Shown: positions 1 to 41,402 of the stretch, piece after piece
Numbering within the stretch: the stretch's first letter is position 1
Layout: the number at the start of each line of letters is the position of its first letter
NCBI GenBank assembly: GCA_007118695.1
Contig: SKRC01000081.1
Location: 1-41,402 of the forward strand
DNA length: 41,402 bases
Direction: 5' to 3'
Origin: Balneolaceae bacterium
Lineage (GTDB): Bacteria; Bacteroidota; Rhodothermia; Balneolales; Balneolaceae
Made by a program: the position numbers and the translations under genes
The notes under the pieces: model-generated
Databases searched by the model: none
Told to the model about the DNA's origin: nothing
The model's input: the letters and a program-made list of their open reading frames with translations, nothing else

Positions 1-6
1 CCAACA

Positions 7-104
7 GAACACCCCACAAATTGAAATGCTGAACGTACTTCTATTGTCTCTCCCGAGGGGGAGACATTCGTTGGGCGTTCAGCACAACGAATTGAGGGGT
101 GTTC
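7..104. repeat. Large imperfect palindromic element
   Basis: Two imperfect inverted arms of about 29 bp lie at 7-35 and 76-104. Both outer ends read GAACACCCC on their own strand and both inner ends read GCTGAACG. Between them a second stem (GTCTCTCCC at 46-54 and GGGGGAGAC at 57-65) can fold. The whole unit could form a cruciform or a long RNA hairpin. It lies downstream of the abgT-like gene, which reads towards it. No T-tract follows either arm, so it does not look like a simple terminator. It may be a palindromic repeat unit of the genome (inference). Confidence 0.6.
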
Positions 105-342
105 CCTGCAACTGCAACTGCCTACTAAACCTGCCCACTACGCTGCGCCCTGCTCCTTGCCAACTGCTACTGCCCCTGCCAACTGCCACTGCCCCCTGGC
201 CACTATCACCCTGCACTGTGAACCTGCTAACAGCCCACTTCCCTCTACCTTCTGACTTCTTATTCCTGACTTCTGCCCCCTGCAACTACATACTTCCGCA
301 GCTAACTGATTTACTGAGAACTGAGAACAGAGAACTGTAAAA
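105..342. repeat. Degenerate CTGCCAACTGC-type repeat tract, no gene
   Basis: This stretch is made of loosely repeated words such as CAACTGC, CTGCCAACTGC and CTGCCACTGCC, fading into GAACTGAGAACAGAGAACTG near 315-337. Read on the other strand it gives GGCAGTTGGCAGTTG, the same word family as the tandem tract at 17704-17815. Open frames crossing it are low in complexity and look like no protein family. It fills the 3' flank of the abgT-like gene. I see no convincing coding or RNA gene here. Confidence 0.55.
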
Positions 343-2040
343 TCACTCTCCGATCAGGTAATACGTGGGGGCTTCCGGGCCAACAGGCATGCCAAGGCCA
401 AATACCCAAACGTAGAAAATGATAATCCAGCCGATGAAGAAAAAGATACTGTAGGGCAGCATCATAGCGATAATGGTACCGATCCCGAGATCCTTGTCGT
501 ATTTATTGGCAAAGGCCAGTATCAAACCGAAATAACTCATCATCGGAGTGATGATGTTGGTGACCGAGTCGCCGATGCGGTAGGCGGCCTGGATCACCTC
601 CGGGCTGTAGCCGATCAGCATTAGCATCGGTACGAAAATGGGTGCAGTTACAGCCCATTGTGCAGAAGCAGACCCGAGCATGAGGTTTACAGAGCCGGAG
701 ACGATAATAAACCCGATAAAGACGGCAGGGCCGGTCAGGCCGATGTCGGTCAGGAATTCAGCTCCTTTTACGGCGAAAATCTGTCCCAGGTTGCTCCAGC
801 TGAAGTATGCTACAAACTGGGCGGCAAAGAATACGATCACGATATATAGGCCCAGGGTAGCCATGGCATTCGACATCCCTTCGATGATGTCGCGGTCGTC
901 TTTCATCGTGCCCACGATCCGGCCATACACGAAACCGGGAATCAAAAAGCAGATGAATATGAGTGCGACAATCCCGTTGAGGAAAGGAGAGTTGAGGACT
1001 TCGCCGGTTTCCGGATTTCTGAGCACGCCATTTTCCGGAACGATGGTCATGGCCAGTAAAATCATCATTACCAATACCGAAACGCCGGTCCACTTGAGGC
1101 CGGTGAGTTCATTTTGGGTGAGCGGCTCCATGGAACCCTCATCAGAAATATCCTGCATCGCCATGCTTTCGTCGTACTCCCCCAGCTTGGGTTCAACAAT
1201 ACGCAGGGTTACAAATGTGCCCAGGGCCGTAATCAAAAAGGTGCTGATGAACATGAAATAGTAATTGACGGCCGCATGCACACTGTAGTCGGGGTCGATA
1301 ATATTGGCGGCCTCTTCGGTCAAGCCGGCCAGAAGGGGGTCAATGGTTCCGATGAGGAGGTTGGCGCTGTAGCCGCCCGATACACAGGCGAATGCACAGG
1401 CGAGCCCGGCCATCGGATGACGCCCCATCGAGTGAAAAATGACAGCCGCAAGAGGAACCAGAACCACATATCCCATTTCCGATGCGGTATTGGAGATCAC
1501 GGCGGCAAAACAAATGGAGACAGTCACCAAATTTTTGGGAGTAAGAAAAAAACGACTAATCCTTTTCGGAATGGAGAGAATTCCGGTCCCTAAACTTTTT
1601 TCTGATGGTTTGAATGAAGCAGCCTTCAGTACCATACCGCGAATGACTGCACTGATCAGCCCGGATCGTTCGGCAACCCCAACCCCAAGAAGCGCTACAA
1701 GTACCACACCCAGAGGGGCAAAATTGGTAAAATTGGTAACCAGGTTTTCGATAATCATCCGGAAACCGTCAGCATTCATTAGGCTGACAGGTTCGATGAT
1801 ACCGTCTGCCGCTCTGCCGGGAGCACCTTCCGGGCGCGGGTCTTCAGCAGTCCAGCCGAACCACTCGGCAAAGCCGCTCAGCACCACTACACCCGCGGCA
1901 AAGATGGCAAAAAGTGTTACGGGGTGGGGGAGTAGATTACCCAGCCATTCGACAAAATCGAGAAAACGGGTAAACAAGTCTTTTTTTTCTTTTTTGGGAC
2001 CGGGGGGGGAGGGGTCTTTAATCTTCGGATTTTCACTCAT
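343..2040 (-). CDS. AbgT family transporter
   Basis: A 565-residue polytopic inner-membrane protein of the AbgT family, named after the p-aminobenzoyl-glutamate importer of E. coli. Some characterised members instead export sulfonamides, so the substrate here is open. After a charged cytoplasmic tail (about residues 1-25, rich in K, P and E) come at least nine to ten hydrophobic segments. Family-like features are the early segment with LLPHPVTLFAIFA and the polar re-entrant regions around SNTASEMGYVVLVPLAA and GSASAQWAVTAPIFVPML. Its length is slightly above the usual 500-550. It stands alone, divergent from the E2-panC-panD run across a 542-bp gap. The ATG start is followed at once by a hydrophilic tail and no better internal start is seen. 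Family assignment is firm; substrate and direction of transport are not. Confidence 0.9.
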   Translation of the reverse strand: MSENPKIKDPSPPGPKKEKKDLFTRFLDFVEWLGNLLPHPVTLFAIFAAGVVVLSGFAEWFGWTAEDPRPEGAPGRAADGIIEPVSLMNADGFRMIIENLVTNFTNFAPLGVVLVALLGVGVAERSGLISAVIRGMVLKAASFKPSEKSLGTGILSIPKRISRFFLTPKNLVTVSICFAAVISNTASEMGYVVLVPLAAVIFHSMGRHPMAGLACAFACVSGGYSANLLIGTIDPLLAGLTEEAANIIDPDYSVHAAVNYYFMFISTFLITALGTFVTLRIVEPKLGEYDESMAMQDISDEGSMEPLTQNELTGLKWTGVSVLVMMILLAMTIVPENGVLRNPETGEVLNSPFLNGIVALIFICFLIPGFVYGRIVGTMKDDRDIIEGMSNAMATLGLYIVIVFFAAQFVAYFSWSNLGQIFAVKGAEFLTDIGLTGPAVFIGFIIVSGSVNLMLGSASAQWAVTAPIFVPMLMLIGYSPEVIQAAYRIGDSVTNIITPMMSYFGLILAFANKYDKDLGIGTIIAMMLPYSIFFFIGWIIIFYVWVFGLGMPVGPEAPTYYLIGE

Positions 2041-2582
2041 ATCTGATTGGGGAATGGTTGAACTTCACTTAAACATTCGTATTTACAAAGCGGGCATGTT
2101 AATGAAACCGCCTGCAATTTTAAAATTAAAAAGGATTGAGGACGTAAATATTGTATTCAACGTTTGTTAGCGGGAGTACAGGCCGCTATGAATGTGTTTC
2201 ATTCGCCAGGCGATCCTGGCGATGAAGCCGGAATGGACAGGAACTTATCCGGCGGGGGAGTGGAATCAGTCGGTGTATCTGACCGGGATGATCTCCGGTT
2301 TATGGCAACATTCACTGTCAATTTTCCCGGGCATCGAATAACAGATATCGAATAAACGGTACCGGTTATACCACGGCGATTCTATACGTGGATATCAGTT
2401 CGGCGGAAAGGAGACCGGGTACAATCGATTCAATAAATCTTTTGCGCGAAAAGCCGGGGATTCTGGCTGGATTGTCATGGTAACATTGTCAGTTAATCAT
2501 TTGGAACTGAGTTCAGTTATTAAGAGTTTTATTTTCTATCTTTTGGTATCATGAAATCGCTTTTAATAAACAAATCAGAATA
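2041..2582. other. Divergent intergenic region with a hairpin
   Basis: A 542-bp gap between the divergent abgT-like and E2 genes must hold both promoters. It contains an imperfect palindrome at 2198-2226 (stem TTCATTCGCCAGG / CCTGGCGATGAA around a CGAT loop). No T-run follows it and no clear promoter boxes stand out. A 63-codon open frame at 2164-2355 has no recognisable sequence and I do not call it a gene. The 5' leader of the E2 gene lacks an obvious Shine-Dalgarno sequence. Confidence 0.5.
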
Positions 2583-4376
2583 ATGGCAAAGGTCGAAGTT
2601 GTGATGCCCCAGATGGGCGAATCGGTAATGGAAGGAACGGTCATTGAGTGGGCGAAAAAAGTCGGAGACAAGGTTGAGACCGATGATACGCTGCTCGAAA
2701 TTGCGACGGATAAAGTGGATACGGAAGTGCCATCTCCCGAAACCGGTATTTTGGTGGAAATTTTGGTGCAGGAGGGAGATACCGTTGAAGTGGGCGAGCC
2801 GATCGCAATCATAGATACGGACCCGGATGCTTCAGCACCGGCAACATCGAATGATGGCCAGGAAAAAGCTGCGGCAACAGAAAGCAACGAACAAGAGCCG
2901 GCAAAGGAGAAAGCTGAGGCGGAAGCGGGTGCTGAACAGGAAACTGAAAAACCCAGGCCTGAAACGGCCGATGCCGGTGGAAACCGGGTTGAGGTGGTGA
3001 TGCCGCAGATGGGAGAATCGGTCATGGAAGGAACGGTCATTGAGTGGGCAAAAAAGGTGGGTGACACTGTGGAAGTCGATGAGACACTGCTCGAAATTGC
3101 CACAGATAAGGTGGATACGGAAGTACCCTCCCCTGAAAGTGGAACCCTGGTGGAAATTCTGGTGGAGGCCGGTGAAACCATTGAAGTAGGCCAAGCCATT
3201 GCGATTATTCAAACAGGGGATGCCCCTGCTGCTTCCGAAGCTGCTGAAAGCAAACCCCAAAAGGAAACCGTACAAAAAGAAAAAGTAACTGAAAAGAGCA
3301 AGGCGGAATCAGCTTCGCCTACCAATGGCACCCAAAAGGCTGAACCGGTGGCTGCCGGTACCACTGAACCCCAGCGTGTAGGCAGTGACGGCCGGTTTTA
3401 TTCCCCGCTGGTTCGCTCGATAGCAAAGGAGGAAGGCATCAGCCAGGAAGAGCTGGAGAGTATCGAGGGAAGCGGCAAGGATGGCCGGGTATCAAAAGAG
3501 GATATCCTGAATTATGTCGACAAGCGAAAGGCAGGTGAAGTGGAACAGCCGTCTAAGCCGGCCGCAAAAGAAGAGGTAAAGCAGCCGACTGCCGATAAAC
3601 CTGTGGGTTCACGCGATACGATATCAGCCGGAGAACTAAATGTTCAGCGGCCTTCGGAGAATGTGGAGATCATTAAAATGGACCGCATGCGAAAGATGAT
3701 TGCCGAGCATATGGTCCGCTCCAAGCAGACTTCCGCCCATGTAACCACATTTGCCGATGTGGATGTTACCAATGTGGTGCGTTGGCGCGAGGCCAATAAA
3801 AAAGGATTCCAGGAGAAAGCAGGGGCAAAATTAACCTTTACCCCGATATTTATTGAACAGATTATCAAAGCGATGCAGGAGTTTCCGCTGATCAACAGCT
3901 CGGTGGACGGAGATGAGATAATCGTAAAGAAGGATATCAATTTCGGTATAGCGGTTGCCCTGGGTGAAGGTGGCAAAGGCGGACTCATTGTCCCTGTTAT
4001 CAAACAGGCTCAGGAAAAGAACCTGGTAGGGCTGGCCAAATTGGTCGCCGAAGTGGCTGAAAAAGCCCGAAACAAAGACCTTAAGCCGGATGACCTTGTG
4101 GGTGGAACCATAACACTGACCAACTACGGCAGCGTCGGCAACCTGATGGGAACCCCGATTATCAACCAGCCGCAATTGGCTATATTGGGTACCGGGGTCA
4201 TTGAAAAACGGCCAGTTGTCATCGAGGCTGCCGGCGGTGACGCCATTGCGATACGCCATATGATGTATCTTACCATGAGTTATGATCACAGGATCATTGA
4301 CGGAGCACATGGCGGAGCTTTTATAAGCCGTATCAAGCAACTTTTGGAAGATTTTGATACGAATCGGTCGATTTAA
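2583..4376 (+). CDS. Dihydrolipoamide acyltransferase (E2) with two lipoyl domains
   Basis: The E2 core of a 2-oxoacid dehydrogenase complex, moving an acyl group from a lipoyl arm to CoA in the cytoplasm. Order of parts over 597 residues: lipoyl domain 1 (about 3-78, lipoylated Lys44 in ATDKV), an acidic Ala/Glu/Lys linker, lipoyl domain 2 (about 136-211, Lys176), a second linker, the E1/E3-binding domain (about 272-311, FYSPLVRSIAKEEGI), and the catalytic acyltransferase domain (about 360-597) with the HxxxDG motif at His569-Asp573. The two lipoyl domains are nearly identical, which points to a recent duplication or gene conversion. Substrate (pyruvate, 2-oxoglutarate or branched-chain oxoacids) cannot be set from sequence alone, and neither E1 nor E3 genes are nearby. 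The stop codon directly abuts the panC start, so co-transcription with CoA-precursor genes is likely. Confidence 0.93.
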   Translation: MAKVEVVMPQMGESVMEGTVIEWAKKVGDKVETDDTLLEIATDKVDTEVPSPETGILVEILVQEGDTVEVGEPIAIIDTDPDASAPATSNDGQEKAAATESNEQEPAKEKAEAEAGAEQETEKPRPETADAGGNRVEVVMPQMGESVMEGTVIEWAKKVGDTVEVDETLLEIATDKVDTEVPSPESGTLVEILVEAGETIEVGQAIAIIQTGDAPAASEAAESKPQKETVQKEKVTEKSKAESASPTNGTQKAEPVAAGTTEPQRVGSDGRFYSPLVRSIAKEEGISQEELESIEGSGKDGRVSKEDILNYVDKRKAGEVEQPSKPAAKEEVKQPTADKPVGSRDTISAGELNVQRPSENVEIIKMDRMRKMIAEHMVRSKQTSAHVTTFADVDVTNVVRWREANKKGFQEKAGAKLTFTPIFIEQIIKAMQEFPLINSSVDGDEIIVKKDINFGIAVALGEGGKGGLIVPVIKQAQEKNLVGLAKLVAEVAEKARNKDLKPDDLVGGTITLTNYGSVGNLMGTPIINQPQLAILGTGVIEKRPVVIEAAGGDAIAIRHMMYLTMSYDHRIIDGAHGGAFISRIKQLLEDFDTNRSI

Positions 4377-5225
4377 ATGCTTGTAACCGAATCCATTGAT
4401 GAGATACGGAATACTGTTAAACTCTGGAGAAGAGAGAAATTAAGTGTCGGGTTTGTGCCCACTATGGGGGCGCTTCACGAAGGCCATCTCTCACTCATCA
4501 GGCAGGCAAAACAATCTGCTGACCGGGTAGTGGTTTCCATTTTTGTCAATCCCGAACAGTTCGGTCCCAATGAGGATTTTGACAGGTACCCGCGCAAGTT
4601 GGAAGAAGATTTGAAGTTATGCCGTAAAGCCAGGGCAGCAGCAGTATTCAGGCCGGAAGTATCGGATATGTACCCGGGAGATAAATATTTCGAAATCAAG
4701 ATCCGGGAGCTTGGCAGGCATATGTGTGGTGCAAGCCGGCCGGGTTTTTTTGAGGGCATAGTACTGGTGGTCAATAAGCTGCTGAATATTATCGAGCCGG
4801 ATATTGCTGTCTTTGGCCAGAAAGATATTCAGCAATATTTAATCCTCAAACAAATGGTGGAGGAGTTTAATCACGGAGTGAAACTTGAAATGGGTAAAAT
4901 CGTTCGGGCAAACGACGGATTGGCACTAAGCAGCAGAAATACATATTTGAGCAATGATGAGCGGCTTAAGGCCCCATCCCTGTACAGGTCCCTGTCTTAC
5001 ATTGAAAAACAGGTAAGAGAAGGGGTTGATACTCCGTCATTACTTATAGAACATCAGAAGAATGAACTGGAAGCAAAAGGTTTTGAAATTGATTATCTTG
5101 GAGTGTTCTCCATGGATAACATTGAACCGGTTGAGAAACTCGAGAATGGACGCAGCTATATTCTGGCGGGTGCTGTTTATTTAGGCAAAACACGATTAAT
5201 CGATAATATCCTGATTGAATTGTAA
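4377..5225 (+). CDS. panC: Pantothenate synthetase
   Basis: Joins pantoate and beta-alanine with ATP to make pantothenate, the last step before CoA synthesis. The 282-residue length fits the family. Visible signatures are [18 protein letters not shown] with the HIGH-like His34 and His37, the [20 protein letters not shown] stretch, the VFGQKDIQQ segment that follows the pantoate site, and LALSSRN, which matches the KMSKS-like region. The ATG begins on the base right after the E2 stop codon, implying translational coupling. panD follows 11 bp downstream and supplies the beta-alanine substrate. panB is not in the window. Confidence 0.97.
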
Positions 5226-5236
5226 TTGTTCTGGCA

Positions 5237-5647
5237 ATGAAATTGACCATATTCAAATCGAAGTTGCATCAGATGAGGGTGACCGAGGCTAACCTGATGT
5301 ATGAAGGCAGTATCACCATTGATGAGGAACTGCTGGAAGTTGCAGGCATTCTTCCCTATGAAAAAGTACAGGTAGTCAATATCACCAACGGTGCACGCCT
5401 TGAAACCTACACCATTCCGGGAGACAGAGGCAGCCGTGTTTGTTGCATGAACGGGGCAGCCGCTCGCCTCACGCAGGTCGATGATCGTATTATTGTAATT
5501 GCCTATGCGGAAATGTCTCCCGAGGAAGCAAAAATCCACAAGCCAAATGTGGTTATCGTTGACGAGAATAATGAACCGAAGCAGGTTCTCCATGAACCTT
5601 TGGGTGCACAGAGGTTTGACCTTACAACCGGTTTCCTGGAACCCTGA
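5237..5647 (+). CDS. panD: Aspartate 1-decarboxylase, pyruvoyl-dependent
   Basis: Decarboxylates L-aspartate to beta-alanine, the substrate of PanC next door. The 136-residue proenzyme cleaves itself between Gly24 and Ser25 (context YEGSITID) and turns Ser25 into the catalytic pyruvoyl group. The substrate-binding Lys9 ([11 protein letters not shown]) and the conserved NGAAARL loop are present. It is separated from panC by 11 bp on the same strand, so the two are surely one operon. Family length is 115-140 residues; nothing is missing. Confidence 0.97.
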
Positions 5648-5689
5648 TGCAACCGGGATTCCAACTTTTAAGTTAAGAATTCAGATTCT

Positions 5690-5998
5690 TTGATTCCTTC
5701 CCAGGCTTTCATCTATTTACTGATCACCTTCGGGGTGATCTTTTTTTTCCACCATCTAAAAGAGTGGCAGGATATTGGCAAACCCTCTTCTACCATATTG
5801 CCCCGGCCAAGGGTAATTCGCCTGAAAATCTATTCGATGTTGATTTGGGTGGTGGCCATTTGTCTTGCCGTTTTGTACTGGGATGGCCTTGAAGGGTCGC
5901 CCTTGCATCTGGCCTCTTACCTGGTAGCTACATTGCTCGGCAATGCCGGCTTGCTGTTGAAAATGATAACAGGTGAGCTGCAGGTGAAAAATCGATAG
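5690..5998 (+). CDS. Small hypothetical membrane protein
   Basis: A 102-residue protein I do not recognise. Three hydrophobic stretches (about 7-20, 47-64 and 74-92) are separated by a basic loop (LPRPRVIRLK), suggesting three membrane helices with the loop inside. The start used is TTG at 5690, without a strong Shine-Dalgarno sequence, so the exact N-terminus is uncertain. It lies 42 bp after panD on the same strand and may be the last gene of the E2-panC-panD transcript. It converges with the M20 peptidase gene 27 bp away. Coding status rests on a clean hydrophobic pattern; function is unknown. Confidence 0.6.
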   Translation: MIPSQAFIYLLITFGVIFFFHHLKEWQDIGKPSSTILPRPRVIRLKIYSMLIWVVAICLAVLYWDGLEGSPLHLASYLVATLLGNAGLLLKMITGELQVKNR

Positions 5999-6025
5999 CA
6001 CGCCCGGCGGGTACACGGTTCTGCA

Positions 6026-7399
6026 TCAGGCATAATCCGGGAGGATTCTCAGAAATTCTGCCGAAGTCTTAATTCCCCGGTGAAAATCCCTGAGCGAAAA
6101 ACTTTCATTGGGAGAGTGAAGGGCATCTTTGGTGAGGCCGAATCCCATCAAAATGGAATTGACTCCCAGCACTTTTTTGAAATCGGCCACAATAGGAATC
6201 GAGCCGCCTTCCCGTGAAAAGAGGACCTCCTTTTCATAGATATTCCCAAAGGCCCGGGCTGCCGCCTTTATTCCGTAAAAGTCGAAATCCACGACAACCG
6301 GATGCCCGCCATGATGGGATGTAACCTCAACTGTAACAGTGTCAGGAGCGATCTTTTTTACATGGGTGGCAAATTTTTCTGCTATTGTACCGGGATGCTG
6401 ATCAGGGACCAGGCGCATGCTGATTTTGGCCCCCGCTTTGGCCGGAAGCACTGTTTTTGCCCCTTTACCCTGATAGCCGCTCCAGAGTCCATTGACATCC
6501 AGAGTGGGACGTGCAGAGGCTCTTTCCAGGGTTGAATATCCTGCCTCACCATGAACTTTTTTGATGTCGAGTTCTTTTTTATAAGACTCTTCGTCGAACG
6601 GAAGCCGTTCATAGGCTTCCCGGTCGGCTTTGGTCAGTGGTTTGACGTCATCGTAAAATCCGTCGATCTGAATGACCCCGTCTTCATTCTTCAGTTTTGC
6701 AATGATGGTTGCCATTACATTTGCGGGATTCTCTACGGCGCCGCCATATACCCCTGAATGCAAATCCCGGTTTGGCCCTTTTACTTCCACTTCCATATAT
6801 GCAAGTCCGCGCAGGCCGTATGTAATAGAGGGCTGATCTTCCCCGAACATGGCAGTATCGGAGATCAAAACCATATCGCACTCGAGCATGGCCTTATGCT
6901 CCTGTATAAAAGGAATCAGGTTTGGAGACCCTATTTCTTCTTCTCCTTCAAGTAAATATTTCACATTTACCGGCAGTTCAGTTCCGGTTTTGAGAAATGA
7001 CTCTATTGATTTAATATGGGTGAACGATTGTCCCTTGTCGTCGCTGGCGCCACGGGCGTACACGCGGCCATTTCTGACCGTAGGTTCAAAAGGTGAAGTT
7101 TCCCAAAGTTCTATGGGATCGGGCGGCTGAACATCGTAATGTCCGTAAATCAAAACAGTAGGGCGGCGATCTTTGTGCGGGCATTTTTCTGCATATACAA
7201 TCGGGTGGCCCTTGGTTTCATAGAGCTGAACATCATCCATCCCAATCGCATCGAGTTGATTCTTCAGAAATGAAGCTGCCTTTAAAACATCGGCATTTCT
7301 GTCGGGGTCTGTACTGATACTTGGGATTCGCAGAAATTCAAACAGTTGCTTTTTAAAGATGTCAATGTTTTGATCAATGTGATTTTGAACTGAAGTCAT
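6026..7399 (-). CDS. M20 family dipeptidase
   Basis: A zinc metallopeptidase of the M20 family, of the dipeptidase/CNDP-like type that hydrolyses di- and tripeptides. The 457-residue length is typical. Metal and catalytic motifs are in order: GHYDVQP (His87, Asp89), ARGASDDKGQ (bridging Asp120), EGEEEIGS (general base and metal Glu near 153-155), and a later RDLHSGVYGG within the lid/dimerisation domain. No signal peptide is visible, so it should be cytoplasmic. It begins 45 bp after the batE stop on the same strand and probably shares the batCDE transcript, which is not an obvious functional pairing. Substrate specificity cannot be read from the sequence. Confidence 0.92.
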   Translation of the reverse strand: MTSVQNHIDQNIDIFKKQLFEFLRIPSISTDPDRNADVLKAASFLKNQLDAIGMDDVQLYETKGHPIVYAEKCPHKDRRPTVLIYGHYDVQPPDPIELWETSPFEPTVRNGRVYARGASDDKGQSFTHIKSIESFLKTGTELPVNVKYLLEGEEEIGSPNLIPFIQEHKAMLECDMVLISDTAMFGEDQPSITYGLRGLAYMEVEVKGPNRDLHSGVYGGAVENPANVMATIIAKLKNEDGVIQIDGFYDDVKPLTKADREAYERLPFDEESYKKELDIKKVHGEAGYSTLERASARPTLDVNGLWSGYQGKGAKTVLPAKAGAKISMRLVPDQHPGTIAEKFATHVKKIAPDTVTVEVTSHHGGHPVVVDFDFYGIKAAARAFGNIYEKEVLFSREGGSIPIVADFKKVLGVNSILMGFGLTKDALHSPNESFSLRDFHRGIKTSAEFLRILPDYA

Positions 7400-7444
7400 G
7401 AATTTCTTTAAAGATTAACGTTAATTCATCGACAGGGACTCTGC

Positions 7445-8212
7445 CTAAAACGATCGTACTCTTTCCTGTTGGATCCAGCCGTACATGCCGTTTTCGAGTC
7501 GTACGTAATACCATTCTGTTTGACCGGCACTTCTCCTGGTATCCACCGTCATGGTGTAGCCTTCATAGGCATGGCTGACGGAGGGAGAATGGGTTGAAGG
7601 CCGTTCATATACAATAGCCTGACGATCCACCATAACAGCTGTATCATAGCGATTGTCATGGTAGTAGAGATAGAGCGAGGATAGCATCAATAACAGTGAC
7701 AGTATCCCGGTGGCATAACCGGATCTTTTCAGCCATACGGCGGCTTTGTTGGTAAACCAGGAACCAATCAATCCGCCCACTCCGAGATTGAACAGAATAA
7801 TGCCTGTAATCATCAGGGTTGATGCACCGATCATGCTTCCCATCCACTCAAAAAAACGGTCCCAGGGTAATTTTGGTAAAACGGCCGATCGTCTGTCAAA
7901 CTGGTCATTGACATAGTCTAATGTCTGATAGGCATCCTCCCGGGTATCAGGAAACAGTCCAGCTTGCAGCAAGTAATACTTGGCAAGCCCCAGAGAATCC
8001 TGGTACATCGATGCAAGAGCCATATTATAATACAGTTTACCTGAAAGCCGGCCGGTCTCTTCAATCGATCTGTAAATATCGAAAGCTTCTTCCACTCTCT
8101 GCTGTTCCATCAGGGAGTTGGCATGATCGAATTGTGCCTGTTGAGCCTCTGCCCGGCAAGAAATGATTAAACAAGTGATCAATACAGATAATGCAAACAA
8201 ACTCCTGGTCAT
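7445..8212 (-). CDS. batE: BatE-like TPR and SH3 domain protein
   Basis: A 255-residue envelope protein of the Bacteroides aerotolerance (Bat) type. The N-terminus has a secretion signal (either lipobox-like IISC at residues 16-19 or cleavage after AEA). It is followed by TPR-like helices to about residue 110, two membrane helices (about 126-150 and 166-188), and a C-terminal bacterial SH3-like domain (about 193-250, with WYYVRLENGMYGWIQ). This TPR-TM-TM-SH3 order is what BatE proteins show. Its ATG overlaps the batD stop (ATGA-type overlap of four bases), so translation is coupled. The molecular role of Bat proteins is not settled; they are linked to oxygen or envelope stress. Confidence 0.82.
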   Translation of the reverse strand: MTRSLFALSVLITCLIISCRAEAQQAQFDHANSLMEQQRVEEAFDIYRSIEETGRLSGKLYYNMALASMYQDSLGLAKYYLLQAGLFPDTREDAYQTLDYVNDQFDRRSAVLPKLPWDRFFEWMGSMIGASTLMITGIILFNLGVGGLIGSWFTNKAAVWLKRSGYATGILSLLLMLSSLYLYYHDNRYDTAVMVDRQAIVYERPSTHSPSVSHAYEGYTMTVDTRRSAGQTEWYYVRLENGMYGWIQQERVRSF

Positions 8213-9990
8213 AATGAAGCTCTTAGCTGTTTTAACAGAATCCGGGTTTGGTTGACATCATTCGCAATATCTTTGCTGTCTTCAACAGGGGCGTAGCTTA
8301 TATTGGCACATTTATCAAGGATATTCCTGAGTTTGCGATTCAGTTCGTCGTTATTTACCCGTTTTTTTGTTTCTTCACAGATCTCTTTGGTGGAAAGTCC
8401 TGCAGCGGGCAGTCCGGTGCGGTCTGTGATGTAACCGGTAACCGCTTTATGCAGCAAATTATAGACTTCTTTTGATTCGTCATTGGGCACTTTTTCTTCG
8501 GCTTTCAAAAGCAGCTCCTCAACTTTATCCCAGGCGTGGTGGGCACGGGCGAAATCTTTATCGGTTTGTAAACGCTTCATCAGTCTTTTTTGTCGCCATG
8601 CAATAGCCAGGGCGAGGAGTGGGATAAGAAATCCTGCCCATAGCCAGCGGCTGCCGAATATGTCGTTATCTCCGGCCTGTTTCCAGATCGCAAGTCCGGT
8701 TCGGAGTTGCAGGTTAAGATCATTGCCCGCATCAGCTACGGTTGCAGCAGGATCCCTGATGATTTCAAAGTTTACCGGCGGGAGAGTGGTAAATTCAAAA
8801 TTTCTCCGGTCGGGATTATAATATGCAATCCGGGTTTCCGGTAACGTGAAGGTTCCCGCTGTTCTTGGCACGACCCGGTCTCTAAACGTGCGGGTGCCGC
8901 TGATTGTGGTGCCTCTTCTGGAGATATCGGTTTCTTCCTGGGGAGAATACACTTCAAAATTGTCAGGAAATGTGTAATTCGGCCTGCCAAGCAAGGGCAG
9001 ATTTCCATCACCGCGAATGGTTGTTATCACTTCAATCGACTCTCCGACATATGCCTGTGTCACCGACGCTTTGCGTTCAATATCGAACCTGCCGACCGCC
9101 CCAATCGACTGGGCATTTTCCGGGGAGCCAATTCGTTCTACAGTCAGGGGTACTTCTTCGGTTTCGATAGTCACTCTTCGCTGATTGGTTCCCAGCCCTC
9201 CGAAAACACTGCCAAAGGGATCATTTCTGCGCGGCTGGGTCCGGATCCCCAGGTTCAGTTCAAACGGGCTGAGTTTCAGCTCACCGGATCTTGAAGGAAA
9301 CAGGGCGTAACGCAGCAGCGTTGCCTTGCGATAGCGTACATCACCAAGTATGACAGATTCAGCCCGTGGCTGTTCAATGTTTTCAAGCTGTTCTTTCCAG
9401 AACCCATCCGTTCGCCAGCCGGGAGAGGGTTGATAGGAAGTTACTTCAACACCCGATTTAAAGTATATTACAAGACTGGCAATGAGCTGTTGCCCTACAA
9501 TGGGTTCGGTGTCATCCACTTCAATACGGGCAAATATATCCGGCCTTCTCTCCCCGGCTTCCGCCTGGAGAGATCGTTGTTCCACAACTTCTACACTCAA
9601 TGGGTTGGTCGTGTATTCCTCACCGTCGACGGTAACACTGATCGGAGGAATCCGGAAGTTTCCGCTTTCGCGGGCTATCAGTGTATATGTATAAGACGTA
9701 GCGGTTTGCGTTCGTCCGTTAACGATCGAAATGCTTTGCCCACGGGACGGATTGGAACTGAGTATTCTGATACCGTCGATTTGAGGCAGTGATGGCAAGT
9801 CTATATTTCTGAGCGACTCGCCTTTTACTTCAATTTTGAGTGTAAACTGTTCACCGACAAAAACCTGATTTTCAGACAGGGAAGCCTCGAGATTAAAATC
9901 CTGGGCGTGTACCGTTGATAGGTAGCCGATAGGTACCGCAAAGAATAAAGCAAATAGAAGTAATTCTTTTTTACCAATCTTTTTCATCAT
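8209..9990 (-). CDS. batD: BatD family protein
   Basis: A 593-residue BatD-type protein with a cleaved signal peptide (hydrophobic KELLLFALFFAVPIG then VHA-QD), repeated Ig-like beta domains filling the periplasmic part, one membrane helix (about 448-465), and a cytoplasmic helical tail. The family is implicated in aerotolerance and envelope integrity in Bacteroidota and spirochaetes. I place the start at 9990 rather than at the far upstream ATG at 10053. AAGAGGAG at 10005-9998 is a strong Shine-Dalgarno seven bases before this ATG, and the signal peptide then begins correctly. The gene therefore overlaps the end of batC by 20 bp. batA and batB, which usually sit upstream, are absent. Confidence 0.88.
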   Translation of the reverse strand: MMKKIGKKELLLFALFFAVPIGYLSTVHAQDFNLEASLSENQVFVGEQFTLKIEVKGESLRNIDLPSLPQIDGIRILSSNPSRGQSISIVNGRTQTATSYTYTLIARESGNFRIPPISVTVDGEEYTTNPLSVEVVEQRSLQAEAGERRPDIFARIEVDDTEPIVGQQLIASLVIYFKSGVEVTSYQPSPGWRTDGFWKEQLENIEQPRAESVILGDVRYRKATLLRYALFPSRSGELKLSPFELNLGIRTQPRRNDPFGSVFGGLGTNQRRVTIETEEVPLTVERIGSPENAQSIGAVGRFDIERKASVTQAYVGESIEVITTIRGDGNLPLLGRPNYTFPDNFEVYSPQEETDISRRGTTISGTRTFRDRVVPRTAGTFTLPETRIAYYNPDRRNFEFTTLPPVNFEIIRDPAATVADAGNDLNLQLRTGLAIWKQAGDNDIFGSRWLWAGFLIPLLALAIAWRQKRLMKRLQTDKDFARAHHAWDKVEELLLKAEEKVPNDESKEVYNLLHKAVTGYITDRTGLPAAGLSTKEICEETKKRVNNDELNRKLRNILDKCANISYAPVEDSKDIANDVNQTRILLKQLRASL

Positions 9991-10666
9991 CACTGGGCTC
10001 CTCTTGAGCATCTTTCTTGCGGTCTCTGAGCAGCTCACGTTCTCGTTGTTCAAGAGCTTCCAGAATACTTTCAGCCTCTTCCAGGCTCATGGGTGCTTCC
10101 TGTTCCTGCTGATCTTCAGGTGCATCTCCGGGATCCTGTTGCTGATCCTGCTGCTGATCATCACCCGGGTTCTGGTCCTGGTCCTGCTGCTGATCATCCT
10201 GTTGTTGCTGGTCGTCCTGCTGATCCTGATCCTGATCTTGATCCTGTTGCTGTTGTTGCTGTTGCTGTTCACGAATGGCAAGCTCATAATTATGCTTGGC
10301 GTCTTCATCATCGGGATTGTTTCTCAGGGCTTCCCGGTAATACTGTGCTGCCATTTCAAGTTGATTGGCTTCAGACATAAGGTTTCCGATATTGTAATCC
10401 GCAAGTGATTTTTCTCTTGGATTATCCGTCAGGGATTTAAACTGTTCATATGCCTGCAGGGCTTCTTCAGTTTGTCCCATTCTAGCCAATGAATTGCCAA
10501 GATTAAAATGAAGCCGGGCGTTATCCGGGTCCGACAGGATTGCCTGTCTGTACAATTCGGCCGCGGTTGAATAATCTCCGCGCTCATAAGCATCGTTGGC
10601 TTTACGGGCGTCGCTGGGAGCAAATGCAAGCAGAAAAATTAGTAAAACAGTTAGTAATCTGTACAT
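9971..10666 (-). CDS. batC: BatC-like TPR protein
   Basis: A 231-residue exported TPR protein. A short signal peptide (MYRLLTVLLIFLLAFA) precedes three TPR units (about residues 22-125: ANDAYERGDYSTAAELYRQA, then LGNSLARMGQTEEALQAYEQ, then a third with AAQYYREALRNNPDDEDAKH). A strongly biased Gln/Asp-rich stretch (about 131-190) and an acidic coiled C-terminus ending EKDW follow. This matches BatC, the TPR member of the Bat locus. It is the first gene of a batC-batD-batE run. The Q/D tract is built of repetitive CAG/GAT-type codons and may vary in length between strains. A repeat element sits between it and yebC upstream. Confidence 0.85.
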   Translation of the reverse strand: MYRLLTVLLIFLLAFAPSDARKANDAYERGDYSTAAELYRQAILSDPDNARLHFNLGNSLARMGQTEEALQAYEQFKSLTDNPREKSLADYNIGNLMSEANQLEMAAQYYREALRNNPDDEDAKHNYELAIREQQQQQQQQDQDQDQDQQDDQQQQDDQQQDQDQNPGDDQQQDQQQDPGDAPEDQQEQEAPMSLEEAESILEALEQRERELLRDRKKDAQEEPSDDEKDW

Positions 10667-10697
10667 GATTGCCTGGAATTCTCAAAACAAACGTTGT

Positions 10698-10788
10698 AGG
10701 AGGCTTTGCAAAATCACTTCGTGTTCAGAAAATGAGTCCCAACAGCCGTCGGGGTTCAGAAAAAGAGCCTGGTATTGCAAAGCCTCCT
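10698..10788. repeat. Palindrome-bounded element with 31-bp internal repeat
   Basis: Perfect 14-bp inverted arms (AGGAGGCTTTGCAA at 10698-10711 and its complement at 10775-10788) enclose 63 bp. Inside, GTTCAGAAAA occurs at 10723 and again at 10754, giving a 31-bp unit that begins a second copy. The unit carries ATGAGTCCC and ACAGCCGTCGGGG, the words that build the array at 11877-12056. It lies between yebC and batC. No T-run follows the stem, so it is not a standard terminator. Confidence 0.75.
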
Positions 10789-10831
10789 TGTAATCAATAC
10801 TCAACGTATTTATGACAATAGAATTATAGTT

Positions 10832-11590
10832 TTATATAGATTCTGCAACGGAAATTGTTTCATCGTCCATCTGCATATTGGTATAAACATTGGAAACATC
10901 ATCAGCATCATCAAACATTTCCATCAATTTAAAGTTGGACCTGGCCGTCTCCGGGTCCACTTTAACTTCTGTCATCGGTATTTGGATGAGTTCGGCCGAT
11001 TCAATTTCAACACCAGCTTCTTCCAGCTCATTACGCACATTAAACAGATCTTCCCGGGCTGTGGAAATGATAAAAAAATCATCCTCTTTGTTGATATCTT
11101 CTGCTCCCGCATCAATGGCAATGAGCATCAGTTCTTCCTCATCGTGGCCTTCGGCTTTAATCCGGATTGTCCCTTTTTGTTCAAACAGGTAGGCGACTGA
11201 TCCGTCGGTGCCCAGGTTGCCGCCAAATTTGGTAAAAAGATGACGAATCTCACCAACGGTCCGGTTATAATTGTTGGTGGTAACCTCGATGAAATAGGCA
11301 ATACCGCCTGGCCCGTATCCTTCGTAGGTCGTCTCTTCATAATTGCCGGTTCCATCATCCAGCTCACCGGTGCCCTTCTTAATGGCTCGTTCGATGTTAT
11401 CTTTGGGCAAGTTTACTGCTTTGGCATTTTCTATAGCCAATGATAAACGGGGATTGTGCTCGGGGTCGCCTCCGCCATCCCGGGCTGCTACGGAAATCTC
11501 ACGTATATGCCTGGTAAATACCTTGGCTCGTTTGGAATCTTCTTTTGCTTTTTTGTGGCGAATATTCGCCCATTTGGAATGTCCTGCCAT
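10832..11590 (-). CDS. yebC: YebC/PmpR family regulator
   Basis: A 252-residue member of the YebC/PmpR (TACO1-like) family. The diagnostic N-terminus MAGHSKWANIRHKKAKEDSK is present, followed by the family's LPKDNIERAIKKGTGE and YEGYGPGGIAYFIE segments and the conserved acidic region MLIAIDAGAEDI. Members have been described as DNA-binding regulators. More recent work describes some as ribosome-associated factors that relieve stalling at proline stretches. Length is normal. It reads towards batC with a repeat element in the 165-bp gap and diverges from bshA. No autoregulatory site is visible. Confidence 0.96.
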   Translation of the reverse strand: MAGHSKWANIRHKKAKEDSKRAKVFTRHIREISVAARDGGGDPEHNPRLSLAIENAKAVNLPKDNIERAIKKGTGELDDGTGNYEETTYEGYGPGGIAYFIEVTTNNYNRTVGEIRHLFTKFGGNLGTDGSVAYLFEQKGTIRIKAEGHDEEELMLIAIDAGAEDINKEDDFFIISTAREDLFNVRNELEEAGVEIESAELIQIPMTEVKVDPETARSNFKLMEMFDDADDVSNVYTNMQMDDETISVAESI

Positions 11591-12325
11591 TATGATCTGG
11601 GAATCAATAAGTTTTTGAATGTTTTAGCGTAGTAAATATAACGTAATTGAAAATTTTCACCTAATGGGTGGATTTTCACCAGGCGAATATTTTCTTGAAA
11701 ACCAGGATACTCTTAGCCTGTATTATTCACTCCCGAATTCTTGGGATAGATGGATTTAACCATTGTCTGCTAAAAAGATACCTCAAATAAAGCTCGCATG
11801 TTTAACTACATTTTCGCCGGTACAAACGTAATTTTCACTACGTGGGAATCGCTTTGCCCGGTGCGCTTCGCGTACTAAAATGAGCCCCGGCCGCCGTCGT
11901 GGTGCAAAAAATGAGTCCCGAGACAGCCGTCGGGGGGCCTTGAGCCCCCCGTCAGCCGTACTTGTTGCGTTGTGCAACAGGAACAACCGCCGGAATAAAA
12001 AAATGAGCCCCCCGTCAGCCGTCTCCGGGGGAAACATGAGACAGCCGTCGGGGTACAAAAAAATTGTTTGTTGAATGATGCAGTTCAGGGTTGTCGGAGG
12101 ATGTTAATGATAACCTGATATTGTGAATTCCTTTTGCATAAACAAAACGATAAAGGTTAAAATATATTTGAGAACGATCTTCTTTTCACAAATAATGGTT
12201 GTAAGTTCAAAGCAGGTAGGTTTACTGCATTGGTGTTGAGGTAGTCATAAATGTTTGAGATTATCCGCACAATGGCATTCAATTTATTAAATTAAAAAAC
12301 AGCAATTGAAAAAGAAATCCAAAAC
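11591..12325. other. Long divergent intergenic region carrying a repeat array
   Basis: The 735 bp between yebC (-) and bshA (+) holds no credible gene. Its centre is the repeat array at 11877-12056 (listed separately). AT-rich flanks should contain the two promoters. TATATTTG at 12163-12170 matches the TAnnTTTG element of Bacteroidota promoters, but the nearest upstream TTG lies 26 bases away, longer than usual, so I leave it as a weak hint. Confidence 0.5.
11877..12056. repeat. Degenerate array of ATGAGYCCC / CAGCCGTCGGGG units
   Basis: About five imperfect units are seen, starting near 11877, 11906, 11937, 11997 and 12032. Each combines an A-run plus ATGAGCCCC, ATGAGTCCC or TTGAGCCCC with CAGCCGTC and a G-run. 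Several can pair locally (CCCCGA with TCGGGG). The same unit appears at 10723-10763. The complement of the array gives an open frame, but it only spells repeated ADGGL-like words and is not a protein I would call. Confidence 0.7.
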
Positions 12326-13468
12326 ATGAATATCGGTATAGTTTGCTATCCAACTTTTGGAGGTAGTGGTGTCATTGCCACTGAACTTGCGAAAGGGCTT
12401 GCGCTGAGAGATCACAAAGTTCACATCTTGAGTTATGCCCGTCCTGCAAGGCTCGATACGTTTCAGACAAATATAGCCTATCATGAGGTCGATCTCAGCA
12501 GTTACCCGCTCTTTGAGTTCCCTCCCTACGATTTAGCCCTTGCCAATGTTATAGTCAATTTGATCCAATTTGAAAAACTGGATGTATTGCATGTTCACTA
12601 TGCCATACCCCACGCGACCAGTGCATACCTGGCCAAGCAGATTTTGGCAGAGAAGGCCGCCCATGTACCCATCATTACGACCTTGCATGGCACCGATATT
12701 ACCATTGTGGGGAGCGACCCGAGCTATAAACAGGTCGTCGATTTTTCGATCAATCAAAGTGATGGCGTCACCGCTGTCTCGGAATACCTGAAAGAAGAGA
12801 CTTACAACCGGTTTGATATCCGAAAAGATATCCGGGTGATCCCCAATTTTATCGATATTGAACGCTTCAAACAGACCAAAAAAGGACATTTCAAAAAGGC
12901 GATTAGCCCGGAAGGGGGAAAAGTACTCGTTCATGTCTCCAATTTCAGGGAGGTAAAACGGGTTCCGGAAGTTGTGAGTGTTTTTCACAAAGTGCTGCAA
13001 AATGGTATTGAGGCGAAGCTTTTGATGGTCGGTGATGGTCCCGACAGGCAAAAAGCCGAAAGCCGGTGCCGGGAGCTTGGAATATGTGATCAGGTTCGGT
13101 TTTTGGGAAAACAGGAGCAGGTTGAAGAGGTATTGTCTGTGGCCGACCTGTTTTTGATCCCATCGGGTAGTGAAACATTCGGTCTGGCAGCCCTGGAAGC
13201 GATGAGCTGCAGCGTGCAGGTCATCAGTTCCAATATCGGCGGGTTGCCCGAAGTAAATATCCACGGAGAAACCGGTTACCTGTGTGATCTCGATGATATT
13301 GACTGTATGGCCGACTATGCGGTTAAAATACTCAAAGATGATAAATTGCATGCCAGAATGGCCAAAAATGCACGAAAAAGAGCTGAAATATTTGAACTTG
13401 GCAAGCTTGTTAGCGTATATGAATCTTATTACAAAGAAATTGCTGCCGGCATGAAAAAAGGGCAGTAA
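12326..13468 (+). CDS. bshA: N-acetyl-alpha-D-glucosaminyl L-malate synthase
   Basis: The GT4-family glycosyltransferase that makes GlcNAc-malate from UDP-GlcNAc and L-malate, the first step of bacillithiol synthesis. The 380-residue GT-B protein starts with MNIGIVCYPTFGGSGVIATE, closely matching BshA. It carries HVHYAIPHATSA and TLHGTDITIVG in the N-terminal domain, and GDGPDRQKAE and SGSETFGLAALEAM (UDP-sugar site with the EX7E-type glutamates) in the C-terminal domain. bshB and bshC are not in the window, which is common because bsh genes are often scattered. Bacillithiol as the low-molecular-weight thiol fits Bacteroidota and relatives. The downstream gap to the next gene is 81 bp. Confidence 0.94.
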   Translation: MNIGIVCYPTFGGSGVIATELAKGLALRDHKVHILSYARPARLDTFQTNIAYHEVDLSSYPLFEFPPYDLALANVIVNLIQFEKLDVLHVHYAIPHATSAYLAKQILAEKAAHVPIITTLHGTDITIVGSDPSYKQVVDFSINQSDGVTAVSEYLKEETYNRFDIRKDIRVIPNFIDIERFKQTKKGHFKKAISPEGGKVLVHVSNFREVKRVPEVVSVFHKVLQNGIEAKLLMVGDGPDRQKAESRCRELGICDQVRFLGKQEQVEEVLSVADLFLIPSGSETFGLAALEAMSCSVQVISSNIGGLPEVNIHGETGYLCDLDDIDCMADYAVKILKDDKLHARMAKNARKRAEIFELGKLVSVYESYYKEIAAGMKKGQ

Positions 13469-13549
13469 GGATTTTTTTTAAAAAAAATTGTAAGGATTTT
13501 CACCGGCGCCGATCATACTTAACAGGAGAGTGAATAAAAATCAAAGAGA

Positions 13550-13888
13550 GTGTCAGTCAAGCCATCCATACCGAATAAAACTGTTTTGGAAATCCTTCAA
13601 CTGATTGATGGCCGCCCCTCTGCGCCGAAACCGGTTATCTTCAGATTTTCAGCCGAAGAGGAAGGTTCACTTTATCGGTTGGCCGACGTACTTCAAAAAA
13701 GGGGCTATACCATCTGCCTGGAAAAAGTATCACCCGGCAGATGGAGTTGCAGCGCAACCCGGGAAATAATGCCTGAAGAAGAGCCGCTTGACATATTGTG
13801 TATCAGGATGGTTCATCTTGCCGACAAGCACGAGGCGGTTTTTGATAATTGGGAGACGCTGATTGAGGGAAAAAAATCGATCGGGTAG
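13550..13888 (+). CDS. RraB-like protein (regulator of ribonuclease E superfamily)
   Basis: A 112-residue soluble protein that resembles the RraB fold. The middle has FRFSAEEEGSLYRLADVLQK, then GYTICLEKV, W-S-C-S-A and a buried strand before VHLADKHEAVFDNWET. This matches the RraB/DUF-type pattern of a split alpha/beta sandwich with the WxxxA element. RraB binds RNase E in gammaproteobacteria, but here any such role is unproven. The start is GTG at 13550, the only start after an in-frame stop at 13535. A better Shine-Dalgarno (AGGAGAG) lies about 20 bases upstream, so spacing is poor. It is 81 bp after bshA on the same strand. The repeated TAAGGATTTT word and a T8A8 palindrome lie in the gap. 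Confidence 0.6.
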   Translation: MSVKPSIPNKTVLEILQLIDGRPSAPKPVIFRFSAEEEGSLYRLADVLQKRGYTICLEKVSPGRWSCSATREIMPEEEPLDILCIRMVHLADKHEAVFDNWETLIEGKKSIG

Positions 13889-14055
13889 TTTGCATGACCT
13901 TGGTGGGATTGAAACAGGCGGAACCTTGGCTCTATTGAACCTTGATGTTAAGTAATAATAACTTATTTAAAAAAATTCAGATACCGGGCACGAATCGCCG
14001 GGGTTTTTCGTTCTATATCATATAATTTAATATTGAACTATAATAACGAACCATT

Positions 14056-14604
14056 ATGTCTGATACATTAAAAGCAACCATATGGGCCATAGACCCTACA
14101 CACTCAGAAATTAAATTTAAAGTCAAGCACCTGGTTATCTCGACGGTTACCGGTGAATTCAAGGATGTCCGGGGCAAGGTCGAGAGCGAATCCGATGGAT
14201 TTGCAGGGGCTTCGGTCTACTTTGAAGCAGATGTCAATAGCATCGATACGGGTAATGAAGACCGGGATGCGCATTTGAAATCGGAAGATTTCTTCAAAGC
14301 TGATGAATATCCCAGGCTTACTTTTGAGTCAAAAAGCTTAAAGGTAACAGGTGATGATGAATATGAAATGACCGGGGATATAACCATTCGGGGAACGTCT
14401 AAACCAATTACACTGAAGGCGATCCATGGTGGAACCGTTGAAGATCCCTATGGCAATACCAAAGCCGGTTTTGAGATTACCGGTGAATTAAACCGGAAGG
14501 ATTTCGGATTGGAATGGAATGCCGTAACAGAAGCCGGCAATGTCGTTGTTGGCGATAAAGTTAAGTTAGCCCTGGATGTGCAGCTTATAAAAGAGGAAGA
14601 GTAA
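14056..14604 (+). CDS. YceI family protein
   Basis: A 182-residue YceI-type lipocalin-like beta-barrel that binds long isoprenoid or other amphipathic molecules. Family marks are WAIDPTHSEIKFKVKHLVIS near the start, the VNSIDTGNEDRDAHLKSEDF segment, FFKADEYPRLTF, and the later GELNRKDFGLEWN. Most YceI proteins are exported. This one has no signal peptide, since residues 1-12 are polar and lead straight into the first strand, so it is predicted to be cytoplasmic. A strong intrinsic terminator follows the stop by about 25 bp, and it stands alone, 167 bp after the RraB-like gene. Confidence 0.93.
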   Translation: MSDTLKATIWAIDPTHSEIKFKVKHLVISTVTGEFKDVRGKVESESDGFAGASVYFEADVNSIDTGNEDRDAHLKSEDFFKADEYPRLTFESKSLKVTGDDEYEMTGDITIRGTSKPITLKAIHGGTVEDPYGNTKAGFEITGELNRKDFGLEWNAVTEAGNVVVGDKVKLALDVQLIKEEE

Positions 14605-14626
14605 AGTCGCCTCAAAAAGTCATAAT

Positions 14627-14662
14627 AAAAAAACCGTCGCGGCATCCGTGGCGGTTTTTTTA
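14627..14662 (+). terminator. Intrinsic terminator after the YceI gene
   Basis: An A-run, then AAACCGTCGCGG, a short loop, and a complementary CGTGGCGGTTT run on into seven T residues. The stem sits about 25 bp after the YceI stop. The opposite strand also ends in a T-run, so it could work for sucC too, although sucC ends about 180 bp away. Confidence 0.85.
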
Positions 14663-14690
14663 TTTGAGGTTATGCTGATGAGCCGAAAAT

Positions 14691-14753
14691 GAAACCGGAT
14701 CTCTTTGGGTGTGTCATCGAAACCGGATCTCTTTGGCTATGTCACCGAAACGC
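14691..14753. repeat. 28-bp tandem repeat, about 2.3 copies
   Basis: GAAACCGGATCTCTTTGG begins at 14691 and again at 14719, exactly 28 bp apart. Copy endings differ slightly (GTGTGTCATC and CTATGTCACC). A third partial copy (GAAACG) starts at 14747. The tract lies between the YceI gene and the end of sucC and is not in a convincing frame. Confidence 0.75.
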
Positions 14754-14841
14754 TTTATTCGCTTCCTTAATGATGATTTACCTGATTTCCCGTCACACGG
14801 AAATGTGTCAGCTATTCAGTGTAAATTGCATTCTGGCAACA

Positions 14842-16047
14842 TCAGGCAAGAAGTTTTGTTACCTCTCTGGCGGCATCTTCAAGTAAAACCGCCGAGATCA
14901 CATTCAGGTCACTGTTGTCGATGATCTCTTTTCCTTCCTCCGCATTCGTGCCTTGAAGGCGTACGATAATCGGGACATTAACTACCTTTTTGGCAATTTC
15001 AGGGTCTTTGATTGCTTCAATCACACCACCGGCTACCCGGTCGCAGCGTACAATTCCACCAAAAATATTGATCAGGATCGCTTTCACATTCTTGTCTTCC
15101 AGGATGATTCTGAAGCCATTTTTTACAGTATCCACATTGGCACCGCCTCCTACATCGAGAAAGTTGGCCGGCTCTCCTCCGGATAGTTTGATGATATCCA
15201 TGGTGGCCATAGCCAGGCCGGCGCCATTAACCATGCACCCCACATTTCCGTCGAGTTTGATGTAGTTGAGATCGTATTTAGAGGCTTCGATTTCGGTAGG
15301 ATCCTCTTCAGCCAGGTCGCGCAGCTCTGCATACTTTTTTTGCCGGTACATGGCATTCTCATCAAAAGCATACTTGGCATCCAGGGCATAGACTTCACCA
15401 TCGGGGGTACGAACCAGCGGGTTGATTTCAACCATATTTGCATCGGTTTCTTCGTAACATTTGTAGAGGGCCAGGATAAATTTCACTGCCTTTTTAAATG
15501 CATCGCCTTCAAAACCGAGTGCAAAGGCCAGGCGCCTGGCCTGGTTGTGCTGCAGGTCCATTCCGGGTTCCACCCACTCTTTGATAATTTTTTCAGGTGT
15601 TTCTTCGGCCACTTTTTCAATCTCCACACCACCCTCGGTCGACACCATGATAACGTTTTTACTTTTGGCCCTGTCGAGCAAAATACCGAGATAAAATTCC
15701 TGGTCGATATCGACACCCTCGGTAACATAAATGGTTTTGATCTCCTGGCCGGCCTCTCCTGTCTGAATGGTCACGAGCGTATCACCGAGCAGGGATTCGG
15801 CGGCTTTCCTGACTTCCTCGACAGACTTGCAAAGTATCACACCTTTGGCATTATTCTTTTTCGTTCGGCCTTTTCCACGCCCGCCGGCATGAATCTGAGC
15901 TTTAACTACAAAAAGAGAGGACCCGTCAGCTTTCATTTTTTCGGCTGCCGCTACCGCTTCGTCTGCCGAAGTTGTCGCTACTCCGGCCGGTACGGCTACC
16001 CCGTAACTTTCTAAAATATCTTTTGCCTGATACTCGTGAATTTTCAT
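14842..16047 (-). CDS. sucC: Succinyl-CoA ligase, beta subunit
   Basis: The ADP/GDP-forming succinyl-CoA synthetase beta chain of the TCA cycle, which binds nucleotide through an ATP-grasp fold and pairs with SucD. At 401 residues it is slightly longer than the usual 385-390. Signatures include MKIHEYQAKDILESYGV, VVKAQIHAGGRGKGR, VEINPLVRTPDGEVYALDAK, GLAMATMDIIKLSGGEPANF and the phosphate-handling NIFGGIVRCDRVAGGVI. The alpha subunit gene sucD is not adjacent on either side, so the subunits are encoded apart. It diverges from pyrR across a 152-bp gap. Confidence 0.96.
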   Translation of the reverse strand: MKIHEYQAKDILESYGVAVPAGVATTSADEAVAAAEKMKADGSSLFVVKAQIHAGGRGKGRTKKNNAKGVILCKSVEEVRKAAESLLGDTLVTIQTGEAGQEIKTIYVTEGVDIDQEFYLGILLDRAKSKNVIMVSTEGGVEIEKVAEETPEKIIKEWVEPGMDLQHNQARRLAFALGFEGDAFKKAVKFILALYKCYEETDANMVEINPLVRTPDGEVYALDAKYAFDENAMYRQKKYAELRDLAEEDPTEIEASKYDLNYIKLDGNVGCMVNGAGLAMATMDIIKLSGGEPANFLDVGGGANVDTVKNGFRIILEDKNVKAILINIFGGIVRCDRVAGGVIEAIKDPEIAKKVVNVPIIVRLQGTNAEEGKEIIDNSDLNVISAVLLEDAAREVTKLLA

Positions 16048-16199
16048 AACAGATGGCTGTTTTCAGTCGATGGTTAGTAAATAAAAACGCCTCCCATAAT
16101 AGCCAAAACCTCTTCGAAAAGAAAGTACACAAATCCGGATTGGATTACACTGTATCAATTCCTAATTTTGGTTTCAAAAATTACGACTGAGGTAATTTC

Positions 16200-16751
16200 T
16201 TGGAGAAAACACAAATCATGTCTGCCGAGGATTTGAATCGCACCTATATGCGATTTGCTCATCAGATTCTTGAGCCGTACGACAATCCCACCCATCCTGC
16301 AATTGTAGGAATGCAGACCCGGGGTGTTTACATGGGAAGGCGGATTATTGACATCATCGAAAAGGAGTATCAAGCGGTGCCCGATTTTGGCTTGCTGGAT
16401 GTTACTTTTTACCGGGACGATTTCAGGTCGAAATTAAAAATGCCTGAAGTGAAGATTACAGATATTCCATTTGACCTGTACGACCGCGATGTGGTTCTGA
16501 TTGATGATGTTTTGTATACCGGCCGGACTGTCCGCTCAGCCATGGATGCTTTGATGGCATACGGCCGGCCAAGAAGCATTCGGTTCTGCTGCATGATAGA
16601 CAGGGGCCACAGGGAGCTGCCGGTTTCGGCCGATTATGTTGGAATGAAAGTTCCCACACATCCGGATGAAGAGGTGGCGGTGAAAGTAAAACAGCTGGAC
16701 GGGGAAGATGCCGTGTATCTGATTAATATAGACGGGGAGGCGGATGGTTGA
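16200..16751 (+). CDS. pyrR: Bifunctional pyr regulator / uracil phosphoribosyltransferase
   Basis: A 183-residue PyrR protein. It has type I phosphoribosyltransferase features: the PRPP motif VVLIDDVLYTGRTVRSAMDAL, the VGMQTRGVYMGRRI segment, and the flexible loop region DVTFYRDDFR. In Firmicutes PyrR binds pyr leader RNA and causes attenuation, and it also has UPRT activity. In this lineage the regulatory role is unproven, and I see no PyrR-type anti-antiterminator in the 152-bp leader. The start is TTG at 16200, chosen because GAGGT at 16189-16193 gives a Shine-Dalgarno six bases away. ATG at 16218 is a less likely alternative. It overlaps pyrB by eight bases. Confidence 0.94.
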   Translation: MEKTQIMSAEDLNRTYMRFAHQILEPYDNPTHPAIVGMQTRGVYMGRRIIDIIEKEYQAVPDFGLLDVTFYRDDFRSKLKMPEVKITDIPFDLYDRDVVLIDDVLYTGRTVRSAMDALMAYGRPRSIRFCCMIDRGHRELPVSADYVGMKVPTHPDEEVAVKVKQLDGEDAVYLINIDGEADG

Positions 16752-17703
16752 ATTAGCAGATGCAGTACGTGATTATCCGTTCCGGCAGAAACATCTGTTA
16801 GGGCTCAGTGATTACACCCGCGATGATATTTTATTTGTACTGGATCAGGCAAAATATTTCAGAGAGATACTGGACCGGCCGGTGCCAAAGGTTCCCACCT
16901 TGCGCGATAAAACGATTGTGAATCTTTTTTATGAAAACAGTACGCGCACGCGTCTCTCCTTTGAACTGGCCCAAAAACGGATGGGTGCTGATGTAGTAAA
17001 TTTTTCAGCAGGCACATCAAGTGCTCAAAAAGGGGAGTCTCTGAAGGATACGATCCGAAATATCAGTTCGATGAAAATCGATATGGTTGTCGCCCGGCAT
17101 GAAAGTCCCGGTGTGCCTTACTTTTTAACACGGCAGGTGGATGCGGCAATCATCAATGCCGGTGACGGGGCACATGAGCATCCCACACAAGCGCTGCTCG
17201 ATATGTTTACCATGCAGCAAATTTATCCGGATCTCAGGGGGAAGAAAATTGCGATTATCGGGGATATCTCCTACAGCAGGGTGGTACGTTCCAATATCCT
17301 GGGCTTGAGTAAAGTCGGGGCCAAAGTCGTTGTTTGTGGCCCCAAAACCATGATGCCGGCCTTTGTTGACGCTCTCGGAGCCCATGTGTCGTACAATCTG
17401 GAAGAGACACTGGCCTGGTGTGATGTGGCAATGGCTTTGCGGATTCAATTGGAAAGACAGGGGAATGCAACGGAGCTGTTTCCCAGTATCCGGGAATACC
17501 ATCAGAAATTCGGCATCAAAATGGAGCATCTGGAGAAGTATCCCAATTTTACAGTGATGCATCCCGGCCCTATCAATCGTGGTGTTGAAATGGAAAGCGA
17601 TGTCGCCGACAGTGACCGGGCGGTCATCCTGAACCAGGTCACAAACGGCGTTGCCGTCCGAATGGCTGTACTTTATCTGCTCAGCGGCAATACGGGCGGG
17701 TAA
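16744..17703 (+). CDS. pyrB: Aspartate carbamoyltransferase catalytic subunit
   Basis: Condenses carbamoyl phosphate with aspartate, the committed step of pyrimidine synthesis. At 319 residues it is a typical catalytic chain. Motifs include the carbamoyl-phosphate site ENSTRTRLSFE (STRTR at 66-70), the SAQKGESLKDT loop with its catalytic Ser and Lys, HPTQALLD at 146-153, and the HPGPINRG element near the C-terminus. No pyrI gene follows, as in trimeric PyrB of many bacteria, and pyrC is not adjacent. Start and pyrR stop overlap by eight bases, indicating one transcript. Downstream the region becomes repetitive and decayed. Confidence 0.97.
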   Translation: MVELADAVRDYPFRQKHLLGLSDYTRDDILFVLDQAKYFREILDRPVPKVPTLRDKTIVNLFYENSTRTRLSFELAQKRMGADVVNFSAGTSSAQKGESLKDTIRNISSMKIDMVVARHESPGVPYFLTRQVDAAIINAGDGAHEHPTQALLDMFTMQQIYPDLRGKKIAIIGDISYSRVVRSNILGLSKVGAKVVVCGPKTMMPAFVDALGAHVSYNLEETLAWCDVAMALRIQLERQGNATELFPSIREYHQKFGIKMEHLEKYPNFTVMHPGPINRGVEMESDVADSDRAVILNQVTNGVAVRMAVLYLLSGNTGG

Positions 17704-17815
17704 CAGTTTTACAGTGTGTCAGTGTGTCAGTGTGTCAGTGTGCCAGTTGCCAGTTGGCAGTTACCAGTTATCAGTTATCAGTTATCAGTTATCAGTTATC
17801 AGTGGCAGTGACAGG
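17704..17815. repeat. Short tandem repeats (CAGTGTGT)n then (CAGTTAT)n
   Basis: Directly after the pyrB stop, CAGTGTGT occurs three times plus a CAGTGTGC variant. This passes through CAGTTGCCAGTTGGCAGTTACCAG into five repeats of the 7-bp word CAGTTAT, then CAGTGGCAGTGACAG. The word family is the complement of that in the tract at 105-342. Unit length and lack of spacers exclude a CRISPR. It is likely variable in copy number. Confidence 0.85.
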
Positions 17816-18089
17816 TTAAGCAAGGTACAAGATACAGGATGTCAGTTTTTTAGTGTTGATGTGCCTTCAGGTTTTGCTTTGGAAAGCGAGATTAAATGTT
17901 TTATTACGAGATACAGTGTTACAGTGTGTCATAGGACAACGTAAGTATTGAGACTGAGGTTATGGAGCTTATCCCTTCTGATTAATTTGGAATTAGAGTT
18001 CAAAATTCATCATTCGATTGCTGAATTTTCGATATTTAATTCTTCCTGCCGGGAGCACCAAAAAAAGCGGAGGTTTCAGTCTCAGCTTT
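17816..18089. other. Non-coding, decayed sequence after pyrB
   Basis: No gene is seen. A 9-bp inverted pair (TGAGACTGA at 17949-17957 and TCAGTCTCA at 18076-18084) bounds about 118 bp of AT-rich sequence. An isolated ACAGTGTGTCAT near 17920 echoes the repeat tract upstream. This looks like degraded sequence leading into the pseudogene fragments. Confidence 0.4.
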
Positions 18090-18117
18090 TTACGTATGAT
18101 ATGAAATGAATTTCTTT

Positions 18118-18402
18118 CTACTCTCTTTTCGGATTACTTCTCCGGGCGCAAAGGCAAACATAAGAGCCAGAAGCGCAGGAATCACTGGCCAGGTAGTTGA
18201 ACACATTTTCATCGATCCAGGCAATTGTGGTTCCGGGAGTAATCTCCAATGTTTTAGGATAGAAGGATTTACCGATGATCCGTACAGTCATCTCCTTATG
18301 TATCGGGTCCATAGCTGTATAACGGATCGTTATCGGTTGTGCCTGCCAAAAAAATATGCCATTAAACACCATCACTCCCCTCCCTTGCCAAGGCACAAGC
18401 AC
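18118..18402 (-). pseudogene. Cupredoxin (plastocyanin-like) gene fragment
   Basis: The minus strand reads MTVRIIGKSFYPKTLEITPG then TTIAWIDENVFNY, which fits the first strands of a small blue-copper protein (x-F-x-P-x-x-L-x-v-x-x-G-t-t-V-x-W). Beyond this point the expected copper-site Cys/His/Met segment is missing. Frame -3 next to it instead reads a hydrophobic helix and a basic tail (PALLALMFAFAPGEVIRKES), perhaps the end of another gene. No signal peptide precedes the domain. The upstream residues run straight on from the stop of the STAND fragment in the same frame. I read this as a truncated, fused remnant. Confidence 0.5.
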
Positions 18403-18405
18403 TCT

Positions 18406-19170
18406 CTAATGACAACTCCCTGCCAACAGGTTTTCTATCCACCACTTCAACTCAGTTGACATGCTCCTGGCATCCCAGTATTCCCCCAATCCAACTGCTA
18501 CTCTCAAACCAAGTGCCGGGAATTGTTCCATAGCATTAGCCATTGCAGCCCGCATATTTCCCATTTCCCTGTCGAGTTTATGAAAATATTTATAGGCATC
18601 ATCGGTATGCAGTAAAAAACAACTTTCTTCTGCCAATCGCATGAAGTAAATCAGGTGGTTCTTTTGCAATTGCAAATCTTTGCCATGCTCCTTTAGTTTA
18701 ATCGTTGCATATTCACGGATGGTTTCAAAGAGGAAAAAACGTGTTTCACCATGTTCATTTTCCTGTGTGTATAGCAGATTTTTATTCACTAACGATTCCA
18801 TTTGCTGAACAAAAGCAAAATCAATTTCAGGATAAGAAGCAGGAGATGGTACTGCCGGATTACGCAAATACATCGCCTGACGAGCCCATTCTCCCATGTC
18901 CGGATTTTCTACTGCTGCAGTCACTGCCCACGCTGCATCCATATTACTTCCACCCGAAAAAACGGACAACCTGCTTAGCAACTGCTTTTCTTCCTCATCC
19001 AGTAAGTGATAACTCCAATCAATGGTAGCATACAATTTACGGTGACGCTCAGGCATATCACGCGTTCCGGAAGTAAGGAGGTTGAGGCTTCTGTTAAGAT
19101 GAGGCAGCATCTCACGGGGGCTTAGTATTTTACTGCGGGCTGCAGCCAGTTCAACAGCAAGTGGAATGTG
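18406..19170 (-). pseudogene. Truncated STAND ATPase-type regulator fragment
   Basis: A middle piece of a large signal-transducing NTPase of the LuxR/AfsR-like STAND class. The open part starts inside the conserved IPLAVELAAARSKILSPREM segment. It continues with SGTRDMPERHRKLYATIDWS, LLDEEEKQLLSRLSVFSGG, and helical repeats with LFETIREYATIKLKEHG, ending at WWIENLLAGS. Everything before IPLAVEL (P-loop, Walker B and any N-terminal effector domain) is gone: the frame upstream turns unrelated at about 19167 and meets a stop at 19198-19200. The C-terminal repeats also end early. An ATG at 19110 would allow a 234-residue product, but it would lack the nucleotide site, so pseudogene is the better call. 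Confidence 0.75.
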
Positions 19171-19200
19171 GACAACGCAAGGTACAAACCACTCCGATTA

Positions 19201-19490
19201 ACCAGATTAACCAGGGGTCGGCCACCCACAGACAGGTAAAGAAGCAAAAGACCATACAGGATTTCAGCCTGTGTAATTGCGGTTATGTAGAGTGGGTGGA
19301 TGGATTGAGACTCAACCTATAGATAAACTTTTGAATCGGGTTCGTGCCTCATTAATTCCGAAATTACATTTGTATCGAGTAAATACATTAGTTGAAATCC
19401 ACGGGTTTCCGAAGGGGTTCATTGGGCAATTTCTGAAACTTCACCCACGAAAATACTCAAAACTCACTTCTCAATACTCACGACTATAAT
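19201..19490. other. Degenerate spacer between STAND remnant and EamA gene
   Basis: No gene is supported. A 70-codon frame at 19277-19489 has no family likeness. The short direct repeat GATTAACCAGATTAACCAGG lies at its left edge (19195-19214), where homology to the STAND family has just ended, and could mark a deletion or insertion point. Confidence 0.35.
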
Positions 19491-20465
19491 CTACCTTCTC
19501 GTCAATACTATACCGGCTACTGCGATCGCCGAGCCGGTATACTGCAACAAATTCAGCTGTTCATTTAACAGCAAGACACCGAAGGCCAATCCCAGGACCG
19601 GAACCAGGTTTTGATAGGCTGAAGTACGAATTGCCCCTACCCTCGCCAACCCGTTATTCCAGATCAGGTAGGCAAGGCCGATGGAGAGAGCCCCGCTATA
19701 AATAACTCCCCCATAGGCTGCCGCGGAAATGTCTGTCCAATTGGTGGCATACATTTCCGGAATAGCAATGGCTGTGAGTGAAAAGGCACCTATGGCAATC
19801 ATCATCCCGGAGAATTGAAGCGGTGAATAACTGCTCAGATATGATTTGGAGTAAATGGAATAGATCCCAAAGACAAACGCAGCCACAATGATCAGCATAT
19901 CGCCAAGAAAGCTTTCCGAGCTGAATGAAACGGGATTATCTCCGCCGGTAATAATGACGATTACGCCCGTAAAACCGAGAACGACTCCAATAGCTTTGAG
20001 CCGGGTCATCTTTTCATAGGCAAACAGATGTGAGACTACGGCAACCCAAATCGGAATGGTTCCGAGCATAATGGCCGCATTTGCCGCAAATGTGAAATTA
20101 ATACCCACGATGAATAGCCATTGATAGAGCAGATTCCCAAACAACCCGAGCAGAAACAGAGGGAGTAAATGGCGCACTGGAATTTTAAACCAGTCGCCTC
20201 TTTTCCAGATGAACATCCAAACGAGCAACGCTGCCAGCAGAAAACGCAATGCATTAAACGTATGCGGGCCAATCTCTTCAAGACTGGCTTTGATAACTGT
20301 AAAATTGAGCGCCCAGATCAGGACAGCCACAAACAGGGTGAAATCAACAAAATTGAACGGCGTTGTTTTCTTCAATGGATTACCAAACCTTTGTAATTTA
20401 AAACCGTAAAATAATGCAGATAGGGGAGGAAAAATATAAAAGTTTGAAGCACTATCTCTAAACAA
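19491..20465 (-). CDS. EamA/DMT family transporter
   Basis: A drug/metabolite-superfamily exporter with two EamA repeats and ten predicted membrane helices. Typical marks are ALNFTVIKASLEEIGPHTFN and ALRFLLAALLVW in repeat one, and GALSIGLAYLIWNNGLARVG then the C-terminal PVLGLAFGVLLLNEQL in repeat two. The full open frame gives 324 residues. The first 30 are unusual for the family and a TTG at 20375 would begin the protein just before the first helix, so the true start is uncertain. Substrate cannot be told; relatives move amino acids, nucleobases or metabolites. It stands alone next to the decayed region and diverges from the tetR gene. Confidence 0.88.
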   Translation of the reverse strand: MFRDSASNFYIFPPLSALFYGFKLQRFGNPLKKTTPFNFVDFTLFVAVLIWALNFTVIKASLEEIGPHTFNALRFLLAALLVWMFIWKRGDWFKIPVRHLLPLFLLGLFGNLLYQWLFIVGINFTFAANAAIMLGTIPIWVAVVSHLFAYEKMTRLKAIGVVLGFTGVIVIITGGDNPVSFSSESFLGDMLIIVAAFVFGIYSIYSKSYLSSYSPLQFSGMMIAIGAFSLTAIAIPEMYATNWTDISAAAYGGVIYSGALSIGLAYLIWNNGLARVGAIRTSAYQNLVPVLGLAFGVLLLNEQLNLLQYTGSAIAVAGIVLTRR

Positions 20466-20618
20466 GCGCAGGATTGTTGTACTACCTGTTAGCAGGATAC
20501 GATTTGATTTTAACTGCTGAAGATCGGCCGAATGTTTGCCCGGATCAATCCGGGGCCGTAAACCTGATTGTATGCAAAGGAAAAATAATCAATCCGGCGA
20601 CCTTTTTTTTGATTGTAG

Positions 20619-20648
20619 TTGAACGATTTTAAAAATTTTGTAGTTTTG
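20619..20648 (+). promoter_or_regulatory. Bacteroidota-type promoter of the tetR gene
   Basis: TTG at 20619-20621 and TAGTTTTG at 20641-20648 are separated by 19 bases. This matches the TTG-N19-21-TAnnTTTG pattern known for the primary sigma factor of Bacteroidota. Transcription would start just before the palindrome at 20666-20682, a natural place for a repressor to block it. Confidence 0.55.
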
Positions 20649-20665
20649 GTGACTTATATTCAGAG

Positions 20666-20682
20666 TATGACTATCAGTCATA
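20666..20682. promoter_or_regulatory. Palindromic TetR operator, site 1
   Basis: TATGACTATCAGTCATA is an inverted repeat with seven-base arms around a three-base centre. It lies 21 bp before the GTG start of the tetR gene and just after the predicted promoter. Its complement contains ATGACTGATAGTCAT, one base different from the site at 21385-21399. Paired sites before the regulator and before the pump genes are typical of TetR-family operators. Confidence 0.75.
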
Positions 20683-20703
20683 TTTAATAGTGACTATTGA
20701 ATA

Positions 20704-21384
20704 GTGGCCATTGAAAAGATTGGAGAATTTTTGGGAACAGCTGAACGAAAACAACGCGAAAAAGAAAAGCGCCGTGAATCGATTATCAATGCGGCCGAGC
20801 ACGTAATCCTTCAAAGAGGGTTTGAAGCGGCTACCATGGATGAAATCGCGGAACACGCGGAATTGAGTAAAGGGACGCTTTATCTCTATTTCAAGAACAA
20901 AACGGCTCTCTACCTGGCCATTTGCGCACGGGGATCAGAGAAGCTCAACCGGCAGTTTGCCAAAGTTCTCGCCGCAGATAAAACCGGGATCGAATTGGTA
21001 CGGATGCTGGGTGAGATCTATCTCTCATTTGTGAAGGAAAACCCGATTTACTTTAATGCTTTTTCGTTTTATGAAAGCATCCTGGACCAGGAATTTCTGG
21101 CCAATAACAAGATGGCACACAAATGTGAGGAAAATTCCCGTGAAGCCATGGCATTTATTACCCGCACCCTGCAAATCGGTATGCAGGACGGTTCGATCGA
21201 CGATTCCTATGATCCGAAACAACTGGCTGTTATAATTTGGGCGAGCTCCCGCGGTATTGTACAGGTTGCCTATCTCAAATCAATGGGCCATCACTTTAAG
21301 ATGATTGATGATATGGATCTGGATGTAGAATCCATGATCACTTCCTTTATTCAGCTGTTGGAGAAAGGAATGACAAAAAATTAA
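20704..21384 (+). CDS. TetR/AcrR family transcriptional regulator
   Basis: A 226-residue one-component repressor. The N-terminal helix-turn-helix (about residues 22-68) has RRESIINAAEHVILQRGFEA, TMDEIAEHAELSKGTLYLYF and KNKTALYLAI, which are strong TetR marks. The C-terminal part is an all-helical ligand and dimer domain without recognised subfamily motifs. Start is GTG at 20704. It lies directly upstream of a TolC-HlyD-RND operon on the same strand. Near-identical palindromes precede both it and that operon, so it very likely represses itself and the pump until a toxic ligand binds (inference). Confidence 0.93.
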   Translation: MAIEKIGEFLGTAERKQREKEKRRESIINAAEHVILQRGFEAATMDEIAEHAELSKGTLYLYFKNKTALYLAICARGSEKLNRQFAKVLAADKTGIELVRMLGEIYLSFVKENPIYFNAFSFYESILDQEFLANNKMAHKCEENSREAMAFITRTLQIGMQDGSIDDSYDPKQLAVIIWASSRGIVQVAYLKSMGHHFKMIDDMDLDVESMITSFIQLLEKGMTKN

Positions 21385-21401
21385 ATGACTGATGGTCATT
21401 T
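21383..21401. promoter_or_regulatory. Palindromic TetR operator, site 2
   Basis: AAATGACTGATGGTCATTT has perfect seven-base arms AAATGAC and GTCATTT around a five-base centre. It overlaps the tetR stop codon and sits 136 bp upstream of the TolC gene, so it is placed to control the efflux operon. The 15-base core differs from the complement of site 1 by a single base. Confidence 0.75.
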
Positions 21402-21536
21402 TTTGAAACTTTTTGTATCAGCCCACGTAAGTGGTAGCAACTATTTTAACCGGTTTTCCCGGCCAATACTTTTCATGTGGAAGTGATTGGAGGGGAGAAT
21501 TGAAGCGACAACCATATTAAAACAGGATTCGATACC

Positions 21537-23111
21537 ATGGCAATTGCCAGGCTTATATTTTTTGTGTTCCTGATAACCTTTTTTCTTGCCAGTGAATTAT
21601 ACGCACAGTTCGAACGGGGGGAAATACCAGATGAACTGACGCTGACTCTTGATGAGGCCATAGAAATTGCCCTGATCAATAACTACATGCTGCAAAAGGG
21701 TATGCTCGATATCGAATATTCAAATGCCCAGATCCGCGAAGCGTGGGGGTCGGTTTACCCGCAGGTCAACGCCTCCGGCAATTATAACAGAAATATTATC
21801 TCGCCGAACCCTTTTGCCGGTTCTGAAGCCGGAGGGCTTTTTGATCTGTTCGGGTCCATAGAATGGTTGAATTTCAATGAAAACGCAAGAACAGATGGCG
21901 ACCCCGAGACCGAACCCATTTCGTTTGAAGAATTTATTGAACGACAGGAAGAGGGTATGCGGGAAGCCGGTATCTCCCCGGAAATGCCCGATAACCCCTT
22001 TGCAGTTGATAACCAGTTTGATTTCGGCGTTTCTGTTACACAAACACTTTATAATGGCGGTGCTTTTGCAGCAATTCGGGGAGCAAAGCAATTGCGAAGA
22101 ATCAGCCAGGACCAGTTTCAGCGTGAACAGCAATTGGTCGTCGAAGAGATCAAAAATTCATTTTATTCAGCACTGCTTGCCGCCGAACAGGCCCATGTTC
22201 TCCGAAGTAGCGTCAGGCGGCTTGAGAGAACAGTAGAGGAAACCCGGAAATCTGTTGAAGCGGGTGTTTTGTCAAAATACGAAAGCAAGAGTGCAGAAGT
22301 GGAACTGGTAAACCTGGAAACCAATCTGATTGATGTTGAAAACCGGGCTGAACTTGCCGTGAAAAATCTCAGCCTGCAGTTGGGAATTCCGGTAAAAACA
22401 GATCTGAAGTTAAGAGGTTCACTTGAATTTAGTGGTGAACTCCAACCGGAAATGTTGAGCCCGGAGGAATCCTACAGACTGGCTATCGAACGCAGACCGG
22501 ATGTAAGTCAGGTAAATGAATTTCTTGGTCTGCTCGATGTCAATAAAAGCATAACCCGTTCACGGTATTTGCCAACTGTCAACGCCTTCGCCAATGCAGC
22601 CTATATTGGAAATGTCCCTGACAATCGGCAGGTGGTATCGCAGGTGCCGGACGAACCGTTCTCTTTTACGGCAGCACAGCGCAGATTTTTCAGCGATTCA
22701 TACTGGGATCCCGCTCTTTCTGTTGGAATCCAGGTTCAGTGGAGAATTTTTGACGGATTTCAAACCAGTTCACAGATCCAACAGAATAAAAATGAAATTC
22801 GTCAGGCCGAGATCGACAAGGAGATGCTGGAGAACGGGATTTACCTGGAGGTAGAACAGGCAATCAAGGACCTGGAGACAGCCTATAAACGAATCAGAAG
22901 CCAGGAACGCAATATTGAGCAGGCTCAGCTCAATTACGACAACTCATTGAGAAGGCTGCAGGAAGGGGTGGGAACTCCGCTGGAAGAACGTCAGGCGTCG
23001 TCCCTGCTCGATGAGAGCCGGCTGAATTACCTGTCGGCTGTATTTGATTATAAAACGGCGGTCAGTCGATATGAGAAAGCAACAGGAAAACCCGTCATTG
23101 AAAATCGTTAA
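21537..23111 (+). CDS. TolC family outer-membrane efflux protein
   Basis: The outer-membrane channel of a tripartite pump. The 524-residue precursor has a Sec signal peptide (residues 1-23, ending YAQ). It then has two repeats of the TolC/OEP fold with long coiled-coil helices (for example LTLDEAIEIALINNYMLQKG, VVEEIKNSFYSALLAAEQAH, and in repeat two AEIDKEMLENGIYLEVEQAI). An insert of about 70 residues between the first helix and strand, rich in Asn, Pro and Glu (about 88-150), is longer than in E. coli TolC. It is first in the operon, 27 bp before the adaptor gene, with the TetR operator upstream. Confidence 0.92.
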   Translation: MAIARLIFFVFLITFFLASELYAQFERGEIPDELTLTLDEAIEIALINNYMLQKGMLDIEYSNAQIREAWGSVYPQVNASGNYNRNIISPNPFAGSEAGGLFDLFGSIEWLNFNENARTDGDPETEPISFEEFIERQEEGMREAGISPEMPDNPFAVDNQFDFGVSVTQTLYNGGAFAAIRGAKQLRRISQDQFQREQQLVVEEIKNSFYSALLAAEQAHVLRSSVRRLERTVEETRKSVEAGVLSKYESKSAEVELVNLETNLIDVENRAELAVKNLSLQLGIPVKTDLKLRGSLEFSGELQPEMLSPEESYRLAIERRPDVSQVNEFLGLLDVNKSITRSRYLPTVNAFANAAYIGNVPDNRQVVSQVPDEPFSFTAAQRRFFSDSYWDPALSVGIQVQWRIFDGFQTSSQIQQNKNEIRQAEIDKEMLENGIYLEVEQAIKDLETAYKRIRSQERNIEQAQLNYDNSLRRLQEGVGTPLEERQASSLLDESRLNYLSAVFDYKTAVSRYEKATGKPVIENR

Positions 23112-23138
23112 CAATTATAAGGTCAGGACCTGAATATT

Positions 23139-24254
23139 ATGAAACGGAATTATATTGCATTATGGGCTGCAGGGATTTTTCTGGCAGCATTTGCAGCCTG
23201 TGAGATAGAGAATGAAAATGGAGACGGGAACAATGAACGGGTTCGCCTGATTCCCGTGGAGACGATAGATATCATAGCGGATTCGTTTGATGACTTTATC
23301 CGGGTAAGCGGCGTCGTGGAAGCGATAGAAGATGCAACTGTCTCTGCGGAAAATTCAGGGCTCATATTATCCATGCGCCAGCGGGGTGAGTATGTGCAGA
23401 AAGGAGAGGTGATCGCCAATATGGATGACAGGCTTAGCCGGGCTCAGTTCGAGGCAGCCAGAACCTCATTCGAGCTGGCCGATGACAGCTACCAAAGACT
23501 GAGAGCACTTTATGAGGATGAGATCATCAGCACCCAGGATTATAATAATGCGAAAGCCCGGCGTGATCAGGCGAAATCGCAGATGGAACAGGCAGAAAAA
23601 CAACTCGGGGATACCCACATTGAAGCCCCATTCAGCGGCAGAATTGAAGAACGTTTTGTCCGAACCGGCGAGCTGATAAGCCCGGGAATGCCGGTAGTTC
23701 GGTTGGTTAACAGCAATAAAGTTCGCATGACCGCCGGTATCCCCGAACGATACTCCGGCCAAATCAGGGAAGGAAGCCCGGTTTATGTTAGAATGAGAAA
23801 CCAGGAAGGCAGGATCTTCGAAAGTGTGGTTTCTTTTTCCGGTAATGTACTTGAAAGCTCTACGCGTACATTTCCTATAGAAATTGAATTTGAAAATTCC
23901 GCAGGAATCATGATGCCCGAAATGGTTGCCGATATCCGGGTAAAACGAGCGACGATCGAAAATGCCATCATAGTTCCCCGTACTGCAATTGTCAGGGATG
24001 AAGAAGGCACCAACCTCTACCGGGTCCGGGAAGAACATGGTGAAAAAGTAGCCGAAATGGTACCGGTCAGTACCGGTTTTGCCACCGGCCCGATAATCGA
24101 GATTACTGAAGGTATCCGTGAAGGCGATGAGGTCGTTATTTCCGGAATGAGTACTCTGAGCGACGGTGATCGCCTGAATATATTGAGCACCCGTAACAGC
24201 AATGACAAAGCCAGGGAACTTCAAAGGGAAGAAAGGCCCAAAATATCCTTCTGA
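23139..24254 (+). CDS. RND efflux periplasmic adaptor (HlyD/MFP family), lipoprotein
   Basis: The membrane-fusion protein that links the RND permease to TolC. The 371 residues begin with a lipoprotein signal (AAFAAC, lipidated Cys21). Then come a first half-lipoyl strand set (VSAENSGLILSMRQRGEYVQ), a helical hairpin (about 105-150, with SYQRLRALYEDEIISTQDYN), the second half-lipoyl part (IEAPFSGRIEERFVRTGELI), a beta-barrel domain and a membrane-proximal domain with GIREGDEVVISGMSTLSDGD. Length and order are typical. It is 27 bp after the TolC gene and 47 bp before the permease gene. Confidence 0.94.
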   Translation: MKRNYIALWAAGIFLAAFAACEIENENGDGNNERVRLIPVETIDIIADSFDDFIRVSGVVEAIEDATVSAENSGLILSMRQRGEYVQKGEVIANMDDRLSRAQFEAARTSFELADDSYQRLRALYEDEIISTQDYNNAKARRDQAKSQMEQAEKQLGDTHIEAPFSGRIEERFVRTGELISPGMPVVRLVNSNKVRMTAGIPERYSGQIREGSPVYVRMRNQEGRIFESVVSFSGNVLESSTRTFPIEIEFENSAGIMMPEMVADIRVKRATIENAIIVPRTAIVRDEEGTNLYRVREEHGEKVAEMVPVSTGFATGPIIEITEGIREGDEVVISGMSTLSDGDRLNILSTRNSNDKARELQREERPKISF

Positions 24255-24301
24255 AAAATCCGGAGTATAACCAACAGTGCCAGAAATTTTTTTGATCGCA
24301 T

Positions 24302-27300
24302 ATGAAACTCACTGAACTAACAATAAAAAACAGAACGGTAATACTTGTTCTGGCGGCTATCCTGGTCGTTGCCGGTGCATACAGCTACAGTTCTATTCCC
24401 AAGGAATCGAACCCGTCGATAGAGATACCGATCTTTATCATCAATACGATTTATCCCGGTATCAGCCCTTCGGATATGGAGTCACTGATCACCCAGCCCA
24501 TTGAACGGGAACTGCAGGGCATCAGCGGTGTGAAAGAAATTCGATCGACAACCACCGAGAGCTTCAGCAGTGTGGTGGTTGAATTCGAACTGGATGTATC
24601 CATGACAGAGGCCAGTCAGAGAGTGCGAGAGAGGGTAGATCTTGCCCGAACCGACTTGCCTGCTGATGCCGAAGATCCCTTTATTGTTGAAATTGACCTG
24701 GATGATATTCCAATTATGACGGTAAACCTGTCGGCCGATTACCCGGTTTCGCAACTCACCCGGATCGCGGAGAGAATGGAAGACATGCTGGAAACGGTTT
24801 CCGGTGTTCGCGATGTGGAAGTGGTTGGCAAGGTGGAGCGGGAAGTGCAGGTCAATGTGGATTTGGCCACGCTGAACGGCTATCACTTAACCTTTGGCCA
24901 ACTGATTGGGTCTATTCAGAATCAGAATCTGACCATCCCGGGCGGCACTGTCGGTGTCGATAAGATGGATTACCTGGTCCGGGTCAGTGGTGAATTCACC
25001 CATCCGCAAGAGATCGAAAACCTGGTGGTTGCCAGGTCGACAGCCGAAGGTGACAATCCCCGGGGACCTGGATTGGTTTACATGCGTGATGTTGCCGATG
25101 TGTTATTTGGATTCAAAGAGCGGGAGAGCTTTGCCCGGCTCCGGGCATACAAGGTTGAGGAAAACGGCCGTATGGCCGACCTTGATGAGGCAGATATCCG
25201 GGACAACGATGTGATCAGCCTCAATATCAAGAAAAGACCGGGTGTGAATGTACTTGAAACCGCTGAGGCAGTGATGAAAGCTGTCGAGGAATATCCTCTT
25301 CCAGCTGGAACAAACGTCCTTATCACCGGCGATCAAAGTGAAATGATAGACGAACTCATTTCTGACCTGGAGAACAGCATCATCAGTGGAATGTTGTTCG
25401 TAATCCTGGTCTTGGTATTTTTCCTGGGGATCAGGAATGCCCTGCTGGTGGGAACCGCCGTTCCGCTCTCCATTCTGGTTGGTTTTATTGTGCTATTTGG
25501 ATTGGGGTATTCGGCAAACTTCATCATTCTCTTCAGTTTGATCATTGCCCTCGGCCTGCTTGTGGACAATGCGGTAGTGGTCGTAGAGAATATATACAGG
25601 TTCCGGGAAATGGGATATGGCCGGTTTGAGGCGGCAAAACTGGCGACCGATGAAGTAGGCTATGCCCTGATTGCAGCCACATCCACACTGGTTGCGGCGT
25701 TTTTCCCCATGCTTTTCTGGCCGGGTTTGATCGGTCAGTTTATGAGTTACTTGCCAATGACCCTGATTATCGTATTGTTGTGCTCGCTGTTTGTGGCGCT
25801 TGTGATCTACCCGGTTCTTACAGCATATTTTGTACGGCTGGATAATGAAGAAAAGAAACCGATGACCACATTTGTCAAAGGGGTCCTGCTCGGCTCTGCG
25901 ATTTTCCTGGCAGTGGCAATCGGGATGGCCAATGTTACCACTCTGGTCGTAAGCATTCTGGCTATTATCTTTTTTGTCGTGACATTTAAATACCTGATCA
26001 AACCGGCATCACAGCGATTTACGGAAGTCACGCTGCCGGCTGTCATTGCCGGTTACCGCAGATTTCTTGAATGGATGCTCGACAGGGATTACACCGTCAG
26101 ATATGCCATGTTCAGGAATACATTAGCCCTGGGCTCACTGACCATTGCTGCCCTGCTGGCTGTATTGGGGGGATTGATTGGCCTTTTCTCACCGGCATCG
26201 GTCCTGCTGTTTTACGCAGCCGGCCTGTTTGCCGCCATTGGAGTATTCTTTATCATATTACATCTGTTAGAGGCGATGTTTTTAGGCGGTAAAGTATCTG
26301 TGGTGATCGGCCTGTGCCTGGGAGCATTCATCTCTATGATTCTGTTTGTAGTGTCTTTGGGTACTGAAGTGGGTATGATGATTTGGATCTACCTGCTGGG
26401 GCTTCCGGCTGCCCTGGTTGTTATTGGACTGATCGGGATGCTCAGACGATCGGAGAAGAAACTCATTTTGACCGATAACAGGGCTCTGCTGTTAAATTCT
26501 GTTATGGGTGTTTTGATCAGCATTTTCGGCCTATTCAGCCTTGCACCAACCGGAGTTGAATTTTTCCCGGAAACGGATCCCAATAATATTGTTATTGAAC
26601 TTGAAGGCCCAATCGGGATGAATGTATTTGCCAGCGACGCTATCGCCCGTGAAGTTCAGCAGCGATTATACAGGCTGATTGATGAAGATCCACTGGTAAA
26701 AGCCAATATTGAGAATATTCAGGCAAATGTCGGGGTGTCGGGCGATCCGTTTTTTGGAGGCGGGGCCCAAAGCCCTGAGCGGTCGCGGATGACCATTAAC
26801 CTGGTGGATTATGGTGACAGGGCTGAATCGTCCAGCATCACCATGAGTAAAATCCGGGAAATTGTGCGCGACATACCGGATTTTGTTATTAATATTGATG
26901 GCGAACAGGTAGGTCCTCCCACCGATGCACCTGTAAATATTGAGGTGTCAGGAGAGGATTTTGATGAAATAGTGAGAATAACCAGGGAAATCACCGACAT
27001 TATTACGGAAGCATCGGTAACCAGGCAAATCCCCGGGCTGGTGGATGTAAGAAATAATGTAAGCGGGGGATTACCTGAATACCGGATTTTGGTGGATTAT
27101 GAACGGGCCAGCCGGTTCGGACTCAACATGTCGGATGTTGCCCAGACCATTCGAATAGCAAATAACGGCCTTGAAGCCAGCAAGTGGAGAGATGGTGAGG
27201 ATGAGTACGACATCGTTGTCAGGCTCAAACCCGAAGACCGGCAAAACCTGGAAAGCCTGAGAGACCTGAATGTCGGATCGATGGACGGATTTGTTCCCCT

Positions 27301-28099
27301 GGTTGCAATTGCAGACTTTGAAGAAGGAATTGGCCTCGGCAGTATTACCAGGCTCAATCTGCAGCGGACAGCCACAATTGAAGGACAGGCTGCGCCCGGA
27401 TTCAGCGGTCCCGAAGTGTTGAACGAAGTACAGGCACTGCTTGCCGACTACCGGGAAAACCTGCCGCCGGGATACACGATGGAATACACCGGGGAGAGCG
27501 AGGAGCAGGAAGAAGCCTTCGGGTTCCTGACCACAGCTCTTCTGGTCGGATTTGCACTCATTTTCTTGGTGATGCTTGCTAAATTCAACAACATCGTATC
27601 GCCGTTTATCATCATAACAGCGGTTGGGCTGAGCCTTATCGGGGTACTCCTGGGTCTGATTTTGACCCGTACAGCCTTTGGCCTGATGACCTTCATCGGG
27701 ATTATTTCACTGGCTGGGATCGTATGTGTGAATAACATCGTATTACTCGATTATGTCAAACAATTGACGGAAAAAGGCAAATCCAGGCGGGATGCGATTA
27801 TCGAGGCAGGCGCCATCAGGTTTCGCCCGGTGTTGCTCACTGCACTGACAACAATTTTGGGCCTTGTACCCCTGACATTCGGGATCAATATCGATTTTGT
27901 CAATCTGTTTGCAAACTTTGATCCGGATTTCCAGTTGGGTTCCGATAGTACGGCATTCTGGGGCCCGATGGGAATAGCCATTATCAGTGGCCTGACGTTT
28001 GCCACATTCCTGACCCTTGTGGTAGTGCCGGTACTCTATTCGGCGTTCGATTCCCTCTCGCAACGAATGGGTGCATTGATCACCGGTCGTACTACATAA
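24302..28099 (+). CDS. RND efflux permease with extra transmembrane insertion
   Basis: The proton-driven inner-membrane pump of the tripartite system. It is 1265 residues long; AcrB-type pumps have about 1040. Porter and docking domains and TM1-TM6 are normal up to about residue 512: TM1 near 11-29, TM2-TM6 between 357 and 510, with the TM4 motif LLVDNAVVVVENI where AcrB has two Asp. Some 200 additional, mostly hydrophobic residues (about 520-715) follow, predicting roughly six more helices before the usual TM7 (about 728-746) and its SLAPTGVEFFPETDP exit. The second half is again standard, with TM10 carrying CVNNIVLLDYV in place of the AcrB lysine. The VDN/VNN variant is common in one Bacteroidota branch. 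A terminator follows the gene. Substrates are unknown. Confidence 0.93.
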   Translation: MKLTELTIKNRTVILVLAAILVVAGAYSYSSIPKESNPSIEIPIFIINTIYPGISPSDMESLITQPIERELQGISGVKEIRSTTTESFSSVVVEFELDVSMTEASQRVRERVDLARTDLPADAEDPFIVEIDLDDIPIMTVNLSADYPVSQLTRIAERMEDMLETVSGVRDVEVVGKVEREVQVNVDLATLNGYHLTFGQLIGSIQNQNLTIPGGTVGVDKMDYLVRVSGEFTHPQEIENLVVARSTAEGDNPRGPGLVYMRDVADVLFGFKERESFARLRAYKVEENGRMADLDEADIRDNDVISLNIKKRPGVNVLETAEAVMKAVEEYPLPAGTNVLITGDQSEMIDELISDLENSIISGMLFVILVLVFFLGIRNALLVGTAVPLSILVGFIVLFGLGYSANFIILFSLIIALGLLVDNAVVVVENIYRFREMGYGRFEAAKLATDEVGYALIAATSTLVAAFFPMLFWPGLIGQFMSYLPMTLIIVLLCSLFVALVIYPVLTAYFVRLDNEEKKPMTTFVKGVLLGSAIFLAVAIGMANVTTLVVSILAIIFFVVTFKYLIKPASQRFTEVTLPAVIAGYRRFLEWMLDRDYTVRYAMFRNTLALGSLTIAALLAVLGGLIGLFSPASVLLFYAAGLFAAIGVFFIILHLLEAMFLGGKVSVVIGLCLGAFISMILFVVSLGTEVGMMIWIYLLGLPAALVVIGLIGMLRRSEKKLILTDNRALLLNSVMGVLISIFGLFSLAPTGVEFFPETDPNNIVIELEGPIGMNVFASDAIAREVQQRLYRLIDEDPLVKANIENIQANVGVSGDPFFGGGAQSPERSRMTINLVDYGDRAESSSITMSKIREIVRDIPDFVINIDGEQVGPPTDAPVNIEVSGEDFDEIVRITREITDIITEASVTRQIPGLVDVRNNVSGGLPEYRILVDYERASRFGLNMSDVAQTIRIANNGLEASKWRDGEDEYDIVVRLKPEDRQNLESLRDLNVGSMDGFVPLVAIADFEEGIGLGSITRLNLQRTATIEGQAAPGFSGPEVLNEVQALLADYRENLPPGYTMEYTGESEEQEEAFGFLTTALLVGFALIFLVMLAKFNNIVSPFIIITAVGLSLIGVLLGLILTRTAFGLMTFIGIISLAGIVCVNNIVLLDYVKQLTEKGKSRRDAIIEAGAIRFRPVLLTALTTILGLVPLTFGINIDFVNLFANFDPDFQLGSDSTAFWGPMGIAIISGLTFATFLTLVVVPVLYSAFDSLSQRMGALITGRTT

Positions 28100-28146
28100 G
28101 AATTTTACCCACAAAGATCGTAAATGAGAGACAACTTGAGCGGAAT

Positions 28147-28184
28147 AAAAAAAAGAACGTCTTGATTCAAGGCGTTCTTTTATT
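28147..28184 (+). terminator. Intrinsic terminator of the efflux operon
   Basis: AAAAGAACGTCTTG and CAAGGCGTTCTTTT form a 14-bp stem with one G-T pair and a three-base loop, starting about 50 bp after the permease stop. The A-run before and T-run after make it usable in both directions. Confidence 0.85.
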
Positions 28185-28260
28185 CTGAAAATGAAATACT
28201 GACAACCATCGGACAATTCATTATTTTCTTCCACGAAACTTTAAACGAATTCAGATCCAG

Positions 28261-28668
28261 GTGATTCAACGACTGCAAACGGTATTTCTCTTTTTAGCTG
28301 CTGTAATCAATTTGTTCGTTTTTTTTACCCCCATCTATTCGAGGGCAGTACAGGATCCGGCCGGATGGATTGGTACTTTATTTGCCATTCTGCTTACCGG
28401 CGCAATGATCTTTAGTGCCTATTCTATTTTTCTCTACAAGAACCGGTACAATCAACTGAAATGGGTGAAAATTGCCACCTATTTCCAGACGGCAGTGCTG
28501 GCAGCGGCAGTCGGCATTCTGTTCACCCTGGGGGGGGTGGGCACTTTTCTGATGAAAGAAGCTTTGAGTGTACTTTTGGTATTGGTTGCGTTGATCGCAC
28601 TGTGGCAGGCTTGGAGATTTATAAAGAAAGACCAGGAACTTGTTGAATCCATGGATCGAATTCGATAA
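28261..28668 (+). CDS. DUF4293 family membrane protein
   Basis: A 135-residue protein that matches the DUF4293 family. It starts MIQRLQTVFLFLAAVINL, has four hydrophobic helices (about 5-22, 37-55, 75-92, 97-115), and ends with the charged tail KKDQELVESMDRIR that is conserved at the C-terminus of this family. Members occur almost only in Bacteroidota and relatives and their function is unknown. Start is GTG at 28261, needed to include the conserved MIQR opening. The next gene begins 12 bp downstream, so the two are co-transcribed. Confidence 0.85.
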   Translation: MIQRLQTVFLFLAAVINLFVFFTPIYSRAVQDPAGWIGTLFAILLTGAMIFSAYSIFLYKNRYNQLKWVKIATYFQTAVLAAAVGILFTLGGVGTFLMKEALSVLLVLVALIALWQAWRFIKKDQELVESMDRIR

Positions 28669-28679
28669 ACAGAAACATA

Positions 28680-29615
28680 TTGACTGATACGCCGAGTTCG
28701 TCTGACTATCCAAAATTCAAAGTAATAACACTGCTGATCATTGGGTTAACTACTTTTGGAGCAGCACCCATTTTGGTCAGATATGCAACAGATGTCGAAC
28801 CCATTGTGCTGGCTGCCATGCGCACACTGTTTGCGGTATTGATACTGCTTCCCTTTTGGCTGCCAAAACGAAAAACCATTAGTGAATTGCAAACGGCCGG
28901 CATCAGTACCGGTATGATGATGATTGCCGGTTTATGCCTGGGTCTTCATTTTACTTTCTGGATTGCATCCCTTCATTATACAAGTGTTGCTTCAGCCTCG
29001 GTACTGGTGACGATCCACCCGGTGATGCTGATCGTAGCAGAAAGCCTCATCTTCAAAAAGCGGTTCAAAGCTGTGGTATGGCTTGGGGTGATCATTGCAT
29101 GTACCGGGTCGGTTATTCTTGGCTATTCAGATCAGGTCGGAGGAGGCGATTTCGAGAACCCGTTGCTGGGAAATATCCTGGCATTTACGGCAGCCGTGAT
29201 ATTTGTGATCTATTTTATGATTGGCCGGAAAATGCGTCAAAAGGCAGAGTGGATCGATTATGTGTTCCATGTTTATCTGCATGCGGCCATTGCCTGCAGT
29301 GTATTAACCCTGATCTGGGTGGGAGGATGGCCATATCTGTCTGTATCGGCAGTATTAATCGGTATTATCCTTGCCGCCGGTCCTACTGTCATTGGTCACG
29401 GATCAATGAACTATGCCGTGAAATATATCTCCCCGACAATACTGTCAACACTTATCCTCTCTGAAGCCATCATCGCTGCAATTGCTGCATTCTTTCTGTT
29501 TGCTGAGCTCCCCACAACACTCTCCATTGCAGCCATGCTGGTTATTATGACAGGTGTTGCCCTGAGTTGGGCCAAAAGAAGAGATGGTATTAAAGACCTG
29601 AAACCGGATAAATAA
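28680..29615 (+). CDS. EamA/DMT family transporter
   Basis: A second ten-helix EamA exporter, 311 residues. Repeat one carries TTFGAAPILVRYATDVEPIV and LHFTFWIASLHYTSVASASV. Repeat two has AAGPTVIGHGSMNYAVKYIS and the closing LILSEAIIAAIAAFFLFAEL. It differs clearly from the EamA protein at 19491-20465, so this is not a recent duplication. Start is TTG at 28680, preceded by a polar stretch; there is no convincing Shine-Dalgarno, so the N-terminus is tentative. It lies 12 bp after the DUF4293 gene. Substrate unknown. Confidence 0.88.
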   Translation: MTDTPSSSDYPKFKVITLLIIGLTTFGAAPILVRYATDVEPIVLAAMRTLFAVLILLPFWLPKRKTISELQTAGISTGMMMIAGLCLGLHFTFWIASLHYTSVASASVLVTIHPVMLIVAESLIFKKRFKAVVWLGVIIACTGSVILGYSDQVGGGDFENPLLGNILAFTAAVIFVIYFMIGRKMRQKAEWIDYVFHVYLHAAIACSVLTLIWVGGWPYLSVSAVLIGIILAAGPTVIGHGSMNYAVKYISPTILSTLILSEAIIAAIAAFFLFAELPTTLSIAAMLVIMTGVALSWAKRRDGIKDLKPDK

Positions 29616-29856
29616 TTCCGGCCACAAGGCGTCATCCCACCCTCGGCAAGTGCATTAGAATTTTTTTATAAATGTGAATCGTGCAATAAAAACTGTAACT
29701 TATGAAATTATAATACGTTTAGGTAAACATGTAAATGAGTGTAGAGAAGGTATCAGCAGTATTCAAACGAATGCAACAGAGAAATTGTTAGGCTATTCAT
29801 AATATCGTCAATAAAATCAATCATTTGAGATTGACAATTTAATTCAACGGCAACCA

Positions 29857-31410
29857 ATGTATTGCCAGATGATGAAGAGAAATCATATCCTGAAAATAAA
29901 GAAAAATATTGTACTGGCCCCCTTGTTTTTGTATCTGGTGGCCGCAGGCTGTCAGCAAGAGCATGATGAAAGCCAGGAATTAAGGTTCTACGAGGGGTCA
30001 CCGGAATTGTCTATGACGGTGACCGAACCTGTATACCGTGATCTGGTTGATATTCAGCGAAGTGGTGTATTGAGGATGATAACGCATTACAGCTCAAACA
30101 CCTATTTTCTGCATCAGGGCGTTGAAGTTGGGTTTGAATATGAACTGTTAATGGAATTCGCCCGCGAGAATGACATGGCGCTCGAGGTCGTAATCATCGA
30201 CCGGGATGAAAATCCCTACGATTTGTTAAATTCCGGCGAAGGCGATGTCATCGCCGCGAATTATACGATTACGCCTGAAAGAAGGAGTATTGTCTCATTT
30301 ACACGGCCCTATAACCTGGTAGATCAGATCATCGTATATTCTGCTGACCTGGAAGAGAAGCCTGAGTCGCTGGAAGAGCTGGCCGAAATGCAATTGCCGA
30401 TCACCGTTGTTCGTAACAGTTCTTACTTTCACACCCTGATGCAACTGCAGGAGGAGGGTTATGATCTCAATATCCAGGTGGTTTCCGATGATCTGGATAC
30501 TGAAACCCTGTTGTTTCAGATTGAAAATGGCTCGATCGAAGCCACTGTTTCCGATGATAATATGTTCCGGGCTACCAGTCAGTTTATGAATGGCCTGGTT
30601 GGTGGGCCGACCATCGCAGAAAACGATACCATTGCATGGGCAATTCGAACTAACTCACCGGATCTTGAAACAGCTATGAACCGGTTTCTCCACAGGCATT
30701 TCCGTTTTACTGCCGACCGGAGTGAACCGAGACGATCTGAATTGCTGAATGTACTCAGGCAGCGTTATTTTGAGACCGGCCCGCAGATTGCAGAATATTT
30801 CAATGCGGACTGGCATTTTCAAAGCACCGGCCTGATTTCACCATACGATTATCTGGTCCAGGAGGTCGCCGATTCGTTAGAGTTGGATTGGTTGATGCTT
30901 ACTTCCATGATAGCCCAGGAGTCGAGGTTTAACCCGGGCTCAAAAAGCTGGATGGGGGCAGTTGGTTTGATGCAGATCATTCCGCGTTTTTCCGAGATTG
31001 AATATGAAAACCTTTATAACCCGGAAATTAATATTCGGGAGGGGGCAAGGATTATCCGCGAACATCTGGATCATTACGCTTACCTTGACAGCCTCAATCA
31101 ATGGTCCTTTGCCCTGGCAGCCTATAATGTGGGATCCGGTCATATGGCTGATGCAAGACGCCTTGTTATCGATCAGAACAAGAATCCGAATGAATGGGAA
31201 AATGTGGCGGATGCCCTATTGAAGCTGATGCAGAGGAGGTATTACCAGGATGCCCGCTATGGATATGCCAGGGGTATCGAAACGGTACAGTACGTTCAGG
31301 AAATCAAAAACCGCTACCGCATGTACGAACGAATCGTTGCAATTGCCGAGACAAGAGGCGGCACTCGTATGCCGGGGATGATGGAGGCCGGTTTGATCAG
31401 GTTGCCTTGA
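29857..31410 (+). CDS. mltF: MltF-like membrane-bound lytic murein transglycosylase
   Basis: A lipoprotein that cleaves peptidoglycan between MurNAc and GlcNAc. The order is: lipoprotein signal (LVAAGC, Cys32 from the first ATG), a solute-binding-protein domain (about 58-290, as in ABC amino-acid binders and MltF), then the SLT catalytic domain (about 335-490) with MIAQESRF (catalytic Glu355), GAVGLMQIIP and LAAYNVGSGH. This two-domain build is that of MltF, in which the binding domain regulates the enzyme. The true start may be one of the ATGs at 29869/29872, which give a more usual signal peptide. The 3' end overlaps the convergent rsbU-like gene by 14 bp. Confidence 0.92.
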   Translation: MYCQMMKRNHILKIKKNIVLAPLFLYLVAAGCQQEHDESQELRFYEGSPELSMTVTEPVYRDLVDIQRSGVLRMITHYSSNTYFLHQGVEVGFEYELLMEFARENDMALEVVIIDRDENPYDLLNSGEGDVIAANYTITPERRSIVSFTRPYNLVDQIIVYSADLEEKPESLEELAEMQLPITVVRNSSYFHTLMQLQEEGYDLNIQVVSDDLDTETLLFQIENGSIEATVSDDNMFRATSQFMNGLVGGPTIAENDTIAWAIRTNSPDLETAMNRFLHRHFRFTADRSEPRRSELLNVLRQRYFETGPQIAEYFNADWHFQSTGLISPYDYLVQEVADSLELDWLMLTSMIAQESRFNPGSKSWMGAVGLMQIIPRFSEIEYENLYNPEINIREGARIIREHLDHYAYLDSLNQWSFALAAYNVGSGHMADARRLVIDQNKNPNEWENVADALLKLMQRRYYQDARYGYARGIETVQYVQEIKNRYRMYERIVAIAETRGGTRMPGMMEAGLIRLP

Positions 31411-33124
31411 TGACGATCAGGGTCAGGTCGTCAGCTAATTTGCCTGCGTTGAAGTTTTTAACGTCCTGGACGATCGTGTCTATCAGCTCACCGGCGCTTT
31501 GTGAGCGGTTTTCTAAAATTAATTTTTGGAGATTTTCCTCACCATATTCCTCCCCGATACGGTTGAATGTTTCGGTAACTCCATCGGTGTACATGACTAA
31601 AATATCCCCATTATTCAGTGTAATGGCCGTCTCTTCGTAAGGGGTTAAGGTTGGCATGGCACCCAGGATCAAGCCACCTTCGGAGAGTTCTTCAAATTCA
31701 TTTTTTTCTTTTCTTAAAAGCAGCGGCGGATTGTGCCCGGCATTGATATATTTGAGGCGGGATTCCGCATGGAAATATTTGGCCCAGAAAAAAGTAATGA
31801 ATTTATCACTTGGGGTATTTTCATAAATCAGGTTGTTAATCCTGCCTGTCGCTTCACCCAGGGTAATATCAACGGGAAGAAGCACATGCAACATCGACTG
31901 CAGGTTTGCCATCAACAATGCAGCCGGGATGCCTTTGCCGGTTACATCCCCAATGGCTGTAATGAAATTTGCATCAGGAGTTTCAACAATATCATAATAA
32001 TCACCCCCCACCTGCTGGGAAGGGATGTTTTTTGCGGCAAGGTCAAGGTTTGGAATATTCGGCAAGGTTTCCGGAAACAGCCCCTTTTGAATGTTTTTGG
32101 CTATGTTGATCTCCTCTTCCAGTTTCTCTTTTTCTATGCGCTCTTCCAGAAACAGGGTCTTTTGGATGGATAAAATAGCCAGGTTCCCCAACGATTGCAG
32201 GAAATTGAAGTCAGGCCGTGTCAGATCTTCTTTATTGGCTTTCTTGCTGACGCCAACAACAGCGGTTTTTTCTCCCTGCAATTGCAAAGCAGTTAACGCA
32301 GCAATTTCATTCTCCTTCAAAAAAGGCAAAGCTTCATAATGTTCAGGCTGTAATTCAAGGATGTCTTCCGGCAGATCAAATATTTGTTTCCTCTGTTTTT
32401 TATTGGGAGCTTTTTGTAATCCGCTGGATGCCATTAATTCCAGCTTGCCATTCATATTATAGATCAGAAAAAACTTTCTGATTAAAAGCTGGCCAAGCAA
32501 AGCAAATTTGAAAGTACTTGCGATTTTCTCGCGATCGACCATCAGGCTGAAATCTTTCGATAGATCAAACAGGGTATTCAGCTCATAAACCTTGCGATCG
32601 AGTTTACGGTTGATCTCCCGCATTTCGCTGAACATCCTGGAATTGGCGATGGCGACAGATGAAATGATACTTAGGCTTTCAATGAATTCAATTTCATGGT
32701 CACTGAGAAGTTCATCGTTGCCTTTCCGGCTCAGATAAAGATAGCCCAGATGATGATTACTGGTTTTAAGATTGAAATACAGGCCTCTGTTTTGCCCTTC
32801 AAAAAGCTCCGGTGAATTCAATCCCAGTTTTTGAGGATCGATGGCTATCCGGTCAAATTCATTCGGGCTCCACGGAATTTCTATCCGGTCACCTTCACTC
32901 AGCCGGGACCGGCCTTTGATTTTGGTGATGATATATTCGTTTTTGCCAGGTACCTGGATTAATATAGCCCCTCTGGGAACAAGCATTTTACCCATGGTAA
33001 TGAGTAGCAAATTGTTTAAGACAAAATCCGTCTCGCGGGATTCTATCAGCAATCGGCTGGTCTCAAGCAGCATCTTTAATTCAAAACGGCTTCGTGTCTC
33101 TTTGTTTTGTTTGACTTTACTCAC
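31397..33124 (-). CDS. rsbU: RsbU-like GAF-PP2C serine phosphatase
   Basis: The phosphatase arm of a partner-switching module; it dephosphorylates the STAS antagonist. Over 575 residues there are two GAF-like sensory domains (about 30-165 and 180-322), a short coiled coil with EERIEKEKLEEEINIAKNIQ, and a SpoIIE/PP2C domain (about 350-575). The metal-binding acids appear in GGDYYD (Asp375), GDVTGKG (Asp393), MYTDGVTE (Asp514) and DDLTLIV (565-566). No membrane segment is seen, so it should sense a soluble cue. It starts four bases after the rsbW-like gene and closes the operon. Confidence 0.9.
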   Translation of the reverse strand: MSKVKQNKETRSRFELKMLLETSRLLIESRETDFVLNNLLLITMGKMLVPRGAILIQVPGKNEYIITKIKGRSRLSEGDRIEIPWSPNEFDRIAIDPQKLGLNSPELFEGQNRGLYFNLKTSNHHLGYLYLSRKGNDELLSDHEIEFIESLSIISSVAIANSRMFSEMREINRKLDRKVYELNTLFDLSKDFSLMVDREKIASTFKFALLGQLLIRKFFLIYNMNGKLELMASSGLQKAPNKKQRKQIFDLPEDILELQPEHYEALPFLKENEIAALTALQLQGEKTAVVGVSKKANKEDLTRPDFNFLQSLGNLAILSIQKTLFLEERIEKEKLEEEINIAKNIQKGLFPETLPNIPNLDLAAKNIPSQQVGGDYYDIVETPDANFITAIGDVTGKGIPAALLMANLQSMLHVLLPVDITLGEATGRINNLIYENTPSDKFITFFWAKYFHAESRLKYINAGHNPPLLLRKEKNEFEELSEGGLILGAMPTLTPYEETAITLNNGDILVMYTDGVTETFNRIGEEYGEENLQKLILENRSQSAGELIDTIVQDVKNFNAGKLADDLTLIVIKAT

Positions 33125-33128
33125 AATG

Positions 33129-33551
33129 TTATTTCCGATTTTTATACATGCGGATCATGTTATGATCTTTTTTCTTAAGGTATTCAACCTCATCCATCAG
33201 CTTCCGGATCAGATATACACCCACCCCGCCGCGTTGTTTGGCTTTCATCTGTTTTCTTAAATCGGGTTTGCTGTATTTGCTGGGGTCAAAAGTTTCTCCG
33301 GTATCCGTCAGGGTCACAAAGAGTTTATCATCGTCTATACCAATTAAAATCTCAACATTTTGCTTGTCATCATACTTGTATGCATGTTTGATAATATTGG
33401 TACAGGCTTCATCTACGGCAAGCCTGATATCCGAGACGTCCTTTTCATCGAATCCGAAATTTTGTGCTTTTTCAGCGATAAACTTTCTAACATCTGCCAG
33501 CCGGCTTGTCGATGCATTTACAATTAACTTATGTGTATGATTTGCTGTCAA
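33129..33551 (-). CDS. rsbW: RsbW-like anti-sigma factor / serine kinase
   Basis: A 140-residue GHKL-fold kinase of the RsbW/SpoIIAB type. It has the N box DEACTNIIKHAY (Glu48, Asn52), the G1 box DTGETFDP (Asp83) and the G2 box RGGVGVYLIRKL. Such proteins bind a sigma factor or another target and phosphorylate their STAS antagonist. No sigma factor gene is in the window, so the target lies elsewhere or is not a sigma factor. It sits 13 bp after the rsbV-like gene and four bases before the phosphatase gene. Confidence 0.9.
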   Translation of the reverse strand: MTANHTHKLIVNASTSRLADVRKFIAEKAQNFGFDEKDVSDIRLAVDEACTNIIKHAYKYDDKQNVEILIGIDDDKLFVTLTDTGETFDPSKYSKPDLRKQMKAKQRGGVGVYLIRKLMDEVEYLKKKDHNMIRMYKNRK

Positions 33552-33564
33552 AATCTACCGGTTT

Positions 33565-33921
33565 CTATTGATCCCTGTTATGGAACTGTTTGACCGCTTC
33601 TTTTTCGTCGTCTAAAATGTCATAGAGAGTCGGAAAACCAAGAAGATCAAATACATTGTAAACCTTCTCATTCATATTGGTCAGCTTTATATCACCACCT
33701 AGCCCCCGGACGTCTTCAATATAGGCCATGAAAACACCAAGCCCGGCACTTGCTATATACTCCAGGTTATTGCAGTTAACAATAATGTTATGTTTGTTTT
33801 TATCGATCAGGGACTTTAATGAATCTTCCAATTTGGAAGCCGTATGTGCGTCAAGTTCTCCACTGATTTCAAGCACATCTATCTGATCGGCCTGTCGGTG
33901 ATTAATGTGAAAGTTCTTCAT
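33565..33921 (-). CDS. rsbV: RsbV-like STAS anti-sigma factor antagonist
   Basis: A 118-residue STAS protein, the phosphorylatable switch of the module. The conserved loop reads EYIASAGLGVFMAY with the predicted phospho-acceptor Ser58. The preceding DVLEISGELDAHTASKLEDS strand-helix is typical. When unphosphorylated it should bind the RsbW-like kinase and free the kinase's partner; the RsbU-like protein resets it. It is the first gene of the minus-strand run rsbV-rsbW-rsbU. A minus-strand terminator-like hairpin lies about 150 bp upstream of its start. Confidence 0.9.
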   Translation of the reverse strand: MKNFHINHRQADQIDVLEISGELDAHTASKLEDSLKSLIDKNKHNIIVNCNNLEYIASAGLGVFMAYIEDVRGLGGDIKLTNMNEKVYNVFDLLGFPTLYDILDDEKEAVKQFHNRDQ

Positions 33922-34069
33922 TGATTATGAACGTTGAGTTAGAAACAGTTTTTTTGAATATAGAATTTTCGATTCTATCGCAAAAAATCAATATAGCAAG
34001 AATTTGGTAGTGTTCGTGAAACTGAATAGCAAATTTTACGAGTCGGGTGAGCAATTGTTTTATAGAAAT

Positions 34070-34107
34070 CCAAAAAATAAGGCAACACACGTTTCAGGTG
34101 TGTTGCC
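34070..34107 (-). terminator. Minus-strand intrinsic terminator with no gene in front
   Basis: GGCAACACAC (34081-34090) and GTGTGTTGCC (34098-34107) make a perfect 10-bp stem with a 7-base loop. Read on the minus strand it is followed by TTATTTTTT. The plus strand shows no T-run. There is no annotated minus-strand gene upstream, only the leader of the plus-strand sugar kinase gene. Confidence 0.7.
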
Positions 34108-34396
34108 CTGACTATTCATCAAGAGAGACGCTACTTGAGCGCTATTAAAAATAGTAAAATAAAACCTATTACTAAAAATAAATGTTACATAAGTTTAAAA
34201 AGAAAGAAATAAAAAATTCATATGACATGCTTTTTTGCCGTTGTGGGTTGTAGAAAAAGAAAATTTAACTGCAAGTGCCGCTAACATTAGATGATTATTC
34301 TTTCAGAACAGTGAAAAACTTCAGATAAATCAAAATATTTTTACCCGAACAGATAAATTCTGTTCTTGACAAAACGGATAAAGCAATTGAATCAAA
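34108..34396. other. AT-rich intergenic region between rsbV and the PfkB gene
   Basis: About 290 bp, markedly AT-rich, without a convincing gene. It must hold the promoter of the sugar kinase gene and, if the terminator at 34070-34107 is real, a minus-strand start as well. A minus-strand frame of about 30 codons opens within it but resembles nothing. A palindrome at 34347-34365 is listed separately. Confidence 0.45.
34347..34365. promoter_or_regulatory. Perfect palindrome before the PfkB gene, candidate operator
   Basis: GAACAGA (34347-34353) and TCTGTTC (34359-34365) are perfect inverted arms around TAAAT. The site ends 31 bp before the ATG of the sugar kinase gene. This is a usual place and size for a repressor site. 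No local regulator gene of the LacI or GntR type is present. A further lone GAACAG lies near 34307. Confidence 0.5.
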
Positions 34397-35290
34397 ATGA
34401 AGAAACCGTTGATAGTTGGCATCGGGGAATTTTTATGGGATATGTTTCCGGACGAGAAAAGGCCTGGAGGAGCTCCGGCCAATGTGGTTTATAACGCCTC
34501 TCAATTAGGGGCTGAAGGGTACCTGGTTAGCCGTGTGGGCGATGATGCTAATGGAGTTGAAATTGTCTCATACCTTCAGGGTAAAGGGATACATACGCAC
34601 TATATTCAGGTCGATGGCAGTTCGCCTACAGGTACGGTAGAAGTGAGTTTCGATTGTCAGGGTGAACCACATTACAACATAGTAACATCTGTTGCCTGGG
34701 ATAACATCGAGTTCGATGAGGGTCTGGCTGAACTCTCAAAAAATTGCGATGCAGTAGTATTTGGCACGCTTGCCCGGCGTACAAAACAATCAGCAGATGC
34801 CATCAAATCATTCCTGGAACACACCCGCCGGGATACACTGAAAGTACTGGATATGAATTTTCGCCCGGATGGGTACAGCCGGGAAATCGTCGTTGATTCA
34901 CTTCAGCTGGCAGATATCATCAAGATCAATCTGGATGAACTTGAAGAGTTAAAACGGCTTCTGGATACCGGGGATCCTGTCACTGTTATGTTGAATCAGT
35001 ATGGTGTTCGTGGCGTCTGTTTGACAAAAGGAAATGAGGGCAGCAGCTGGTTCGAACCCGGCCGACAATTTCATCAGCAGGCTCATCTGACGGATAACCG
35101 GCAAGGGGATTCCGTTGGCCTTGGCGACGGATTTACTTCTGTTTTGACACTTGAACTGCTTCAGCAACATTCTCCGGAGAAGGCCCTGGAAAAAGCCAGC
35201 CGTTATACATCCCTGCTCGCCCGGAAACCAGGAGGAATGCCTGAATTGGAAAAGGACGAATTGTCACCATTTATTCTTCGTACCGGTTAA
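34397..35290 (+). CDS. PfkB family carbohydrate kinase (fructokinase-like)
   Basis: A 297-residue ribokinase-fold sugar kinase. The substrate-side motif RPGGAPANVVYNASQLGA (GGAPAN at 24-29) and SRVGDDANG resemble fructokinases and related hexose kinases. The C-terminal catalytic loop reads GDSVGLGDGFTSV where the family usually has DTxGAGD; the base Asp244 is kept while the usual Ala is Leu. An anion-hole Gly is present. It probably phosphorylates fructose or a similar sugar with ATP, but no sugar transporter or hydrolase is nearby to confirm it. Its 3' end overlaps the convergent SPOR gene by four bases. Confidence 0.88.
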   Translation: MKKPLIVGIGEFLWDMFPDEKRPGGAPANVVYNASQLGAEGYLVSRVGDDANGVEIVSYLQGKGIHTHYIQVDGSSPTGTVEVSFDCQGEPHYNIVTSVAWDNIEFDEGLAELSKNCDAVVFGTLARRTKQSADAIKSFLEHTRRDTLKVLDMNFRPDGYSREIVVDSLQLADIIKINLDELEELKRLLDTGDPVTVMLNQYGVRGVCLTKGNEGSSWFEPGRQFHQQAHLTDNRQGDSVGLGDGFTSVLTLELLQQHSPEKALEKASRYTSLLARKPGGMPELEKDELSPFILRTG

Positions 35291-35811
35291 TTTCTCACCA
35301 CACTGCCAACCCAGGAGTCGGTGTCATATTCTTCTTTTAGTTTCTCTTGCAGCCTTTTGGCCATTTCGTGGGTAGCAACATTGCCTATTCTGACCCTGAA
35401 CCAGACATCACCGGTAGCCATATCACCAAATTGCTGAACATAGACATGTTCAAAACCTCTTTCTCTCCACCGGTCTGCATGTTCTTCCGCTTTCTCTTCG
35501 CTTCGCCATGAACGTACCTGTACGGTGAAATTGCCGTTATCGGCAAATTCAATTCTTGATGCGCGTTCCCGCTCACGCTCTTCCTCTGCGGCCATTTCCT
35601 CGGCAAGGGCAATACTGTCCTGCCTTGCCTGTTCGAGACTGTCCTGCCGCAATTGTTCCATTTCAGCTTCCCAGACTCTTTGGAGTGAGTCCTGTTCGGC
35701 CTGCCGTTCCGCTTCTGCCTGTTGGCGGAGTTCCTCTTCACTGGGGCCGCAAGCATGAAGCAAAGCTATTGACAGACAAGTTGTGATTCCGTAAATGACT
35801 ATTTTTTTCAT
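35287..35811 (-). CDS. SPOR domain lipoprotein
   Basis: A 174-residue envelope protein. It has a lipoprotein signal ending LLHAC (Cys21), a highly charged Glu/Gln/Arg coiled-coil region (about 25-90, with repeated heptads such as EQARQDSIALAEEMAAEEER), and a C-terminal SPOR domain (about 95-170, NFTVQVRSWRSEEKAEEHAD, WFRVRIGNVATHEMAKRLQE). SPOR domains bind denuded peptidoglycan, often at the division site. The coiled coil probably spans part of the periplasm. The gene is alone on its strand and converges with the sugar kinase gene. Confidence 0.88.
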   Translation of the reverse strand: MKKIVIYGITTCLSIALLHACGPSEEELRQQAEAERQAEQDSLQRVWEAEMEQLRQDSLEQARQDSIALAEEMAAEEERERERASRIEFADNGNFTVQVRSWRSEEKAEEHADRWRERGFEHVYVQQFGDMATGDVWFRVRIGNVATHEMAKRLQEKLKEEYDTDSWVGSVVRN

Positions 35812-36182
35812 TGCCAGGTATGTAGTTTAATGTATTGAAACACTCTGTTATATATACAAGGGTGAACTTAATTGATTAACGGAATTAACACAACTTGTGT
35901 GGTTATCGGTTAATTGGTTATTGGTTATCGCGGTCCTGCAGCAGAAGGTTTACCCAAAAACAATTTGTTGATATCCGATAACATTACGGGTGCATTTATT
36001 TCTGTTTGAAGTATTTAGAATCACTATACGAATTAAATAATCACGAAACCAGCTGACAGAATCCGAAAACTGATAAAATGGTTTTTCTGAACTGATAAAA
36101 TAATCTTATCTTATTAAGACTGAATTTAAATAGCTGTCGTTTTGTTATATTGCAATCCATAAACGGAGATTTTAAACACACC
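35812..36182. other. Intergenic region between the SPOR and ABC ATPase genes
   Basis: About 370 bp between divergent genes. GGTTAT/GGTTAATTGGTTATTGGTTATC words cluster at 35902-35932, another short degenerate repeat. Nearer the ABC gene are two copies of CTGATAAAAT (36070-36079, 36092-36101) 22 bp apart and a GATAA-N7-TTATC palindrome at 36094-36110. No gene is seen. Confidence 0.45.
36094..36110. promoter_or_regulatory. Candidate Fur-like box before the ABC ATPase gene
   Basis: GATAAAATAATCTTATC is an imperfect palindrome with GATAA and TTATC arms, resembling a Fur site (GATAATNATTATC-like). It ends 72 bp upstream of the ATG of an iron-type ABC ATPase. One CTGATAAAAT repeat overlaps it and another lies 22 bp upstream. 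The match is partial and AT-rich DNA gives chance hits. Confidence 0.35.
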
Positions 36183-37226
36183 ATGCTACTGGAAGTCACT
36201 AATCTTGTCAAAGAGTTTGAAAAAGGAAAGCCTGTGGTAAACAGGGTCTCTTTTAATCTCTTTGAAGATGAAATCTTTGCTCTCCTTGGGCCAAGCGGAT
36301 GTGGCAAGACAACCAGCCTGCGTTTAATTGCAGGTTTTGAATCACCGGATGATGGAGAAGTGAAGCTAAATGGCAAGACCTTGTCGACTCCCCAAATGCA
36401 GGTGCCTCCCCAAAAACGGGGAATCGGGTTTGTTTTCCAGGATTACGCATTGTTTCCGCATATGTCAGCCCTTGACAATGTGGCTTTTGGGTTGAATCAT
36501 CTTCCCCGGCATAAAAGAAAAGTGTTTGCCGAGGAGGTGCTCTGCCGGACCGGTATGGGGGATTATAAGGACAGGGGGCCGTCGGAGTTATCGGGAGGGC
36601 AGCAGCAGCGTGTGGCACTGGCCAGGGCAATTGCCCCGAAACCACAGCTGATTTTACTGGATGAACCGTTTTCCAATCTTGATGCAATGTTGCGCGATTC
36701 GACCAGGAAAGAGGTCCGGGCGATCCTTAAAAAAGCGGGTATGAGTGCCATTCTGGTAACCCATGACCAGGAAGAGGCACTCTCTTTTGCCGACCGTATT
36801 GCGGTGATGAATAACGGCAGGATTGAACAAATAGGAACCCCCGAAGAGGTCTACTATAAACCGAAGACCAAATTCGTAGCACAATTTCTTGGCCGCACCA
36901 ACCTTTTCGAAGTTGAGGCAGGTGGGTCCAATGAAATAGAAACAAACATCGGCCCGATTAAACTGGACTGCAATGCGTGTGGCAGGGTAGTCTGCTCAAT
37001 CCGTCCGGAACACCTGACGATTGAAAAACCAAACGGTAGTTCTCCGGAGAAAACCGGTTTGATCGTCGGAAGGGAATTTAAAGGCCACGATATTACCTAC
37101 CACGTTCTACTGAAGGGCGAGCGTTATATCGTTCACACAGATAACCGTATCCTGTTTAATCCCGACGACAAAGTAGTTCTGCGGGTGCTCGAACCGGCAG
37201 TAGTCCTTCAGGAATCCATGAATTGA
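36183..37226 (+). CDS. ABC transporter ATP-binding protein, Fe3+/FbpC-like
   Basis: A 347-residue CUT1/ferric-type ABC ATPase. Motifs: Walker A GPSGCGKT (36-43), Q-loop FQDYALFPHM (Gln86), signature LSGGQQQR (136-143), Walker B LILLDEP (156-162), switch His194, and a C-terminal TOBE-like regulatory domain (about 285-345). It resembles FbpC/PotA/CysA ATPases, most of all the ferric-ion type with its GTPEEVYYKP and RPEHL elements. I start it at ATG 36183, after GGAGA and giving the standard MLLEV opening, rather than the TTG 33 bases upstream. No permease or binding-protein gene adjoins it, so it is an orphan; partners must be elsewhere. Confidence 0.9.
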   Translation: MLLEVTNLVKEFEKGKPVVNRVSFNLFEDEIFALLGPSGCGKTTSLRLIAGFESPDDGEVKLNGKTLSTPQMQVPPQKRGIGFVFQDYALFPHMSALDNVAFGLNHLPRHKRKVFAEEVLCRTGMGDYKDRGPSELSGGQQQRVALARAIAPKPQLILLDEPFSNLDAMLRDSTRKEVRAILKKAGMSAILVTHDQEEALSFADRIAVMNNGRIEQIGTPEEVYYKPKTKFVAQFLGRTNLFEVEAGGSNEIETNIGPIKLDCNACGRVVCSIRPEHLTIEKPNGSSPEKTGLIVGREFKGHDITYHVLLKGERYIVHTDNRILFNPDDKVVLRVLEPAVVLQESMN

Positions 37227-37358
37227 GATTTCCCGCTGTAACACAGATTTCTCTTGACAGAATGATTGCCAATGGCATTCCGATTTGCATAACTGAGAGT
37301 ACTTGCCCAATACCTGTTCTGAATTACTCAGCCCGGATATCTCACCAAGACATTTTTT

Positions 37359-37442
37359 CCTCAGCAAGGCGAAGATAAAATGGCAGCGGAAACGTACCTT
37401 GGTACGTTGAGCACGCCATTTTAGATTCAACGCAGCTGAGGG
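37359..37442. repeat. 84-bp palindromic repeat element
   Basis: Imperfect arms begin CCTCAGC and end GCTGAGG, and include AAAATGGC on the left against GCCATTTTA on the right. At the centre AACGTACC and GGTACGTT (37391-37408) form a perfect 8-bp stem with a TT loop. The size and layered symmetry are like palindromic intergenic elements or small non-autonomous transposable elements. It has no coding capacity and no flanking duplication that I can identify. Confidence 0.7.
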
Positions 37443-37691
37443 GGAAATGTCGCGGAAAAACAGGGTGTTTCTTTCGAAGACTCCAAAATTGGATCATAAA
37501 GAATTAATAAATAATAAAGTTACATTGCGTTTAACATATTTACCGTGAGATATCCGGGTTAGTTCACATGGCCGTTTACCCGTCTCGATCCTGAGAAGGA
37601 CCCCTCTATCGGATTTTTTTCAATTCCAATTCCGATACCGGGCCAGGTTTTTGCTGGAAAGAATTTGGAAGCAAGAACTACAGGGCATAAA

Positions 37692-37724
37692 AAAAGGCAG
37701 GTTAATAGATTTAACCTGCCTTTT
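37692..37724. terminator. Bidirectional intrinsic terminator
   Basis: AAAAGGCAGGTTAA and its exact complement form a 14-bp stem around TAGAT. Both strands end in T-runs, the minus strand with seven T. It stands 20 bp after the OmpA-like gene (-) and can also stop read-through from the ABC ATPase gene. Confidence 0.92.
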
Positions 37725-37743
37725 AATTTCTTCCCGGGAAATA

Positions 37744-38301
37744 TTAGCTGCCCGGAGCATAAGGGTCAGGATTAATCGGGTGAGATTCTGCCACACGATT
37801 TACTTCACACCTTACTCTGTATCCAGGATCATAATCGCTGGGCGAACAAGGGACCGGGTGCTTGCCAAGTCCCCGTGTTTCAAGTCTGTCGGAACTGATT
37901 CCATTGGTTCTGTAAAAGTTGGCAACGGATTCAGCGCGCCTTACACTTAACCGAACATTGTACTGATCACCACCCACATGATCTGTGTATGCGTCAACAC
38001 GTACATTTACATCCGGATTTTCCCGGAGCAATTGAATGTTTTCAGCAAGTGAACGGGCAGCACGATCGGTGATATCAGATTTGTCAAAGTTGAAGTAGAC
38101 AGAGTGAAGCTCTTCAATAAAGTCAGCCTCTTCCACCTCTTCTTCTTCTTCCATCCAATCGACTTCTTCTTCCAGCTCTTCCGGTTCTTCATATACTTCT
38201 TCAGGCTCCTCTGCGACTTCTTCGGCAGTTCGACAGCCATTAAAAGCGATTAAACCGATCATTAAGCTGATAATCAGGAATAAATTAAACGATCTGGTCA
38301 T
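37744..38301 (-). CDS. OmpA family (Pal-like) lipoprotein
   Basis: A 185-residue outer-membrane lipoprotein that anchors to peptidoglycan. It has a lipoprotein signal ending AFNGC (Cys23), a very acidic linker (about 25-60, runs of Glu with Tyr and Pro), and an OmpA C-terminal domain (about 65-170) with VYFNFDKSDI, the DAYTDHVGGDQYNVRLSVRR signature, and DRLETRGLGK. The key Asp and Arg that hold diaminopimelate are present. Two cysteines, in PCSPSDY and VRCEVNR, may form a disulfide. It could be Pal, but no tol genes are near, so I give no symbol. A terminator follows. Confidence 0.9.
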   Translation of the reverse strand: MTRSFNLFLIISLMIGLIAFNGCRTAEEVAEEPEEVYEEPEELEEEVDWMEEEEEVEEADFIEELHSVYFNFDKSDITDRAARSLAENIQLLRENPDVNVRVDAYTDHVGGDQYNVRLSVRRAESVANFYRTNGISSDRLETRGLGKHPVPCSPSDYDPGYRVRCEVNRVAESHPINPDPYAPGS

Positions 38302-38610
38302 AGGTCATTGGTTTGATTTGTTAGGAGAAAACGGATTTTAAAATATTATAATAATTAGAATCTCGAAATAAAAAACGAAATTTTATCAAAAGATTTTTTT
38401 CTGTTTTATTCCGAAGGGGTGTTTAAACCTCAATCAAATAGAAATGTTTCCATTTAATTTGCATTTAAATTATGAGATGTAATCCCGTAATGTAAAATAC
38501 GGGTCAAAGTTACGATTTTACTGCATCGAATCATAGGGTTATCGCGGATTTTTCTTAAGCACGGTAGCAATAATACATAAACTGCCTTATATTTGCTGTT
38601 TACACTGAAT
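38302..38610. other. Intergenic region before tRNA-Ala
   Basis: About 309 AT-rich bp between the OmpA gene start (-) and the tRNA (+). It must carry promoters for both. A small hairpin (CCCGTA at 38484-38489 with TACGGG at 38498-38503) is the only structure I see. No gene. Confidence 0.45.
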
Positions 38611-38684
38611 GGGGCTATAGCTCAGCTGGCTAGAGCGTCGCGCTGGCAGCGCGAAGGTCCGGGGTTCGAATCCCCGTAGCTCCA
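38611..38684 (+). tRNA. tRNA-Ala(GGC)
   Basis: A complete cloverleaf: acceptor GGGGCTA/TAGCTCC with one G-T pair, D arm GCTC...GAGC, anticodon arm TCGCG-CTGGCAG-CGCGA giving anticodon GGC (alanine, GCC codons), variable loop AGGTC, and T arm CGGGG-TTCGAAT-CCCCG. The discriminator base is A at 38684. CCA is not encoded. It stands alone, about 210 bp before the exported-protein gene set. Confidence 0.97.
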
Positions 38685-38892
38685 CAATCATCGACAGGCA
38701 ACTTATTCAATCAACAAATCGGGACCTGTTCTTGTAACTTCACGCTTATACGATCGTCTTATTTCATACTCAATTAACGTGCTAACCCAGCCGGTATCTA
38801 TGGATTAAACTTTTTTCATAAAGTGCTGATTCTTTTTAAGTATGGAGAGTTATCTATAGATTGCATCAAAATTAACAGAGAAGAGGTCGGAA

Positions 38893-40080
38893 ATGTTAAA
38901 AAATATACTCAAAATATTGGCCAGCTTGTTGCTGATATGTACTCTTCAAATCAGTTATACAGAGGCTCAATCGCCGGATATCGATCTGGATATACAGGCA
39001 GATCCGGTCTTTTCCAATGCGCAGGTCATCAATTTGACCAACCTGGTTTTTGATAAAAGCGGTAGAGGATCAGGGATTTTTTCAATTTTTATTCAAAATC
39101 GCACCGATCAGGCACAGGAAGGCCTCTATTTGGACTTGTTGGTCCGGACCCAGCGGCACGGGCTTATCGTGGAAGGCTTCCAGCGAAGCGGCACCCCCTT
39201 CAGCCTGAATCCGGGACAGGCTGTATTTGCCACCAACAATGATCTTGCACGAGGCAGAATATCCGGTATCGGCACAGATATTCAATTTGACGGAGGTATT
39301 ACCACCCCCGGAACCGAATTGATGAACAGATTACAGGGCAGTACCCGCTTGCCGGTTGATGAATATGTGCTTGAAGTCAGGCTATATCAGGGCAATAACA
39401 GGCCAAATGGCGGTGATCTGGTTACCAGCAATTCCATAATGATTGGTGGAGACCTGGCCGAAGACGAACTTTCTCTTTACCTGCTGGCCCCCGGTGATGT
39501 GGCTGGAACGGATGTGCAGATTACAAATTCATACCCGGAATTCCGTTGGGAAGGCCAGGCAGGCAAGACCTATAGGGTAATCGTTGTTGAGGAAAGAGAT
39601 GGTGAAAGTCCGGAAACCCTCATTCAGAGTGCAAAAAGTTCAACCCCGGGAAGAATTGGCTCGCCGGGAGCGCTGCTGGAGTATGAAATGTTCGATTTAT
39701 TGGTCGAAGGGACAAGTTTGCAATACCCCTCCTCCGGTGTGCAATCCCTTCAAGACGGTAAGACCTATTATTGGCAGGTATTTACTACACTGCAAACGAC
39801 CTCTGGAGTGGAGGAAAGAACCTCAGACATCTGGAGCTTTACGCTTGGCAGTGGTTTTGATGGGGTTGCAGACGGTGAGTTATTTGAATTGGATGGAGAA
39901 CTGAGGGAGATATTACTCACATTACTTGGCCCGGAAACTTTCAGGGAATTGGAACAGCGGAACTTTGAGCTGGAAGGCATGGAAGTTGACGATCAGGATA
40001 TGTATGGCGGAATGGCAAGGGATGAATTAATTCGAATTGCTGAAAAAATCAGGGATGGAAAAATTAAAATAGCCAATTGA
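38893..40080 (+). CDS. Exported protein with Ig/fibronectin-like domains, unknown function
   Basis: A 395-residue protein I cannot place in a named family. A Sec signal peptide covers residues 1-25 (ends TEAQ). Residues about 30-170 look like a beta-rich domain. About 195-310 resembles a fibronectin/Ig-type fold, with YPEFRWEGQAGKTYRVIVVE, then a long loop and TYYWQVFTTLQ and DIWSFTLGSG, reminiscent of surface or DUF928-like proteins. The C-terminal 70 residues are acidic and helical. It is first of three co-directional genes; the FecR-domain gene follows at once, with the TGA overlapped by a possible TTG start. The coding signal is strong, the function open. Confidence 0.8.
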   Translation: MLKNILKILASLLLICTLQISYTEAQSPDIDLDIQADPVFSNAQVINLTNLVFDKSGRGSGIFSIFIQNRTDQAQEGLYLDLLVRTQRHGLIVEGFQRSGTPFSLNPGQAVFATNNDLARGRISGIGTDIQFDGGITTPGTELMNRLQGSTRLPVDEYVLEVRLYQGNNRPNGGDLVTSNSIMIGGDLAEDELSLYLLAPGDVAGTDVQITNSYPEFRWEGQAGKTYRVIVVEERDGESPETLIQSAKSSTPGRIGSPGALLEYEMFDLLVEGTSLQYPSSGVQSLQDGKTYYWQVFTTLQTTSGVEERTSDIWSFTLGSGFDGVADGELFELDGELREILLTLLGPETFRELEQRNFELEGMEVDDQDMYGGMARDELIRIAEKIRDGKIKIAN

Positions 40081-40082
40081 CG

Positions 40083-40802
40083 ATGATGAAGGGTATACCC
40101 GTAATTCTGATGAAATTTGCCATTTTGCTGCTCTGCGTGGGAATGATATATACGGAGCTTGAGGAGATTATTGAAGAGCGTGAAATTGCTTTGGTACGCC
40201 GGCAGGTTCCCTCTGTGCTTATCTCCAATATGCAGACCGATACGGCCAACGTCGGAACCTCTCTCTACAGCGGCGATACACTCCGGACCGACCAGAACGG
40301 GTACGCAATGGTATTGTTTATGGATCAAAGCGTCACCAGGGTCAGGCCGCTGTCAGAACTGATTATCAATGGCAATGTGAACAGAGACAGGAGTACAAAT
40401 ACACAGATCGAGCTGAACAGAGGCGGATTTTTTATGAATGTAAACCGGGACGCCAACAGTGAAGTGGAAGTGGGGGCTTTCGGGACAGTTGCGTCGGTAA
40501 AAGGCACACGGTTTGGTGCTCTTGCAGAAGGGTTTTTCTGGGTGGAAGACGGTGAAATTGAAGTTATGCTTATCGAGACCGGTGAGGTTGTTACTCTTAC
40601 AGAAAATATGTTTGCAAGGGTAAGCGAAGATGGTTCGTCAATGGCATCCGGTGAGTTGAGCGAAGATGAAATGGAAGAGCTCGGCAATGATTATGACATT
40701 CTGGATTCCGACCTCGAACAGAGAAAACTTCGCTTGAGATTCAGAGATGCAAATGGGCAGATCCGGGAAATTGAAATAGACATCTACGAACAGGATAACT
40801 GA
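40083..40802 (+). CDS. FecR domain membrane-anchored protein
   Basis: A protein of about 239 residues with an N-terminal membrane helix (MKFAILLLCVGMIY), a short linker, and a FecR domain (about 45-170: SGDTLRTDQNGYAMVLFMDQ, SVTRVRPLSELIING, VGAFGTVASVKGTRFGALAE). FecR domains are best known in sigma-regulator proteins of iron uptake. Here no sigma factor is present and the protein lacks the cytoplasmic anti-sigma part, so a structural periplasmic role is more likely. Paired ATGs at 40083/40086 are the best starts; a TTG at 40077 that overlaps the previous stop is possible. An acidic helical tail ends the protein. Confidence 0.85.
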   Translation: MMKGIPVILMKFAILLLCVGMIYTELEEIIEEREIALVRRQVPSVLISNMQTDTANVGTSLYSGDTLRTDQNGYAMVLFMDQSVTRVRPLSELIINGNVNRDRSTNTQIELNRGGFFMNVNRDANSEVEVGAFGTVASVKGTRFGALAEGFFWVEDGEIEVMLIETGEVVTLTENMFARVSEDGSSMASGELSEDEMEELGNDYDILDSDLEQRKLRLRFRDANGQIREIEIDIYEQDN

Positions 40803-40831
40803 TGACTGACTTTTTATAGAAGTTGTACGGA

Positions 40832-41402
40832 ATGAAGGCTATTACTACTGTTTGTTATGGTTTGTTGATATTGTGTTTGTCTGTAGAAATGGCGGCATCA
40901 CAGAATTTTGTACGTCATCAACAACCGACAATTATAGAACGTGATAGTACGATTTCGCTTGAATTTGAGGTCGATCAGGTTAGTCAGGGTCAGGTTTTGG
41001 AATCCCTCCTGTTTGTCCGCCCATCCGGCAGAAGCAATTTTACCCAGATGGAGACCCGGTTTGATGGTGGTAGGTCCCGCTTTGAACTTCAAATTACGGA
41101 CAGAAACACAACCGGCATCGAATATTACCATGTACTTCGCCTGACCGACGGACGCCAGATTGTTTATCCAGATGTCACTGACGAGGCCGCTCCCATTCAG
41201 GTAGACATAGTTGACGCTGAGATCGAAACCCTGCCAGTTGCCGAATTTATAGACTACACCATTCTGTCACCACGGCCCGGCAGCGGAACCGATGGGCAGG
41301 ATCTGTTGATTGCCATTGCACTTTTTTATGATGACGAGGATGTCGAGGGAGGGCAATTCGGAATCACCATCAATGGCCGCGATGTTAGCGGGCAGGCTGA
41401 AA
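40832..41402 (+). CDS. Exported protein, 3' end beyond the window
   Basis: An open frame from ATG 40832 runs without a stop to the end of the window (190 codons). It starts with a signal peptide (MKAITTVCYGLLILCLSVEM, cleavage likely after AAS). It continues as beta-rich sequence: TISLEFEVDQVSQGQVLES, then SNFTQMETRFDGGRSRFELQ, TTGIEYYHVLRLTDGRQI, and a second module with DYTILSPRPGSGTDGQDLLI. This looks like an array of Ig-like extracellular modules. It follows the FecR gene by 29 bp and is probably in the same operon. Family unknown and length incomplete. Confidence 0.75.
   Translation, partial: MKAITTVCYGLLILCLSVEMAASQNFVRHQQPTIIERDSTISLEFEVDQVSQGQVLESLLFVRPSGRSNFTQMETRFDGGRSRFELQITDRNTTGIEYYHVLRLTDGRQIVYPDVTDEAAPIQVDIVDAEIETLPVAEFIDYTILSPRPGSGTDGQDLLIAIALFYDDEDVEGGQFGITINGRDVSGQAE

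Follow-up and report, generated by a model that had tools for sequence, protein, structure and literature searches.

A FecR gene without a sigma factor

In the ferric citrate signalling system of E. coli, FecA-FecR-FecI, an outer-membrane barrel and a FecR-domain protein work together with a sigma factor. FecR domains that lie outside sigma control are poorly understood, and the end of the DNA stretch analysed here (the window, 41,402 nucleotides of a contig from a member of the Balneolaceae) presents such a case: a FecR-domain gene lies between two genes for exported proteins. What kind of system do these genes belong to, and what does FecR do in it? Three genes are tightly packed on one strand at 38893-41402, with contact between the first two and a 29-bp gap before the third, as a sequence-only reading of the window had described. 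The first, g1 (38893..40080, plus strand; ATG at 38893, stop at 40080), encodes an exported protein of 395 aa. The second, g2 (40083..40802, plus strand), encodes a protein with a FecR domain (PF04773) and one N-terminal hydrophobic segment. Its frame opens with a TTG at 40077 that overlaps the g1 stop, and the first ATG, at 40083, lies 2 bp past it; the ATG is the preferred start. For the third gene, g3 (40832..41402, plus strand), the best start is the ATG at 40832, which agrees with the starts in relatives. The contig terminates at base 41402 inside the still-open g3, which thus runs on past the window as had been supposed, and the 190 aa encoded by the visible 5' part comprise a signal peptide and the greater part of two Ig-like domains. 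A hydrophobic export-type segment is found at the N-terminus of all three products. The three are taken to be real genes, since they align to those of a same-genus relative at 66% (g1), 82% (g2) and 65% (g3) identity.

The neighbours of the gene set are a tRNA-Ala(GGC) gene (38611-38685) and a gene for an OmpA-family protein of 185 aa (37744-38301, minus strand), in keeping with the earlier description of a FecR protein lacking a sigma factor; no sigma factor gene was found beside g2 in the window or between the operon genes in relatives. L078 and L079, the two closest relatives, both have a minus-strand gene of equal length at the corresponding place upstream of the operon. Most Balneolaceae loci also have a conserved gene of ~811-828 aa at one upstream position (L064:6278-8764), and the L064 copy, the one subjected to a domain scan, carries CarbopepD_reg and DUF5686 domains.

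The FecR domain of g2 is recognised at 39.7 bits (E 6.6e-10, cut-off 24), and the protein has a conserved C-terminal segment, RLRFRDxxGxxREIEI. It shows neither DUF4880 nor a FecR_C domain (PF16344 or PF16220), and it has no cytoplasmic anti-sigma domain, because few residues precede the hydrophobic segment. The ordinary FecR proteins of the same genome that were scanned have a long N-terminal region, FecR_C and an adjacent sigma factor gene. Sigma factors were confirmed beside four other FecR genes, FecR_C was found in three of the other FecR proteins, and DUF4880 was found below cut-off in one. The sequence-only reading had called g2 membrane-anchored; this does not extend to the family, as the N-termini of several homologues read, by eye, as cleavable signal peptides.

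The exported partners of FecR

Neither Pfam nor NCBIfam contains a family that matches g1 or the visible part of g3 over cut-off. The g1 protein also gave no sequence match to PDB chains at E 10 or below. Its structural model (mean pLDDT 75) contains two Ig/Fn3-like beta-sandwich domains (~60-184 and 200-318) and a C-terminal helical domain (335-387); given a pTM of 0.42, it was used for domain folds only. The structural matches of this model are weak and of Ig/Fn3 type.

Complete g3 proteins of relatives are ~900-970 aa long (about 915) and consist of a signal peptide, two Ig-like domains and a barrel that ends in ...RF. In the model of one such protein (L175; mean pLDDT 77, pTM 0.55), the two Ig-like domains (~28-231) are followed by ~28 long strands and a C-terminal phenylalanine. 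Outer-membrane barrels lead the Foldseek results, and the best TM-score among the matches listed belongs to MtrB of the Mtr complex (6r2q_B; 0.37 by query, 0.50 by target). An OMP_b-brl domain was detected in 3 of 19 g3 members. The protein is therefore predicted to be a large outer-membrane beta-barrel of 26-28 strands, whose barrel part is known from relatives, the window ending before it. Two more specific identities were rejected. A TonB-dependent receptor would have a plug, and neither Plug nor TonB_dep_Rec matched any of the 19 members, the N-terminus being made up of two Ig-like domains instead. Structural neighbours of g3 include LptD and the fimbrial ushers FimD/PapC; assignment to either lacks Pfam support, and TM-scores are low (0.22-0.38 to the ushers).

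A CHASE2 cyclase as the fourth gene

In relatives, a fourth gene, g4, begins directly after g3, in most cases only a few bases on, and encodes a protein of ~725 aa with a CHASE2 sensor (PF05226; E 1e-52), transmembrane helices and a class III cyclase domain (PF00211; E 2e-24). The catalytic set, consisting of two metal-binding Asp, the base-specifying Lys/Thr pair and the transition-state Asn/Arg pair, is invariant in 11 of 11 relatives. The Lys/Thr pair is as expected of an adenylate cyclase, and the predicted product is cAMP. Among solved structures, the nearest relative is that of the CyaB cyclase (3r5g). The C-terminus shows only weak TPR-like character.

The genome of the window has a g4 of its own, as a fragment at the first bases of another contig (C273:3-1460). 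The fragment is 64% identical to the g4 protein of L078, covers residues 253-736 of it and holds the complete cyclase domain and the last part of CHASE2. Behind it, on the other strand, comes an oxidoreductase gene with 72% identity to the one that succeeds g4 in L064. Because the g4 fragment starts C273 and has the same oxidoreductase next to it as in relatives, the simplest reading is an operon that an assembly gap has split; a search of the other contigs did not turn up the middle of g3. The three genes first noticed are thus real but incomplete as a set, which has four members, the third a predicted barrel and the fourth a CHASE2 cyclase. Of the neighbours that had been suggested, CHASE2 is present downstream in relatives, and no CHAT or TPR gene belongs to the set. 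Pfam scans of the set likewise revealed no DUF928 partner of the kind noted in other phyla. A phosphodiesterase gene is also missing from the conserved set, nor could any of its genes be recognised as encoding a chaperone, a pilin or a sortase-like protein.

Conservation of the gene set and its separable parts

Among 59 relatives, g1 is found in 27 and g3 in 28; both occur in 26 and neither in 30 (Fisher p 2.4e-13, a value that ignores shared ancestry). The exceptions are one weak g1-like match and two g3 matches near contig ends. The co-conservation of an exported/FecR set outside sigma signalling, on which the sequence-only reading depended, is thus borne out. Profile searches found the order g1-g2-g3-g4 on one strand at 51 of the 52 loci examined, which were selected for holding g1 or g3 and a few of which may come from the same species; the 52nd (L194) has a 350-aa exported protein at the place of g1 that scores below threshold. 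The loci belong to Balneolaceae, including Balneola and Gracilimonas species, and to single records labelled Rhodothermia, Chitinophagaceae and KSB1, so that the order spans Balneolaceae, remote Bacteroidota families and one KSB1 contig. In a phylum sample of 396 genomes, a CHASE2 gene lies immediately downstream of 80 of 93 clear g3 genes, on the same strand. Conservation of the four genes as a unit is well supported; it is their function that we infer.

The unit can also come apart. Pairs of g1 and FecR without an adjacent barrel or cyclase were seen at L143, L144, L145 and L146, and also at L136-L138, L140 and L142; at L136 and L140 the pair comes, by eye, after an FtsX-like gene. One Balneolaceae genus has a reduced operon, FecR-g4, at the site next to the oxidoreductase and a g1-g2 pair elsewhere; the loss of g1 from one reduced site is less than certain, since the upstream sequence is partly masked. 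Lone barrels of the g3 family (~880-915 aa) occur in one Bacteroidota lineage (L184-L187, L193), by eye near HIT-family, small TPR and ClpB-like genes, with some variation in the flanking genes. Neither g1-g2 nor CHASE2 adjoins these homologues, so a barrel need not have a cyclase for a neighbour. In one remote genome, two g1-like genes (383 and 524 aa) flank a FecR gene (L195:5081-8739). FecR is the part common to the separable pieces, being present in both the g1-FecR and the FecR-g4 pairs, and this agrees with a role as linker.

Bacteroidota CHASE2 cyclases are found in other sets as well, and the four-gene operon is accordingly one branch of a wider habit. In a second type of set, the cyclase gene adjoins a gene for an exported protein of ~405-460 aa; the partners scanned (L198, L204, L206) contain an M48 peptidase domain and a bacterial SH3 domain, and L205, L207-L209, L211-L213, L215 and L220 are assigned to this type by layout alone. 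In a third, a very large protein (1118-1557 aa) is followed by a small exported TPR protein (~224-252 aa) and then by the cyclase, the small TPR genes lying at L199:6652-7326, L210:6712-7470, L221:4449-5195 and L222:4687-5433.

A possible route from the envelope to cAMP

Taking the genes, their order and co-conservation, the domains and the catalytic residues as its basis, a reading of moderate probability is that the operon forms an envelope-to-cytoplasm cAMP signalling unit running from the barrel and Ig-like proteins through FecR to the CHASE2 cyclase. The g3 protein would be an outer-membrane barrel with two N-terminal periplasmic Ig-like domains, and g1 an Ig-like protein that is periplasmic or associated with the outer membrane. 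The g2 protein would serve as a periplasmic FecR-domain linker to g4, a putative inner-membrane receptor cyclase with CHASE2 in the periplasm and the class III adenylate cyclase in the cytoplasm. On the model of FecA-FecR-FecI, FecR may relay the condition of the barrel and Ig-like proteins (a bound ligand or envelope stress) to CHASE2, which would turn cAMP synthesis on or off. We infer the contacts between the proteins, the direction of the signal, the ligand and the target of the cAMP. A stronger version is offered tentatively, as a possibility more than an expectation: across Bacteroidota and beyond, the barrel would signal via the periplasmic Ig-like protein and FecR directly to the CHASE2 cyclase, following FecA-FecR logic with cAMP in place of the sigma factor.

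With regard to cAMP receptors, the sole cNMP-binding domain over cut-off in the genome of the window belongs to a 185-aa protein (L200; G000:C311:27717-27989). No HTH was seen in it, and the arginine that usually binds the cAMP phosphate is, by eye, apparently replaced; it is possibly a non-transcriptional or degenerate receptor. HTH_Crp occurs in 230 of the 245 genomes of the class and is so widespread that its co-occurrence is uninformative on the receptor.

The direction of signalling can be read the other way. In Sinorhizobium meliloti, smc02177 (FecR) and the periplasmic smc02178 are described as activated by cAMP-Clr and dispensable for perception (PMC5498481), so FecR could be an output of the pathway instead of an input. 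The cyclase would then be the input, and g1-g2-g3 a cAMP-regulated surface or periplasmic structure in which g1 and FecR are accessory or cell-wall-associated, an arrangement with which g1-g2 pairs and lone g3 barrels that have no adjoining cyclase are consistent. Precedent exists for both directions, since a Campylobacterota cluster has been put forward as a single pathway (PMC9239204) and the S. meliloti FecR gene is a target of cAMP (PMC5498481). However, linkage to the cyclase gene is not required of an output regulon, and here all three envelope genes are packed closely with the cyclase gene on one strand, with g4 last, in distant lineages. In the genus with the reduced locus, moreover, FecR stays with the cyclase, and barrel and g1 were not found there. 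The reversed order is judged unlikely on these grounds.

It is more doubtful still that the genes encode a periplasmic assembly or export device, in which the g3 barrel would serve to secrete or display g1, with FecR a chaperone or scaffold in the periplasm and the cyclase a loosely attached regulator. A large barrel preceded by Ig-like domains, usher and LptD folds among its structural neighbours, and an Ig-like exported protein encoded beside it would suit such a device, but the similarity to ushers is low, the accessory genes named above were not recognised, and a cyclase directly downstream at 80 of 93 g3 loci is not loose. Between assembly and sensing, the two functions first suggested for the set, signalling is the more likely because g3 is a predicted outer-membrane barrel and g4 a CHASE2 adenylate cyclase. 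That g2 is the remnant of a sigma/anti-sigma FecR system after loss of its sigma factor, with unrelated neighbours, is scarcely credible: PF04773 in g2 and ordinary sigma-FecR pairs in the same genome fit it, but the lack of the anti-sigma part and FecR_C, unlike in the genome's own FecR proteins, together with the missing sigma gene and the conserved neighbours of g2, largely refutes it.

Relation to known systems

The preferred signalling unit has relatives in other phyla. A Campylobacterota cluster unites a CHASE2 adenylate cyclase and an exported protein with a FecR domain; a cAMP phosphodiesterase and a TPR protein also belong to it, and it has been proposed as one signalling pathway (PMC9239204). 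Its available description names no Ig-like or barrel gene, whereas the four-gene set has both of these and neither a phosphodiesterase nor a TPR gene. The S. meliloti region cyaD1-smc02177-smc02178-clr also encodes, at a single locus, a CHASE2 cyclase (CyaD1), a protein with a FecR domain and a periplasmic protein, all of one cAMP pathway, but it includes the Crp-type receptor Clr, has FecR and smc02178 as outputs and is described without a barrel (PMC5498481). In the Burkholderia BiofilmReg operon, an exported FecR-domain protein likewise adjoins a CHASE2 sensor; CHASE2 there belongs to a histidine kinase with a response regulator, the FecR protein carries LysM and no barrel is present (PMC5192318). 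Magnetospirillum mtxA resembles g1 in encoding an exported protein that has an Ig/Fn3-like domain and ends in a helical region and in being followed by a CHASE2-adenylate cyclase gene, but the C-terminus of MtxA is TPR and FecR is not mentioned (PMC4439547). Homology of g1 to MtxA was rejected: the likeness is one of architecture only, as there is no sequence match and the MtxA structure (4Z29) is not among the top fold matches listed.

The FecA-FecR-FecI system shares with the four-gene set a barrel and a FecR-domain protein in one operon-like arrangement, and the same relay logic is proposed for both. In contrast to it, the set has a CHASE2 cyclase in place of the sigma factor, no TonB plug was recognised in g3, and g2 is without the anti-sigma part. 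FecR beside CHASE2 cyclases or kinases is thus already known from Campylobacterota, Sinorhizobium and Burkholderia, and what is new here is a variant with two families outside Pfam and NCBIfam. The suggestion of an undescribed system therefore needs to be narrowed: FecR and CHASE2 clusters have been reported (PMC9239204; PMC5192318), and the four-gene operon or its barrel partner was not found described in the portions available of the open literature on CHASE2 and FecR, a search that lay mostly outside subscription journals.

Implications

What CHASE2 domains perceive is described as unknown in the work on the Burkholderia operon (PMC5192318). For the missing partners of CHASE2 and FecR, the operon supplies concrete candidates in an outer-membrane barrel and an Ig-like protein, and g1 and g3 represent two widespread protein families that current family libraries do not cover. 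Balneola, Gracilimonas and other genera that can be cultured thereby offer a way to test the question of CHASE2 partners.
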